Shown in pieces: positions 1 to 64,000 of a DNA stretch of 64,000 nt; within the stretch, counting starts at the first letter, position 1; each line of letters starts with the position of its first letter. Source of the stretch: an uncultured Prochlorococcus sp. (GTDB taxonomy: Bacteria; Cyanobacteriota; Cyanobacteriia; PCC-6307; Cyanobiaceae); contig CACIYC010000005.1 of NCBI GenBank assembly GCA_902590775.1, forward strand, positions 1 through 64,000. The letters are read 5' to 3'. The notes under the pieces are model-generated. The model was not told the DNA's origin. It did not search any database and was given only the letters and a program-made list of their open reading frames with translations. A program made the translations under genes and the position numbers.

Positions 1-219
1 AAATTACAGTCAAAGGATTTCTTATTTCATAATCTTCCTTTTCGGTTAATTTCTTTCTAACAGCTTTATTTGAATTAAATGTAGGATTTTCCCTCATGGA
101 TTTAAACCTAACGGTTCTCACTAAATAAAAGTGTTGTTAGCCGAATTAGGTGAGTTTTACCGAATTAATTCCTTCGGTTTACAGCATTATTAATATTACA
201 AACTTGGTGCAAAGTAAGT

Positions 220-534
220 ATGTCCTTTACACACAACTCCATGCATACATCATTAATAGAAACTCTCTTCGCCGACTCATTCTTTAGTCCAATGAGGACA
301 GTTTATGTTGTCTCTGATAGTCAACTTGAAGAGATTAAGCGTAAGCAAAGGCAAGAGGAACTAGAGAATCTTGAGTCTTCTCGTAAGAGACTTGAAGAGG
401 TGTATCAATCACGCATCAAAGTTATTGATGAAAGAGAGCATGAACTTCAAGAAGAACTTAAAGCGCTTTCTCCAGCAGAAAAAAAAAGTAAATTACCTGC
501 TGAAGAAACTGCAAAAAATGAAGTTAAGACTTAA
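220..534 (+). CDS. Hypothetical coiled-coil protein; likely start is the internal Met at MRTVYVV
   Basis: ORF track; highly charged heptad-like region; followed by a strong hairpin at 569-606. Confidence 0.6.
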   Translation: MSFTHNSMHTSLIETLFADSFFSPMRTVYVVSDSQLEEIKRKQRQEELENLESSRKRLEEVYQSRIKVIDEREHELQEELKALSPAEKKSKLPAEETAKNEVKT

Positions 535-568
535 TCCTTTCACTTAGCTTAGTAATGAGGATAACTAA

Positions 569-606
569 AGATATCTTAAGGACCTATTACGGCCCTTAAG
601 ATATCT
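569..606. terminator. Perfect 13-bp inverted repeat AGATATCTTAAGG / CCTTAAGATATCT between convergent ORFs
   Basis: Arms 569-581 and 594-606, 12-nt loop; no T-run. Confidence 0.5.
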
Positions 607-633
607 CAATACAAGAAAGTCTGTAAATAAGTC

Positions 634-846
634 TTAGAAGTAATTTCCCTTGAGGAATCTTTCCATGCAAATTGTTTGACAATCACTCAGGCTGTCATCT
701 ACTGAACAAAAAGACGTGCATTCAAAATAATCGTCTATAGCTTCTGTTGCCTTTTTGTCTCTGACTTTATCTACGGGTTTGTTCATAAGGATTACTCCAC
801 TTACTATTAATAATGTATTTGATAAATATATTATTAGCATCTGCAT
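634..846 (-). CDS. Small Cys-containing hypothetical protein
   Basis: ORF track; N-terminal hydrophobic segment, four Cys in the C-terminal half. Confidence 0.45.
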   Translation of the reverse strand: MQMLIIYLSNTLLIVSGVILMNKPVDKVRDKKATEAIDDYFECTSFCSVDDSLSDCQTICMERFLKGNYF

Positions 847-1019
847 TTTTTACTAACGCATCCGCATTAAGAAAGATCAGATGACCAGACTCCAGAATTT
901 TAATTAGATTTTTTCGGTTATAGATTCTGTATCTTCGGTACTTGCGTAGATGTCAATACAACTAATTGCTCATTGCTCAAACTCCCTAAGTAGCTAAAAA
1001 AGTTTAATTGCAAATTCAA

Positions 1020-1184
1020 ATGACTAAAATGTCTTCTTCTCGTTTGCCAAACGGATCAATAGAAATGAAGATCGTTGAAAGAGAATGGGGAATTGAGAGG
1101 TGTTACCTCTCTTCTAATGGGGAGGAAATATGTACACCTGCTCCTCTTTGCTCTTATGCCTGGCCTTTTACTTCTACTTCATAG
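1020..1184 (+). CDS. Small protein of the 'REWGIERCY' family (54 aa, MTKMSSSRLPNGSIEMKIVEREWGIERCYLSSNGEEICTPAPLCSYAWPFTSTS)
   Basis: Own translation; below the ORF-track cutoff; paralog at 30137-30295. Confidence 0.65.
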   Translation: MTKMSSSRLPNGSIEMKIVEREWGIERCYLSSNGEEICTPAPLCSYAWPFTSTS

Positions 1185-1355
1185 CAACTTGTGAAAAACA
1201 TAATGAATTTTTAGACTTGGGACCCTTAGATTTATCTTTCTCTAAATTCATTGTTAGCTTAATAGACCATCTATCTTCGAAATATTGCAATACCTATGAT
1301 TTGTTGAGAATATTTTTGATGAATATCTAGGTAATGATCACAGGCTTAAATCTTT

Positions 1356-2387
1356 TTAAAAACTAAAAGTAAGCTTTCTTTGGACAGATCTACTTCGGAG
1401 ATTTTTTTCCTTAAGCCATTTTGAAAATGTTGTCATTGTTATATCAAGTTCACTTGCAAGGGTTTTGAGTTTTTTTAGATCTGCTCCATAGGCTGCTCGT
1501 TCAATCCAATCGGCCATTATCCCAATATCGTGCTCAATGAAATTAATAAGTTTGCGTGGGACCATTGAATAGCGAACAGATGAGGTACCTTGTAATTCTT
1601 GCCAAAGAGCAGCCATTTCATTCCCAGTCAACTCATCTCCAGCGATATTGATTGCTTCTCCTAGAAATTTTTCTGGTGTTTGAAAAATTGCCCTTGTCCA
1701 GAGTCCAATATCATCAACCGCGATAATTTGCCATGCTTTGTTTTTATTTACTACTCCAGGAAAAATTTTCTCTGAAATTTTTACACCAGGGAGATTACTA
1801 TTGAAATTTTCGTAGTAACTTACTGGGCGGATAATTGTTGAGATGTTTTTTAAATCATTAAGCAAGATATATTCTTCAATACTCCATTTACTAGAAAAAT
1901 GTCCAGGAGCAGGTTCATTTTTTAGAGGGTCTTTAGGTTTACAAACAGAACTAAAAACAAAGTGTTTTAATGTCCCCAAATCAGCCAGTTTCTTTACCGC
2001 ATCTATTAAATTTCTACCTTGCTCAATTTCATATTCGCGAACTATGCTTCCTCGGCCTAAAACCCAACCCTTTGTAGGACTTGTGTTGCCAAATATTCCG
2101 TCAACTCCTGAAAAGCACTTTTCTAAGCTTTCGGGTTTTAGGAGATCTCCTTTAACTATTTCGACATTAGGCAACTTGGCTAATTGCTTTGAATAGTTAC
2201 TAAATGGTGACCGAGTAATTGCACGAATCTGAAAAACATTAGTTCTTGATAAATGATTTACTACTGCAGAACCTTGTCTACTTGTGGCCATAGTCACTGC
2301 AATAACAGGCTTGGACCTGTTGTCAGTATAATTCTTAGAACGAATTAGATTGCTTTTAGAAAGTGCTGCCTGAACAGAAAGTTTCAT
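1356..2387 (-). CDS. NmrA-like / NAD(P)-binding family protein
   Basis: PVIAVTMATSRQGSAVVNHL nucleotide-binding N-terminus; NmrA-like length and pattern. Confidence 0.75.
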   Translation of the reverse strand: MKLSVQAALSKSNLIRSKNYTDNRSKPVIAVTMATSRQGSAVVNHLSRTNVFQIRAITRSPFSNYSKQLAKLPNVEIVKGDLLKPESLEKCFSGVDGIFGNTSPTKGWVLGRGSIVREYEIEQGRNLIDAVKKLADLGTLKHFVFSSVCKPKDPLKNEPAPGHFSSKWSIEEYILLNDLKNISTIIRPVSYYENFNSNLPGVKISEKIFPGVVNKNKAWQIIAVDDIGLWTRAIFQTPEKFLGEAINIAGDELTGNEMAALWQELQGTSSVRYSMVPRKLINFIEHDIGIMADWIERAAYGADLKKLKTLASELDITMTTFSKWLKEKNLRSRSVQRKLTFSF

Positions 2388-2906
2388 TTACTAAGAATAA
2401 AGCGCGCTCAATGTTGAGAAATGTAAAGCATTTTTATTTGAATCGTGAGTTCTTGATTTACGAGTATTGAGAGTTGGGTTTGAACCCGATCCACCTCCTG
2501 ATTGCAAGCTGCAAAGGATAAGGAGTGAAATAGGTCAAAGAAACTCTCTCGTGATTTTTTTAGTTCTCTCCTTCTTTTTATGAAAAATTATTCCCCTAGG
2601 TTCCCATCAGATTACTTATGAGAAATGAATATCTTATAAGCAAGCACATAATTTTCAAAATGTTGTCCAAGTAAATTTCTTTGGTTGAAAATCTAATTTC
2701 AGAATTTCTTTATAGTGGCACTTTTTTGAATTTTCGTTGAGATGGGAAGCAATGCGACTCTTCAATTGAAAAAAAATTTATTGAGACATTCAATATCTTT
2801 TTTTATGGGATTACTCGTATTCATTAATGATCACTTTCATCTTTAACAGAGTATTAATCTTTTAGTCTCTAGTTTTGAATTATTGATTCATTAAGCGCTT
2901 TTTATC

Positions 2907-3023
2907 TCAAATCATAAGTATCTTTGGATCTATAAAACCTCCGATGACTCCAATCATCATTGCGAAAGCTGCAAGAATTATTAGAGCAAAAGGCCAAACA
3001 AATCTGAGTTGAAGTTGATCCAT
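2907..3023 (-). CDS. Small single-TM protein (38 aa)
   Basis: MDQLQLRFVWPFALIILAAFAMMIGVIGGFIDPKILMI. Confidence 0.5.
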   Translation of the reverse strand: MDQLQLRFVWPFALIILAAFAMMIGVIGGFIDPKILMI

Positions 3024-3259
3024 GATTAACCACTTTTTATTTATTATGTAGCTTAATTTGGTTGTCTTGGCTAGATATCATAAGTGAGCTTAGTTATAAA
3101 GCTTAAATAACTTAAAAGAAGTATCTTCGTAGTTTTGAAAATAAGTCAAAATTTTTAATTCCATCGTTCTCAATTGAATTTTCAAGGATTGGCTTTTTAG
3201 ACTGTAGTTAAACTTAAGCTAAAATCGATTGTTGACCATTCTTGCCATAATGAATTTAT

Positions 3260-3433
3260 ATGAATGGATTTCTGCTTTTTCTATGTACCCTCGTAGGGAT
3301 TCAGGTCTATATTGTTCTGCAGATTTTTAGAAACAAACAGAATGAACCTCTTTTTATGAATAAGACTCAGAAGTTTTATATTCATCAATGGATGCTCAAA
3401 AAGTTTGGAGCAATTCATACAAGAAAGGATTAA
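3260..3433 (+). CDS. Small membrane protein (57 aa)
   Basis: MNGFLLFLCTLVGIQVYIVLQIFRNKQNEPLFMNKTQKFYIHQWMLKKFGAIHTRKD; TM plus basic tail. Confidence 0.5.
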   Translation: MNGFLLFLCTLVGIQVYIVLQIFRNKQNEPLFMNKTQKFYIHQWMLKKFGAIHTRKD

Positions 3434-3665
3434 GGGTAAAATAATTTCTAAAGCTTTTGAATAGCACCCATAAAGGAAGCTATTAGTCTTGTCTATTTGC
3501 GGATATTGGATTATTAATACAAGTGGTTTGATTTTTATAAATAGCTTAAATTGGTAGTTATGTAATTTTAAAGAAGTAGGTAGTAGGCCGGTTTTCCTAA
3601 CTATATCGACTAAAATTGTATATAGAGTTTATTGATGTCTAATTTTTTGTTGGAGTCCATCTTAA

Positions 3666-3803
3666 TTATTTCAGGAAGGGAAGGAATTTGCCGAAAAACT
3701 CAGGGAACGAGCCAATAGTAAAAAGAACTATCCCACCAATTACAGCGAAAATTGCCATATCAGATAGTAGATCTTTCCATCCGTAAGGACTATTTGTGGC
3801 CAT
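3666..3803 (-). CDS. Small single-TM protein (45 aa)
   Basis: MATNSPYGWKDLLSDMAIFAVIGGIVLFTIGSFPEFFGKFLPFLK. Confidence 0.5.
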   Translation of the reverse strand: MATNSPYGWKDLLSDMAIFAVIGGIVLFTIGSFPEFFGKFLPFLK

Positions 3804-3849
3804 AGCTCTGATTTCTTTTTTTTATTGTAGGAACTTATGGAATATTTCT

Positions 3850-4074
3850 TTATTTCTTTTTGTTCTTTTTTGGGTAAAGTCTCGCTATCTTTTTCGATTG
3901 CGCTTCTTTAGCTAATTCCTTCCTTTTTCGATCGCTACTGGAATCATTATTTTGGTTGACGTTTATAAATATCAAGATAATCATTCCAGTGAAGGTTGTT
4001 CCAATAATTAAAATCAATATTCCCAAGGGTTCTGTAGGCCCTAGAAATTCATACCCCAAAGAATGGTTTACCAT
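3850..4074 (-). CDS. Small membrane protein with basic C-terminus
   Basis: ORF track; one TM then Lys-rich tail. Confidence 0.5.
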   Translation of the reverse strand: MVNHSLGYEFLGPTEPLGILILIIGTTFTGMIILIFINVNQNNDSSSDRKRKELAKEAQSKKIARLYPKKNKKK

Positions 4075-4778
4075 AAATTCTTATAGAGAATTTAGTAAAA
4101 ATGTACAATCAGAATACTTAGGAAGAGTGATGGGGATGTGATTTTTTTTACTAGCTGAATTGGATTGTAAGACTAATATCTTAAAAAATTTCAAGTTTCA
4201 TGATTAAAGTGGAAGATTATTTTTGGTATCCATTCTAAAAATATTTAAGAGAGTGTGATGAGAAAGACAAAGATAGTACTTTAAATGAATTCTTGATCTC
4301 AAAAGGCAAGATTGTTATCTTCAAAAACCTATAAAAGAATAAATTTTTTTAAATTACCTGAAAATAATCAACTCAATCGTTTGATTTCTTTTCTAGTAGC
4401 CTTCTAGCAAATAGAGATCTGATACTTATCCAAATTTTGACAATGCGTTTTTAACAAGAATAGGTAAATTGTTAAAAGAATTCTTGGGATAATGCATATA
4501 TAAAAATCTAAATAGTTTAATCACTACAACTTAGTTGTTGATATATGGTCTAGTTTAAACGGGCAAATCTATTATTAATACACAAATTATAATTATTTTA
4601 GACTTTTAATTGCTGTAATAGACTTGCCATATTTTTCAAAGAAACTAGGGTTATGACTCTTATCAGATAAAGTAATCATTAATAGTGAAATCCCATCTTT
4701 TGTTTTCTAAAGTGTACTTGCATTTTTATCAATTTAATTTGTAAGATAATTTATAATATTTCTTGAATTCCAAAAATA

Positions 4779-4955
4779 ATGGACTGGGAACCTACAGATT
4801 TGCAAAAGGATGGTCTTATTAGCAGAACTTGTGAGTTTATTACTGACGAGGCTCAAGAACTAATGCAAGAACTAAATTGTCCGCCTAGTTACATTGCCTG
4901 TATGTTGAGAGCTATTGCAAATAACTTTGAGGATTGTTCAAATGATAAAGATTGA
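4779..4955 (+). CDS. Small soluble hypothetical protein (58 aa)
   Basis: MDWEPTDLQKDGLISRTCEFITDEAQELMQELNCPPSYIACMLRAIANNFEDCSNDKD. Confidence 0.5.
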   Translation: MDWEPTDLQKDGLISRTCEFITDEAQELMQELNCPPSYIACMLRAIANNFEDCSNDKD

Positions 4956-5716
4956 GTTGAGAAGACCCAAGACTATATTCCTATAGATTAGAACATTTGC
5001 TTCTTTAGAAATCGCAGACGATTTGCTAAGACTGTAGAAGTAAGTATTTAGCCATAGGCTTTAGATGTCAGAGATATGAGCAATATTAAATTGATATAGT
5101 TCTTAGAAGGAGAGTTAATTCAAGCCAATGACCACATTCCCTTAGGAGAAATAGATCTTGTTATTCTTTGTCTTTGAATTGGACCATGCGAATATTCAAT
5201 CCTATATATATTACAACCCACCCTATTAGAGGAGTCCAAAGCTGCCAGTAATTTGGATCATGTGATTCAAAAAATGCCATGAATAGTTTGTGAAGAACTC
5301 CGTGCTGTTTCTTCGAAATGCACTCGATTTGATATCAGATTACCTTCTTTGACATAAAGCCTGCTTGAATCCTTGTAAATCTATTTATAAATGTCAACTT
5401 AGACTTTTAATTTTTCTTTGCATGGATAGGAATACTTTAAAACAAATTGTTCTGAGTACTTGATTTTGAGGTTCCTCTGCAAGGGAGAAAATTGCTAAAT
5501 GAGGATTTAGTTTGATTTATATTCAAAGGTTAGAATCGGTAACCATTTAGCCTTCATGCCTTCAATAATCAAAAGGACTTTGCTGATTAGATAAAGTGCT
5601 CCTCATTATTTGGGTTGTCATCAATTTTTTAAGTAATAGTGAAAAATTGAATACGATTTTCTAACTGTCTAGTAAATGCTTGTGTTGTCTATTAAAAGTT
5701 CTTTGATAAAGTTGAT

Positions 5717-5893
5717 ATGTCTAGAACAATGAGTGATTGCCGCAGAAGAATAGAAAAGAAGCTGCAGAAAATTAACTTTGAAATTGAAGATGGGTTGTCA
5801 ACCTACGATCTTCAACTGTTAGCCTTGGCCAAGGGATACAAAAGAACAAAAAGAATTAAAAGAGAGAATTTTGACGAGCTTTTTGCGGCCTAA
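5717..5893 (+). CDS. Small basic hypothetical protein (58 aa)
   Basis: MSRTMSDCRRRIEKKLQKINFEIEDGLSTYDLQLLALAKGYKRTKRIKRENFDELFAA. Confidence 0.45.
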   Translation: MSRTMSDCRRRIEKKLQKINFEIEDGLSTYDLQLLALAKGYKRTKRIKRENFDELFAA

Positions 5894-6170
5894 ATGCTTC
5901 CCTTTATTTGATAAAAAAAATAATCCCTTTTATCGTTGCTTTTAAAATGGATTGTTTAAGCTTCACTTGAAATATATTGCTATTGTCCAAAGAGAAAAAT
6001 CGAGTAAAAGGCTTTTTGACTTTGAACCTTTTTCTAGACGAAGAGTTCGTTTCCTGAATCGGCCTTTTTTTCTCTTTTTAGGTCTGACTTTTTGAAGAAT
6101 GTCTTAATTTCCTTCAACACTAGGCAATAAATTCGCTATCTTTTAGTTAGTTTCTTACGGAGGTGATCCA

Positions 6171-6272
6171 TTGTTGTATCTACCTAATGGCCAACAGTCA
6201 ATGGGAATCAAATCAATTGACTACTCGCTGACTCCTGTCTTGAAGGGCTTTATAATTAATAGGTTTATATAG
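6171..6272 (+). CDS. Putative 33-aa peptide with TTG start behind GGAGGTGATCC
   Basis: Extended anti-16S-like Shine-Dalgarno at 6159-6169; terminator at 6296-6324. Confidence 0.35.
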   Translation: MLYLPNGQQSMGIKSIDYSLTPVLKGFIINRFI

Positions 6273-6295
6273 GTTCTATCTTAGGCCGATTAATT

Positions 6296-6324
6296 AAGAG
6301 CTGGTTACAAATTAACTGGCTCTT
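6296..6324 (+). terminator. Rho-independent terminator
   Basis: AAGAGCTGGTT...AACTGGCTCTT (11-bp stem with two GU) followed by TTATTTTT. Confidence 0.65.
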
Positions 6325-6687
6325 TTATTTTTGACTTTTTTCGGATTTATCTAAAAGTTTTTAAAGTAGCTTTTATAATTCATTAGGTGCAAAAGCATTT
6401 AAATATTGGCACTTCATTTTTAATAAATTGCAGAGTTTCTCAAAGTGTTTTTATTTTTTTAATTTATTTTACTTATGAGAACTGCTTTGAATTCAACTTT
6501 TTCGAATGAAGCGCCATAATCTTATTGCTTAACTTCGAATTATTTGGATACAGAGAATGTAATGCTTGAAATTTTTTGTACAAAGGCCATTCATATATCC
6601 TGAATTGGTTGCCAGTAGATTGATCTTAAGGTTCCATTTCAGATTTTACTCTTTTAATTTTGGGCTCATTCCTTTTTGGTTGAAAAA

Positions 6688-6706
6688 TAGGTGTAAAGAC
6701 GGACTT
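6688..6706 (+). promoter_or_regulatory. Conserved leader motif TAGGTGTAAAGACGGACTT (copy 1 of 3)
   Basis: Near-identical motif also upstream of 16547 and 19758. Confidence 0.6.
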
Positions 6707-6752
6707 GTAGGATCTATTTAGAAGGCTAGGTTTAGTGCCCTGCTTTTTCCAG

Positions 6753-6926
6753 ATGAATCAAAAGGAATTTGACACGGTCATTGATCGCTTTTTAGATGGT
6801 GCTGCGAGAGTTAGAGCGAGCAAGTATCAAAATCGAATGAAACCTAAAAATGTCTATAGACAATTATCAAATAGGGTTATTTCCCAAATGTGGGACGAGA
6901 AAAGAAGAAATATTAAAGCCGCTTAG
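6753..6926 (+). CDS. 'FDxxIDxxFLxGA' micro-protein family, member A
   Basis: MNQKEFDTVIDRFLDGAARVRASKYQNRM...; paralogs at 16547 and 19758. Confidence 0.6.
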   Translation: MNQKEFDTVIDRFLDGAARVRASKYQNRMKPKNVYRQLSNRVISQMWDEKRRNIKAA

Positions 6927-6993
6927 TACTTGCATGCTTGATTTTGTTAGGCTGAAATTTTTCTAGGGCCTGCCCTTTAAATCTAAAGAAATC

Positions 6994-7023
6994 ATGATAC
7001 ATCAACCTAACTTGATGTATCAT
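6994..7023 (+). promoter_or_regulatory. Perfect 12-bp inverted repeat ATGATACATCAA-cctaac-TTGATGTATCAT upstream of pstS
   Basis: Arms 6994-7005 and 7012-7023; 27 nt before the pstS start; no T-run. Confidence 0.6.
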
Positions 7024-7050
7024 TGGAAATAATACCTAGCTGGTTTTCTC

Positions 7051-8037
7051 ATGACCTTCGCAAAGAAGGCCCTTCTTCTCTCCTCTGTAATTGTTATGAG
7101 TGCTGGCATCTCTGCCTGTAGCTCTTCAGGCAATTCAACTGTCCGCTTGAGTGGCGCAGGGGCTTCCTTTCCGGCAAAAATCTACACTCGTTGGTTCTCA
7201 GACCTGTCAAAAGAAGGGGGCCCAAGAGTTAACTACCAGGCAATTGGCTCAGGTTCTGGTAGAAAAGCTTTTATTGATCAAACAGTTGATTTTGGTGCTT
7301 CTGACGAGCCAATGAAGGAGAAGGACATAGCTAAAATTAAGCGTGGTCTTGTTCAAATACCAATGATCGGAGGAACAATTGCCTTTGGATATAACTATGA
7401 TTGCGACCTTAGGCTCACCCAAGAGCAGGCAGTTCGCATCGCCATGGGAAAAATTTCGAACTGGAGTGAAGTTGGTTGTCCTGCAGGCAAGATGACTTGG
7501 GCTCACCGTTCTGATGGTTCTGGGACGACTAAAGCCTTTACTAATTCCATGCAAGCTTTCTCTCAAACCTGGACTTTAGGGATAGGTAAATCAGTTGATT
7601 GGCCTGCTGGTATCGGTGGGAAAGGAAATGCCGGGGTTGCAGGTCTTATCCGTAATACACCAGGTGCCATAGGGTATGTCAATCAGTCTTATATCAAAGG
7701 AGAAATTAAGGCTGCAGCTTTACAAAATCTCTCCGGAGAATTCCTTAAGCCATCTAGGAATTCAGGTTCCAAGGCACTGAACGGAATACAGTTAGATGAA
7801 AATTTAGCAGGTCAGAATCCAAATCCATCAGCGCAGGGTGCATATCCCATAGCAACACTTACTTGGATACTTGCATATGAAACTGGCAATGGGAAGAGTA
7901 CTACTGCTATTAAGGAAGCTTTTGATTACTTGTTGAGTGACAAGGCTCAGAGTAAGGCCGCTTCTTTAGGATTTGTTCCTTTGGAAGGAGATATTCTTGC
8001 TAAATCACGTGCAGCTGTAAAGCAAATTAGCAAGTAA
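7051..8037 (+). CDS. pstS: Phosphate ABC transporter substrate-binding lipoprotein
   Basis: Lipobox SAGISAC; PstS-like LSGAGASFPAKIYTRW, GSGSGRKAF, RSDGSGTTKAFT. Confidence 0.95.
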   Translation: MTFAKKALLLSSVIVMSAGISACSSSGNSTVRLSGAGASFPAKIYTRWFSDLSKEGGPRVNYQAIGSGSGRKAFIDQTVDFGASDEPMKEKDIAKIKRGLVQIPMIGGTIAFGYNYDCDLRLTQEQAVRIAMGKISNWSEVGCPAGKMTWAHRSDGSGTTKAFTNSMQAFSQTWTLGIGKSVDWPAGIGGKGNAGVAGLIRNTPGAIGYVNQSYIKGEIKAAALQNLSGEFLKPSRNSGSKALNGIQLDENLAGQNPNPSAQGAYPIATLTWILAYETGNGKSTTAIKEAFDYLLSDKAQSKAASLGFVPLEGDILAKSRAAVKQISK

Positions 8038-8839
8038 TTTTACCCAAGACTTCTGATTTATAGCTTGGGAGCTATTGTTAATCAGCAACAGTCTGTGCAG
8101 TTGATTTTGTTTAATAAGAATGGCAAAAGGTTATCATAGGTTTGTGGATAGTTTTAATTGATTTAGTTGAAATAAAATTAGAACAAATGCAATTTTCAAG
8201 CAATAAAGAAATTTAAACTTAATTGCTTTTTTTAATTTTAAAAATGAAACAAGAGCGTTTGGAGATCAAAAAACCTTGTATTTTAATCAAAATCTTTATT
8301 ATAATGTAGTTAAGTATTTTCTAGAAAAACTATAAGTAATGGATTTACTTATGTGTTTAAGAAAATAAGATTTATCTTTTCTTTTTGAGATCTCTATCTT
8401 AAATCGTTTTTCTATATTATTTCTTTAAAGAAAATTTATATTGACTATAATGACTCAACTAAAGAAAAATTTTAAATAGGATCCTCCTATTAGAATTGAA
8501 ATCTGATGATTTCTATATCTAGCTATCTTTTTAATTATTTGTTGTTATAATTATAAGTTTTTTGGGTTGAATATTGAGCAATAATAGCTGCTCTACTTTT
8601 AGTAAATGTTTTGCATTACAGTAATTTATAATATTGTATTATTCTTATTAAAAATATTTTACCCCCTCCTTGTCAAAAAAATAATAAAATCACTCAAAAA
8701 GTAAGTATAGATTTAATTCATAAAAAAAACATTTGGATCTTTTAATGATCTTTTGCTCACGTTTATGCATTTCTATAACCTTTTCTTAAAGAGGCCTAAA
8801 TTTTTATATAATAGATTGTCTTGAATATTTTCTTTAATA

Positions 8840-9790
8840 GTGACACTTGAGAATAAGGGAAAGTTCCTTTTAAAGATAAGGACAACCAAGGAAAAATTTA
8901 TAGATCAAGGATTTAAATCTTTTTCCTTTTTAATGGCATCTACAGTTTCGGTTGTCCTATTTGCAATCATTGTTGTTGTTTTTTTAGAATCGCTTGAATC
9001 AATAAATAGGTATGGGCTTAATTTTCTGACTACTTCAAATTGGAATCCAGTGACAGATGAGTACGGTGCATTTACAGCAATTTATGGCACTTTAGTAACA
9101 TCAATTGCTTCTTTAATTATAGCAATACCTTTGGGAGTCGGGACAGCAATTTTCATCACAGAAGATATTCTCCCAGAAAAACTAAGAGAGACTATAGGTT
9201 TAATGGTAGAGCTATTGGCCGCCATACCTTCAGTAGTTTTAGGACTTTGGGCTATTTTTGTAATGGAGCCTTTTATAAGGCCTTTCCTAATGATCTTGCA
9301 TAGATTTTTGGGATGGATACCTTTTCTGAGTTCCCAACCAATAGGACCGGGGATTGCACCTGCGATCTTAATTTTAGTAGTTATGATACTTCCTATTATC
9401 ACTTCTATAGCAAGAGATTCTCTTAATCAAGTTCCAAATAAACTTAGGGAAGCTGCCTATGGAATTGGAGCAACAAGATGGATAGCAATGTTTAATGTAA
9501 TACTTCCAGCTGCTTTGTCAGGTATTGCTGGAGGTGTTTTACTTGGACTTGGAAGAGCAATGGGCGAGACCATGGCGGTAACAATGATTATTGGGAATTC
9601 AAATAGTTTTAGCTGGTCAATACTTTCCCCTGGATATACAATCTCTGCGATGCTTGCAAATCAATTTGGAGAAGCCGATGGTATTCAAGTATCTTCTTTG
9701 ATGTATGCTGCTTTTATTCTAATGATATTGACATTAATAGTTAATATACTTGCTCAATGGGTTGTCAGAAAATTAAGTCTAAAGTATTAA
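8840..9790 (+). CDS. pstC: Phosphate ABC transporter permease PstC
   Basis: PstC-like membrane permease with EAA-type loop (EAAYGIGATRW); followed by pstA and pstB. Confidence 0.95.
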   Translation: MTLENKGKFLLKIRTTKEKFIDQGFKSFSFLMASTVSVVLFAIIVVVFLESLESINRYGLNFLTTSNWNPVTDEYGAFTAIYGTLVTSIASLIIAIPLGVGTAIFITEDILPEKLRETIGLMVELLAAIPSVVLGLWAIFVMEPFIRPFLMILHRFLGWIPFLSSQPIGPGIAPAILILVVMILPIITSIARDSLNQVPNKLREAAYGIGATRWIAMFNVILPAALSGIAGGVLLGLGRAMGETMAVTMIIGNSNSFSWSILSPGYTISAMLANQFGEADGIQVSSLMYAAFILMILTLIVNILAQWVVRKLSLKY

Positions 9791-9805
9791 GTTGAAAATT
9801 AAAAA

Positions 9806-10711
9806 ATGAAAGTCTCAAGTTCTAAAACTAGCCTTAACTATAATAGATTTTCTAGAAGAAATTTAATAGAAAAACTACTTAGTTCAATATCAGGTTTATT
9901 CACGATAATTGCTGTTTTACCTCTTGTATTAGTACTTTCATATGTTCTTATCAAAGGAGGTTCTCAAATCAGCTTGAGCACAATAATTTTAGAGCCTGAA
10001 CCGCCAGGCGATGACCTTTTATCAGCTGGTGGAATAGGTCCTGCAATTATTGGCACAATAATAATATCTAGTATTGCTTCGTTAATATCAATTCCAATTG
10101 GTGTAGGTGGAGGTATTTATCTTGCAGAATATTCAAAAGGAGGCTCTTTCTCAAGATTTGTAAGATTTGGAACTAATGTACTTGCTGGAGTCCCATCAAT
10201 TATTGCAGGCGTTTTTATATATGCAGTAATTGTGTCAACTAAAATACTTTTTGGAAGTATGTTTAGTGGAATTGCAGGAGGTTTGGCACTATCTATTTTA
10301 ATGCTTCCATCAGTTATTAAGACTACAGATGAAGGCTTAAAATTAGTACCAGATAATCTTAGGACTGGAGCATTAGGTATAGGCGCTTCAATGTTCACAA
10401 CAGTCATTCGAGTAACCTTGCCAGCCGCCTTTAGATCAATTTCAACTGGTATTGTTTTAGGCCTTGCTAGAGCGGCAGGAGAGACAGCACCTTTGATTTT
10501 TACGGCCCTTTTTTCTCGTTATTACATAACTGGCTTTGGAGACTTGTTCTATGAAATGGGATCATTATCTGTTTTGATTTATAATTTTGCATTAGAACCA
10601 TATGAAGCTCAAAATGAACTTGCATGGGCAGCATCTTTTTTGTTGGTAGTAATTTTACTTATGATGAATTTATTTTCTAGACTCATAAGCAATTTTGCTT
10701 CTGATAAATGA
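9806..10711 (+). CDS. pstA: Phosphate ABC transporter permease PstA
   Basis: [39 protein letters not shown]. Confidence 0.95.
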
Positions 10712-11553
10712 ATAAATTACCTAATAATAAAATGAAAAATACCACTAAGAATGAAGAAAATCTAATAGATAAAGATATATCGATCTCTCTTCAAAATATT
10801 ACAATTAGTTATGCAAAGATAGATGCTGTTAGAAACATTTTCTTTGATATAGAAAAAAATAAAGTTACTTCATTAATTGGTCCTTCTGGTTGTGGTAAAT
10901 CAACAGTATTAAGAGCATTAAATAGAATGAATGACTTGATTAGTGGATGCTCTATTAAAGGTCAAATTCTATTCGATGGAATAGATTTATATTCTGATAA
11001 AATAGATCCAGTAGAAGTAAGGAGGAGGATAGGAATGGTTTTTCAGCAACCAAATCCTTTCCCTAAAAGTATTTATGAAAACATTGCTTTTGGGGCAAGA
11101 ATAAATGGTTTTACTGGGGATTTTGATGAATTAGTTGAAACATCGTTAAGGAAAGCAGCTGTATGGGATGAATGTAAAGATAAATTGAATGAAAGTGGTT
11201 ATTCCTTATCAGGTGGCCAACAACAAAGGCTATGTATTGCTAGGACTATTGCTATTGAACCAGATGTAATTCTAATGGATGAGCCTTGCTCAGCTTTGGA
11301 TCCTATCTCTACAATTAAAATTGAAGAAACTATACATGAACTAAAAAATAATTATACAATAGTTATTGTTACTCATAATATGCAGCAAGCCCTTAGAGTA
11401 AGTGATATGACGGCTTTTTTTAATGCCTGTGAAACAGAAGAAAATGAGGATGGGAAAGTAGGTTATTTAGTCGAATTTGATAAAACAAGTAAAATATTTA
11501 ATTCTCCTAAAGAAAAGGCAACTAAAGATTATATTTCTGGTAAGTTTGGTTGA
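10708..11553 (+). CDS. pstB: Phosphate ABC transporter ATPase PstB
   Basis: Walker [23 protein letters not shown] signature, Walker [13 protein letters not shown]. Confidence 0.96.
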
Positions 11554-11730
11554 TTAATAATCTTATTTAATAAGAAATGATAAATAAATAACCCATCAAT
11601 GTAAAAGAACTTTTAGTTTAGATTTTTTTATATATGGTGTTTAATCGAGGAAGAGAATCACTTTGGAGTATTAATTACATTCCTTAATTGCGATTTAAGG
11701 GCTAGAAATGTAATAGCGGTGTTTTTTGAA

Positions 11731-11874
11731 ATGACTTCTCCAAATGACACTATCTTCCCTAGTTGTAAATTGCCTAGAAAACCAGAAGCAGTAAGTCTCC
11801 TTTTGTCATTGCTTTGGAAAAAGCCAAAGAAGGAGAGGCCTCATTGGATCATTGATGAAGTCAAGACCTTTTGA
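11731..11874 (+). CDS. Small hypothetical protein (47 aa)
   Basis: MTSPNDTIFPSCKLPRKPEAVSLLLSLLWKKPKKERPHWIIDEVKTF. Confidence 0.4.
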   Translation: MTSPNDTIFPSCKLPRKPEAVSLLLSLLWKKPKKERPHWIIDEVKTF

Positions 11875-12092
11875 TTTGATTATGGCTTAAAGCAAAGCCT
11901 AAAAAATTGATCAACCTTAGGTTGGATTTAGATTTGCAAGTCTTCTTGTAATTAAAGGTATTTCTTCTTATCCATTCCATTGGCGTTTTGGAGCAAGATG
12001 TAAAGATGATTTTTTTTTCTGTTGCATTTAGATTTTGATGTGATTTTGATAGTAGCTTTTCTAAATTGGTTCTTCTATCTGAGGAGGAAGAA

Positions 12093-12191
12093 ATGACAGT
12101 TCTTAAAATTTTCGTTCTTTCACTTTTTCTTGGAAGCGCGATTTATTTTGTTATAAGAGATTTCCTTGATCCAAGTTGGTACTTACGTTGA
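12093..12191 (+). CDS. 32-aa single-TM peptide with SD gaggagg
   Basis: MTVLKIFVLSLFLGSAIYFVIRDFLDPSWYLR. Confidence 0.4.
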   Translation: MTVLKIFVLSLFLGSAIYFVIRDFLDPSWYLR

Positions 12192-12673
12192 TCAGGATCA
12201 ATTATAAATATAGTTGTTTAAGCTATTATTAGCGATTAAACCTCTTAGATCGTTAAGCTAGTTGAATCTTTGATATTATTGATACTGAAAGTATAAACTT
12301 ACTATTAAAGTGATTTGCTCATGCGGAAATGACTTTGTATTTGAACTAAGTTTTACTGGATATAAGACTGGAGAATTTACAAGAGAATCTGATGATTTAG
12401 AATAATGAAAGGTTATTAATAACGATACTTAGAATTCACTTTGTTTAAATATGTAAAGATGAATTTGTAGAAGCTTTTTTAGCGCATGGCATATTAAAGC
12501 TTAATCTACTATTTACTTGAAAAAGACCTCTGATGAAAGAGTTTTTAGAAATAAGTAAACTATTAAACTATTAAATTATTCAATAAAATTCATTATTTTA
12601 ATTTTAAAAGCACAAACCCCTTGCCTAATTTGTATGCTTTGTTTAACTTTGTATCAGAGTATACATTAGAAAC

Positions 12674-12907
12674 TTGCCAAAACAGCAATCAAAATTAGTA
12701 GCAGTTCCCTGGGATTCAGCTAAGGATACCAGGAAAGCCTGGGTCTTGAAGAAGGGAGGGGAACAAGTACGATTTAGTAGGTGTCCTATGGACAATGGAT
12801 CATTCACGATTCAGAAAGATAAAGATCGAACTCTTACCCTGAAATCATTTCAAGCAAGAGATACATACAGGCAGTTAATAGAGAATGGTTATAAGTTAGG
12901 ACGTTAA
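12674..12907 (+). CDS. Hypothetical protein
   Basis: ORF track; plausible soluble composition. Confidence 0.5.
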   Translation: MPKQQSKLVAVPWDSAKDTRKAWVLKKGGEQVRFSRCPMDNGSFTIQKDKDRTLTLKSFQARDTYRQLIENGYKLGR

Positions 12908-12998
12908 TTAGATTTATTTATTTTTAAAGGTTTTTAAAGTTGAAGTTGTTTAGCATTCTTTTGAGAATTATTGAAAAAACTAAAGGACTTAAATAAAT

Positions 12999-13304
12999 TC
13001 AATCAATTTTTAATGAGTCATTCTTCGCCAGTTCCTTAAATACCTTATTAACTCTTTTTTCAGACTCTAATAAAGGAGGATCTAATATATCTAATGCAGC
13101 TGCTAAGCAAGTAATCCAAAAGCTATTTGGTATGACAAGAGTTTTTTCACAAATATGGTCTGGGGCTTTTTCAAGACAGCCTTGTTCAGAGGCTAAATTA
13201 ATGGTTTTAATTTGAGAATATAGTTCTATTTCCAACATTTGGACTTCTTGGTCAGTGATGTCTGTTCCTTCTGAAAAATATTCTAGTAGGAGTTGATAGT
13301 TCAA
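12999..13304 (-). CDS. Hypothetical protein
   Basis: ORF track. Confidence 0.6.
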   Translation of the reverse strand: MNYQLLLEYFSEGTDITDQEVQMLEIELYSQIKTINLASEQGCLEKAPDHICEKTLVIPNSFWITCLAAALDILDPPLLESEKRVNKVFKELAKNDSLKID

Positions 13305-13306
13305 TG

Positions 13307-13435
13307 TTAATAATGAGGTGGCTTTGATTCTTCAGGTGGAAAATATGGTTCATCTACATGATCAGGATTAATCTCTCTCCAATACTCTTCTGAAGGATCT
13401 AATCCATCATTGTCATAAATAATTCTTGAGTTCAT
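13307..13435 (-). CDS. Small acidic hypothetical protein (42 aa)
   Basis: MNSRIIYDNDGLDPSEEYWREINPDHVDEPYFPPEESKPPHY; directly upstream of 12999-13304 on the same strand. Confidence 0.45.
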   Translation of the reverse strand: MNSRIIYDNDGLDPSEEYWREINPDHVDEPYFPPEESKPPHY

Positions 13436-13773
13436 TTAATGTGTCGGTTGATTTGTTTGTAGTTCGAAGAAAAATTTTCTAAATACTTTTTGAACTGTTA
13501 ACTTTACAAGATTTTATGCTGTAGACGATTGTTTAAGTTTACTTTATTTAGGCTATGTTTGTAATCTGTTTAAGTTTCTGAGCCTAGTTGATGCCGTAAC
13601 TCAATCCACCAAACATCAAGGGTTTTCTCGCTTTTCATCATCTGCACGCCTACTAATGCAATTTCTATTCCAAGAAGACTGGAAATAGAAATAGTCTTGA
13701 TTCTTGAGAAATGTTTAATTGGATCATTGCATGTTTGCTCTCATGGGAATCCTTGAATTATCCCACCACTTTC

Positions 13774-14013
13774 TCATTTGATTTCCCAGTGAACGGCTAC
13801 TGTCTCTTCGGCTAAGGTGTTATTGAAAAATTGTCTACATAGATCTTCCATTTTTAGTGTTTTTAATTCTTCAAGCCTCATTATATCTTCATCCTTAAGT
13901 TCATAAGTAGTGGTTATCTTTTCTTGCTCATCTCTTCCTGTCTCAAGACCTAATTCATAAAGCACTTCCTCGCAATCAATTTCTTCAGAACCAAAAGTAA
14001 AAGTAATTTTCAT
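13774..14013 (-). CDS. Acidic hypothetical protein
   Basis: ORF track. Confidence 0.55.
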   Translation of the reverse strand: MKITFTFGSEEIDCEEVLYELGLETGRDEQEKITTTYELKDEDIMRLEELKTLKMEDLCRQFFNNTLAEETVAVHWEIK

Positions 14014-14954
14014 AATTACTAGAGAGCACTTTTAAATAACATGATTTATAATTTTATCTTGTAGAAGAGCTTGATAATAGATTCGTTTAGGAATTTCTTT
14101 TACTATCTTCATATCAAAGAAAATGGATTGGCTTGCTAACTTTTGTGGAGATTTCAGATATTAATACAATTTTCATACTTTGATTGGTAAAACTTAAGTG
14201 ACTTATGCTCATAATCTTTCACCTATTTAGTTGACCATATAAGAAGAATTAATTAAGGCAAGTAAATTTCATTCACTTTGTTTAAAATTTTAGAATTCCT
14301 TTGATGAAAAGTTTGATTCATCAGCTAATTACTTCAATGAATTTTGTCTTTCAATCAAACAGGACAAATCTATAAGTAGTGCAGTGGATTAAAAGCTCTT
14401 ATTGATTAGGAGAAGAAATGTTCTTGAGAAAAGAAATGTTTACTCTTTAATTATGGCTATTTTAATTCATCCTATTTCTCTTAGTTTCCTTGGTGTAGAG
14501 GAGGTGAAGATTCATTATGATGTATTTTCTTTCTGATTAACCGTGCTTCTTTAAAAAGGCTCATAGCCTCTTTCCTTCCTACTGCAGCCTCAGCTTTGAG
14601 CATTATTTTTGCATACTCTTTATTCATTTGTTTTTTTGTCATTGATTTTCTGGAGTTGGGATGTGGGAGAAGAGGGGGATGGTGCTTGTAGTAAATTTGA
14701 CTTTCCAATATCCTTTCACTTTAGAGTTATACCATCTAGTTTAATCTCATCTGAGATATATCTACGCTAGCACAGCAGCTGCTTGAGATTAAGCATAAAT
14801 CCTCATCACAAAATAGTAGTACAGATATACTATTAAGTTATAAATGAGGGCTTAAGGATCTTAAAGTCTATGAGAAGAATTATTTTCGTTGGTGTCCAAT
14901 GTTTTTCAAGAAATCTCTTGCTCAATGAAAGCGGAGGAAGTTATTGAATGATTC

Positions 14955-15248
14955 TTGGCTTTCTTATCAAAAAAAGTTATTCATCAAGTGCAGGAAAGAT
15001 TGATGATGCCTGAAGGGTGGTTGATTGAGCCCGCAAAGAAATGGTTGCTTCTTTTTCGTAAAGATCCAATTAGTTTGCAGAGGTCACCAAAAATTTATAT
15101 GGATAAATGGTATGTAACTAATATGGGTACTCCTGCTGCTTTTAGAGATAGAAGAAAAGTTGATTTCGAACCAGCATTGGAAACGTGGAATGAGTTAATG
15201 GGTAATGGTTGGAAGAGAGTTGACTTCATTCATGATTCCATTGTCTAG
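14955..15248 (+). CDS. DUF1651-like protein
   Basis: PEGWLIEP...RRKVDFEPALETWNELMGNGWKRVD resembles the DUF1651 pattern as recalled. Confidence 0.55.
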   Translation: MAFLSKKVIHQVQERLMMPEGWLIEPAKKWLLLFRKDPISLQRSPKIYMDKWYVTNMGTPAAFRDRRKVDFEPALETWNELMGNGWKRVDFIHDSIV

Positions 15249-15250
15249 AT

Positions 15251-15444
15251 GCTTCTGAGATGAGATAGGTTAGGTCTTCTATTTGTAACTAAACCCCTAT
15301 TTATGGTAGAGGTTATAATGTGCAGTTAACTACCTTTATGTCTCAACTAACAATCAAAGTATCTGCGAAAGCAAAAGCCAAGAAAGATTAGTTGTGTTCG
15401 AAGAACTACTGCCAAAGTATCGACAGTACTTTTACTCCCTTAAG
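15251..15444 (+). repeat. 194-bp inverted repeat, arm 1
   Basis: Reverse complement matches 17230-17423 with 2 mismatches by direct comparison. Confidence 0.97.
15338..15391 (+). CDS. 17-aa peptide MSQLTIKVSAKAKAKKD inside repeat arm 1
   Basis: TATAAT at 15314-15319; identical second copy in arm 2. Confidence 0.3.
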   Translation: MSQLTIKVSAKAKAKKD

Positions 15445-15506
15445 ACTGTGTTTATAGGCAGATAGAGAGCTATACACCTCTCTTTGATCCTTTTTAAAGT
15501 ACAACA

Positions 15507-15653
15507 ATGAAGAAGCTAATCAAATGTCATAAATTAATGATTGAAAAAGTGCAGAGTGAAATGGGGATTTCTCATTACAGAATGTACTGGATATCTTTTC
15601 TAGAAGGTGCGTTGGCTATGTGGGTTCTGATGAAAATAGCAACTTCTTTATGA
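15507..15653 (+). CDS. Small TM protein (48 aa)
   Basis: MKKLIKCHKLMIEKVQSEMGISHYRMYWISFLEGALAMWVLMKIATSL. Confidence 0.45.
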   Translation: MKKLIKCHKLMIEKVQSEMGISHYRMYWISFLEGALAMWVLMKIATSL

Positions 15654-15866
15654 GATATTTTCGCTCAATACAATGTAATAAGTAGATAAAAATTGCCAAC
15701 TTACTCTACAAATCGAGCTAATTGCCTAGAGTAGTTTTTCTAATGCAGTAATCAACTTTGACGATTCTTAAATTCGTTAATTAATTTTAGAAGATATAGA
15801 TTGGTATCATCTTTTATTGCTTGATTTAACAAGTTAGACCATTTATTTTGCTAAAAGGCAGGTAAT

Positions 15867-16241
15867 TTAATTGCCTGAATCATTAGCCATTTCAGAAGCA
15901 TCTAATAATTCAGCCAACTTTCTAAATTGATCCTTGTTTTGAATCAATGAATTCAGACTAGAGAATCCATTAGTTTTTAGTTGTTTAACAAAGTTTAGGT
16001 TAAGCCCAAGAGTCGCATTTCTCTTTCTCTGATTGGATGAGGACTTTTCTTGATATAAGAATTGCAACCTTTCATAGAGGAAATTATATTCATTACATTC
16101 TTTTTCATTAGAAAATTTCGTTCCGTCGATAGATTCAAAACTTACTTTTTGGGTGCTTGAACTAGAGAAAATAAGACGTAAAAGTAAAACTGTGGTTACT
16201 AAACCAAATAGAATTACTAATCCCAAATACAAATTGTTCAT
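15867..16241 (-). CDS. Hypothetical protein with N-terminal TM
   Basis: ORF track. Confidence 0.6.
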   Translation of the reverse strand: MNNLYLGLVILFGLVTTVLLLRLIFSSSSTQKVSFESIDGTKFSNEKECNEYNFLYERLQFLYQEKSSSNQRKRNATLGLNLNFVKQLKTNGFSSLNSLIQNKDQFRKLAELLDASEMANDSGN

Positions 16242-16480
16242 TTAGCTTGATCGTAATCTTCATATGCTAGAGAAAAGTAGAAGCATAGAAGTTAGATATT
16301 GCGTAAAGTATCGCATTACCACAACTTCTGACAAGCCGTTGAAATTTATGTGAAAAGATATTATAAGCAGCAATTGATTTCTGGATATCAAGGTATTCCT
16401 TAAGCTATAGAAGGTAATGATTAGATTCCAAGGTCTGCTTTCCAAAAATGGATGGAATCAGATAACTCAGCACACTAACT

Positions 16481-16499
16481 TAGGTGTTAAGACGGACTT
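16481..16499 (+). promoter_or_regulatory. Conserved leader motif TAGGTGTTAAGACGGACTT (copy 2 of 3)
   Basis: Matches copies at 6688 and 19691. Confidence 0.6.
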
Positions 16500-16546
16500 G
16501 AATGATATTTTTTAAAAGCTATAGTTGCGTAATTGCTTTTTGTTAA

Positions 16547-16708
16547 ATGTCCCAGAGAGAATTTGATGCGATCATTGATGATTGTTTTTTAGATGGAGCA
16601 GCACAGTGTTTAAAAAGAAAGTATAAAGACAAAAATGACTTAAGATTAATAAAAGTTTTTTCTAGGTTAATTGAAAGAAATAAAGGAAGCTTAAGACAAG
16701 CTGTTTAA
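16547..16708 (+). CDS. 'FDxxIDxxFLxGA' micro-protein family, member B (53 aa)
   Basis: MSQREFDAIIDDCFLDGAAQCLKRKYKDKNDLRLIKVFSRLIERNKGSLRQAV; inside the inverted-repeat-flanked segment. Confidence 0.6.
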   Translation: MSQREFDAIIDDCFLDGAAQCLKRKYKDKNDLRLIKVFSRLIERNKGSLRQAV

Positions 16709-16925
16709 TTAGTTGCGCAAAACAGAAGGGTTTGGATCGAAGGTCAAAAGCTAGTCTCTTTTATAAGGTTTTAAAATGAATATTAACCTATAAAATTTTA
16801 TTTTTTAAGAATTGCCTCCTTATTTTCTTATGTGAAAGAATATCACCAGTTACCTTTTGTTTTGAGCAGTTCCAAAAACAGGGATAATTTTCTGATAATA
16901 AGTACTTATAGCTACTAAAGGTTGC

Positions 16926-17123
16926 CTAAGTTTTGGTCGCTTGATGCATTATAAACGTAAGCAAAAAAATCATTATTATTAGCGGAAGTATGGTGTTTAA
17001 AAAACTAATAAGAACGAAAAGAATTATTGTGCAACCACAATAAAGCCCCCATTTAGGGAAATAGCTAAAAGTCTTTTTTCTATTAGAACTCTGAGGTGAA
17101 ATTATTTCTGGATTAATTGCCAT
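16926..17123 (-). CDS. Small membrane protein
   Basis: ORF track; hydrophobic C-terminal half. Confidence 0.5.
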   Translation of the reverse strand: MAINPEIISPQSSNRKKTFSYFPKWGLYCGCTIILFVLISFLNTILPLIIMIFLLTFIMHQATKT

Positions 17124-17229
17124 TTAATTGATTACCTTAGACTTCCCTATATCCTAAATAGATTTCCAAATGTGGCAATAAAGGGAAGGTTGAATTAAAC
17201 CCTTCCTTTCTTCAGTCCAACAGTATTAA

Positions 17230-17423
17230 CTTAAGCGAGTATAAGTACTGTCGATACTTTGGCAGTAGTTCTTCGAACACAACTAATCTTTCTTGGCTTT
17301 TGCTTTCGCAGATACTTTGATTGTTAGTTGAGACATAAAGGTAGTTAACTGCACATTATAACCTCTACCATAAATAGGGGTTTAGTTACAAATAGAAGAC
17401 CTAACCTATCTCATCTCAGAAGC
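17230..17423 (-). repeat. 194-bp inverted repeat, arm 2
   Basis: Reverse complement of 15251-15444, 2 mismatches near one end. Confidence 0.97.
17283..17336 (-). CDS. 17-aa peptide MSQLTIKVSAKAKAKKD inside repeat arm 2
   Basis: Identical copy of 15338-15391 on the opposite strand. Confidence 0.3.
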   Translation of the reverse strand: MSQLTIKVSAKAKAKKD

Positions 17424-17963
17424 TAGAGTTGAATAACGTATTGATTGGGAATGTTGATCAAGTAATCTTCCGAATGAGCTTTGTAATGACTTCAGATATA
17501 TTGGTATACATGGAGGTTGCTCTAACAACTTCATTGCCTTTTGCTCATTTCTTTTTAGATCATTGCAGCTAGCAAATCTTTAACTGTTGTGTTAAGGGGA
17601 CTTTTGATGTAATTTATACTTATAATGCATTAGTAGATAAGATGCTATCTGGTTTTGAAATATTTTGAGTAAAACAAGTCATCCTTGCACCTATTAATGG
17701 TAGACACTTCGATACAGATGTCTCCAAAAGTACATCCGCATCTGTAAAAATGATTATCATGATGAAAAATCAGTCAAGACATTTCAGTAGAGACTAAATC
17801 GTCTACCAACAACCATTGGATAGTGATTTTTATTTGGTTAGTGAAGTATATTTTTTGTGATACTCATAATACATTTTTGATTTTTAAGGAGAATCGCGAG
17901 TACTTAATTTTAGAGATGGCGGATTTTAAGAATTGCAGAATAAAAGTTTGTTGTTGGTTTCTA

Positions 17964-18395
17964 TTATTCCAATACATCAATAATGCCCTCAGTTATATAT
18001 GCGGCCATTGGCATAATATGTTTTTCGACCTCTCTGAATGATTTCCCCCATTTTGAAGATAGCTTTTCAGTGATTTGGTTTTCTTTTACAAAATTGATCA
18101 TTTTGTTGGCTAGATGTACTGGAAGATCACAATTATTTTTGTTTGCCAAATCATCCCAGTCCTCTTTACTCATTTGGCCAATTAATGTCAAATCAATAGA
18201 ATTTGAGTATTTAAATAATTCTTCCACACCAATCCACAAATAATTTTGACCTAACTCTTGTAGAAAATCTTTGCTATTACCTCCATCCTTGAATTCGTTT
18301 AGGATTGCTTGCAAAGATCCCTTTGTAGTTTCGTTCCCTTCCTTGATCTCATGAAGAAGTTTGTAAAATTTGCTGAATTCTATTTGAGTTGACAT
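17964..18395 (-). CDS. Hypothetical soluble protein
   Basis: ORF track, 143 aa. Confidence 0.65.
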   Translation of the reverse strand: MSTQIEFSKFYKLLHEIKEGNETTKGSLQAILNEFKDGGNSKDFLQELGQNYLWIGVEELFKYSNSIDLTLIGQMSKEDWDDLANKNNCDLPVHLANKMINFVKENQITEKLSSKWGKSFREVEKHIMPMAAYITEGIIDVLE

Positions 18396-18593
18396 CTGTT
18401 GACCGTTTGAAGATCAAAGATAATCTATATCCCGTGTTTTCTATTAGCAACAAAAGTAAATTAAGGCTTATTAAAAAAATGATGTTCTTTTTTAGGGCTC
18501 GTTGTGCATCGCTTCGTGATGTGTAGCTGTGACTATAGAAAAGACTTTTTAATTGGATATCGCTTCCCAGCAAAGACTCTTCATTATTCTTTC

Positions 18594-18830
18594 TTAGATT
18601 TCAGAAAGCTCTTCTTCGAAAAACCATTGAGATGTGCCAATCTCTAATTGCAAGACAAGACCAAATTGATTGCCATCAACCATTTTGTAGCCCACTAATG
18701 TCCCAATTGCATTTTTAGCAAGTCTTTTAAGCAGGTTCTCTGGCAGCCTATCTTTAATTCTTTCAAGATCGACTTTAAGCAGTTGCCCTTTTTGAAGTTT
18801 TGATGAATCTTGTATCAAGGTTAAACTCAC
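18594..18830 (-). CDS. DUF2862-like protein
   Basis: KGQLLKVDLERIKDRLPENLLKRLAKNAIGTLVGYKMVDGNQFGLVLQL...WFFEEEL. Confidence 0.65.
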   Translation of the reverse strand: MSLTLIQDSSKLQKGQLLKVDLERIKDRLPENLLKRLAKNAIGTLVGYKMVDGNQFGLVLQLEIGTSQWFFEEELSEI

Positions 18831-18948
18831 TTTTAAATATGTATATGCAATAAATAGCAGGAGCTGACCTATTTAGCACTCGAAATAACAAGTAAGAGGC
18901 ATTTGTAAAAGAAATTTTTCACATTAAACTCATCAGGTTCTTTAATGC

Positions 18949-19569
18949 CTACTCATATTTTGTAAAGCTGAATTTTTGACCGCCTATACTTGCTTCATAC
19001 ATTAATCCACCCTTTGCAAGGGTTAAAACGGCAATGCCATCACTGTAGGCTGTTTCTACAGCTGCCCCTGTGTTGATCAGAGCTGCACTGGCTGAAGCCC
19101 CGAATTCAAAATTACCATCTGTGAATCTTTTGATATCTTTTGTTCCTTCGAAAAAGATGATCTGACTAAATGCTTGGCCTCCAAGCTGGAAACCTATAGA
19201 AACTTGAGTGATAATTATTGATCCGATCACTTTGTCATCTTGAAATAACTCACCTTTTCCACGAGACCCACCAACACCAAATCCAGCTTTTTTGATATTT
19301 GGAAAAACAGCAAAACCTTTAGCGTGTTTAAAATATGGTTTAAGTTCTGGCATTTGTTTAAATTTCTCTAGAGCAATCAACGTTTTTGTACTAGCACCCG
19401 TTTTTGAACCTCTTTTATCTCTAACGGGATTCCATGCAGCAATCAATTTTGATTTACTATCTGTCGATGAAAGAATTAGATTATTTTTTGTTTGATTCAA
19501 TTCAGCTGATGCCTGAGTTTGTGACATAAGCATGAAACTGGATAAAAGGATCGGAGTGAATTTAAACAT
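18949..19569 (-). CDS. SYLF/YSC84-domain lipid-binding-like protein with signal peptide
   Basis: AKGFAVFPNIKKAGFGVGGSRGKGELF ... GASASAALINTGAAVETAYSDGIAVLTLAKGGLMYEASIGGQKFSF. Confidence 0.85.
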   Translation of the reverse strand: MFKFTPILLSSFMLMSQTQASAELNQTKNNLILSSTDSKSKLIAAWNPVRDKRGSKTGASTKTLIALEKFKQMPELKPYFKHAKGFAVFPNIKKAGFGVGGSRGKGELFQDDKVIGSIIITQVSIGFQLGGQAFSQIIFFEGTKDIKRFTDGNFEFGASASAALINTGAAVETAYSDGIAVLTLAKGGLMYEASIGGQKFSFTKYE

Positions 19570-19690
19570 TAGGCATCATTTTTGTTCTTTAAGCAAGAAT
19601 AGATCATTAGATAGTTGGCTTTGAGTTTCACAAAGAATCTTCTTATAAAAATAATTTGGAGCTATTTTAAATCCTTATTTTTGTAGACTT

Positions 19691-19709
19691 TAGGTGTTAA
19701 GACGGATTT
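19691..19709 (+). promoter_or_regulatory. Conserved leader motif TAGGTGTTAAGACGGATTT (copy 3 of 3)
   Basis: Matches copies at 6688 and 16481. Confidence 0.6.
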
Positions 19710-19757
19710 TACTATCTCTTTTTATAGTGCATATTTCATTTAATTGCTTCTACTTCA

Positions 19758-19904
19758 ATGACTTCAAATGCGTTTGATGACTTCATTGACGATTGTTTCT
19801 TAAGTGGGGACGAGATATGTCGCATTAGCAAGTATGAAACTAGAATTAATTTTTTCGCCTCCAAGTTGATTGATGAAACGTTACAGGAAGAAAAAGCTGC
19901 ATAA
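19758..19904 (+). CDS. 'FDxxIDxxFLxGA' micro-protein family, member C (48 aa)
   Basis: MTSNAFDDFIDDCFLSGDEICRISKYETRINFFASKLIDETLQEEKAA. Confidence 0.6.
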   Translation: MTSNAFDDFIDDCFLSGDEICRISKYETRINFFASKLIDETLQEEKAA

Positions 19905-20535
19905 TTTATGTCTCTTCTTTTTCTTCTTATAGGAATTTTTGTTGTAATTTTCACAGGGAAGGTCTCTAATGATTGGGGTTCTGGTATCGCAGGCTTTATC
20001 TATGGAGGGATCATGTTTTGGACTATTAATTTTTTGGTTCTATTAATTAGATGGTTTTTTCATTAGCTTTGACAATTGCTCATTAGTATTAATAAATTGA
20101 TTAACTCCTTGTTAAAGAAATACCCATTAGTTTTTATAGATAGATATATTTTCAATAAAAGCTATTTTTTTTAGACTTTACTTTGATATGGGCTGACTCA
20201 GGATAAAAATAGTTGTTATCAGCTAGTTTTTATTTAGTTGGCTCTACTTCATTCCCTGGGCAGATTGGCTTCTTAAACTATTAAAATTTTTCTAATTAGA
20301 ACGAGAGATACAAAATATTAGATTCAGACTCTAGTTTTATGTTATTAAAAGGAAAACACTACAAACTAATAGGCATAGCATGTGAAATGAAACTGCTATT
20401 TTCTGGGAAGGCCTAAAAGAGATTTTTTGGATTACTAATTCACTACTCCTTCTTAAGCCACTTAAAGAAACGTCTAAGAGTTGCCATAGAGTCTTTTGTT
20501 CGAGAACAGATATTATATGAGTACTTTAGAATAAT

Positions 20536-20760
20536 GTGCTCAAGTGGCATGATAGATACATGAAAAGAATATTTGGTCGATGGATACTGCCTGACTGGAA
20601 AAGCATGTCCTCTCAGGAGAGATTAGTGTTTAAGAGATTTTGCTTGCTACCTTTAGTTGCTTATGGGATATTTGTTTTTCTACATGAGTATGCATTAACT
20701 TTTCTTATAATAATTGCAATATTTTTTACTTACAATTTTTTTAAAAATACAAAAAAGTAG
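20536..20760 (+). CDS. Small membrane protein
   Basis: ORF track; likely start MKRIFGRWILPDWKSMSSQE. Confidence 0.55.
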   Translation: MLKWHDRYMKRIFGRWILPDWKSMSSQERLVFKRFCLLPLVAYGIFVFLHEYALTFLIIIAIFFTYNFFKNTKK

Positions 20761-20891
20761 AGAAATGCTAGTTCTGAACACCAGTTTTTCTTGATCATCA
20801 CAATCTTACTTATGTAAATGAGTTAAAACTGTACTTTTTACTTATGGCGTAAAGCAATACTTTTGATATAAAGAAGATAAGCTGAAAGGTA

Positions 20892-20993
20892 ATGATGTCC
20901 ACCTTCGCTCGCTTGTCTAGGTCTGAAATTATTCATGGTCGTGTTGCTATGATTTTAATAGTTGCACTATTAATTGTTAAAAGTTTTATCTAA
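20892..20993 (+). CDS. Mini high-light-inducible (Hli/ELIP-like) protein, 33 aa
   Basis: MMSTFARLSRSEIIHGRVAMILIVALLIVKSFI; ExxxGRxAM chlorophyll-binding-type motif. Confidence 0.65.
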   Translation: MMSTFARLSRSEIIHGRVAMILIVALLIVKSFI

Positions 20994-21443
20994 TCCATAA
21001 TTTATCTAATTTTGCACTGTTCAAAAAGAGTTTTAAAAAATAATATCTAATAAATATGAATTTTATTCCAGTTAAGAACTTAGTTTTAAATTAGCTTTAT
21101 CTGCTTTCCGTATAATTTTTTGTGCTTCTTTCCTTGATAAACAAGTTTCTGCTTTTGTTTGCAATTTTAAGAGCTTAGCGTGTTGTTTCTTAGGATTCAT
21201 TAAATGCTTTTTTAAGTATTAGTGGTGAAATGAAAAATCTTCTAATCAGTAGAGAATTAAGCTTTTGACTCGTTTTTTTTTAATTTAGAAGCTTTACGGG
21301 TAAATTAACAGAAAAAAATGCTTAGTCAGTTATGGAAGTGACACTTTGATTTTGGGATATGTTTCAGTGAGATTTTGTTTTTTGGAACTTGTATTGCTAT
21401 CAGGAGGCAAACTGTCCCTATCTTGCGGTAGGTAAATACCCCT

Positions 21444-21785
21444 ATGAGCTATAAATATGAAATTGTTCGTTTGGTTTTTGTGATGCATTCACAGAGTAGC
21501 TTGCCAGGAGTTGGAATAAAAGAACGTTTGATCAGATTTACGAATAGAAAATTGGATGACTTGACAGATCGTCAGAAGACTTTTCTCAAGAAAGCCTGGG
21601 GGATACTTACTTATAAGTGGAGATGGCAAATAGCTATGAATGTTCCATATCTTTTGATTTTTCTATTGGATAGGACTATCCCAGCGGTTCATGAATTTGA
21701 TATGGCTTTGTTGTCAGTCATTACTTCTAAGTTCCCTTTACCTGCTTCCTTGCTTTCAGTGATGGGACTTGGCAATTTTCATTAA
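21444..21785 (+). CDS. Membrane protein with 'RTxPAVHxF' motif
   Basis: ORF track; motif shared with 43428-43616. Confidence 0.5.
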   Translation: MSYKYEIVRLVFVMHSQSSLPGVGIKERLIRFTNRKLDDLTDRQKTFLKKAWGILTYKWRWQIAMNVPYLLIFLLDRTIPAVHEFDMALLSVITSKFPLPASLLSVMGLGNFH

Positions 21786-22073
21786 TCCCTACCCCAAGCA
21801 GTGCGAAGGCTTTCATTGAATTTATACTGCTCTCTATTGGAGCCCAGGTTTTGAATCAATTTACTTGTAGCAAATTGAGCTTGAGTCGAGACTTTGGATC
21901 TGACTTTGGAAGCAGTAGCGGCAGCAGGCATAGTAAATCTGAGATGCTATACAAATATCTTTAGCACTTTAAAGGTCATTCAAATTAGTTGCATTCTTAA
22001 TATTTCATGGACTAGTAATGAAACTCCTGCTATTTGTAAAATGTAATATCCAATACTAAAACGCTTATTCTCA

Positions 22074-22209
22074 TGATTAATGAAAATATCGCAGAAATTC
22101 TTCTTGCTGCAATTCTCGTTTCAACAACTTATGACAAGGATCAGCCCGTAATCAAGTGGGGTGGATTAGTGGTTGCTGTGGGGGCAGTTGTTTCAGCTCT
22201 CTTTGGTTA
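22074..22209 (+). CDS. Small TM protein (about 45 aa; boundaries approximate)
   Basis: MINENIAEILLAAILVSTTYDKDQPVIKWGGLVVAVGAVVSALFG; followed by terminator. Confidence 0.5.
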
Positions 22210-22272
22210 AGGAGAGTAAATTACCCTTTGCCTTGAGTTACATCTATTTCTAGAGCAAGCCCTCAGGGTTTT

Positions 22273-22312
22273 AAAAAGATAGGTTTCCAATATTTTGGGG
22301 ACCTATCTTTTT
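22273..22312 (+). terminator. Strong hairpin terminator
   Basis: AAAAAGATAGGTTTCC...GGGGACCTATCTTTTT (16-bp stem with two GU). Confidence 0.8.
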
Positions 22313-22889
22313 ACCTGAAAAATATTTTCATATCTCTTTTTTTATACGTCATCGTAAGTGAAGATAAAATATAAGCCCCAAGAAACCCCAATTATTAGAA
22401 GGCCAATCATAAAGTTGACAGACCATACCAAGTCGCCATTCATAAGTCTCTAAATTTCATTAGAGATTGTTATAACCAATTTTTTCAACAACTGCTGAAA
22501 AGAGCTGGTTTAGCTATTTATCCTTGTTTGATTGCTTAAGTAATAGCAAGTAGGTAATTATGGCGAAATTTTCTCTTAAAGAATACTTTCTCTTAGTTAA
22601 ATAACTTGCATCTTGATGTTTATAATTTGTTTTAAGATTAACTCCTTGTTTAAAATATTAGCTTTTTAGAGTATTTGCTTTTTCACTCTTGTATGGGAAT
22701 TATTATGGTAAGCTTTTTTAAAATGCTCTATGCCATATACTTTTTATCTAGGGTCATTAAATGTATATTAATCTACTAATTTATGAAATTTTTTTTAGGT
22801 GTTCTAAAAATTTCTTATGGCTAATTTAAAATGATAATTATTATTTTATCTAAATGTGTCTGTTCTAAATTTAAGGAGCTGTATTAATT

Positions 22890-23507
22890 TTGGACGATAG
22901 ACTTTACTTTCCTGCAGTTCAGCGTAATAAAAGCTGCATTGGAGATTTACTTGAAACTTTTCTTCCTGAAAAAGGATTAGTTCTCGAAATAGCTAGTGGC
23001 AGTGGGGAGCATGCAGTTTTTTTTCAAAAGCGTTTCCAAGGAATTAGATGGCAAACAAGTGATCCAGAAGAATTACATCGAAAAAGTATTAGTGATTGGA
23101 TTGCTTATGATGGATTAACTAACAAGATGCCTCAACCAATTGATATAGATGTAGAGAAACGCCCATGGTCTTTAAATAGAGACCTTAGTCAAAACCTTAT
23201 AGGAATTATTTGTATAAACATGATCCATATTTCACCTTGGTCTTGCTCAATAGCACTGTTCGAAGAATCTAGAAAAATCTTAAAAAAAGATCAATTCTTA
23301 ATTATATATGGACCTTTTAAAATTCACGGAAAACATATTAGTGAAAGTAATTTTTTGTTTGATAAGGCTTTAAAAAAACAAAATTCTAGTTGGGGCGTTA
23401 GGAATTTAGATGGCCTTAATGAATTGGCAAGTAAAAATGGATTTAAACATCATGAATATTTTCAAATGCCAGCCAATAATTTCTTTCTCATTTACCACCT
23501 TAACTAA
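22890..23507 (+). CDS. DUF938 family SAM-dependent methyltransferase-like protein
   Basis: RLYFPAVQRNKSCI, LEIASGSGEHAVFFQ, INMIHISPW, YGPFK. Confidence 0.85.
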   Translation: MDDRLYFPAVQRNKSCIGDLLETFLPEKGLVLEIASGSGEHAVFFQKRFQGIRWQTSDPEELHRKSISDWIAYDGLTNKMPQPIDIDVEKRPWSLNRDLSQNLIGIICINMIHISPWSCSIALFEESRKILKKDQFLIIYGPFKIHGKHISESNFLFDKALKKQNSSWGVRNLDGLNELASKNGFKHHEYFQMPANNFFLIYHLN

Positions 23508-23533
23508 ATATAGTAAGCCTCTAGGTTCTTTTG

Positions 23534-23683
23534 ATGACCTGGCAAGGATCACTCAAGTTACATGCTAGTAGTGTGTTAAGAGCCCTATTGGCAATATGTC
23601 GCACTAGATGTATGGTTTGTGAATTGCATGCCTTGATGCCCTTAGTTCAGGCTTTGTTGCATACATTTTTTATTTGTATGTAA
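23534..23683 (+). CDS. Small Cys-containing hypothetical peptide (49 aa)
   Basis: MTWQGSLKLHASSVLRALLAICRTRCMVCELHALMPLVQALLHTFFICM. Confidence 0.3.
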   Translation: MTWQGSLKLHASSVLRALLAICRTRCMVCELHALMPLVQALLHTFFICM

Positions 23684-23751
23684 CGTTGCTCTCCTGCTGA
23701 TTATTTAAAACTTCAAGGCAATTCAAAAGGAGAGTCTTTAACCCAAAAAAA

Positions 23752-23982
23752 TTGATCCAAAAACGTCCTCATTCCTTTCACCTAAGAGAAAACTTCAAAG
23801 GCCGAATGTATTTTGATAAAGAAAAATTGTTGAGGGATACCTCTGCAGATGCCATTAGACTTTTTGAGCAAGTAAAAAATCAAAAGTTATCTCCAGAATG
23901 TTTGAAACTCATAGTTGACTCTTTTGCTCATGCTGACAAGGGATCTTTAAGAAGAGCTGGCTTTGTTGACTCAGATTGCTAA
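23752..23982 (+). CDS. Hypothetical protein (non-ATG start)
   Basis: ORF track. Confidence 0.5.
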   Translation: MIQKRPHSFHLRENFKGRMYFDKEKLLRDTSADAIRLFEQVKNQKLSPECLKLIVDSFAHADKGSLRRAGFVDSDC

Positions 23983-24421
23983 TCTCAAAATAATAATTCT
24001 TTTTTATCGATTTACTTTCTCCATGAAATCTAAAGAGAAAAGCTTAAACTTAGACCCTTTAGAGGATTTTACAGAAGAACAAATAGCAGAATTGATTAAA
24101 TCAAATGAGGATTTGGATCAGGAAAAGGAGAGGATCATAAAAGAAGAAATTGAAGATGCAAGAAGGAAATATGAAAAAAACCCTTTTATTAGAATTAGAA
24201 AATCACCGATTGAAATTTTAAATAGATCTTTGTTTTTTGTATTTTTAGGAAGTTTTTTATTTTCTTTATTTTTAGTATATTCCACAAATAGTTTATGGTT
24301 TGCCTGGTATTTAATTAGTGCCTTCTCCTGTATTTTGTATACACCAAATAGGAAAGCTCTTAAGGAATTAATTGATGCCTGGCCTAATCTTGTGGATCTA
24401 ATAAAGGTTCGCAGAAAATAA
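23963..24421 (+). CDS. Membrane protein with acidic N-terminus; true start likely MKSKEKSLN (24023)
   Basis: ORF track; coiled N-terminus plus two TM segments. Confidence 0.65.
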   Translation: MLTQIANLKIIILFYRFTFSMKSKEKSLNLDPLEDFTEEQIAELIKSNEDLDQEKERIIKEEIEDARRKYEKNPFIRIRKSPIEILNRSLFFVFLGSFLFSLFLVYSTNSLWFAWYLISAFSCILYTPNRKALKELIDAWPNLVDLIKVRRK

Positions 24422-24461
24422 ATCTCTTATCTTTATTTATTTTAGGAGATTTGAACTATCT

Positions 24462-24731
24462 CTATTTCTCATAAGAGTCTAATCCAGCAACAAAAGGAAA
24501 AACTTGATCATCACCTAGATCAGGTCGTTCACTATACTTTAATGGATCAGTTACTTGATCATTTGATTTTTGAATATTGTCTGATTGGTCAATGACAATA
24601 TTCAATGGATTGTCTCCATTTGCTTCAGGAGAGAGGGCATTAGCAATAAGTTCTCCTCTAAAAAATATTGAAGAAATTAATGCAAGAGATAGAAGTGAAA
24701 AAGAAAATGCTCTAAGGAATGTATTTAGCAT
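24462..24731 (-). CDS. Exported hypothetical protein
   Basis: Signal-peptide-like N-terminus. Confidence 0.55.
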   Translation of the reverse strand: MLNTFLRAFSFSLLSLALISSIFFRGELIANALSPEANGDNPLNIVIDQSDNIQKSNDQVTDPLKYSERPDLGDDQVFPFVAGLDSYEK

Positions 24732-24811
24732 AGGTTTTTTTTAGATACTATATTTAAGCAGTTTTTCGCCCTCCCTTTCAAAGGGATGGTGGCAATTCTT
24801 TAATCTAAATT

Positions 24812-24991
24812 TTATTTCTTTAAAATTTCTTCTAGTTGCTTTCTTGTTTCAGCCAATGGATCTTTCTTGCGGTCAAAAATTCCTTGCTTCTTAAGATCCC
24901 CTAAAGTATTTAAAATCCAGTAGGCTTGAAGGCCAAAAAACATTACTCCAAATATGGCTAAAGCAATAGTTCCAGGAGGTAAATTTTCCAT
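24812..24991 (-). CDS. Small TM protein (59 aa)
   Basis: MENLPPGTIALAIFGVMFFGLQAYWILNTLGDLKKQGIFDRKKDPLAETRKQLEEILKK. Confidence 0.6.
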   Translation of the reverse strand: MENLPPGTIALAIFGVMFFGLQAYWILNTLGDLKKQGIFDRKKDPLAETRKQLEEILKK

Positions 24992-25060
24992 TGACCTAGG
25001 CTAGGAACTAATAATCTAGTAGTGTAATTAAATCTAGGATTAAGACATCAGGGAATTATT

Positions 25061-25255
25061 ATGTTCAATATGAATAGGGGGGAAAAAAAAGAAAATCTCA
25101 TCCAAAGATTTGGCAAATGGGGACCAATAATAGCTTTTGTTTGGGTTGGATCTCATGTTGTTGTTCCTTTAGTACTGCTTCGAATCCCAGTCTTTCAAAA
25201 ATATTTGATTTCTTTCCTAAATAAAATGCCTTTTGAAATACCTGGCATTGGTTAA
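25061..25255 (+). CDS. Small membrane protein
   Basis: ORF track. Confidence 0.5.
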   Translation: MFNMNRGEKKENLIQRFGKWGPIIAFVWVGSHVVVPLVLLRIPVFQKYLISFLNKMPFEIPGIG

Positions 25256-25438
25256 AATTGATTAGATTTGACTATTGATTTTATTATTGATATTTCTTCG
25301 AGATCTCCAAATATTCTTTGAGGGTTGCTCTAAATTTTTTGTTTTAGGTAAATCATATAAACGAAATTCAAGGAAGAATCTTTAAATGAGACTTGTATCA
25401 ATATGAACTACCAAGCAATTTATAATTGAATACAATAT

Positions 25439-25498
25439 TTTTGTAGCAAAAGCTACAAAAACGTTCAACTTGCTACAAAGCAAGCAGTATTACTGCTT
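25439..25498 (+). promoter_or_regulatory. Two consecutive palindromes upstream of the DUF4278-like gene
   Basis: TTTTTGTAGC-aaaa-GCTACAAAAA, then AAGCAGTA-t-TACTGCTT. Confidence 0.55.
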
Positions 25499-25541
25499 AG
25501 GCCATGGAACGGTGACTTAAGTGATTTTAGGAGTCTCAATC

Positions 25542-25712
25542 ATGACTACTCTTTTTTACCGTGGACACGATTATGTTCAACATAAAGAACCAGCTGTAAA
25601 AGCATGTTCTGAGTTGACTTATAGACGTGAGCACTACAACACTTGTAGAGAGACAATTGGAACTGACTTTCACTCAACATTTTCTTATCGCGGTACCAAA
25701 TACGCTAAATGA
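25542..25712 (+). CDS. DUF4278-like small protein
   Basis: MTTLFYRGHDYVQHKEPAV...FSYRGTKYAK. Confidence 0.65.
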   Translation: MTTLFYRGHDYVQHKEPAVKACSELTYRREHYNTCRETIGTDFHSTFSYRGTKYAK

Positions 25713-25849
25713 TCAGAAAATTATTGAATACTTAAATAGTTCGATTTCCTCTGTAAAAGTTCAGATATGCGAATAATTAAAAATCACCCTATTAGAGAAT
25801 AAAAACTATAGGCCAATAATCTATAGATAATATGATTATTAAATCACCT

Positions 25850-26041
25850 TTAGAATCCTTTAGGCCTGACTTTATTAGATTTTAATGATTGATTTTTTAC
25901 ACTTGGTTTAAGTTGTCTAACTAATGTGAAGCCTAGGGCTCCAATAAGCACCAAAAGAAAAAGTATCATTGACCATATAACTAACGAAGTGGTTAATGAA
26001 AAACCACTTGTATCCAATTTTTTAAGAAAAGAAAAATCCAT
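25850..26041 (-). CDS. Small membrane protein
   Basis: ORF track. Confidence 0.45.
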   Translation of the reverse strand: MDFSFLKKLDTSGFSLTTSLVIWSMILFLLVLIGALGFTLVRQLKPSVKNQSLKSNKVRPKGF

Positions 26042-26273
26042 TTTCCTGTTGTTTTTGGTTGTGTCTGTTTTTGAGTAATCAGTCCAAATGATATTTGTAT
26101 TTTTATGGAATCAATAGTGTTTGGTCAATAGCTTTTTTGGTTTTGAAAGCAATTCCCTGTAATAATAGAATGCTGTACCATATTTGTAAGATCTGTAATA
26201 TGTAGGTTTTGAGAATGTTTGATGTTCTTTCTTGTTCCATGAGATATTGTTGTGAGGTTTAGAAAAGAATTAG

Positions 26274-26462
26274 ATGACACTCAAAGACAAACTTTTCACA
26301 AAAGTATTTACCGAAGAGGGAACCGATCAGAGCAAAGAAGGTGTAAAACCTATGAAGCCAGATAATATTTTGCCAATTTTCCAAATAGGAATTGCTTTTT
26401 TGATGGCTGTAATTTGTATTACACCTATAGTAATTAATATAATTAATCAAGGAGGTCTCTAA
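26274..26462 (+). CDS. Small TM protein
   Basis: ORF track. Confidence 0.5.
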   Translation: MTLKDKLFTKVFTEEGTDQSKEGVKPMKPDNILPIFQIGIAFLMAVICITPIVINIINQGGL

Positions 26463-26614
26463 ACCTCAAATATTTTATATATGAGTTCTTGATTTTTAAA
26501 ATCAAAATTTGCTGCTGCTGTATTATTAAATTAGCAAAGTAAATCTAATCAGTAATATTTTTCAGCTCTTCTAAGTGCTCTAATAGAACCTTTATAATCT
26601 CCTAAATTATATTT

Positions 26615-26881
26615 TTAATTGCTTGCTTTATTTAATTTTTCTATGATCTTTATCTTTTTAGTTTTATTCAAGAAGTATCTATAATCATCAATTAAATTGT
26701 ATTTAGACCTACCTACTTTTAATCTCTTTATTAAAGAAAGATACTTTTCTTCACTTTCACTAAAATTTTTTGCTTTAATTCTATCTAATATTGCACCTTT
26801 ATAGTCTCCAGCTTTGTATTTTATTTCACTTGATTCAATTAAGTTTTTAACTAAACCCTCTATTAGATTGGGTATATTCAT
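26615..26881 (-). CDS. Hypothetical protein with TPR-like helices
   Basis: KAGDYKGAILDRIKAKNFSESEEKYLSLIKRL. Confidence 0.5.
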   Translation of the reverse strand: MNIPNLIEGLVKNLIESSEIKYKAGDYKGAILDRIKAKNFSESEEKYLSLIKRLKVGRSKYNLIDDYRYFLNKTKKIKIIEKLNKASN

Positions 26882-28145
26882 AAAAAATCTGATGGTTTTA
26901 ATGCTTATAGCTTTTTGTATTAGATTATAATTTGAAATTTAAAAGATTGTAAAGAAAAGAACTTCATTTGTAATTATAAAAATTGCTTTGAAAAATATAC
27001 ATTGTCAACTAGGTAAATGTCTTTGGCCTAAATTGATTGCAATATCTAGATTTATTTGTTGATTTTTTCTTTTAGTTTAGAGTTCTCAAGTTCCAATTCT
27101 CTTATTTCCTTCTGAGCTTGGTTGATTAGATCTAAAGTCCATTGCCAGTTTCTATCGATACAATATTTTTTTGCAGATTCCCAATCCATAAGATTAAAAA
27201 ATAACAAGCTTCTTGTATTAGTAATTATATAGCTTCCCAAACAACTCATCAATCTATCTACTTAAATAATTTAATAAAAAGCTATTGACTATCATTATAA
27301 AATTTACTTCCTCTAAATCTTTTGTATAGGTAAATTATTTGTATTTATAAATTTATTATTAAAAATCTCTATGATATGTAGAATTTTTTATTGAGGTTTA
27401 ACTAGTCTTATAAAAGAAATGATGATTTAATCTTACTTTTAGTAATCCTTATTTAAATTTTATTTTAATTTTAAATATTTTCCTTATTTTTCCTATAGGT
27501 ATTATCTTTTTGATTTGAGATTCAATTTGCTTGTCAACCATATCTTTTACCATTTGTATAAGAAATATTAAAAGCAAGAGTCCTGCAAACAAAAACACTT
27601 CAATGGCGATTAATTGCATAATTAAGTTTTTCTTGAAGAACAGAAATTACTAGCGAACAGAACCATTGTCCTGAAAATGATCTAATCCGCTATTAATCGA
27701 ACGAAATTGGTTGTAATTTTTATATTACATAAAAGTATTATTATAGTAAATTCTAGATTTTATTTATATACGTCTTAGTAGCAATTTAATTTAGACGACC
27801 ATACCTTTGATTAACTTTACTCATTTGAATAGGATTTATATAATTACTAATAAAATTAGTCAAGTACTCAAGTTAATATATAACAAAGTAAATATTTTGG
27901 ACTATTTATGCTTATGAGTTTTATTTAGAATAAAGGTCTAAAATGCTTCTTTATTCTTTAACATTTATTTTTGGAATAGAAAAGAATCTGAATACCTTTT
28001 AACTATCTCCTATAAGCTTAATTATTATTTTCTCCTATACAGCCTTTTTTGGGTCATTTATGTATTTTCTTAATAAATTTGCTAGAAATAGAGAAAATCA
28101 ACACATTAAAACTATAGAAAAAATGAAATAATAGATAATTTAAGT

Positions 28146-28373
28146 ATGAATGATTCATTTATTAATAAGTTTAACAAAAATCCAGATATATCTCTAAAGC
28201 AACATTTAAAATCAGCCTCTCCTATATATAAAATTTTTCCTAGAAAAAAATCTAATGTTTCTAGTACAACTTTAGTAGAGATTAGCACTTTTGCTTTAAT
28301 GCTATTAGGCGGCTCAGGATATTTGTCTTTAGAGACTAGTAGGAATTTATATAATAATTTTTTGGATAATTAA
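28146..28373 (+). CDS. Hypothetical protein
   Basis: ORF track. Confidence 0.4.
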   Translation: MNDSFINKFNKNPDISLKQHLKSASPIYKIFPRKKSNVSSTTLVEISTFALMLLGGSGYLSLETSRNLYNNFLDN

Positions 28374-28620
28374 AGCGAAGGATTTTTGGAAATAAAAAAG
28401 GAGGCATTTGTGATCCCTGTGAATGCGTTTCCGATTTTTAAAAGTTCTTCTAAAGAAGTTTATAAAATTAACTAAAAAAGCTTTCTCCTTCAATTCCTCA
28501 GGTACATTAAAGAGTACATTATATGAATACCAACAAAATTTTTGATTTCCATCTTTAATTCTTTCTTAAATGACAATTTTGTCATATACTATTGTACTAT
28601 ATTGATCTTCTATATTATTT

Positions 28621-28845
28621 ATGTCTAATTCTTTATTCACTATCGTGTCAGAATTTATATACCATTTGACTTGGTATCAATACCTTTTAGAGACTATCTC
28701 ATTACTTTTACTTTTAATTACTTTTCTTTTTAATTCCAAAGAAAATAAAAAGTTTCTTTTGTGGAAAAGGTTTTTAAGAAGCTCTAGTTTCCTGATAGCA
28801 TTCTCAACGCTTGCTATACCTTGGATGCTTTCTGGTAAATTATAG
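28621..28845 (+). CDS. Small membrane protein
   Basis: ORF track. Confidence 0.4.
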   Translation: MSNSLFTIVSEFIYHLTWYQYLLETISLLLLLITFLFNSKENKKFLLWKRFLRSSSFLIAFSTLAIPWMLSGKL

Positions 28846-29128
28846 TTATTTATTTTTTACTATTGTATTTCCAGTCATTTTCCTTTTTTTTATTATTTTG
28901 GAAGTTTCATATTTACAATGAATTCCTTCACTCATCTTTTGGATAATCGTAGTATCAAGCTAGATTCAATAGAGTTATGATCGATAGATTGACTTTCTTA
29001 GTCTCACTTTTTTTTAAGTACATCAAGTAAAATTTCAGAGCATTAAAATATATCTAGCATTTCTTTGCTTTTTAAGGTTAATTGATTATGTATCTAATAT
29101 CTCCCTCCATCAAAGAGGCTTTTTCAGA

Positions 29129-29281
29129 ATGTGGAGTAAAAGAATTGCTAAGCTCTTGCGCATAGATGAATTGCTTTTAGGTGGTGCCTCTATGTATGAG
29201 GAAGATTTAATGAGGATTGAATCCTCTGAAATAAAATGGAATTCATCATTTTTGCAAAAATACTATAACAATGGTAATTAG
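29129..29281 (+). CDS. Small hypothetical protein (50 aa)
   Basis: MWSKRIAKLLRIDELLLGGASMYEEDLMRIESSEIKWNSSFLQKYYNNGN. Confidence 0.4.
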   Translation: MWSKRIAKLLRIDELLLGGASMYEEDLMRIESSEIKWNSSFLQKYYNNGN

Positions 29282-29549
29282 ACTTTTGAACTACGATTTT
29301 TTTCTTATTGGATTTTTAAAATATTTTAAAAGAAATTACAGCAAGTTTCTAAAGTCTTTTTATCTCTCAGGTCAATTCTAACTAATAAATTAAAGATTGA
29401 AATTATTTTCTGTTCTTTTGTATTTTATTGTCCTCTGAATTGAAGACGGCTTAAAACATATCCAATTGCTAAATTAATGGGTTGTCAATTTTTTAATAAG
29501 ATATGGATAGGCATAACATTCTGAAGTTAGCATTTGACAGAATGGACAT

Positions 29550-29580
29550 AAAAAAGGCCTCCTTGGTTATTAAGGAGACC
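29550..29580 (-). terminator. Minus-strand terminator GGTCTCCTT-aataacc-AAGGAGGCC-TTTTTT
   Basis: 9-bp stem (one GU) followed by a U-tract on the minus strand. Confidence 0.7.
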
Positions 29581-29745
29581 AAAATGCTGAGAGATCCCCA
29601 TCACCCAGTTAATACCTAAACAATAGCAGTTATAAAAGCTCTTGAAAACCTAGCTAACACTACATATAGAATTGTCTTAATGAAATTGCTGTTAATTGGC
29701 TCTATCAGTAGTAGGACTTGTTTCTTCCTTTGAATGCCGTTATAA

Positions 29746-29798
29746 ATGGTATCCCCATCACTCGGACCCTTGGGACACCATACCTAGGGTCTTTTTTT
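29746..29798 (+). ncRNA. Candidate structured RNA 3' end: alternative hairpin ATGGTATCCC/GGGACACCAT overlapping terminator GACCCT..AGGGTC-TTTTTTT
   Basis: Base-pairing read by eye; 7-nt T-run at 29792-29798. Confidence 0.45.
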
Positions 29799-30136
29799 GT
29801 ATTTAATGGCCTTTTTCTTTACACGAGAAAGAAAAAACTAGCAACCTGTGGAAAAATCTAGCTAGACTTGTGATTTTCTGCCTTGCGTTCTCTTACAATC
29901 TTGGATTGAAATTGTCACAATTTATTCATATCTGTATGCAAATAATGCTTTTTTTAATTGAGCTGGCTTTTGAAATTATCAAAAAGTTGAAAAAAGAATT
30001 CATTCTGTTAGTTTCACTAACAGAACCGATTAAAAATATCAAAATGTACGAATGATCCTTGAATTAGTATTTTTGATCATTGCTCTGCTTGGTTGAAAGT
30101 GTTAGAAGAGGTTACTCGATATTTCGTTACTTGCTA

Positions 30137-30295
30137 ATGGACAGAGTAAGACTGGTAGCTCAACCTCTCCCAAGAGATGCTACTAAAGTAAAAATAGTTT
30201 CAAGAGAATGGGGAATTGAGAGATGTTATCGAACTCCTTCTGGAGATGATATTTGTTCTCCTGCCCCCTTTGAATCTTGGTCATGTAAAAAATAA
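30137..30295 (+). CDS. 'REWGIERCY' family small protein (within ORF 30080-30295; start MDRVRLVAQPLPRDATKVKIV)
   Basis: KIVSREWGIERCYRTPSGDDICSPAPFESWSCKK; paralog at 1020-1184. Confidence 0.65.
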   Translation: MDRVRLVAQPLPRDATKVKIVSREWGIERCYRTPSGDDICSPAPFESWSCKK

Positions 30296-30303
30296 TCGTT
30301 GAT

Positions 30304-30936
30304 TTAAAAAAGACATAATTGAGAATTAGGGTATTTATTTATCCGTTCTGCTGTCCAGTTTTCTGAACTCCAGCTTTTAATTAATATCTCTAATTCTTTT
30401 AATTCCAATAAGTTTTTATTTTCTTTTAACCATTTCTTTTCCATCTCTGAAGAAATGATTACTGGCATTCTGTTGTGTATTGGCTTCATTAATTCATTTG
30501 GTTCAGTCGTTAAGACACAACAACTTTCTATTTCACACCCTTCAGAACTCATCCATCGATTCCATATTCCTGCAAGCCAAAACGGCTTATTGTCTTTTCT
30601 TTTTACTATATGTCTTTTCTCTCGGAAGGCAGTTGCAGGAATAAGACATCTTTTATGCCTCCAACTTGCCTGAAACATTTTCTTAATCCCTACTGTTTCT
30701 AACCTGGCATTAAAAGGCCTTAGGCTTTTTAAAGGGTCTTTACTCCATTGTGAAATATATCCCCACAACATAAAAGAAGTTGCTATTTTCCCTTCGCTTT
30801 TAACAACAAGAACTGGGGCATTGGGTTTGATCAATTTTTGAGCTTGATATTTTTCCTTAAAATGTTTAGGAGGATCAATTTTAAGAAGAGCTTGTAATGA
30901 CTCATAGCTAGTATTTAATTCATATCTGCTACACAT
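30304..30936 (-). CDS. SOS response-associated peptidase / HMCES-like (SRAP) protein
   Basis: MCSRYELNTSYESL (Cys2), FNARLETVGIKKMFQASWRHKRCLIPATAF, ILTTEPN-like segment, HNRMPVIIS. Confidence 0.92.
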   Translation of the reverse strand: MCSRYELNTSYESLQALLKIDPPKHFKEKYQAQKLIKPNAPVLVVKSEGKIATSFMLWGYISQWSKDPLKSLRPFNARLETVGIKKMFQASWRHKRCLIPATAFREKRHIVKRKDNKPFWLAGIWNRWMSSEGCEIESCCVLTTEPNELMKPIHNRMPVIISSEMEKKWLKENKNLLELKELEILIKSWSSENWTAERINKYPNSQLCLF

Positions 30937-31220
30937 TTGCTCTATTCATGTTGAGATGCATTTTAATTTATAAAAATGGAAAGCCTTAATAAAATTGACC
31001 TTAACAGGTATATGTTGAAATTTGATTGAAATTGCTATTTATTTGCTTCATTTTTGTTGACGTCAAAGATTTTTAAATATTGTTGCTAGCCTATTAACCT
31101 TATAAATTTACGGTTTTGCTAGGAAAACCACATCAATATAAAAAACCTTATAACTTTTTTCATTTACACTATTGCAAAAAAAATATCATTGCGTAATTTT
31201 TAATTAATTCTATTTTTTTA

Positions 31221-31589
31221 ATGAATCCGACCAATTTAAAAGCAGTCAACTTTGCTTTAATGTTTGCACTTGCTCTTTTAACTGCTTATTTCACTTTAGA
31301 AAATACTGCTTCAACAACTGTGAATATTCTTCCTGGAATATCAGGTTCTATTCCTATTGCAGCATTAGTCATTATTTCATCTGGAATAGGTGCATGTGGA
31401 GCTTGGGTTTTTGCAGGTTGGACTGATAAATGGAGAAGAGAAGAAATTCAAGAATTGGAAAATACAAAGACTCGTATGAAGGATTTGGAGATTGATTTAA
31501 GTAGATTGAAAACTAAGCAGAATAATATCCTTCCATTTTCCAATGTATTTAGAGAAAATGAATCTGAGTTCAATAAAAAGGCAGCATAA
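31221..31589 (+). CDS. LapA-domain-like membrane protein with coiled C-terminus
   Basis: N-terminal TM pair then coiled coil, LapA/DUF1049-like layout. Confidence 0.6.
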   Translation: MNPTNLKAVNFALMFALALLTAYFTLENTASTTVNILPGISGSIPIAALVIISSGIGACGAWVFAGWTDKWRREEIQELENTKTRMKDLEIDLSRLKTKQNNILPFSNVFRENESEFNKKAA

Positions 31590-31640
31590 GCTTTTCTAAT
31601 TCATTGAACTGATATTCCTACTAAGGGTTTACCCTAAAGT

Positions 31641-31682
31641 AAAAAAAAAGAGTTCTTCATTATTGGAGGGCTCTTTTTTTTT
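31641..31682. terminator. Bidirectional-looking terminator
   Basis: AAAAAAAAAGAGTTCT...AGGGCTCTTTTTTTTT. Confidence 0.75.
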
Positions 31683-31749
31683 AATTGCTAAAACAGTAGT
31701 AATTTCTTATAATAAAATATCTGTAGTTAGGTTATAAAAATAAATATTA

Positions 31750-32376
31750 ATGAATTTAATTGAATACTTATTAATTTCTTTTTTATTGGCTATATTAGTC
31801 ATCACTATCTTTCTACAATTTAAAGGTACTGATATAGAAGAATCAATTTTTTCAAAAATCAGCAATGGGAAACAAGATAAGTTTGAATCTGGGAATATTC
31901 CAACTTTAGAAAAACTTTTAGAACTTGAGAAAATAGCTAGAAAAGAAGGCAGTAATATAAGCTTTAACTCTCTTATAGGCAGTTGGGAATTTATTTCAGT
32001 TTGGAAAAGAGAGACTGATAAGGAAGACTCTTTCTCAAGTTCTTTACTTAGATTATTTTCTGCAAGGCTAGAGCTAACAAAAATAGAAATTACTCAAGAT
32101 GAGGATAGATTTTCTATACGTAATTCTATTGAATTTGGATTTTTATCAATAAATTTTTTAGGAGAAGGATATTTAAAAGGTTTACAACCTCTTTTGCCTT
32201 TCTTTTTTGAAAGAATTGAGTTGAGAGCAGGGGAAAGAATTTTGTTAAAACGTTCAATAGATATACCTTCTGAAAATAATATGCCTTTTTTTGCTCTTAT
32301 AGGAATGGGAAAAAGTGGCAAATGGCTTTCTGCAAGAGGAAGAGGAGGAGGGCTTGCTCTCTGGCTAAAGGCTTAA
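31750..32376 (+). CDS. Conserved-looking hypothetical protein
   Basis: 208-aa ORF, N-terminal TM. Confidence 0.7.
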   Translation: MNLIEYLLISFLLAILVITIFLQFKGTDIEESIFSKISNGKQDKFESGNIPTLEKLLELEKIARKEGSNISFNSLIGSWEFISVWKRETDKEDSFSSSLLRLFSARLELTKIEITQDEDRFSIRNSIEFGFLSINFLGEGYLKGLQPLLPFFFERIELRAGERILLKRSIDIPSENNMPFFALIGMGKSGKWLSARGRGGGLALWLKA

Positions 32377-32430
32377 GTTTTAGGTCAAGCTATCTTTACC
32401 ATTTTTTGCTATCGCTTTTATTAAATACAT

Positions 32431-32790
32431 TCATACATAAAAGTCAAGTTGTTCATCTTCTTTATTGTTTTGAAAATCTGCTTTGATATCTTCCTCTACG
32501 TTAAGCCCATAAGCATCAAAAAATTTAATCATTAATTGTTCTAAAGTTATAGCCCAAGCTTCTTCTGTGATTTTCCATATTTTTTCACTAAATTGTTGAT
32601 TGAAATTTTTATCAACTTCTCTTCTATTATCAATTACAGAAATTTTTTTTAGACCTTCAGTACTTAAAAGAGACTTTACTTTGTAATAGCCCATAATCAT
32701 CATTTTTAGGTTGAATTTTTCCTTCTCATTTTGATATTTTTTTAATGCAGCTTCCCTACATTCTTTGGCTAATTCGGGTGTTAGTTCCAT
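32431..32790 (-). CDS. Hypothetical protein
   Basis: ORF track. Confidence 0.6.
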   Translation of the reverse strand: MELTPELAKECREAALKKYQNEKEKFNLKMMIMGYYKVKSLLSTEGLKKISVIDNRREVDKNFNQQFSEKIWKITEEAWAITLEQLMIKFFDAYGLNVEEDIKADFQNNKEDEQLDFYV

Positions 32791-32930
32791 TGCATAAAAT
32801 TAAAGTAAGGTTTTTGAGATATATAGAAGAATTTACTATATAAAGAATATACTATAAAGGAAATAAATATTTTTAACGTTAGTATGACACATTGAATTTT
32901 TGTAAAGTAAATTTTATCTCATTAATTCTT

Positions 32931-33662
32931 TTATTTTGATTTTAATCTGTATTTCTCACCAATAGCATTGCTTCTGCAATGGAGAAAAAGTCCTAGTGCC
33001 ATTAATAATTCAAAAATTTCTTGATCATTTCGAATTTGTTTGATAGTGGAGGAATAGGAAATATCAAAATAGAAATAAAATAAAGCTACTGAGAGGAAAT
33101 AAAGACTATATCTTTTTGCAGGTAGTGAATCTAGTTTTGGAAAATAATTCCATCCAATCCATCCAAATAAAATGCATGATATTTCAAATGAAGGATCTAG
33201 AAGTATATGATGAAAAAAATGTAGATTATGAATATTTGATTCTCCTTGGAAATTAATTGCTCGTATTGATTCCAGTCCATATCCAGTAAGCCTTTCCCCC
33301 CAGCTTATTTCTTCTCCAGCAACAAAGAAACATAAAAAAACTAATAATCCCCACAATATTAAATTTAAATCCAGACCATTTTTTGCCTTTATCGATAAAG
33401 TTTTTATAGCATATATTGTTGCACCTAAATAAAGAAAGAATTGTATCCATTCAAGAGGACCATCTTCACTTCTCAACCAATCAAACCAACTCATGCCTAT
33501 TACATCTCTCCCGTAAGGAAGGATATAAATTAAGCCATACATGATTATTAAATATACAATTGGAAATATATCTACTTCGGGGCTAAGACTTCCCCATGGG
33601 GTGCAGATATTTTTCTTTGCTTTAGAAGTTAATGGATTTAGAATTCCCAGAATAGAGTTCAC
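32931..33662 (-). CDS. Multi-pass membrane protein
   Basis: 243 aa, several TM segments. Confidence 0.75.
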   Translation of the reverse strand: MNSILGILNPLTSKAKKNICTPWGSLSPEVDIFPIVYLIIMYGLIYILPYGRDVIGMSWFDWLRSEDGPLEWIQFFLYLGATIYAIKTLSIKAKNGLDLNLILWGLLVFLCFFVAGEEISWGERLTGYGLESIRAINFQGESNIHNLHFFHHILLDPSFEISCILFGWIGWNYFPKLDSLPAKRYSLYFLSVALFYFYFDISYSSTIKQIRNDQEIFELLMALGLFLHCRSNAIGEKYRLKSK

Positions 33663-33806
33663 TTGATAAAAGCTTTCTTGAATTTAGTAGAGCTTTGGTA
33701 GCTAATTTAATTTAGCTTTTATTCTTTGCTATGCAAATTAGAGTCAGATAGATCTAAAAAAAAACTGGCCAAATAAACTATCAATATATGATTAGAAAAA
33801 AACTGC

Positions 33807-33846
33807 ATAACCACCAATCTTTTTATTGAGACCAATTGGTGGTTAT
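33807..33846. terminator. Perfect 12-bp inverted repeat ATAACCACCAAT / ATTGGTGGTTAT
   Basis: Arms 33807-33818 and 33835-33846. Confidence 0.6.
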
Positions 33847-33975
33847 TTCTTATTTAGGTACTCCAAATTAGCTTGATTGCTTTGCTTCTTGAAAGCACAG
33901 CATGTGGTTGCTATTAATGGGCTGCCTTTATGTGCCAGACCGTTCTGACTGTTTCAAAGATGATCTGTAGATTTT

Positions 33976-34119
33976 TTATGAATTATCTTCAACATCAAAT
34001 TTGGACAGATTTGGACCAGCAATTGCTCCAACTACTGCAAAAAGAACTATTGAGACAAAGCCAACTGCAGCAGCCGAGGGATTAAACCCACCTAAAGCGA
34101 AAGTAGCTAAGAAATTCAT
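33976..34119 (-). CDS. Small TM protein (47 aa), paralog of 48359-48508
   Basis: MNFLATFALGGFNPSAAAVGFVSIVLFAVVGAIAGPNLSKFDVEDNS. Confidence 0.6.
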   Translation of the reverse strand: MNFLATFALGGFNPSAAAVGFVSIVLFAVVGAIAGPNLSKFDVEDNS

Positions 34120-34345
34120 GGAAAGAGCCTAATTATTGAAGGGACTGTCACGAGAGCATACAAACTTACCGTTCAAAGCACAAAGATTTGAGTTGATATC
34201 TTCTTATTTAGTTGGATTATGAATGGACAATTACTAGATGAAATCGTAAAAACAAGCATTTTATATTTCTTTCTTGTTTTATTTAGGTAATAAAACCCTG
34301 ATAATTTTGGCTATCAAAGGAACCTTTTTGGAGATTGCTGAAAAC

Positions 34346-34462
34346 TTATATCAATCCAATTGAACCTGCAGTAAAACCTACAGTTATAAAAAATACAAAT
34401 TCTAAAAGGTCTCTATTGCTTGGCGGGATAGAGCTTAAAACAACGAAAATTCGTTGAGCCAT
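34346..34462 (-). CDS. Small TM protein (38 aa)
   Basis: MAQRIFVVLSSIPPSNRDLLEFVFFITVGFTAGSIGLI. Confidence 0.4.
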   Translation of the reverse strand: MAQRIFVVLSSIPPSNRDLLEFVFFITVGFTAGSIGLI

Positions 34463-35116
34463 TTGAACCTTGTACTCACAGATTGAGTGAAGCTAGTAAA
34501 AAAACCTTTTTTGTGAGCTTTTTATTCGGAAATAGAAAAAACATTAGATTATTTACTTATTTGAATTTTCTTAAGAGCATTCTTTTTTCTGTTTGTAATT
34601 GCCTTAGCTGCTTCTTAACGGTGATCCCTATGTCGATTTGAGGAAGTCTTGTTATTCATTTAATTTTCAAGCTCATTGACGCTTGTGAGATTTTTAAATT
34701 AAATGACTTGAAAAAGGTTTTTGTTTGTTGCAATCGATTAGACATAAGATGTCGGAACCTTATTGGACTCCTCACAAATAAAATATGGTTCTGATTTTGA
34801 GGAGTCTTCGTGATCTACAAGGACTCCTCCTAAAAAAATCTAATGAAACATTTTCTTTAGCCATAATCTTAGCTCTATAACTAATTAGATTGATTTTTGA
34901 TTTAATTGATAGATTTGCTTGAAACCGCCTAACAAACTTCTTTTATAAAAAGTTAATTGCTACTTTTAATTTGTAGATTGAATAGAAAGATACTTTTTTT
35001 GTTAATCTATAATTAAAGGCATATTTCTCTTTAGATATCTTTCTTGTATTAAATTTTTCATATTTCTAGAACTTATTAAGTATAATTATATAATAAAAAA
35101 TAGTTTTATTATTTTA

Positions 35117-35500
35117 ATGAAATCCAAGCTTACTTTTATTTATGATGGTGAGTGCCCTTTTTGTAATCATTTTGCTGAATTGCTAGAATTAAAAAGTGGT
35201 TTTACTGATATTTCTATTTTGAATGGAAGGGAGAACCCTTCAGAAATCAAGATTTTGTATGAAAAAGGTTTTGATTTAGACCAGGGTGCAATTCTTATAA
35301 ATAATTATGAGATCTTGCATGGTGCCAAAGCAATTAGTTTTCTTTGTTCTAGAATAAAAGATCCATCTGATGCATTATTAAAAATAATTTCTATAACATT
35401 TTCATCTAGCAGCAGGTCACATTTTTTGTTCCCTTTTCTTCTTTTTGCTAGGAGAAGCATCCTTTCTTTTAAAGGGGTTCCTTGGAAATTGGTTTTCTAA
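35117..35500 (+). CDS. Thiol-disulfide oxidoreductase DCC family (DUF393)
   Basis: TFIYDGECPFCNHFAELLE; C-terminal LLFARRSILSFKGVPWKLVF. Confidence 0.85.
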   Translation: MKSKLTFIYDGECPFCNHFAELLELKSGFTDISILNGRENPSEIKILYEKGFDLDQGAILINNYEILHGAKAISFLCSRIKDPSDALLKIISITFSSSSRSHFLFPFLLFARRSILSFKGVPWKLVF

Positions 35501-35522
35501 TTTAGAAAACCTATTTATGATT

Positions 35523-36029
35523 TCATTTAAGAGAATGATTTTTATTTTTTCTTGAAATTATAAAAGCTATTATTCCGGTAAAGGAATTATAAAAAGCTTT
35601 ATTGCTATGATTGAATTTAATAGAAGGGAAGAAGAAGTTGCTTGTAATGAGGATTGTCAAGAGTGCAATAATTCCAAGTATTAGTGATCTCTGCCGAATT
35701 GCCCAGAAAACACATAAAATAGGTGAAACACATGCACAGATTAGTCCAATAAGCAAAGGATTGCATTTAGATCGTCTGTAGTGAAAAATAGATAATTCTT
35801 TCTTGCAATTCTTAATTTGGGATTTATTAAGCCTGAAGTATTCAGTTTGAGGAATCCTTTCATTTTTATATCGTTTGTGTAAGCGTTTTTCTAGTTCTTT
35901 ATATCCATCAATTTTTAAAACCTTTAAGATTTGATCTGGCTTTAGCACCTTCATCCTTTGCTTGAAATTTCTTGTGACTCCTATTTTATATAAATCCTTA
36001 TTCCGGATTAGATAGATGATACCTATCAT
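35523..36029 (-). CDS. GIY-YIG-like N-terminal domain fused to TM segments
   Basis: MIGIIYLIRNKDLYKIGVTRNFKQRMKVL...LEKRLHKRYKNERIPQTEYFRL. Confidence 0.65.
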   Translation of the reverse strand: MIGIIYLIRNKDLYKIGVTRNFKQRMKVLKPDQILKVLKIDGYKELEKRLHKRYKNERIPQTEYFRLNKSQIKNCKKELSIFHYRRSKCNPLLIGLICACVSPILCVFWAIRQRSLILGIIALLTILITSNFFFPSIKFNHSNKAFYNSFTGIIAFIISRKNKNHSLK

Positions 36030-36288
36030 CTTGCTTTAATTCCTATTAATATCTTAGTTGCTTTTGTTTAATTAGGGAAGTCTTTAAAATATTCTAATTT
36101 TAGTTTAATACCCTTAAGCTAATATTCCTTTTTATAAAATAAATTTTATTTTTTCCTTTAGATCTTATTAACTGCTTTTATCTAGTGTTGAAAAACAAAG
36201 ATAAAACTCAGGTCAACATACAAGAAATTGCCAGAGGGCAAAAAGAAAAGCCTTCTGACAATTTCGAAAATAACAATATTTTGGATTT

Positions 36289-36474
36289 TTAATCTTTGAC
36301 CGCTGCTTTGAGGATATCCTTTGCATAGAAACTGTTATAGCCTTCTTTTGCTCTCCAACGGAAAAGAATAATGTGAACAGGGATCACGAACAAGGCATGG
36401 AAAAAAGTAAGAAGGAAGAAATCCCAAGGGATTCCTGGTTGCCCATACATCGCGAAAAGAGGTGATAAGTGCAT
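36289..36474 (-). CDS. Small membrane protein
   Basis: ORF track. Confidence 0.5.
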   Translation of the reverse strand: MHLSPLFAMYGQPGIPWDFFLLTFFHALFVIPVHIILFRWRAKEGYNSFYAKDILKAAVKD

Positions 36475-36814
36475 TGAGTCAGTTGATCCGTTTATTCATT
36501 AATGATTTTGCCTCTAATCTTCCTTGTTAGTCATATCAATATTTAAAAATTAATACCTATTAAAAATATTGCTTTCTTGTTGGATTAAAAACGAAGCGCA
36601 ATTTTAAGCTGTAATGAAAAAAAAATTCAATGTTTAAGAGCTTCTGAGTCCACTTTAATAGGGAGTTTGTTATTGAAAAATGCTTTTTCGGCTTTTAATT
36701 CAAAAAAGGGGAATACGTTTCACGACATCATTGCTACCTAGAGGAGGATGAAGTTTTAGGAATCTGCAAAACTCTCTATATCAATGTATTCTCAATTGTT
36801 GTAGAGAAGAAGAC

Positions 36815-37546
36815 ATGCAGACTTCTTGCTTGTCTTCAAGAATGAATAGCTCAGAAATGTTGGATGAAAATTTTGACCATCTTCTTTTAAATTTTTCAAA
36901 ACCTAATTATCGTGAATCAGCTTTTGGTAAGAATTGTTCTGAAAATGATTTTCTTGGTTTAGATCATGGCAATTATCGGCTATGGCTTTTAGATAATTTG
37001 CTTCCTAATACACGTTTAATAATTGAGCCCAAAATAAAAGGGAGTCCAGTTTTGCTTGAGTATGCAAATGGAATTTTGGCACGAGCCATTAATCAAGATG
37101 GAATGGAAAAAACTTCCCAAATTTCTTTTATTGAAAATGTTCCTAAAATTATTCCAATAGTTAGGAATTTGCGGATTCGTGGTGAAATCTATGCTCAGGG
37201 TTTTTCAGCTATTAAGTCAAGGAGATTGACTAAAAAACATCTTGCCGAATATTTTCCTAATGGAAAAGGTATTCGGTTCTCAAGCTTTCAAATTTTAAAT
37301 ACAGATTTAAACCATTATTCCCAATTAAAAGAATTAGATAAACTTGGGTTTGAGATTCCTCCAAATGAGTGCACTCGGATCATTGCCAACGAAGTCGAAA
37401 TTTATAGGCAATTGTGGAAAGCCAAAAAGCTTTTTAGTGAATTTCCTACTGATGGAATTGTCCTTAAAGTAAACAGTCGGAAGTGTCAAAAACAATTAGG
37501 TCAAAGTTTATATTCGTGTAATTGGGCTTATGCCATTAAAGATTGA
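36815..37546 (+). CDS. Stand-alone LigA-like adenylation/nucleotidyltransferase domain protein
   Basis: EPKIKGSPVLLEYANGILARAINQDG, LRIRGEIY, FPTDGIVLKVN, WAYAIKD match the LigA motif order. Confidence 0.75.
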   Translation: MQTSCLSSRMNSSEMLDENFDHLLLNFSKPNYRESAFGKNCSENDFLGLDHGNYRLWLLDNLLPNTRLIIEPKIKGSPVLLEYANGILARAINQDGMEKTSQISFIENVPKIIPIVRNLRIRGEIYAQGFSAIKSRRLTKKHLAEYFPNGKGIRFSSFQILNTDLNHYSQLKELDKLGFEIPPNECTRIIANEVEIYRQLWKAKKLFSEFPTDGIVLKVNSRKCQKQLGQSLYSCNWAYAIKD

Positions 37547-37593
37547 TATGAAATATTAAAAGAAAAATTGCTTTGGATTTTTTTCATCCTTAA

Positions 37594-37752
37594 CTAAATA
37601 GGACTTGGGGCATATTGTTCTGAAATAACATGCGTGCCAGGTCCTCTCCCATCTTGGTCGTCATCGTCGTCCTCAAATCCAGAAATAAGCACCCATATTC
37701 CTCCAAGAGACAAGAGAGCAGAAAAAGTAATAGCAGTTAAATCTGATTCCAA
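37594..37752 (-). CDS. Small TM protein with DDDDDQDG tail (52 aa, TTG start)
   Basis: LESDLTAITFSALLSLGGIWVLISGFEDDDDDQDGRGPGTHVISEQYAPSPI. Confidence 0.45.
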   Translation of the reverse strand: MESDLTAITFSALLSLGGIWVLISGFEDDDDDQDGRGPGTHVISEQYAPSPI

Positions 37753-37927
37753 AGCCGTAAAATTTTCAAATCACTATAGGTGATTATTCCTAAAGGTGTG
37801 GAATGTTTATTCTCTTTTTAGGATTTCGAACATGCAATAGTGTTTTGCAGCTATTAATTGCTGATGATTTCTTGAAATAATTTATCCTTTATTGTCATAA
37901 AAGAGAGCCTTTATTTATGATTGAATT

Positions 37928-38074
37928 ATGAATAATTTTTTTTCTGTTTTAGATCCAAATATAAAAGTCTTCTTGGGAATTGCTTTTACTTTGGGACCTA
38001 TTTGTATTTTTTCTCTTATTCTTTTACTTAAAAGGATTGAGAGGGATTCTCCAGATAGAATTAGATGGCGTTAA
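37928..38074 (+). CDS. Small TM protein (48 aa)
   Basis: MNNFFSVLDPNIKVFLGIAFTLGPICIFSLILLLKRIERDSPDRIRWR. Confidence 0.45.
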   Translation: MNNFFSVLDPNIKVFLGIAFTLGPICIFSLILLLKRIERDSPDRIRWR

Positions 38075-38374
38075 TCAATTTTATTAAATAAGGCCTTATG
38101 AACAAAACATGCAAGCTTTGAATTTAAAAAGCTTTTAATTATGCATTGTTTAGGAAAATCGATTGAATCTAATAACTCCAGTACACTTCTTTCCTGTATG
38201 TCATTAAAGTCGATAATTCAAAAACTCTGAAAGTGGACTGAGTACTTATTTTGTGCATACATGGCAGACGCTTGGCGTTGTTTTAGGAGATAGCCTAATA
38301 GCCTATGTAAATTCCCTCTAAAGAGATCTGCCTCGACGCCAAAAGCACCCAATTGTCAGTAATACAAATATACT

Positions 38375-38635
38375 GTGAAGATGCGAAATGTTTGTATGAG
38401 GCGCTCAAGAGGTTCTCATGAGAGTGATTTGCCTGCCTTCCTTTTTGCTGAGCCTGGTGATTTCGTTGCCATTGTTTATTTTGAGGATGATTTAGCTGAT
38501 TGGTGGGTGGGTCAGGTGATTCATAGGGTTGGAAGTTCATCAGACCCTACAGTTAATACTCTTTTTCAGGTTATTGATATTGATACTGGAATTGTTAAGA
38601 CAGTTAATGCTGATTTTGTTAGAGGTATTGTTTAG
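38375..38635 (+). CDS. DUF3104-like protein
   Basis: GDFVAIVYFEDDLADWWVGQVIHRVGSSSDPTVNTLFQVIDIDTGIVKTVNADFVRGI. Confidence 0.7.
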   Translation: MKMRNVCMRRSRGSHESDLPAFLFAEPGDFVAIVYFEDDLADWWVGQVIHRVGSSSDPTVNTLFQVIDIDTGIVKTVNADFVRGIV

Positions 38636-38798
38636 TTGAATGCTTAAGGGGGTAGTTGGTAAAAATTTTAATTTTAATTGAAGAGTAAAATAGATAAGAT
38701 ATTTATATGTAAATATTTTTCTATTTCTTTAGTTAAAATCTATTGAAAATTTATATGAGATGTATTTATTTATAAATAGAGTCTCTTTTAGGAAAATA

Positions 38799-39071
38799 CT
38801 ATTTTTTATCAAAGGATATTTGTATTTGTGGGTAATTTTTATTTTGATTGTCAAGAAAATCAATCACCATAATCATTAAAGGACTTATAAAGGCAATAGC
38901 AGCAATGAATGCGATTATCCGAGTTGGATTAAAAAAAGTTTCTTTAGTTAGAGGCTCCCCACATTGAACGCACAGTAAGACACTATCTTTACGTCGGCTA
39001 TGAAATTGATAATGTGATGAGCAGTAGGGACAGCTATACCTATTCATTAGAATTGAGGATAGTAAACACAT
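38799..39071 (-). CDS. Zinc-ribbon membrane protein
   Basis: YSCPYCSSHYQFHSRRKDSVLLCVQCGEPL then TM. Confidence 0.65.
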   Translation of the reverse strand: MCLLSSILMNRYSCPYCSSHYQFHSRRKDSVLLCVQCGEPLTKETFFNPTRIIAFIAAIAFISPLMIMVIDFLDNQNKNYPQIQISFDKK

Positions 39072-39256
39072 TATAATGATATGTCTAATTAGTTGTGCGA
39101 CTAAGTAAAAATATTCTCATTAAAATTAAATGCTTTCATATTAGATATGCAAATTAATTTTAGAATGCTTTGATGATTATTTCTAAGAATCAAAATTTTT
39201 TATGTTTTCTAAAAATTAATTCTCTGGGTAGTCTTTTTTGGCTAATCTTTTGTTAA

Positions 39257-39328
39257 GCGGGTGTAGTTCAGTGGTAGAACGTCAGCTTCCCAAGCTGAAT
39301 GCCGCCAGTTCGAGTCTGGTCATCCGCT
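39257..39328 (+). tRNA. tRNA-Gly(CCC)
   Basis: Cloverleaf: GCGGGTG/CATCCGC acceptor, TCAGC-TTCCCAA-GCTGA anticodon arm, T-loop TTCGAGT. Confidence 0.95.
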
Positions 39329-39760
39329 TTATTTATAATGAGTCTAATTAGTTTTTAATTCTATCAATGTTTCTATAAGCTGGATTTTTTTGCATTTCTT
39401 TGCTCTTTTATTAAATATAGAGTTTCGAGGTCTTGAAATGAGTTAGCAATTTTACGTCTTAAAAAGATTAGGGATTCACAATCCATTTTTGACTCTGAAA
39501 TCATTAATTCAGATTGATTGATTGCGTGTTCTAAATTTTTGATTTTAAGATCTAAAATTTCTGGACATTTTTTGCATTCTTCAATGGTGAACTTATCAAT
39601 CATAGTAAGCAAGTTCCGATAAGCATGACATCTATTAATAATTCAATTAATTTAGTTTAAGAAAAACATTTTTTCTGAAGTTATTAAATTAATAAAAAGT
39701 AAGTAATTGAACCTTTTTTAATTAAGAGAATATATTTTTAACATAGAAATTAAATCTCAA

Positions 39761-40426
39761 ATGGCAACTTACTTGGTAACAGGGGCTAATCGAGGAATTG
39801 GACTGGAATTTTGCCAGCAGTTAAAAGAAAGAGGCAATGAAGTTATTGCCACTTGTCGCTCTTCAACCAAAGAGCTCGATGAGATAGGTGTAAGAATCGA
39901 AACTGATGTAGATATAACATCAGGAGAATCCGTTTTGAAGCTAGTTCAGGAAATAAGAGGAATGAAAATTGATGTTTTGATTCAAAATGCTGGAATACTA
40001 GAGAAAAACTCCCTGTCTAATTTGGATCCAGAAAGTATCAGACGTCAATTTGAAGTTAATGCTTTAAGTCCTTTATGTTTTACACGAGCGATGCTAAATA
40101 ATTTGACCAAAGGTTCAAAAGTAATTCTTATGACAAGCAGAATGGGTTCTATTGATGATAATTGTTCAGGTAGTTCTTATGGATATAGGATGTCAAAAGT
40201 TGCATTATGTATGGCAGGTAAATCTCTTTCTATTGATTTAAGACCCATGGGAGTATCAGTTGCTTTACTTCATCCAGGCCTGGTAAGTACACGCATGACA
40301 GGTTTTTCGCCGCATGGAATTTCGCCTAAGCAATCAGTTTCAGGACTCCTCGAGAGGATTGATTCACTTACTATTGAGAATTCGGGTACATTTTGGCATG
40401 CAAATGGAGACACACTTGCTTGGTAA
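39761..40426 (+). CDS. Short-chain dehydrogenase/reductase (SDR)
   Basis: TGANRGIG, QNAG, YxxxK (YGYRMSK), HPGLVSTRM. Confidence 0.9.
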   Translation: MATYLVTGANRGIGLEFCQQLKERGNEVIATCRSSTKELDEIGVRIETDVDITSGESVLKLVQEIRGMKIDVLIQNAGILEKNSLSNLDPESIRRQFEVNALSPLCFTRAMLNNLTKGSKVILMTSRMGSIDDNCSGSSYGYRMSKVALCMAGKSLSIDLRPMGVSVALLHPGLVSTRMTGFSPHGISPKQSVSGLLERIDSLTIENSGTFWHANGDTLAW

Positions 40427-40786
40427 ATGAATTTGACAATTTAATGAATTTAGAGTTAAGGATTTAACATTTAAGCCAAGAGATTCTGAAGGAAAGATTA
40501 TAAAAAAACAACCTATTTCAAAACCTTGGCTATGAAGTAAGTAGCCAAGTGTTTAAATATGGAAGCTTTTGCCAGGGTAAGAACTAAATCATTGCTTTTA
40601 AGGCTATGGCCTATAAAAAATGAAATAGCAAATAGTGATAAGGTTGATTTGATTAATCAGAACTCATTTATAGATAGTCGATTAGATGAAAAAAAACAAT
40701 TTTTAGATGGGATTAAAAATGGAGGTGCATGGTTTTCATGATTTTTTGCCTTAAGCTTTCTTGGTGTTTTTTCTTTGAAAATTTTT

Positions 40787-41299
40787 TTAAGTGTAAGGCT
40801 CTTCCCACATTGGTTTCTTTTGGGAAATGATTTTTGCTGATGGGGGCCTATATGCATGAAGCCTATCAAGTTTTTGCACCCATTCTGCCGTAAAACCTTT
40901 TAGACCTTTAGCTATAGAAGGATGTAGGAAATTTATTTTTTTTCTTAGAACTAATAGTCCTAATACTTTTTCAAATTGATCTTTATCCTTAAATAGGTTT
41001 AGCCAGAAATCATAAATTTCTTCAAGAACTGTTAATGGTAAATCATAGGATATACCTTCTGGTGGAATTTCGATCATGTATCCATCATTTAAGCAATCAT
41101 TCAATAAATTTTCTATATTTATCTCAATAGCATTTAAAATCTTATTTGCAGCATTTAACCCAATCAATTCTTTTCGATAGCATTCAAGAAAAGATTTATT
41201 TGCTTTTAATGGATTTGAAAAACTTGTTAATCCAATTTCCCAATATCCTTGACCACTTTTCTCTCCATTTACTAGATATAAGAATCTAAACTCAGTCAT
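40787..41299 (-). CDS. Hypothetical protein, possibly remote GIY-YIG-like N-terminus
   Basis: FRFLYLVNGEKSGQGYWEIGLTS resembles YLI...YKIGxT. Confidence 0.5.
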   Translation of the reverse strand: MTEFRFLYLVNGEKSGQGYWEIGLTSFSNPLKANKSFLECYRKELIGLNAANKILNAIEINIENLLNDCLNDGYMIEIPPEGISYDLPLTVLEEIYDFWLNLFKDKDQFEKVLGLLVLRKKINFLHPSIAKGLKGFTAEWVQKLDRLHAYRPPSAKIISQKKPMWEEPYT

Positions 41300-41685
41300 A
41301 TGATTAGCTAAATTTTAAGAATAATTTTCCAAGCTTTGAATCATTCTTGTATTTATTACTTTAAATTAAATATAAGTAAAGAGCAAGTGTTGTAAATATC
41401 TGTTGAAAAGGTTCATATTATCAAAGTATTGGATTGTTTTACTAAATATTTAATTGATGATCTTTTTGATATTTTCAATGGCTAGGTTGACTTGTTCCCT
41501 TGATTAGGAAAATACTTAACAAAATAAATATAAAAGGGTTATTTCTTATGCTTAAGAGTGAGCAATAAGAAAAAAATATTCTTTTTGATGATTTGTTTAT
41601 TTATTTGAGAATCTTTGGGAGGGTTTGGTTGAAAATTTTTCTTTCAATTTTATGACAAAAGTCTAATTTCAATTTAAATAAAGTT

Positions 41686-41829
41686 ATGGAACATTTCTTT
41701 TATAACATAAAGCATCCAATTGAAGGATGTGCTTATTTGCTTTATGCGGGAATTATTTTTCGCTGGAGATTCCCTAAGGCTTGGAATAAGCTTCTAGAAA
41801 AGATATCTGTAAAGGAATATTCTAGCTGA
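41686..41829 (+). CDS. Small hypothetical protein (47 aa)
   Basis: MEHFFYNIKHPIEGCAYLLYAGIIFRWRFPKAWNKLLEKISVKEYSS. Confidence 0.4.
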   Translation: MEHFFYNIKHPIEGCAYLLYAGIIFRWRFPKAWNKLLEKISVKEYSS

Positions 41830-42052
41830 GAATATATTTCTATTAGAATAACTTGAATGAACATCTTGTTTTACAAGATGCATGGGGAATTTGATTAAAG
41901 ATAAATAAAAATATAAAGTATAGTTTTTTGGTGTCTTTTATATTAGATTATATACTTTTCAGTTAATTGTTTGTTTGTAATCTTTATTCTGCAATTTTTA
42001 GAATAGATAATGGTTATATATAACTTAATCTTTTAACCTATATAATATCTAA

Positions 42053-42319
42053 TTATCTAAAGCATGTATCTCTAATAATCCTAACTTTTCCAATGACTCC
42101 TCGGTAATATTGTTGTTTGATAATGTATTTTGGAACTAGCTTAAAATTATTTTTAATTAAAGGCTTGGACCATCTTCTGGCTATTATATTTATCGAACAG
42201 GACCAATTCTCTTTATGAAATATTCCTGGCCAAGATATAAATATAAGCAGTATAATACTTGTGAAAATATATAAAAAAATTATAATTAATCTTTTCATTC
42301 TCTTTTTATTCTTATACAT
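42053..42319 (-). CDS. Hypothetical membrane-anchored protein
   Basis: ORF track. Confidence 0.45.
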   Translation of the reverse strand: MYKNKKRMKRLIIIFLYIFTSIILLIFISWPGIFHKENWSCSINIIARRWSKPLIKNNFKLVPKYIIKQQYYRGVIGKVRIIRDTCFR

Positions 42320-42429
42320 TGAAAATAGCTTTTCAATTAAAAAATCATCTAAATGCCTTTATTTGAAATGAAACATTTTTCTAAATCAGATATTAAGAGA
42401 ACTCCTTTCTATTTTGAGATAAATCAATT

Positions 42430-42900
42430 TTACAGATTCTTCTCTTCTTCAGATATTTGTTGATTTGGTAATCCAGAATCTGGAGATATGATTTGATTTG
42501 ATTCATCTACGCTGTCTTGAGAAGGCTGGACATCAGTTGGTGCAGAATCTGGAGATATGATTTGATTTGATTCATCTACGCTGTCTTGAGAAGGCTGGAC
42601 ATCAGTTGGTGCAGAATCTGGAGATGGGTTTTCAGTTGTAGTATTTAGGCCACTTTGAGGCTTTTGTTCTTCAATAGAGTTTTTCTCTCCATCAATTGAG
42701 TCTTGATTGTTTCCTTCTTCTAAGAAAATTCCTTTGATTACTTTGAATAGCGATTTGAGATTAGTTAATAAGTCTTTGAGGTTCTCAAAGATTTTCTTCA
42801 GAATAGATTTAATTTCTTTTGCAGGCTCACTTTTATTGGTATATAGGATTAATATGCCAATTCCTGTGAAGAGAAATATAAAAAGAAGAAAAACAAGCAT
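42430..42900 (-). CDS. Membrane-anchored protein with tandem 23-aa repeat
   Basis: SPDSAPTDVQPSQDSVDESNQII repeated in tandem. Confidence 0.65.
   Translation of the reverse strand: MLVFLLFIFLFTGIGILILYTNKSEPAKEIKSILKKIFENLKDLLTNLKSLFKVIKGIFLEEGNNQDSIDGEKNSIEEQKPQSGLNTTTENPSPDSAPTDVQPSQDSVDESNQIISPDSAPTDVQPSQDSVDESNQIISPDSGLPNQQISEEEKNL
42474..42626. repeat. Tandem 69-bp repeat (two copies plus partial third)
   Basis: tggagatatgatttgatttgattcatctacgctgtcttgagaaggctggacatcagttggtgcagaatc, period 69. Confidence 0.9.
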
Positions 42901-43427
42901 TTATGAAATGAATATTTTTCTAAAGATCACGTGTAATTACTTCTTTTTCAAGTATTTAGCAACACCCTTTAAAGATTTTTTCTTATAGTTTTATAAGTAC
43001 GGGGTATTTTTTTTATATTTCAAATCAAAAATTATCGACCTAAGGCGAGTTTTTGCTTTCTCTGCAGATGGTTTTATCCCGTGAAATCTTTTCAAATCTA
43101 CTTTTGAATTTGAAGAAAATCGATGTTTCTTTGAGACCAGGTGATGATAAAAAAAATTAGATGATTGAATACGCATGATTTATCAAGGTTTCCTGATGAA
43201 TAATTACTTTTAAATGATTTTTGATTATATGCCTTTCTTAGATAATCATGCTTACTGAATTTCTTTTTAAGAAAAAGCTGTTGGAGTGATTTAACAGTTT
43301 TTTTAAGGAATGGATTCCTAATAAAATCTTAGATTTTCAAGGTTGCTATAACAATTTTTCTTGAAATAAAAAATGTTTTAGAATTTCATAGATATATAAT
43401 GTTGTTTAACCTTGGCCAAAGAAAAAA

Positions 43428-43616
43428 ATGACTAAACAAGACACGCAAAATGAAGCAGTCCCAGATAATGAACCTAAATGGGATTACACTTCATCAAAGC
43501 AAAATTTCTTTACTGGAGCGGCAGTTGTTGCTGGCAATGCTCTAGTTCTTTTGCTTTATTTGCTTTATAGAACTGTCCCAGCTGTACATCAATTCATTTC
43601 AGGTAAGCCTATGTAA
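43428..43616 (+). CDS. Small membrane protein with 'RTxPAVHxF' motif
   Basis: VLLLYLLYRTVPAVHQFISGKPM. Confidence 0.6.
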   Translation: MTKQDTQNEAVPDNEPKWDYTSSKQNFFTGAAVVAGNALVLLLYLLYRTVPAVHQFISGKPM

Positions 43617-43654
43617 TAAAAAAGTTTGCTTGAATAAAAAAAATTATTAAATCT

Positions 43655-43837
43655 ATGTCTTCATTTAGAGAAAGGGTTAATGCTCATCTTCCGATAGTGC
43701 TCCAATTTATTGGAACAGCTTCTTTGGTTGTAATTGCTTTGACAGCAATTTGTGGTTCACAATCACTTAAAAAGATGGTTGAAAGCCATGATATAAAATC
43801 TACAACTAATATTCATCTGGACCATATGAATAATTAA
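43655..43837 (+). CDS. Small TM protein
   Basis: ORF track. Confidence 0.5.
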   Translation: MSSFRERVNAHLPIVLQFIGTASLVVIALTAICGSQSLKKMVESHDIKSTTNIHLDHMNN

Positions 43838-43949
43838 TTTCCTGAGCTTAATATAAACAATTAATTTTTAAATTCAAATAAGATATGGCTTTGAATTGAA
43901 GTTCAACCTTCTTTTATTTGCTGAACAAATAAAGATCAATAAAGCATTG

Positions 43950-44468
43950 CTACCTTTGGATATTTCTTCCTTTTATGAATAAGGCAAGTAAAATTATTAA
44001 TACAACTAATGGAAATAAATAAATCGCAGTAAATATTCCCATAATAATTATTAGGGATGTAATTACTATACAAGAGAATAAAATAATGGATCTAATCCAA
44101 ATGTTTATTCTATTAAAGAATTTCTTACCTGTTTTTCTATCTAATTCAATCTGTAGATTTCTTCGTTCATTATATAATGCAAAAAGAAAGTTAATATGCC
44201 ATTGCGATGATGAGGCTGCTTTAGATTCTACTATTTTTCTTCTAAATCCAGCAAAAATATTAGAATCTTTATAAAGAAATAAACGAAGGCGCACTAACTG
44301 AGCTTCAAATATTGCCTGAGTTGTCAATTTTATTTTCTCGTCAACTTCTTCTATTCTTCTTTTAAGAAGTTCAATATGGCTATCAGTCTGAGTAGTTTCA
44401 AGCTTGCTGATGCTAGAGATTTTCTTGTTTTTTTTGAATAATGTTTTAAAGAACTGCAAGTAATTCAA
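43950..44468 (-). CDS. Coiled-coil plus two-TM hypothetical protein
   Basis: 172-aa ORF. Confidence 0.65.
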   Translation of the reverse strand: MNYLQFFKTLFKKNKKISSISKLETTQTDSHIELLKRRIEEVDEKIKLTTQAIFEAQLVRLRLFLYKDSNIFAGFRRKIVESKAASSSQWHINFLFALYNERRNLQIELDRKTGKKFFNRINIWIRSIILFSCIVITSLIIIMGIFTAIYLFPLVVLIILLALFIKGRNIQR

Positions 44469-44532
44469 TCCAAACGCTTTATATTGTCTTTGATATTGTA
44501 TGTTGTATGAACACTTTTTTAAATAGCTTTTT

Positions 44533-45306
44533 TTAGGATTGCAGGAAGATTGATTTTATTATAAGAAAGCTGCCCATTGATATGGTCAAAATTTCAAATG
44601 ATTTTTTTACAACTTTTTCGCCTTTAATAATCGAGTAATGTGCGCCTAGGTATCCACCAATAAATGACCCAATAATCAGAGAAGGAATCCAAGACCACTT
44701 AATTTCATTATTAATTCCAAGAGCAATTGCGCCAGTACCATTCCAAACCACTCCAACTAAAACTAATGTATAGGCAACTGCTTCAGTATAAGATAGATTG
44801 AACCAATTAATTAATAAAAAAGTCAAAAACAAGCCAGTACCTGAGGCTAAGGAGCCATTGATAACACCTATCATAAATATAGCTATAGATCCTATTGCAA
44901 TCATAATATTACTTAATTTCAATTTATCCTTATTATTTTCTTTGATTTTAAAGGAATATATACCGAGAAATAATATTAGTATACCTAAACTAAATGTAGC
45001 TAGCTGCTCTTTAATAAAAAGGACTAGGTTTGAGCCTAATAGTACACCAGGTAATCCGAAAAATAAAATAAGAAGTATAAACTTAGGTTTTAATGTTTGC
45101 TCTTTATAATGCCTAATGCTTGCGCCTATACCAAGTGCAACGCTAGCTATTTTATGAGTAGCTAATGCTTTGGTAAAAGGGAGTCCTAGTAATATGAGTA
45201 CTGGCAACTGCGTTAATCCCGAACCTCCACCAGCAATAGCAGAAAAGAAATTTGACACTATTGATATGACTATTAGTACAAGCTGTTGAAATAACTCAGT
45301 AAGCAT
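44533..45306 (-). CDS. TauE/SafE family permease
   Basis: SNFFSAIAGGGSGLTQLPVLILLGLPFTKALATHKIASVALG. Confidence 0.88.
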   Translation of the reverse strand: MLTELFQQLVLIVISIVSNFFSAIAGGGSGLTQLPVLILLGLPFTKALATHKIASVALGIGASIRHYKEQTLKPKFILLILFFGLPGVLLGSNLVLFIKEQLATFSLGILILFLGIYSFKIKENNKDKLKLSNIMIAIGSIAIFMIGVINGSLASGTGLFLTFLLINWFNLSYTEAVAYTLVLVGVVWNGTGAIALGINNEIKWSWIPSLIIGSFIGGYLGAHYSIIKGEKVVKKSFEILTISMGSFLIIKSIFLQS

Positions 45307-45543
45307 TTTTATTTCGACTTATAGTTCGTTATTTATGAAAATATTTTATTATATTTAGATTAGCCTTAAAAAAAGATATTGTAAAAATCATACTGCTTAT
45401 TTGTTTAGTTCAAGGATGGAGAGGGGTTAAGGCGCTACTTCCTTTATGTCAGGGAATTAGAATTTGTGTCTAAAAAAATCTTTAATATTCTCAAATGTAA
45501 TATTTTCTGTGGAATAATAATAGTTATATTGCTTTAGTTCCTT

Positions 45544-46077
45544 ATGGGGATTGTTTCTTTAGCAAAGATTAAAATAAAATCTTTGGTTCGAAAAGTATTA
45601 GAAAAATATTCTAATAAGGATACTTTTTTCTCATCTAGATACCTCACTAATAATCAACTTAGATGTAGTTGGAACCTTTCAAGTAAGGACAAATTGAATT
45701 TTATTAGCAATGAAAATCATAGATTATGTTTAAGGATATATGATATAAGTAATGGTCGCTCTATAAGCTCTATGCCATGTATCATGAAGGAGGTGGAACT
45801 GAAAACATATACCAATAATGAGTTTTGCTTTGCCCCACCAGTAGCTAATGGTACTCTTTTAATTGAGTTTGGATATAGACAGTCATATAGTGAATGGTTC
45901 TTATTAGCATCATCTAAGTTGTTCTTAGGGAAAAGAGATATTTCAGCTCATTATCCAGATGAATCATGGCTTTATTCAACTTTTACTGCCAATAATTTAG
46001 ATAATAGTATACATGAAAAAGTATATCAATTGTCTTTATCTGGTCTCAATGGAGGTTCAGAAGAAATACATAGATAA
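45544..46077 (+). CDS. DUF4912-like protein
   Basis: SWNLSSKDKLN...LCLRIYDISNG...LLIEFGYRQSYSEWFLLASSKLF. Confidence 0.65.
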   Translation: MGIVSLAKIKIKSLVRKVLEKYSNKDTFFSSRYLTNNQLRCSWNLSSKDKLNFISNENHRLCLRIYDISNGRSISSMPCIMKEVELKTYTNNEFCFAPPVANGTLLIEFGYRQSYSEWFLLASSKLFLGKRDISAHYPDESWLYSTFTANNLDNSIHEKVYQLSLSGLNGGSEEIHR

Positions 46078-46112
46078 AATATAGAATTATATTTTGGAAA
46101 AATTCTATCTAT

Positions 46113-46517
46113 TTAAATTACGTTATTTAGAGATGATTTTAACCATTTGAGGAAATTATTTGGATTTAATACATCTTTAAGCGTATTAGATATATCTAAA
46201 CCACCTGAATTGAATTTGTTTATTGCTAAATACGCAGTATCTATTTCTTCTCCTGAAGATATAGAGTGAATTTCGTCTTTGAAGAACCAAAAATTTTGTC
46301 CATTTCTTAATTCTAAAATCACTCCTATTCCGACACCATCTGTAATTCTATAATCTATTACTTTGCCATATGGGTCTTTTGATAATTGTTCTTTTAGATC
46401 TGATGAGATCGTGTCATTTATTTTTCCCAGGTCAATATTGACGGTTGAGCCTAAAGAAGATAGCGAGTTTTCTTTATTTATGAGCTTAAAGAAGTAAAAA
46501 TTCCTAAAGAATTTACT
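46113..46517 (-). pseudogene. DUF2862-like reading frame open beyond the annotated GTG but without a clear ATG/GTG/TTG start
   Basis: Frame continues upstream as STVNIDLGKINDTISSDLKEQLSKDPYGKVIDYRITDGVGIGVILELRNGQNFWFFKDEI. Confidence 0.45.
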
Positions 46518-46617
46518 TTACAGGGATCCGCAAGTCAAGACTGAGTTATGAGTAAGACTTTATTTTTACTATTAAAGATAATTAGTCAATCCATTAGTTC
46601 GTAGATTTGTTTTGAGC

Positions 46618-46785
46618 TCACTTTCTTGAGTCATTTTTTGAGGCGTTGCTTCTTAACTTTCTAGATATGAATTTGATACTAGAAAGTACGAGTCTAATAA
46701 TTAGAAACGCAAATGCAACTAGTCCTCCTGCAACAACAAGTGATAACAACTGATTCCCTAGGTTGATCTCACTTAGATTTCCCAT
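46618..46785 (-). CDS. Small TM protein (55 aa)
   Basis: MGNLSEINLGNQLLSLVVAGGLVAFAFLIIRLVLSSIKFISRKLRSNASKNDSRK. Confidence 0.5.
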   Translation of the reverse strand: MGNLSEINLGNQLLSLVVAGGLVAFAFLIIRLVLSSIKFISRKLRSNASKNDSRK

Positions 46786-47067
46786 TTTACATGCAACTAG
46801 TTCGATTAATAATATTGGTTTATTTTTGGTTTGGCTTATATCTCAATTAGATGTAACCTAGTATAAATTGTCGATTAAATTCATTGCCTATTCAGTCTCT
46901 AAGCTTATTCTCTGGTATTTTGCTAATTTTAATAGGTCTAATTATTAGATTTGAGTTTAAGATTAAAATAAGAGATGATTGATTTTTTATATTTCATAAG
47001 TCTTGAGCTTGTTATCTTGGCAGTATAGAAAGATTATAAATACTAAAATTCTATTCACATTATTATA

Positions 47068-47388
47068 TTAAAAACCTTTCTCTTCCATTTCTGTATTGTG
47101 CATTTTTTGCATTTCAACCATCTCTGCACAAGTAAGTGCTGGTCTATAGAGGAATTCGCATCCAAAGGCTGATCTCCAGAACATAAAATGTTTGAAAAGT
47201 GCTTTTGTATCAGCGGCTTTACAGATAATGCACAATTCACCTGACTCTGGCATATGAAGTCTTGCAATTAATTCAAAGCCATCAAATCGGTCCATTGTTG
47301 CTCCATCTTCCATGTATTTAATGAATGATGTATAGCCTTCATCTTGTGTCTCTGAGGGGACCACGCAAGTTACTACGTAAAACTGCAT
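47068..47388 (-). CDS. DUF3303-like protein
   Basis: MDRFDGFELIARLHMPESGELCIICKAADTKALFKHFMFWRSAFGCEFLYRPAL. Confidence 0.65.
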   Translation of the reverse strand: MQFYVVTCVVPSETQDEGYTSFIKYMEDGATMDRFDGFELIARLHMPESGELCIICKAADTKALFKHFMFWRSAFGCEFLYRPALTCAEMVEMQKMHNTEMEEKGF

Positions 47389-48303
47389 AATTAGAAAGTT
47401 CTTAGTACATAATTCTTTTAGAACATTTATAAAGCTAGTGCATAAATGGTTAATAAATTAAAATATTAGATCTTTATTATTATTTTTCTACTTGGATAAA
47501 AGTACTAAGTTAGCTAATTTTAGGTTAAATAATTACTTATCAATTACTTTGTATAAAAACTCTTTCTTTAATTCATTTGGTTTTTGTTGAGACTATTTTC
47601 TTCGACTTTAACATCATGATTTTATGTCTTGTAAAAAAAATAGAATTTCTAACAAAATAAGAATTTAATTAGAAATCTTTGTTTCTAATTTTCTAATATT
47701 ATTGATATTTATTTTACTTATTCTTATAGTATAATTTTATTTTCTTTATCGTTAAACCTAATGACTTATTACTTCTAAACTCTTTATATACATTAAAGGT
47801 GGAATCGGATAATCTTTGATTTTTTATCAGATTTCTATTTTTTACTTTAAGTACGAAATATCTTTTTTGATTGGTTAGTTTTATGTAGTTCTCATTGAGA
47901 ACTGTGGTTTCTTTTTATAATAATTTCTTAAAAGTTAGTTTTCTACTGAAAAGAAATAGAAAAAATTCACGCTATTTTGTTCTTTTCTAGCTTTCAAAGG
48001 TTCCTTATGCCTTGCATCTATTTCATTTCTCTTAACACACTCTTTCCAATTGCTGGGTGTGCAGAATTACAGCAAGAATGCTTTAAGATAACAGCTGCTT
48101 AGAAGGCTTTTCAGGTAAGGCTTGGAGCTGTAATGGAGAAGGAGATTAGAGGACTTTCTGAGCGTTACTGTTATTGCTTGAAAAGCATCTTTTGCCTTAA
48201 AAATTTTTGCAAATTTTTTCTTGAGTCTCTATTTCTTCTTTAAATTCTTTTTTAATGTCCTTTTTGATTTGTGTCGTTTCTAATTTAATAAAAATTTTTG
48301 CAT

Positions 48304-48339
48304 AAAAAAAAGGGTGGGCTTTAGCCATCACCCTCTTTT
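48304..48339 (-). terminator. Terminator of 48359-48508
   Basis: Minus strand GGGTGatGGCTaaAGCCcaCCCTTTTTTTT. Confidence 0.7.
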
Positions 48340-48358
48340 CATTAGAAAACAGTTCGTT

Positions 48359-48508
48359 CTAGTCCTTTTTGGCTGGCATGTTTTGCTGGTCATAATCAGG
48401 ACCTACTAAAACTGCCATAACAGCAAATAGAGCAATTGCTGCTATCCCAAGGTAGGCAGCTGATGGGGCCGGAGTAGTAAGAAGGCCGGCAAAGGTAAAA
48501 GGAAACAT
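48359..48508 (-). CDS. Small TM protein (49 aa), paralog of 33976-34119
   Basis: MFPFTFAGLLTTPAPSAAYLGIAAIALFAVMAVLVGPDYDQQNMPAKKD. Confidence 0.65.
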   Translation of the reverse strand: MFPFTFAGLLTTPAPSAAYLGIAAIALFAVMAVLVGPDYDQQNMPAKKD

Positions 48509-48893
48509 AGCTTTTAGTAAACAGTGTTATTAATACATCAAAAGTCTCTTTAGACGGGTCTTTTTCTTTACATTGTTATGTTTTTATTTTTTTCTTGCTT
48601 GAGACCAGGTTAGAAACCAGCTTGAATGCTTGTCGAGGAGCTGATTGGGCATATTGTCTTGAAGCTCAGAAATAGCAGCTCTCATATAAGGATCTCCTTT
48701 GTCAAAATGCTCAAAGAAATCTATGAGATTCAAATTATCATGCATTTGTCGTTTATTATTTTTAAAACATTTTTATGGTAATTGTCCCAAATATGATGTC
48801 AAGATTGATCTTGTCATGCAAATAATTATGCATAAACTTTTAGCAAAATCTTATATATAATTAATATTTATACAAATAGCTATTAATTCATAA

Positions 48894-50093
48894 TTAGCTG
48901 CTTTTATTAGCCGATCCTGCTTCTGCTAAATCACGCTGCAGATTCTGTTCACATGATAAAACTCTAGACCAAGAAGGTAATTGTTGAGTTACTGGGGATT
49001 CTAAAAAATTAATTGTTGAAGGTCTTAGTATTTTTGAGAATCTTTGAACCGATAACTCTTCTTGATGTCTGTCATATGGAAGACCATTTACAGCAGAATC
49101 TAATCCAAATTGTTTAACCCTATCTTGTCCAACTCGTTTATATAAAACCTCTAGGGTTGCTAGTTCAGAATTGGTTAATGTTTCAGCTTGGTGCTCCATT
49201 AAACCTCTTAAAATACTTGATAGGATTTCTGAGCACATTCTTTGCAGACCTTCTTTAGGGTTTTTTCCAACTTCTTTATGCTTATGATCAAAAATCCCAA
49301 GATCTACTTGAGCAATCCTTGATAGCCTTACGTTTCTATAAACTTCAGATAGCAGGCCGATTTCAAGGCCCCAATCGCAAGGAATTCTTAGGTTCATGCC
49401 TAAATCTCTCGTAAAAGCAAATTCACCTGCTAGTGGGTACCTAAAAGATTGAAGATATTTTAAAAAAGCCCCTTGACCGAATATTTGTTCTAACGAAGTT
49501 AATAATGGACCAACAAATAGTCGTGTGGCTCTTCCTTGCAAGACATTTGATTCTAGAGATAGCCTGCTATAAAAAGCTTTTACGTAAGAAATTCCGTGAG
49601 AAGGATCTAGTAAGGGTTGCAACATTCTTGCAGGATAAGAACTGCTGAAAGTCTTTATATCAGCATCGAACAATGCAACAACCTCAGAATGCCTTGTTGC
49701 TATTCCAATCCCCTGCCAAACAGCCCAACCTTTCCCAGGGGTGCCTATCAAGTCAAGACCATTATGTTCTTGTTTCTTGAGAAGTTCGATAACTTCAGGT
49801 CCATTAGTCCATTGAATATGGACAGGAAATGGCATTGAAGAAAAAAAATCTTTTGCTTCATTAACTTCTTCAGCTGTTTTTGCAGAGAGAGCAATAACTA
49901 ATTCATTAAGACCTTTTAAATCTTTGAGTACATCTCTTGTTTGCCTTAAGGCAGGCCTTTTGAATTCTTCAAATAAACATGGAATCAAAATAGCTGTAGG
50001 CTTTTTTCCTAAGCCCTTATTAAGATTTAATAGAGAATCTTCTGTAACCCTATACTCGTGAATTGTTGTGATCAAATCCTGGTTAAAGTCCAT
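48894..50093 (-). CDS. gpgS: Glucosyl-3-phosphoglycerate synthase
   Basis: GKKPTAILIPCLFEEF, ALFDADIKTF, PLAGEFAFTRDL, PCDWGLEIGLLSEVYRN; adjacent gpgP-like gene. Confidence 0.9.
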   Translation of the reverse strand: MDFNQDLITTIHEYRVTEDSLLNLNKGLGKKPTAILIPCLFEEFKRPALRQTRDVLKDLKGLNELVIALSAKTAEEVNEAKDFFSSMPFPVHIQWTNGPEVIELLKKQEHNGLDLIGTPGKGWAVWQGIGIATRHSEVVALFDADIKTFSSSYPARMLQPLLDPSHGISYVKAFYSRLSLESNVLQGRATRLFVGPLLTSLEQIFGQGAFLKYLQSFRYPLAGEFAFTRDLGMNLRIPCDWGLEIGLLSEVYRNVRLSRIAQVDLGIFDHKHKEVGKNPKEGLQRMCSEILSSILRGLMEHQAETLTNSELATLEVLYKRVGQDRVKQFGLDSAVNGLPYDRHQEELSVQRFSKILRPSTINFLESPVTQQLPSWSRVLSCEQNLQRDLAEAGSANKSS

Positions 50094-50165
50094 TCGGGAA
50101 ATAAGAGGGACAGAATGAAAAAAGTAATTATGTTGTTCCTGCGCCTAGAATTGGGAAATACCTAA

Positions 50166-51917
50166 GTGACAGGTTCAGAAAAACAACAGCTAGAAAAGCT
50201 TGGTTGCCTTTTAAAGAGAATATACAAGGATCAGACTGTCGAAGAACTTGATTATCTGTTGTCGCAATTGTTGCAGACTTTAGAAGCAAATTGTGATTCA
50301 AATATTGAAGAAGCAAAAAACTCTAAATCTTATTGGAATTCTTCTACAGCTGTTTTGATTACATATGCAGATGGTGTTCGATCGGCAAATCAGCCAGCAT
50401 TGAAGCCATTAAAGGAATTGATTGATAACTATTTAAGCAATCTTGTCTCTAATATTCACCTTTTGCCATTTTTATGTTCTACAAGTGATGGGGGTTTCGC
50501 AGTATCAAGCTATGAAAAAATAGATTCTCGTTTTGGTTCTTGGGATGACTTGAAAATTTTTTCTTCGAATTATGTCCTAATGGCAGATCTTGTCTTGAAT
50601 CATGTCTCGGCTTCGCATCCTTGGGTTCAACAATTTAAAAGTTCTTTTGAGCCTGGTAAAAACTATATATTAAATCCATCAATTAATGGTAATTGGCAAA
50701 ATGTGATTAGACCTAGGAATACATCTCTTTTTACTAGTATTGCAACTAAAGATGGGACAAAAGATGTTTGGACAACTTTTGGACCCGATCAAATTGATCT
50801 TAATTGGCGAGAACCTAAGGTCTTATTAGAGTTTTTAATTTTGATTATAAAATATATTAAAAATGGAATTAGTTGGATTCGGTTAGATGCAATTGGCTTT
50901 ATATGGAAAGAACCTTCAACCACATGTTTACATATGAATGAAGTTCATGACATTGTAAAAGTATTAAGAATACTTTTTGAAAAACTTAAGCTTTCAGGAG
51001 TTCTTATTACAGAAACAAATGTTCCAGAGAAAGAGAATATCTCTTATTTAATATCAGGAGATGAAGCACATTTAGCTTATAATTTTCCGTTACCACCTCT
51101 TCTCCTTGAATCATTAATTACTAATAAGGCTGACTTAATAAATAAATGGCTTTCTTCATGGCCTTCATTGCCATCTAATACAGGTTTCTTGAATTTTACA
51201 GCTTCACATGATGGTATTGGTTTAAGAGCGTTGGAAGGATTAATGAGTGCAAGTAGACTTCATAACTTGTTGATTGCTTGTGAACAAAGAGGAGGATTGG
51301 TTAGTCATAGAAGGATGCCTAATGGTGAAGATAAACCTTACGAATTAAATATTAGTTGGTGGAGTGCAATGTCAGATGTTGGTATAGATAGAAAATATCT
51401 TCAGTTTGAAAGATTTATATTAAGTCAACTTTTTATAATTGCATTAAAGGGTGTCCCTGCATTTTATTTGCAAGCAATAATGGCATCAGAAAATGATATT
51501 AATACTTTCGTAAAAAGTGGAGAGAGAAGAGATTTAAATAGAGAGAGATTTGATAAAAAAATATTAGTTAATACTTTAAATGATGAAAAATCATTTGCAA
51601 GTAAAAATCTCAAAGTTTTAAATCATGCAATGTCTGTTAGAAAACGTTTAAAAGCATTTCATCCTGAGGAAGCTATGCATTGCCATAGCAAAAAACGAAG
51701 CGATATTGTGATTATCTCTCGAGGTTGTGACAATTACAAAGTTTGGGCTATACATAATATGACTAATACAAAATTAAGTTTTTGCATTACTGATAATCTA
51801 GATTTTGAATTGAGCCCTAATACTTACTGGAGAGATGTATTGAATGATTTTGATTATTTAAATAATTTTATTGAGTTAAAGCCTTATTCTGTAAATTGGT
51901 TGATGCAGAAAAAATGA
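50166..51917 (+). CDS. GH13 sucrose-phosphorylase-like enzyme, probably glucosylglycerate phosphorylase
   Basis: LITYADGVRS, LNHVSASHPW, WIRLDAIGFIWKE, ITETNVPEKEN, FTASHDGIGLR; context. Confidence 0.85.
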   Translation: MTGSEKQQLEKLGCLLKRIYKDQTVEELDYLLSQLLQTLEANCDSNIEEAKNSKSYWNSSTAVLITYADGVRSANQPALKPLKELIDNYLSNLVSNIHLLPFLCSTSDGGFAVSSYEKIDSRFGSWDDLKIFSSNYVLMADLVLNHVSASHPWVQQFKSSFEPGKNYILNPSINGNWQNVIRPRNTSLFTSIATKDGTKDVWTTFGPDQIDLNWREPKVLLEFLILIIKYIKNGISWIRLDAIGFIWKEPSTTCLHMNEVHDIVKVLRILFEKLKLSGVLITETNVPEKENISYLISGDEAHLAYNFPLPPLLLESLITNKADLINKWLSSWPSLPSNTGFLNFTASHDGIGLRALEGLMSASRLHNLLIACEQRGGLVSHRRMPNGEDKPYELNISWWSAMSDVGIDRKYLQFERFILSQLFIIALKGVPAFYLQAIMASENDINTFVKSGERRDLNRERFDKKILVNTLNDEKSFASKNLKVLNHAMSVRKRLKAFHPEEAMHCHSKKRSDIVIISRGCDNYKVWAIHNMTNTKLSFCITDNLDFELSPNTYWRDVLNDFDYLNNFIELKPYSVNWLMQKK

Positions 51918-52717
51918 ATTTAATATCTAATAAAAGCACATTATGGATTGTCACTGATATTGATGGCACATTGATGGATCATAATTATGATTTAACTCCA
52001 GCCTTGCCAGTTATTAAATGCTTGCAAGACCTTAGTATTCCTTTAATACCTTGTACTAGCAAAACTGCCTCTGAAGTTAGGGCTATTAGAAAAGAGATTT
52101 GTCTTAAAGATCCATTTATTGTAGAAAATGGTGGAGCAATTTATGGTAACTATTCTTCTTCTTTAGATGAATGGGAGTTGGTTTTAGGAAGAAGCTATAA
52201 ATATTTAAGATCAAAATTGGATCTAATTTCTAAGGAGGTTGGATATGTATTAAGACCATTAAATGACTTGTCAGTAAAGGAGATTAATCAGTTAACTGGA
52301 TTGAAAGGGAGATCAATAGATCTTGCCCTAGATAGACAGTGGAGTGTCCCTTTCTTGAATCCTCCTGATGAGGTTTATCAATTAATTCTTGAAACAGCCA
52401 AGAAATTTGATTCGACAATATTTAAAGGTAATCGAATGAGCCATTTACTTGGTAAAGGAAGTCATAAAGGTAAAGCTGTAATTGAACTGAAAAAATTTTT
52501 GAACAATAGAGCAGCCAAGGTAATAGCTTTAGGAGATTCCCAAAATGATTTGCCTTTATTAGAAGTGGCTGATATTGCTGTTGTTGTTCCTGGAAAAGAT
52601 GGCCCTAATGTAGCTTTAAAACCAGGATTAGATAAAGGCGAATTTTTGTTAGCACCTGCACCTCATTCTGAAGGATGGGCCTTGGCAGTTAAGGCTTTAA
52701 TTGATAAGTATGGATGA
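51896..52717 (+). CDS. gpgP: HAD-type glucosyl/mannosyl-3-phosphoglycerate phosphatase
   Basis: VTDIDGTLMDHNY, PCTSKTASEV, VENGGAIY, ALGDSQNDLPLLEVAD. Confidence 0.9.
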   Translation: MVDAEKMNLISNKSTLWIVTDIDGTLMDHNYDLTPALPVIKCLQDLSIPLIPCTSKTASEVRAIRKEICLKDPFIVENGGAIYGNYSSSLDEWELVLGRSYKYLRSKLDLISKEVGYVLRPLNDLSVKEINQLTGLKGRSIDLALDRQWSVPFLNPPDEVYQLILETAKKFDSTIFKGNRMSHLLGKGSHKGKAVIELKKFLNNRAAKVIALGDSQNDLPLLEVADIAVVVPGKDGPNVALKPGLDKGEFLLAPAPHSEGWALAVKALIDKYG

Positions 52718-52742
52718 TTTACTTTTGAGTTTTGCTTAATTC

Positions 52743-53738
52743 ATGATGGATAACATTTTATCCCTCTTTAAAGAGCCACGAAATCCAGAGATATTATTCC
52801 CATTGGATGGTTTTAAATCTCTTTTGATTGAAATGGGATGGGAACCATCTGATTGGCTTGAGCATTGGCGAATTAACAATGGAGAGAATCTTGCAACTGC
52901 ATTTTTAGCTCCAGAGACAAAGATAGATTGGATCTTGGGTTTATGTTTGCCTCTTCTTTCAGATATCAAAAGAAGTATTATTCAGGCAAAAAAAAGAAGA
53001 TTATTTGGAATATCTGCCTTGCCTGGTTGTGGTAAAACTACACTTGGTAAGTGGATAGAACAGGCTGGTAAAGATTTAAATATATCAATTAAGGTTATAT
53101 CTTTAGATGACTTTTATTTACCAAGTAAAGAATTAGAAATAGCTATGAATGAGAATCCCTGGGGTGTACCAAGAGGTCTTCCTGGTAGTCATTCTATTTC
53201 TCTTTTAGAAGAGTCACTTGATAGATGGTTGCAAACTGGACACCTTAAAGCTCCTAAGTTTGATAAAGCATTAAGGGATGGACTTGGTGATAGATCTGGG
53301 TGGTTGGAATCTGATGCAGATGCATTGGTATTAGAAGGTTGGTTCTTAGGATGTGATCCTATAAAAAATTCATCAAATAAAGATCTACACAATGATATTC
53401 CCCTCCCTTCGATTACAATAGAGGAGATAAATTATAGAATTAAAGTGCAGAATATATTACTTAATTATATTCCTATATGGAGAAGAATTGATCGTCTTTG
53501 GCATATTAAGGCAATAGATTTTTCTTCTACAGCTTCTTGGAAAATAGAACAAGAAAAAGAGATGTTGAGAGAAAGAGGATCTGCTTTAAAAGGAGATTCT
53601 CTGATTTCCTTTATTAGAATGATTCAATGCTCACTACCTCAAGAAAGTCTTATGAATATTGATGCAGACGTTGTTGTCGAGATTAATAAGAAAAGACAAG
53701 TTCTAAGTGTAGCATTGAAAGAAGGTAGATATTCATAA
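52743..53738 (+). CDS. D-glycerate 3-kinase-like P-loop kinase
   Basis: GISALPGCGKTTLGKW, VISLDDFYLPSKE, NPWGVPRGLPGSHSI, PKFDKALRDGLGDR, LEGWFLG. Confidence 0.88.
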   Translation: MMDNILSLFKEPRNPEILFPLDGFKSLLIEMGWEPSDWLEHWRINNGENLATAFLAPETKIDWILGLCLPLLSDIKRSIIQAKKRRLFGISALPGCGKTTLGKWIEQAGKDLNISIKVISLDDFYLPSKELEIAMNENPWGVPRGLPGSHSISLLEESLDRWLQTGHLKAPKFDKALRDGLGDRSGWLESDADALVLEGWFLGCDPIKNSSNKDLHNDIPLPSITIEEINYRIKVQNILLNYIPIWRRIDRLWHIKAIDFSSTASWKIEQEKEMLRERGSALKGDSLISFIRMIQCSLPQESLMNIDADVVVEINKKRQVLSVALKEGRYS

Positions 53739-53860
53739 TTAATTTAAAATGATTGCTGTAGTTATTTATACACTTAACTTGCGTTATCATTATTTTTAGT
53801 TACATTCTATACAGTAAATTTAATTAATTTATTTTTTAATGGAATTCTATCAATAGAAAA

Positions 53861-54088
53861 ATGGTTGAATTCTCTTATCGTAATCAAAGCGAAAATATGG
53901 TTGTACTTAGATGTATAGGACCAGATAATTTCTTTTTAGAACGAGTTTTATTCCCTGCTGAAGTGCTCGTTTTATTAGTGCCTAGTTTTTCAAAAGTTGA
54001 GATTTGGGGGAATGAGCTTTATGGACCAAGCCTAGAGCAAAGATTTAGAATTGATAATCTTGATAATGATTGTATATTGGCAGCTTAA
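53861..54088 (+). CDS. Small hypothetical protein
   Basis: ORF track; sandwich-like beta-rich sequence. Confidence 0.6.
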   Translation: MVEFSYRNQSENMVVLRCIGPDNFFLERVLFPAEVLVLLVPSFSKVEIWGNELYGPSLEQRFRIDNLDNDCILAA

Positions 54089-54234
54089 AGTTCTTAAAAT
54101 GATTTTTTAGAGATTGATCAGAACTTGAATCATGATTAGATTTATATAATTGAAATTACGATAAGTATTTTCAAGATTTATGCTTAGTTGCTACTTTGCA
54201 TTCATAATTAAGTTTTAAGTGCAGATTTCCATTT

Positions 54235-54612
54235 ATGGAAGCTTATATTTATTTAATTCAAAATGGAGACCTTTTTAATATTGGTACGACCAGGAATCTT
54301 GAAAAGGTTCAAGAGTTGCTCAAACCAGGAAAACTCTGTGGATATTTAAAAATCAAAGATGCTGAAGGTCTATGTAGGAATATATATTTAAGATATTCAG
54401 AGGCCAGAATCCCCGAATCTAACTATTTCCGATTGACAAAAGCACAATTGTTAGAGTGTCAGTTAATGTTGAAGAATGAGGGAGGCAATAAATATTTTGA
54501 ACCGATTTTTAAAGGACCGACCTTATTTATAATTTTCTTTTCTGCATGGGTTTTGCTATCTGTAATTATCATAAAAATAGGAGTAGATCCAATATTGCAA
54601 AGACTCGTATAA
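54235..54612 (+). CDS. Degenerate GIY-YIG-like domain with C-terminal TM
   Basis: MEAYIYLIQNGDLFNIGTTRNLEKVQELLKP...RIPESNYFRLTKAQL aligns with 35523-36029. Confidence 0.6.
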   Translation: MEAYIYLIQNGDLFNIGTTRNLEKVQELLKPGKLCGYLKIKDAEGLCRNIYLRYSEARIPESNYFRLTKAQLLECQLMLKNEGGNKYFEPIFKGPTLFIIFFSAWVLLSVIIIKIGVDPILQRLV

Positions 54613-54706
54613 TATGTAAGAATTATTTTTTTAAAGTCTCACATTGGTAATATTTGATTGAAAGATTATTTTTAATAACTATATTTACCTTATAAAATAT
54701 TTCAAA

Positions 54707-54841
54707 ATGGAATTCTCCGACTTGCTTTTATGGGCTTCTATACCTTTTGTATTGATTACAGGGTATTTTGGAACACGAAATGGATATTACGATTCAAGCT
54801 CATATTCAGGTGATGGATGTGCTCATGATGTTAAGAGATAA
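54707..54841 (+). CDS. Small TM protein (44 aa)
   Basis: MEFSDLLLWASIPFVLITGYFGTRNGYYDSSSYSGDGCAHDVKR. Confidence 0.45.
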   Translation: MEFSDLLLWASIPFVLITGYFGTRNGYYDSSSYSGDGCAHDVKR

Positions 54842-54881
54842 ATAGATAGTTTTCTTTCCTCTTATGGCAGAACAAGGATAT

Positions 54882-55181
54882 TTAATCACCACTATAAATA
54901 CACGTCCATTTATTATCTAGTTGCCAGACAGGTTTGTAAATTTCATTAGTGATTTTATCCCCAGCTTTTTCGCATAGTTCTCTTGTTTTCATTGGGATAC
55001 CATAAAGTGACGGGCTAGTGATTCCACTTACTTCTGGCCTGGAACCAGGACCTTGCCTATAGCTTCCAACGATTAGCCAATAACTTGCGTCTGTTTGTAA
55101 AGGGAAAAACAGCATTGTTAGTGGTGCTGCTAAAAGCGAAAACAATACTTTTCTCATGAATCGATCCTTGGCTTTTGTCAA
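54882..55181 (-). CDS. Exported hypothetical protein
   Basis: Signal peptide plus Cys pair. Confidence 0.6.
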   Translation of the reverse strand: MTKAKDRFMRKVLFSLLAAPLTMLFFPLQTDASYWLIVGSYRQGPGSRPEVSGITSPSLYGIPMKTRELCEKAGDKITNEIYKPVWQLDNKWTCIYSGD

Positions 55182-55398
55182 TTTAGCTCTATTTACCTTT
55201 TAGCCTAATGTATCTAAAATTTATTGATAGATTTATATGGATTTGTTTTCAAAAAGGAAAGACTTACAAATATTATTGATATTTAGACTAATGAAGATCT
55301 TTAGAATTAGCTTTCAGAAGAAAAACAATGTGTTTCTTATCATCTTAACTATTTGATGGGAGTTCTTGTTAGTTTAGATGTAATTAGATATTAAAACG

Positions 55399-55575
55399 AT
55401 GATGAATACTTTCCAAAATCTATTGTTAGTTATAAAATTTGGAGAGTTGGAGTTGTCAAATTTAACTGTAGGATTACTTATAGGAACTTCTGTCTTTGTC
55501 TTTATTTCTGTAGGAATTAGTTCATTTAAACTTATTCAATCTGCTTTTTCTCCAGAAGATCAGAGTGATGAATAA
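55399..55575 (+). CDS. Small TM protein (58 aa)
   Basis: MMNTFQNLLLVIKFGELELSNLTVGLLIGTSVFVFISVGISSFKLIQSAFSPEDQSDE. Confidence 0.5.
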   Translation: MMNTFQNLLLVIKFGELELSNLTVGLLIGTSVFVFISVGISSFKLIQSAFSPEDQSDE

Positions 55576-55662
55576 TATTAACTATTATAGATTGCTTGAT
55601 TTTATTTTTATAAATACATTATGAAGCAAAATAATTAGATTTTAATTTTGAGATACGGACAT

Positions 55663-55699
55663 AAAAAAAACCTCCTTCTATAAGAAGGAGGTTTTTTTT
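55663..55699. terminator. Bidirectional terminator downstream of porin
   Basis: AAAAAAAACCTCCTTCT-ata-AGAAGGAGGTTTTTTTT. Confidence 0.93.
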
Positions 55700-55745
55700 A
55701 TTAGACCAAGTAAAGTCCTGATCTAATAATTAAGCAACTAATTGC

Positions 55746-57092
55746 TTAGAAGGTAAAGAATGTTTCAACAACAAATCCTTGTCTGTCGTCAGTACTAGTA
55801 ACTTCTTCGCCAAAGATACCACCCTGAATGGAAACACCATCATTAATAGGATAGTTGTAGTAAATTTCCCAGTTACCTGTGCTAGTACCTTGAGAATCTA
55901 CTGATTGGAAAGCAGCACTTAGAGTACCATCACCTAATGGATAGTCTAAACCAACTAAAAGGTTGCTTGAGTCAGTTGCATCGTTATCAGATAGCTGATC
56001 ATATGCAATTGAAATTGTTGGCAAATCATCAGGTCTGAAGTAGACACCTACACCAAAACTTGTGTCTGCAGCATCTGCAAGACCCATGTCATTGTCAGTG
56101 TAGATAATACCACCACCAAAGTTTGCAGCATCATAACCAATTGATGCTGTCCAGATATCTTGGCCTTCTAAGGTGTAAGCACCCTGGCTTGCATCACTAG
56201 CTTCTGTTGAAACTATATTGAATGATCCATTCCAACCATTGTCAGCAAGGTATTCAAGAGCAGCACCAGCACCAGTGGTTCCTGCTGTTCCCCAAGGCAT
56301 TTCAGCTAGTCTGAAAGCACTTGAGTATATAGATGTTGTAGCTGAAATCACATCATCTTGATCCAATAATGGACCAGCAGTAACTGTGAAATCTCCTACT
56401 GGGAATGCATACCAAAGAGACTTAACTTGAAGTTCATTTGTAGCACCACCACCTGATTCAGTAGTGTTGATCTGGCTATCCATTACCAGGTCGTTCTGAT
56501 TACCTGTTTCAATCTCTGTATAAAGATTATCCATACCAGTGAAGCTGGTATTTAAATCAATTTTGAAGTTGAACTCAGATGCTAACTTGTTATCAGTAGC
56601 AGTATCTGTATCAAGCCAACCTGTAGTAAATACAGATGATCCGGTCATCTTTGTTGCAGATGAGAATGCACCAGCACTAAGTTCTTCAACTTTGTACTCA
56701 AGTCCATCTACACGACCTTTAAGAATGGCCATCTCAGTACCAAACTCAGTTGATAGACGAGCTGCATCAGAATTTAATTCTGCTGAAGCAATACCACCTT
56801 CTAAGCAAGCATTTAAGAGTGCAGCTGCTTCATAACGAGTTAAAGATTGACCGTTCTGAAGATTTTGTGCGTATGTGTTTTCAACGCAACCTGCGCTCTC
56901 ACTTAAGTTTTGTAGAGCTGTATATGCCCAATCTCCAGGAACAACATCGGAGAATTGAGAAGTAGAAACTTCTGCGCCTGGGGTTGTATAGCCTGCAACA
57001 TCATTGATGTTTACTTCAGCTGCATTAGCAGCTAAAGGAGCTAAAAGACCAAGAGCAGCAGGAGCTATCAGCAATTGCTGAAAAAGCTTCAT
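55746..57092 (-). CDS. Outer-membrane porin with SLH domain (cyanobacterial OprB/SomA type)
   Basis: Signal peptide, FSDVVPGDWAYTALQNL SLH region, beta-rich C-terminus ending FFTF. Confidence 0.92.
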   Translation of the reverse strand: MKLFQQLLIAPAALGLLAPLAANAAEVNINDVAGYTTPGAEVSTSQFSDVVPGDWAYTALQNLSESAGCVENTYAQNLQNGQSLTRYEAAALLNACLEGGIASAELNSDAARLSTEFGTEMAILKGRVDGLEYKVEELSAGAFSSATKMTGSSVFTTGWLDTDTATDNKLASEFNFKIDLNTSFTGMDNLYTEIETGNQNDLVMDSQINTTESGGGATNELQVKSLWYAFPVGDFTVTAGPLLDQDDVISATTSIYSSAFRLAEMPWGTAGTTGAGAALEYLADNGWNGSFNIVSTEASDASQGAYTLEGQDIWTASIGYDAANFGGGIIYTDNDMGLADAADTSFGVGVYFRPDDLPTISIAYDQLSDNDATDSSNLLVGLDYPLGDGTLSAAFQSVDSQGTSTGNWEIYYNYPINDGVSIQGGIFGEEVTSTDDRQGFVVETFFTF

Positions 57093-57583
57093 TTGGATTC
57101 CTCACACTTAGGACCCTATAAGTATGAGTGATGACAAGTCTTTAGCACTGGTCTTGTATACACTTTTCAGAATGTCTACGGGGTACCAAAGCCTTGGCTG
57201 AGTCCTTGAAAGCGTATAAACCGTTTCCAGTAAAGGTGTAATTAGTCACATGCTTAGGTAGTTTTTATTGGGCCTGAAAATGACAGAAGTCATTTTTTTG
57301 CTCCATTGAAGCTTTTTTAGTTGTTTTTACTTACTGCCATTTGTCTATTTAGAAAGCTAATAATTGTTTAAGCATATTATTTGATATGGCAGTTTTCAGG
57401 CGAATCAATTCTTTCTCCTTTGATTCTAGCCCAGAATCTTTAGGGGTTCCTGTTGGATTGGTTCTAGTTTCTCTTTTTGGTTCAGTTTCTATTTCTATTA
57501 TTTTAGGAGAGCTGCTCTATAACCATTTTTCACTTTTTCAATTTATTTATTTAAACCTGGTTTCATCTTCTTATTAGTATTGG

Positions 57584-57913
57584 TTAGCAAAAATCTCTTA
57601 ACTCCTTCCATTTATTTAGGCCTGCTTTTATATTACTTAAATCATCTGTTGAGCCACTTTCTTTAAAAGCTTTGATTAGACTTTCAGTTGCTTCAATTCC
57701 ATATTTTGCTGCTTTTCTTTGATTTAGACATGCTTGAATTTCATTTCCATTTTTAAGTTCTTTTTCTGCATTATCAAGAAATTCACTTGCTAGTTTTATT
57801 TTGCTATTCCAATTATTTAGATAATCTTCATATTTTTCAGGGGAATAGGCTGATGCTGGATTTACTGGAAAGACTATTAATATTATTAAAATAAAGTTTA
57901 TAATAAAATTCAT
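57584..57913 (-). CDS. Exported small helical protein
   Basis: Signal peptide; 109 aa. Confidence 0.6.
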   Translation of the reverse strand: MNFIINFILIILIVFPVNPASAYSPEKYEDYLNNWNSKIKLASEFLDNAEKELKNGNEIQACLNQRKAAKYGIEATESLIKAFKESGSTDDLSNIKAGLNKWKELRDFC

Positions 57914-58027
57914 TGCCTTAAGAATTTTTATTTGTTTCTTGAGAATACATTGATTGAATTTATTGAAATAATAACTAATAATAAACTTGTTTTTATTAAT
58001 ATTTAATAAATGATTATTAAATATTAA

Positions 58028-58101
58028 TCGGAGCGGCGGGATTTGAACCCACGACCCCCACTACCCCAAAGTGGTGCGCTACCAAACTGCGCTACGCCCC
58101 G
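58028..58101 (-). tRNA. tRNA-Pro(TGG)
   Basis: CGGGGCG...CACCACTTTGGGGTAGTGG...GGTTCAAATCC...CGCTCCGA. Confidence 0.96.
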
Positions 58102-58153
58102 ATTATTTTTACTATAACAAAATATCCTTTTATATGATTAGACTTTTTTAAAT

Positions 58154-58489
58154 TTATGAAATTTGTCTTTTTCTTAATTCTTTTAATAATTTTTTAGATA
58201 ATCCTTTGCGATTTTCCCTTGCATAGTCCTTTAAATTAAGATCAAATGCTAGTTTTCGTAGTTCTTTCATTCTCATTCTAGATATTTTTAGTTCTGGATT
58301 GAGTTCCCATATTTCATTTGTATTTGGAAGACCATTATAATGACTTTTATTTTCAATAGAAAGTGCAAATTCGGCAATCCATTCAGGTATTATTACTAAT
58401 ATAATAGCTAAAAAACTATATATACTTACCATAGCTTTTGTAGGAGTTGTTAAACTCGTTTCTTTCTTGTTTTTATTTTGCTCTTTCAC
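58154..58489 (-). CDS. Hypothetical protein with C-terminal helical motif
   Basis: SRMRMKELRKLAFDLNLKDYARENRKGLSKKLLKELRKRQ. Confidence 0.65.
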   Translation of the reverse strand: MKEQNKNKKETSLTTPTKAMVSIYSFLAIILVIIPEWIAEFALSIENKSHYNGLPNTNEIWELNPELKISRMRMKELRKLAFDLNLKDYARENRKGLSKKLLKELRKRQIS

Positions 58490-58560
58490 GAAACGGTATA
58501 TAAAATTATCTTTAAGGTTTTATTCCATAGATTTATTATTATATTCAGGTTCAAAATTTT

Positions 58561-58710
58561 CTAAATTGATTGAGTGGGAGCATCTTTCCACTGTATAGGA
58601 GGTGAAAGTTGGTCTTTTGAAGGCATAAAGCTAAAGACTAGAATGAAAACCAATAAAATAGTTCCAATTATAATTAAAATAATAGTTTTATCGTTAATGT
58701 TATCTTCCAT
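58561..58710 (-). CDS. Small TM protein (49 aa)
   Basis: MEDNINDKTIILIIIGTILLVFILVFSFMPSKDQLSPPIQWKDAPTQSI. Confidence 0.55.
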   Translation of the reverse strand: MEDNINDKTIILIIIGTILLVFILVFSFMPSKDQLSPPIQWKDAPTQSI

Positions 58711-58722
58711 TATTCCTTAGTT

Positions 58723-59439
58723 CTAAATTATAGGAGAATTTGTACTTCTTAGTACGCAATGAGTCTCCTCCCAATTAAAATGTTCCCAGATTTTAGGAGC
58801 AAGTTTAAATTTCGAGCCTTTAAAATTACCTAAGGAAATATTTGTTGGCATTGCCGAGCAGTATGGTCTGCTTCCTGGCTTGGCTAAATATTGTTGATGA
58901 TATTTTTCAGCATAATAAAAAGTGTGGTTTGAGGATATTTCAGTAGTTATTTTCCCGAAACCCTTCTCTTTTAGAAGACTTTGATATTCGTCTCTACTAT
59001 TGAAAGCTATTTTATTCTGATTTGAATTTGTAGTAAAAATAGCTGATCTATATTGACTCCCTAAATCGTTTCCTTGACGATTACCTTGAGTTGGATCGTG
59101 ACATTCCCAAAACATTTTGAGAAGATCACTTAGATCAATTTGATTTTTGTTCCAAAGGACTCTTACCACTTCGGCATGTTGGCTGTTTCCTGAGCAAACT
59201 TCTCTATAGTTAGGATTTTCTGTTTTGCCTCCTGCATATCCTACCGCTGTAGTTTTTACACCAGGTAATTTCCAGAAACCTTTTTCTGCTCCCCAAAAAC
59301 AGCCGCAGCCAAAATATATCTCCTCTTCATTTTCTTTTGGAATAGCATTGATAAACTCATTCAAAATATGATGCTTAATCTCTTTTGTTTCTAAATCGAT
59401 TGCTTGATTTTTTTTTGAATTTAACCAACTTGGTAGCAT
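58723..59439 (-). CDS. msrA: Peptide-methionine (S)-S-oxide reductase
   Basis: YFGCGCFWGAEKGFW, GYAGGKTENPNYREVCSGNSQHAEVVRV, QGNDLGSQYRSAIF, YHQQYL. Confidence 0.95.
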   Translation of the reverse strand: MLPSWLNSKKNQAIDLETKEIKHHILNEFINAIPKENEEEIYFGCGCFWGAEKGFWKLPGVKTTAVGYAGGKTENPNYREVCSGNSQHAEVVRVLWNKNQIDLSDLLKMFWECHDPTQGNRQGNDLGSQYRSAIFTTNSNQNKIAFNSRDEYQSLLKEKGFGKITTEISSNHTFYYAEKYHQQYLAKPGSRPYCSAMPTNISLGNFKGSKFKLAPKIWEHFNWEETHCVLRSTNSPII

Positions 59440-59469
59440 TGAGAAAAGAGAAAGTAATTTATCTATCTT

Positions 59470-59715
59470 TCATGGTAAAGGTTCTAATTGAATATGATTT
59501 AACAATGTAGTGACAAAAGCAAATAATAAGAAGGGCAGACTCAATACTAAAATCAACCCAACACCAATCAAAGCATATGTAGGGCTTGAAGCCCCCATAA
59601 GACCAAGTCCACCAGCAAGACTTACAAAAACAACAGCCATCCAAGCAAGTATTTGAAGATAGATATCCCCAAATGTAAGGTTACATTTGACTGAGTAGGT
59701 ATTAAAATCGGTCAT
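59470..59715 (-). CDS. Conserved-looking membrane protein
   Basis: 81-aa ORF, two TM segments. Confidence 0.65.
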   Translation of the reverse strand: MTDFNTYSVKCNLTFGDIYLQILAWMAVVFVSLAGGLGLMGASSPTYALIGVGLILVLSLPFLLFAFVTTLLNHIQLEPLP

Positions 59716-59797
59716 TTCATAATTGCCTTTAGATCTTTTAAAGACATTAAAGAGAATTCAGCTGGATTATTAAAATCCCTATAAATTTATATAAATG

Positions 59798-61561
59798 TCA
59801 ATTTGCAGTTTTTTCTTCAGTCTCAAGCTGTTCAGTTGCTTTTTGTCTTTCCCATAATCTTTTGTAAATCCCCTCTATTCTTATCAATTTCTCATGAGTT
59901 CCTTCTTGGACTAACTTGCCTTCATTTAAAACTAATATTCGGTCGCAAGCCGCCGCCGCAGAAAGTTGATGGCTTATCATCACAATTGTTCTTTTGGTTT
60001 GTTTCCTAATAGATGAAAGAATTCCAGATGCTGTTTTATTGTCTACACTAGCCAATGCATCATCTAGAACAATTATTGGTGAGTTTATTAATAGAGCTCT
60101 TCCCAGGGCTGTCCTTTGACGTTGGCCACCACTAAGTGTGATCCCTCTCTCTCCTACTAGTGTTTTTAGCCCGTCAGGGAAACCTTTAATATCTTCATTG
60201 AGTTGAGCTTCTAATGCTGATTTCTTTACTTTTTCTATTGAAGAAAATGGATCCCCATATCTAATATTATTTTCCAATGTGTTTGTGAATAAATATCCTT
60301 CTTGAGGAACTAATGCAATATTCTTACGAAGCTGTTCAAGTTTTAAATCTGTAATGTCTACATTATCAAGAAATAGTTGATCTTTGGGAACACTTACCAT
60401 TCGACCTAAGGCTCTTGCAAGAGTTGTTTTTCCGCAGCCTACTGGTCCAACTATTGCTACAAGCTCTCCAGGATTAATGATAAAATTAATATTTTTCAAA
60501 GTTTTTGTGTTGCTATTCTCATAGCTTATTGATAGGCCTTTGGCTTCTAATTTTCCTTTAACAGAGCCCTTAAATGATTTGCTTTGATTATTATCTTTAA
60601 TGCTTGGCGTATTGCTTAATAATTCTTCTACCCTGTCAAGGCTAACTTGACCTAATTGAAAAGTGTTTAAGGTGAAACCTAATAGAGCCGTAGGGAAGAC
60701 CAATCTTTCGACATAAAGTATTAGTGCGATTAATCCCCCAATAGTTAAATAACCATTTTGTATAAGCCCACTTCCAAGGGCAAGTATTAGTAAAAGGGAA
60801 ATAGACGAAATACCTTGAAGTAATGGGAATAAAGTACTTGCAGTTTTGGCAAGATTAATTGCAGCTTTTTTGTAGTTTTTATTAAGAGATGAGAAGGCCT
60901 TAGATTCAGCCTTTTCCTGCCCATAGATTTTTATTGCGCTAATACCTGAAAGATCTTCTTGAATTAATTCGCTAAGCCTAGAAAGCGCTTCTTGTTGACG
61001 CTTTCTCTGGTTAACCATCCTTCCACCAAATAGTCTAACAATCCCTAGCATTAATGGATAAAGAGATACTGATGCGGCTGTAAGCCATGGATTTATGGCA
61101 ATCATTGCTGGAATGGTAAATGCATAAGCTAAGAAGGTATTTGTAAGACTTAAAATTGCGAATCCAAGCAATCTCCTGATATTTTCAATATCACTTGTTG
61201 CTCGAGTTATAACTTCACCACTGCCTATCTTTTGAACCCAGCTTGGATCTTGTATAAGCATATGATTAAAGAGTTTTTGTCTTAAATCAACTTCTACTTT
61301 TCTTCCAATCCCAAAAACAAGTTGCCTAGACCAAAGGCGGACTACTGCCATTAGACTCGCAAGGATAACTATCCATCCTGACTGTTTTAGAACATCATTA
61401 AAAGTAAAACCTTCTTTTAAAGCATCTACAACCCTACGAACTTCAAATGGAATTGCTACGCTCAAGACATTTACTATAACTAGACTTACAGCTCCTAGAA
61501 TTAATGTTTGCCTATGAGGCTTTAGATATCTCTTTATTAGATCAAACCTCAATGTTGCCAT
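59798..61561 (-). CDS. ABC transporter, fused permease/ATPase
   Basis: GPVGCGKTTLAR, LSGGQRQRTALGRALL, IIVLDDALASVD. Confidence 0.94.
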   Translation of the reverse strand: MATLRFDLIKRYLKPHRQTLILGAVSLVIVNVLSVAIPFEVRRVVDALKEGFTFNDVLKQSGWIVILASLMAVVRLWSRQLVFGIGRKVEVDLRQKLFNHMLIQDPSWVQKIGSGEVITRATSDIENIRRLLGFAILSLTNTFLAYAFTIPAMIAINPWLTAASVSLYPLMLGIVRLFGGRMVNQRKRQQEALSRLSELIQEDLSGISAIKIYGQEKAESKAFSSLNKNYKKAAINLAKTASTLFPLLQGISSISLLLILALGSGLIQNGYLTIGGLIALILYVERLVFPTALLGFTLNTFQLGQVSLDRVEELLSNTPSIKDNNQSKSFKGSVKGKLEAKGLSISYENSNTKTLKNINFIINPGELVAIVGPVGCGKTTLARALGRMVSVPKDQLFLDNVDITDLKLEQLRKNIALVPQEGYLFTNTLENNIRYGDPFSSIEKVKKSALEAQLNEDIKGFPDGLKTLVGERGITLSGGQRQRTALGRALLINSPIIVLDDALASVDNKTASGILSSIRKQTKRTIVMISHQLSAAAACDRILVLNEGKLVQEGTHEKLIRIEGIYKRLWERQKATEQLETEEKTAN

Positions 61562-61645
61562 GACTTCATTAGACTGACTATTAATTTAGTTTGCATTTGG
61601 TCAAAACGTGATTAAATCACTCTTTATATATTTGGATTTGTATTA

Positions 61646-61945
61646 ATGGAAGGTCAAAACCATCCTTTGTATTCAATCGATAGAGATCATGTAAATCGTT
61701 TATTGGCTAAAAAAGAACCTAATGAGAATGATTTGATTGATCTTGCGCGATTAATAAATAGATATGAAGGCTTCTCTGGAGCTAGTGATATACAGGCGGA
61801 TATGCTTAGGGTCTTAAATCTGTGGAATCTTACAAGAGAAGATCTTTTTTCAAAAACTCGGAAAATATGGAGGCAAGGATTTAGACCTGGTAATGATTCT
61901 GGAGAGATTGTTGGATCTGGTTTCGATACCTCTGAGAATAATTAA
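61646..61945 (+). CDS. DUF3288-like cyanobacterial protein
   Basis: HPLYSIDRDHVNRLLAKKEPNENDLIDLARLINRYEGFSGASDIQADMLRVLNLWNLTREDLF. Confidence 0.75.
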   Translation: MEGQNHPLYSIDRDHVNRLLAKKEPNENDLIDLARLINRYEGFSGASDIQADMLRVLNLWNLTREDLFSKTRKIWRQGFRPGNDSGEIVGSGFDTSENN

Positions 61946-62026
61946 TTAATGCGAGGTTTTTTTAAGACTAATCTTCCCTAAGGAGTAAATTTTAGTTAAT
62001 ACATTAAGTATTCATGCCCTTGTTAT

Positions 62027-62054
62027 AACCCGAGTGCAACGCACCCGGGTTTTT
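62027..62054 (+). terminator. Rho-independent terminator
   Basis: AACCCGaGTGC-aac-GCACcCGGGTT followed by TTT. Confidence 0.85.
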
Positions 62055-62076
62055 GTCTGAGTCCCATCCTTTTTTT

Positions 62077-63102
62077 ATGTCTATTGTTTCTTGGCCAAAA
62101 CTTCTCGAAAAGCTATTGGCGTCTCATGAACTTTCGTCAGTTGAAGCAAAAGCACTTATGAATGCTTGGCTTGATAATGAGCTTCTTCCCGTTCAAACTG
62201 GAGCTTTTTTAACTGCTTTAAGGGCTAAGCAAGTTACAGGGTTAGAACTTTCAACTATGGCAGAGGTCCTGAGAGAAGCTTGTTCTTTTTCATTTAGCGG
62301 TTCAGATGTATTCATGGTTGACACATGTGGGACTGGTGGGGATGGAGCAGATACTTTTAATATCTCAACTGCCGTAGCTTTTGTAGCGGCTTCTTGCGGT
62401 GTAACTATTGCCAAGCATGGTAATAGGAGTGCGAGTGGCAAGGTTGGTTCGGCAGATGTTTTAGAGGGGCTGGGACTCAAATTAAATGCGCCTTTCCAAG
62501 TGGTTTCTGATGCTATAGAAAGAACCAAAGTTACTTTTTTGTTTGCACCTGTTTGGCATTCTTCGTTAGTAAATTTGGCTCCATTGAGGAAAAGCTTGGG
62601 AGTTAGAACAATCTTTAATTTGCTTGGTCCTTTAGTTAATCCTTTTAGACCAAAAGCGCAGGTCTTAGGTGTTGCAAAACCTGAATTACTTGATCCAATG
62701 GCAGAGGCTTTAAAGAATTTGGGTTTAGAAAGAGCTGTGGTTGTTCATGGAGCAGGTGGGCTTGATGAGGCTTCTTTAGAAGGAATAAATCAAGTTAGGT
62801 TCCTTGAAAATGGGCAGATAAGTTCTGATGTTCTAGATATTAAAGAGTTAGGCCTCAGCCCTGCCTCAAATAATTCATTAAAAGGAGGTTCTCTTTCAAT
62901 GAATAAAGAGATTCTTATGTCGGTATTGCAAGGAAAAGGGACTCAAGCTCAAACAGAAGTTGTTGCTTTAAACTCAGCTTTAGTCCTTTGGGCTTCTGGA
63001 ATAGAAGTTGACTTAACTCAAGGTATCAAAATGGCTTTAAAAACTATAGAGATTTCTAAGCCATGGGATAAATTTAATGAATTAAAGAATTTTCTAAGTT
63101 GA
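62077..63102 (+). CDS. trpD: Anthranilate phosphoribosyltransferase
   Basis: [54 protein letters not shown]-track start 62053 overlaps the terminator, so 62077 preferred. Confidence 0.96.
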
Positions 63103-63131
63103 AAACTTAAAATTTTAGGAGTTTTAATTTA

Positions 63132-64000
63132 ATGCTTGATTCTATGCAAAAAGATACTGCGATTTTAATTTTGTCGGATGGCACGTTGATAGAAGGCAAA
63201 GCATTTGGCTATAGAGGAACTGTATTAGGGGAGATAGTTTTCAATACTGGTATTACTGGATACCAGGAAGTTTTGACTGATCCAAGTTATTTTGGGCAAT
63301 TAATAACATTTACTCACCCTGAGTTGGGAAATACTGGGATTAATTTTGAAGACCAAGAGTCTGATTCTTCCTCTGCAAAGGGAGTCGTTGCTAGAAGAAT
63401 TACATCTAAGCCAAGCAATTGGCGCTCTAGAAAAACCTTTGAAAGTTGGCTTGAAGAAGAGAAAGTTGTAGGTATTTGTGAAGTTGATACAAGAGCACTT
63501 GTTCGGATTTTAAGAAGTGCTGGGACTATGAATGCTGTTATATCTTCTGATGGATCTTTTTCTCCATCTGATTTATTGAAGAAGATTAAAAATCAACCCC
63601 TAATGAAGGGACTGAATTTGGCTGAAAAAGTTACTACAAAAAAAACTTATAAATGGGATGCAAGTTCAACAGTTGAATTTGATAAAAGAGTAATGAGGTC
63701 TGAAAAGGCACCTTTTAAGGTTGTAGCCATTGATTTTGGTATTAAGCGATCAATTCTTAATCGTTTAGTTTCGCATGGATGTGAAGTGGATGTTTTGCCT
63801 GCAAATGCTTGTTTCTCTGATGTTGTAAATCTAGAACCTGAAGGAATATTTTTCTCAAATGGCCCTGGTGATCCATCTGCAGTTAAAGAAGGAATATCTT
63901 TGGCTAAGAGACTAATCAAAGAAAAAAATTTGCCTATGTTTGGCATTTGCCTAGGGCATCAAATTATTGGCTTAGCATTAGGATGTGAGACTTTTAAACT
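63132..64000 (+). CDS. carA: Carbamoyl-phosphate synthase small subunit (partial, runs off the window)
   Basis: LILSDGTLIEGKAFGYRG, FNTGITGYQEVLTDPSY, VCEVDTRAL-like GICEVDTRALVRILR, FFSNGPGDPSAV, MFGICLGHQI. Confidence 0.96.
   Translation, partial: MLDSMQKDTAILILSDGTLIEGKAFGYRGTVLGEIVFNTGITGYQEVLTDPSYFGQLITFTHPELGNTGINFEDQESDSSSAKGVVARRITSKPSNWRSRKTFESWLEEEKVVGICEVDTRALVRILRSAGTMNAVISSDGSFSPSDLLKKIKNQPLMKGLNLAEKVTTKKTYKWDASSTVEFDKRVMRSEKAPFKVVAIDFGIKRSILNRLVSHGCEVDVLPANACFSDVVNLEPEGIFFSNGPGDPSAVKEGISLAKRLIKEKNLPMFGICLGHQIIGLALGCETFK

Follow-up and report, generated by a model that had tools for sequence, protein, structure and literature searches.

A conserved 19-base box upstream of a family of about 50-residue proteins in low-light Prochlorococcus

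In class II activator-dependent promoters, a box centred near −42 replaces the −35 element and is followed, after about 20 nt, by a TAnnnT −10 element, as at cyanobacterial NtcA sites at about −41.5. Another arrangement is found in marine cyanobacteria, where the Downstream-peptide (Glutamine-II) riboswitch, RF01704, is a conserved element lying shortly upstream of repeated, family-specific short ORFs of the Yfr6 type (PMC2864571, PMC1242208). The DNA analysed here, 64 000 nt from an uncultured Prochlorococcus sp. (hereafter, the window), contains one such riboswitch, followed by a Yfr6-type micro-ORF (MTTLFYRGHDYVQHKEPAV...), at 25459–25712 (+). It also contains three copies of a different box, each placed upstream of a micro-ORF.

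The box and the ORFs that follow it

In the original prediction, a 19-nt element was placed at three positions in the window, each at a nearly fixed distance from one of three paralogous ORFs. The element was present at all three and was refined to the core TAGGTGT-nnn-GACGGAYTT, whose middle three bases are free (W-rich). This pattern matched exactly three times in the window, always on the + strand: at 6688–6706 (member A, TAGGTGTAAAGACGGACTT), 16481–16499 (member B, TAGGTGTTAAGACGGACTT) and 19691–19709 (member C, TAGGTGTTAAGACGGATTT). None of 100 shuffled sequences reached three matches (mean expected by chance, 0.05). The distances of 46, 47 and 48 nt to the ATGs at 6753, 16547 and 19758 were confirmed. 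A fourth match in the source genome, on contig 3, had three mismatches and lay within an unrelated coding sequence. The ORFs, all on the + strand, are A (6753–6926, stop included; type 1, 57 aa, basic, MNQKEFDTVIDRFLDGAARVRA...NIKAA), B (16547–16708; type 2, 53 aa, MSQREFDAIIDDCFLDGAAQ...) and C (19758–19904; type 3, 48 aa, two Cys, MTSNAFDDFIDDCFLSGDEICRISKYETR...). A Ysc84-domain protein (PF04366) is encoded just upstream of member C, at 18949–19569 (−).

Across the genus (14 genomes), the box matched 23 times with ≤2 mismatches, each time 46–48 nt upstream of a family ORF. Matches with three mismatches and no ORF were about as frequent as those of a reversed-pattern control. The expectation that the motif precedes a paralog was thus borne out across the genus and beyond it, motifs without paralogs being seen at chance level only. 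A profile built from sequence alone for the 78-nt leader gave 29 strong matches (E ≤ 8e-7), all at family ORFs; these are the profile's own training rows, and the informative part is that no other gene appears. Below them were two pseudogene remnants, one match at a contig end and noise, and the box leader was found upstream of no non-family gene among the 14 genomes. In the reverse direction, 30 members were recovered in the genus by protein search (E < 1e-7), and the box was missing at one of them only (G006:C3:47241). In the type 1 subgroup that has diverged most, it is decayed (TAGGTAAAAAGTCGGATAT) in four genes. The named contigs with the same element are Prochlorococcus single-cell genomes, except for one chance match, and the window itself is attributed to a low-light Prochlorococcus. 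In low-light Prochlorococcus, nearly every copy of the family has the same 19-base box at a fixed distance upstream.

The ORFs are real and under purifying selection at the protein level, since dN/dS was mostly 0.1–0.2. Of the 11 ortholog pairs compared, 10 gave values of 0.08–0.23, and the closest pair, whose dS was only 0.10, gave 0.51. Type 1 proteins are basic (mean pI 10.1) and type 2 near neutral (6.2); type 3 and the sister group D, described below, are acidic (4.5 and 4.1) and have two conserved cysteines (C-x7-C), which are missing from types 1 and 2. AlphaFold models were helical, with two helices, at modest confidence (pLDDT about 77, pTM about 0.33), and their comparison with PDB folds gave no match. 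The sequences had no match in Pfam, NCBIfam, PHROGs, PADLOC or PDB. No description of the motif or of the family was found in a full-text literature search, most subscription papers being outside its reach. Judged by sequence, this is a real, undescribed family of about 50-residue proteins of low-light Prochlorococcus with a private, strongly conserved, predicted promoter box.

Alternatively, the box might have no regulatory role and simply be the conserved end (a terminus or a recombination site) of a mobile or duplicated cassette that spread recently. The copies are indeed dispersed, with several per genome in a small-gene-rich region, and similarity begins sharply at TAGGTG. However, the box is near-identical even where protein identity between paralogs is as low as about 15%, so it is under selection and not merely recent; moreover, no shared sequence was seen downstream of the ORF, and phage searches gave nothing (tblastn, none; PHROGs, none; a viral pattern match, L099, was without ORF). 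We give this reading next to no credence. Phage origin was rejected, as was a defence system, for which PADLOC gave none.

Promoter-like features of the leader

Conservation extends past the box. An unconserved spacer of 19–21 nt is followed by a second block, YAnnnT, and then by TTAATTGC or GGTGCCC. In the window, the putative −10 hexamers recognized by this pattern begin 20 nt past the box, with TAGGTT at 6727–6732 (A), TATAGT at 16520–16525 (B) and CATATT at 19730–19735 (C), all on the + strand. Outside genus g56, YAnnnT was found 19–21 nt past the box in 42 of 42 leaders (control windows: mean 4, maximum 7), which are not independent because paralogs share ancestry; TAnnnT was present at 19–22 nt in 37 of them. 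Within the hexamer, the middle positions show free variation (TAGCCT, TACTGT, TATAGT, TAAGGT), as they would in a −10 element. Information content, near zero ahead of the box, was high within it and low in the spacer, and rose again at the hexamer. The −10 assignment fails in g56, where nine leaders have CATTAATT in place of YAnnnT. Leaders of g56 such as L157 and L158 show a conserved TTAATGACGCATTAA-type inverted repeat where other genera have the −10-like hexamer; it could be a second site.

The original prediction had proposed a shared control element at fixed spacing, acting as a promoter, in the 5′UTR or as a processed leader RNA. The shared element was supported and, of its readings, a promoter was favoured; a processed leader RNA or structured 5′UTR was not. 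The covariance analysis proposed with it gave no paired columns (RNAalifold, 33 leaders, 0 consensus pairs), the mean MFE folding z over 53 leaders was +0.34, and the leader had no Rfam match at two thresholds. A structured RNA or riboswitch was rejected on these negative results. The covariance model of RF01704 did not match at 6500–7100 even at a loose threshold, and there was no gathering-level match at the other two copies.

The leader could instead act as an unstructured 5′UTR element, with transcription starting upstream and the conserved stretch being bound, within the mRNA, by the ribosome, an sRNA or an RNA-binding protein. The distance to the ATG is fixed (46–50 nt), in types 2 and 3 conservation stops only just short of it, and the Glutamine-II riboswitch at 25459–25521, with its micro-ORF, means that such designs exist in this window. 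Nevertheless, we consider a 5′UTR element unlikely: the folding results count against it, no shared promoter is visible upstream of the box, where the DNA is not conserved, and a free spacer of fixed length ending in YAnnnT is a promoter signature. An ordinary sigma-70 promoter, in which the box would hold the −35 (WWGACG) and no dedicated activator would be needed, agrees with the position of the box and its partial likeness to the TTGACA of the sister clade. It is very improbable, as WWGACG lies about 25 nt from the hexamer, not 16–18, and TAGGTG, conserved as strongly as the downstream GACGGA, would be left without explanation.

The 19-bp element probably forms one half, the operator, of a promoter that serves this small-protein family only. 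A promoter is favoured because of the −10 hexamer at fixed spacing, the lack of RNA structure and the canonical promoter at the same place in the sister clade. If the hexamer is taken as the −10, the box would span about −51 to −33 and replace the consensus −35, in class II geometry, with its centre near −42. A putative sequence-specific DNA-binding activator would bind the box, and RNA polymerase would take YAnnnT as the −10. Transcription would then begin about 10–20 nt upstream of the ATG and give a short leader, often rich in pyrimidines, and the co-regulated acidic, neutral and basic two-helix paralogs (about 50 aa) would be made together, answering one signal. Some observations count against the promoter. 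Past the −10, the leader is constrained in length as well and conserved in part (TTAATTGC), and a pure promoter needs neither; a regulator site limited to one gene family is also unusual.

Other candidates were rejected. A leader peptide encoded upstream in the box was discarded on reading the copies, as GTG TAA stops at once in many of them. By reading, the aligned leaders, with consensus TAGGTGTnnnGACGGAYTT, did not match an NtcA box (GTA-N8-TAC near −41.5), and no fit to Pho or HLR1 boxes was seen by eye.

Sister clade, distribution and genomic neighbourhood

Homologues of clade D (FDDFVDDCFIxEDPIC...) have GTTGACA-N16-TGAGAT about 50–57 nt before the ATG instead of the TAGGTG box. Searched as GTTGACA-N11-TCTGnTGAGATR, this pattern had one close match per genome, at the family gene. 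The likely canonical promoter (TTGACA-N16-TGAGAT) of the sister clade supports the reading of the box as a promoter. A supported branch (97/86) of the protein tree divides clade D from the TAGGTG clade, so that one promoter replacement suffices; G026 and G119 each carry members of both kinds. The paralogs would have arisen in low-light Prochlorococcus when the box was duplicated together with the ORF, the proteins then diverging while the promoter stayed constant. Promoter conservation would outlast protein divergence after gene duplication. At L182 (G119:C20), a 133-aa ORF begins with a clade D-like N-terminus, and its leader is without TTGACA or TAGGTG.

Homologues were found with protein profiles in 25 of the 59 genera of the taxonomic family. 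The motif was present at the same distance in genera g56, g39, g16, g52, g27 and g14, and in decayed form in g4. It was also recovered upstream of homologues found by protein search in genera outside the motif definition, and the element is kept at 46–50 nt in several related genera even at about 35% protein identity. In the low-light genus g56, every box match with 0–1 mismatch sits at a family ORF, and one match with two mismatches exposed a divergent FDNLVDNCF ORF that the protein profile had missed. Between species of g56, identity was 93% in the box and 47% in flanking DNA. No family member was found among the listed representatives of g17, g5, g6 and g10. The family seems confined to low-light Prochlorococcus.

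Member A had been described as lying upstream of pstS. This is true of that copy but is not conserved: pstS was present at one of 34 related loci examined, that of a distant homologue, about 5 kb away. The pstS neighbourhood of member A is incidental, and membership of a pst regulon was rejected since pstS is absent near the other copies. Between ORF A and pstS lies a perfect 12-bp inverted repeat (6994–7023, +; hairpin of −13.7 kcal/mol), followed by a T-run on the − strand only. Types 1, 2 and 3 share one small-gene-rich region in several genomes. In the window, this region encodes an SRAP-domain protein (PF02586; 30304–30936, −) whose relatives recur near the family elsewhere. pcb antenna genes were found within about 6 kb of the family gene at four of seven clade D loci (L273, L275, L277, L281), and g56 loci have hli genes nearby and sometimes psbA. 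These neighbours, of which pcb and hli are multi-copy, are a tentative lead towards light adaptation.

TAGGTGTnnnGACGGAYTT provides a sequence handle for finding both a putative regulator and a lineage-specific family missed by standard annotation libraries. Rather more doubtfully, one transcription factor and its box may be dedicated to a single micro-protein family, which would make a single-family regulon, in a minimal genome that has very few regulators; the acidic and basic paralogs, being co-expressed, might work jointly (e.g. as heteromers), and the canonical promoter may have been replaced once, in low-light Prochlorococcus.

Comparison with known systems

Like the RF01704 system of marine cyanobacteria, the box is a conserved element close upstream of repeated, family-specific short ORFs. 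However, the RF01704 element is a structured, transcribed aptamer, whereas the box has neither conserved structure nor an Rfam match, and the peptides are unrelated. Like Hli and the other lineage-specific small proteins encoded by low-light island micro-genes of Prochlorococcus, the family members are short, lineage-restricted and located in small-gene-rich regions, but they have no Hli, Pfam, NCBIfam, PHROG or PADLOC similarity and are predicted to form two helices. Types 3 and D, being short and acidic with C-x7-C, presumably resemble CP12-like Cys-pair microproteins; however, Pfam gave no CP12 match at E ≤ 1, and types 1 and 2 are without the Cys pair. In sequence, the box differs from NtcA sites (GTA-N8-TAC) and from the Pho and RpaB (HLR1) boxes, and it is confined to one gene family. 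The likeness to class II promoters lies in the −10-like hexamer at fixed spacing from the box, which is shared by all 42 leaders outside g56 but not by the nine g56 leaders.

What the first reader, a model, noticed from the sequence alone, without database searches (positions are those of the whole stretch)
15251..17423. Near-perfect 194-bp inverted repeat flanking a 1.8-kb segment
15251-15444 equals the reverse complement of 17230-17423 except for 2 substitutions near one end. Each arm carries TATAAT and an identical 17-aa ORF MSQLTIKVSAKAKAKKD. Such identity in a streamlined, AT-rich genome suggests recent duplication, gene conversion or a non-autonomous mobile unit, and the intervening segment (which includes a leader-motif micro-gene) could invert by homologous recombination.
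Basis: partly seen in the sequence, partly recalled or inferred. Interest (0 to 1): 0.85.

Follow-up and report, generated by a model that had tools for sequence, protein, structure and literature searches.

The report
Two matching relics of one gene
The mirror-image repeat in this Prochlorococcus genome is two broken copies of an old duplicated gene, kept almost identical most likely because DNA from one was copied over the other; it is neither a jumping element nor a dedicated switch, although intact pairs of this gene in a relative lie at or near the ends of a half-megabase flipped piece of chromosome.

Summary
The repeat is real: 15251-15444 and 17230-17423 are 194 bp, 99% complementary (2 mismatches), and the only two copies in the held (67% complete) genome. 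Its interpretation changes. Each arm is the remnant of one gene unit, here called c0: upstream region, start and end of a ~165-aa protein (conserved ~100-aa domain plus Lys/Ala-rich tail) found across Prochlorococcus and its family. About 400 bp are missing from the middle and the 3' relic is out of frame. The 17-aa ORF MSQLTIKVSAKA-KAKKD is therefore a deletion product.

The arms stand at two old, separately conserved loci: the left arm follows an intact DUF1651 gene, the right arm follows a decayed c3 gene at the native spacing. Four other genomes hold c0 pairs at 99.5-99.8% identity with the same 5' edge (-81 to -85); other within-genome pairs are at most ~88% alike. For one such pair, congeners have both sites occupied by diverged copies. 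Non-allelic gene conversion explains this best.

No site-specific invertase was found, so a dedicated switch is unlikely. Inversion by homologous recombination stays possible: in one single-contig genome a near-identical inverted c0 pair sits at or near both ends of a ~0.5-Mb inversion. Ordinary mechanism, modest interest.

The parts
15251..15444 (+). Left arm: relic of the c0 gene unit, from 87 bases before the start codon to the presumed ancestral stop
17230..17423 (-). Right arm: the same relic on the other strand, 2 mismatches to the left arm
15338..15391 (+). 17-aa ORF of the left arm (12 codons of c0, then an out-of-frame 3' relic)
17283..17336 (-). Identical 17-aa ORF of the right arm
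15374..15444 (+). Decayed 3' end of c0 in the left arm (KPRKARRAKR region, out of frame)
   Evidence: mean score 23.4 against 16.5 +/- 1.2 for shuffles, maximum 21.6
14955..15248 (+). DUF1651 gene directly upstream of the left arm; DUF1651 also precedes c0 in G002, G004, G006, G028 and G074
   Evidence: (PF07864, E 6e-24)
17424..17611 (-). Decayed c3 gene (start lost, stops inside) directly upstream of the right arm, with the spacing of intact c3-c0 pairs
   Evidence: score 69, shuffles 30 +/- 4, maximum 46
14481..14708 (-). c1 gene, which precedes many c0 units in relatives
15465..15496 (+). Hairpin followed by T-run downstream of the left arm, possible terminator; not shared with the right arm
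   Evidence: read from the sequence and fold (z -1.8); not picked up by the terminator scan
17180..17209 (-). Hairpin downstream of the right arm, possible terminator; not shared with the left arm
   Evidence: z -1.4; not picked up by the terminator scan
15507..15653 (+). 48-aa ORF inside the repeat, conserved in other Prochlorococcus genomes
15867..16241 (-). 124-aa ORF inside the repeat, relatives in G010, G011, G028
16547..16708 (+). 53-aa ORF inside the repeat (the island micro-gene), relatives in G009 and G012
16926..17123 (-). 65-aa ORF inside the repeat, conserved in other genomes

Best explanation
The inverted repeat is a pair of decayed paralogs of one small Prochlorococcus gene unit (c0: upstream region, promoter region and a ~165-aa basic protein) standing convergently at two old island loci, one behind DUF1651 and one behind c3. 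One copy lost about 400 bp of coding sequence, leaving 12 codons plus an out-of-frame 3' end, which now reads as a 17-aa ORF. Non-allelic gene conversion by the cell's ordinary homologous recombination then copied the broken unit over the other one. The tract ends where homology ends: just after the upstream gene's stop and near the ancestral c0 stop. Shown: the arms, their derivation from the c0 unit, the two contexts, and parallel pairs in other genomes. Inferred: that conversion was the event, its direction, and the machinery.
For: Arm bases 1-133 match the 5' part of intact c0 genes; the rest matches the c0 3' end better than all 300 shuffles on the mean score. Left context DUF1651, right context decayed c3 at native spacing. 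Near-identical c0 pairs in G005, G028, G074 and G004 (99.5-99.8%) begin at -81 to -85 while other within-genome pairs are at most ~88% alike. In G074, G028 and G005 the two copies lie in different, separately conserved contexts. Congeners of G074 carry diverged c0 at the c3 site (G112) and the DUF1651 site (G137).
Against: No genome of the same species with diverged copies at these two sites was seen, so the event in this genome is inferred from parallels. G112 shows no DUF1651-c0 pair. The c3 relic is old and recognised only against shuffles. Identity of two short arms alone cannot separate conversion from a recent copy.
Confidence: 0.78

Rival explanations
1. Recent inverted duplication: the left unit was copied into a place 1.8 kb away where no c0 stood before.
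For: Near identity of the arms and only two copies in the genome.
Against: The right arm lies behind a c3 relic at the spacing of intact c3-c0 pairs; the arms end at gene-unit edges also seen in four other genomes; the mismatches are followed by further matching bases, as in an older pair.
Confidence: 0.13
2. A dedicated invertible switch: the arms are recombination sites that flip the 1.8 kb and change expression.
For: Inverted, nearly identical arms. In G004 a near-identical inverted c0 pair lies at or near both ends of a ~0.5-Mb inversion.
Against: No resolvase or invertase match in the held genome and tyrosine recombinases only on other contigs. In relatives the repeated unit is an ordinary gene. 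No flipped form was seen. About a third of the genome is missing.
Confidence: 0.04
3. Non-autonomous mobile element with the arms as terminal repeats or as the unit that moves.
For: c0 units with similar edges occur at several sites in related genomes.
Against: No target duplication seen at the outer ends, no transposase among the ORFs examined next to the repeat, no third copy; the arms are gene remnants with conserved neighbours.
Confidence: 0.02
4. Assembly or amplification chimera.
For: The genome is a fragmented partial assembly and its named relatives are mostly single-cell genomes; inverted chimeras are common in whole-genome amplification of single cells (own knowledge).
Against: Both ends of the repeat are bounded and fall at gene-unit edges, the copies differ near one end, each copy stands in a context conserved in relatives, and a single-contig genome (G074) has the same inverted convergent arrangement.
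Confidence: 0.03

Closest known systems
Concerted evolution of bacterial paralogs by non-allelic gene conversion (as for rRNA operons or tuf genes; own knowledge)
   Same: Two paralogs in one genome are nearly identical over exactly the shared unit, while their flanks are unrelated and equivalent pairs elsewhere are diverged.
   Different: Here the homogenised allele is a broken gene, and the pairs are homogenised only in some genomes.
Chromosome inversions between inverted repeats by homologous recombination (own knowledge: rRNA operons, IS copies)
   Same: In G004 an inverted near-identical c0 pair lies at or near both ends of a ~0.5-Mb inversion relative to G002 and G012.
   Different: The repeat is a ~580-bp protein-gene unit; causation is not shown. 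In the window the interval is 1.8 kb and no inversion is seen.
Island genes of marine picocyanobacteria with DUF1651 (PMC5490813)
   Same: The left arm follows a DUF1651 gene, a family reported there as phage-infection response genes in genomic islands.
   Different: The paper does not describe c0 or the repeat; no response was tested here.

Membership tests
Paralog pair homogenised by gene conversion | Near identity limited to the homologous unit, unrelated flanks | tested here: met
   Arms 99% over 194 nt, flanks unrelated
Paralog pair homogenised by gene conversion | Both sites held a copy before the event | tested here: inconclusive
   Right arm sits behind a c3 relic at native spacing; direct sister comparison possible only for G074
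Paralog pair homogenised by gene conversion | Equivalent pairs diverged in other genomes | tested here: met
   Most within-genome pairs 70-88% alike; four others above 99%
c0 protein family | Intact conserved ~100-aa domain | tested here: not met
   Only 12 codons and an out-of-frame 3' relic remain; the arms derive from the family but are not working members
Ribbon-helix-helix DNA-binding fold (for intact c0) | Strand-helix-helix core | tested here: inconclusive
   Prediction has helices 10-27 and 33-43 but mean pLDDT 53.7 and no strand; no Pfam match for c0 and no significant PDB match
Phase-variable invertible segment | Serine invertase or nearby recombinase | tested here: not met
   No PF00239 match; PF00589 matches only on contigs C11 and C15; assembly 67% complete
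Phase-variable invertible segment | Both orientations found | not testable with these tools
   No reads or second genome of this species
Non-autonomous transposable element | Several copies in the genome | tested here: not met
   Two copies only
Non-autonomous transposable element | Target-site duplication at the outer ends | tested here: not met
   None visible at 15251 and 17423

The most novel reading that the evidence does not exclude
The c0 unit is a recurrent recombination substrate of Prochlorococcus genomic islands: its copies repeatedly become identical and, when inverted, flip the chromosome between them (perhaps 1.8 kb here, ~0.5 Mb in G004), giving streamlined genomes a source of rearrangement that needs neither transposons nor invertases.
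Probability: 0.25. Interest if true: 0.55.

Novelty: new member of a known kind. Interest (0 to 1): 0.33.

Why it matters
It turns an apparent mobile unit or switch into a readable case of gene conversion spreading a broken allele, and it points to an uncharacterised, highly conserved picocyanobacterial protein whose gene copies recur near island rearrangements. If c0 pairs really drive inversions, they offer a testable source of gene-order change in Prochlorococcus.

Tried and rejected
Rfam scan of the region: nothing near a gathering score; one isrC match at 21.8 bits against a cut-off of 39. Exact-pattern scans of viral and genome collections with pieces of the ORF DNA: none. c0 in phage records: none; IMG/VR: one short contig. 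PDB profile search and AlphaFold prediction of the conserved domain: no usable result, so no fold search was run. Literature searches found no paper on this gene; only DUF1651 was documented. Promoter and terminator pattern scans were close to shuffles.

Full report
Observation. The inverted repeat is present as described: 15251-15444 and 17230-17423, 194 nt, 99% complementary, 1785 nt apart. The two mismatches are near the inner end. The held genome (1.235 Mb, 48 contigs, about 67% complete) has no third copy. Both arms hold the 17-aa ORF.

What the arms are. Searching 60 related genomes with one arm found matches in 11 (the window's own genome included), limited outside it to arm bases 1-133. 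Aligned, this part is the region upstream of, and the first codons of, a full-length gene of about 150-185 codons: MSQLTIKVSAKAEAMIAQLQKEIFNRRRKKITAQGVVESLVESGAKSQSDKRYASSWKNLIKDIEKAAKQ and so on, followed by a Lys/Ala-rich tail with a KPRKARRAKR-like end. I call it c0. It has no Pfam family. It matched in 115 of 201 genomes of the family, mostly one copy in genomes above 2 Mb and one to five in smaller ones; the best 80 named hits are Prochlorococcus single-cell or related genomes, one labelled Synechococcaceae.

The 17-aa ORF. After codon 12 the arm no longer matches c0 in frame. The remaining ~70 bases resemble the 3' end of c0, where relatives read AAGCCAAGAAAGGCTAGACGTGC (KPRKARRA) in another frame. 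Mean alignment scores to the c0 ends were 23.4 (left) and 24.3 (right) against 16.5 +/- 1.2 and 16.7 +/- 1.3 for 300 shuffles, whose maxima were 21.6 and 20.7. Judged by the best single score the result is weaker: the left arm's 35 is below the top shuffle (39), the right arm's 41 above it (37). From the start codon to the presumed ancestral stop the arm has about 107 bases where relatives have 450-590, so about 400 bases were lost, with a frameshift. None of 400 family genomes showed the same 3' relic beyond weak short matches.

Two old loci. In relatives c0 follows either c3 (often c1-c6-c3-c0, with a convergent c5 behind) or a DUF1651 gene; some genomes have both upstream. The left arm follows an intact DUF1651 gene (PF07864, E 6e-24). 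Upstream of the right arm the DNA reads as a decayed c3 with stops and a lost start: score 69 against 30 +/- 4, maximum 46. Its end is about 92 bases before the c0 start; c3 in many intact c3-c0 pairs ends 89-98 bases before it. So each arm stands where a c0 copy belongs.

Parallel cases. Four other genomes have c0 pairs at 99.5-99.8% identity: G074 (inverted, convergent, 3 kb, single contig), G028 (direct, 3.8 kb), G005 (direct, 11 kb) and G004 (inverted, ~0.5 Mb). All four tracts start at -81 to -85; three end within about 11 bases of the stop, and G028 runs on to +657. Other within-genome pairs are about 70-88% alike. In G074, G028 and G005 one copy is in a c3 or c6-c3 context and the other in a DUF1651 context, though in G005 the DUF1651 is only a weak remnant. 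Congeners of G074 have the c3 site (G112) and the DUF1651 site (G137) occupied by diverged c0 copies. This fits conversion between standing paralogs better than new insertion. The tract edge needs no special site: upstream of it the two loci are unrelated.

Could it flip? No resolvase-type invertase was found and tyrosine recombinases lie on other contigs, so a dedicated switch is unlikely. Homologous recombination could still invert the 1.8 kb. In G004 the order tRNA-Gly - X ... PRTase - C-locus seen in G002 and G012 is changed to tRNA-Gly - c0 - PRTase ... X - c0 - C-locus downstream, an inversion of about 0.5 Mb. One c0 copy is at a junction and the other within about 2 kb of the second. 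PRTase lies 0.1 kb from c0 in G004 but 3.4-5 kb away in relatives, so the event was not a simple exchange; this is association, not proof. c5 lying behind DUF1651-type c0 in G004 and G006, but behind c3-type c0 in most others, also suggests crossovers at c0.

Function. Intact c0 may bind DNA (basic tail, a helix pattern loosely like ribbon-helix-helix), but the structure prediction was poor (mean pLDDT 53.7), so this is a guess. The arms themselves are most likely relics without a working protein product; transcription from them cannot be excluded. DUF1651 genes elsewhere respond to phage infection and lie in islands (PMC5490813), which says something of the neighbourhood, not of the repeat.

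Naming. Genomes are given by handle. Identification as Prochlorococcus rests on the record titles of loci from the same relatives; the window's own record is not named.

Noticed in passing
L078 and L079 (G004:C1:95000-102000 and 592000-599000): A ~0.5-Mb inversion relative to G002 and G012, with near-identical inverted c0 copies at or near both junctions.
   Followed up: partly
window 15507-15653 (+) and 16926-17123 (-): The 48-aa and 65-aa genes are neighbours on one strand in G012:C4, G120 and G143, but lie at opposite ends of the repeat's interior on opposite strands here, so the interior has been rearranged.
   Followed up: partly
window 16481-16708 and 19691-19904 (+): Two members of a micro-gene family (MSQREFDAIIDDCFLDGAA..., MTSNAFDDFIDDCFLSGD...) whose upstream DNA and first codons also resemble copies in G009 and G012.
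   Followed up: no
L019 (G000:C38, match at 251-550, minus): The only intact c0-like gene found in this genome stands beside a dnaB-like helicase gene and carries DUF4116 repeats instead of the Lys/Ala-rich tail.
   Followed up: partly
L021, L031, L084 and others, about -85 to -65 before the c0 start: A palindrome such as ACCTCTGTCATGACAGAGGT lies at the 5' edge of several intact c0 units, a possible operator; it is degenerate in the window arms.
   Followed up: no
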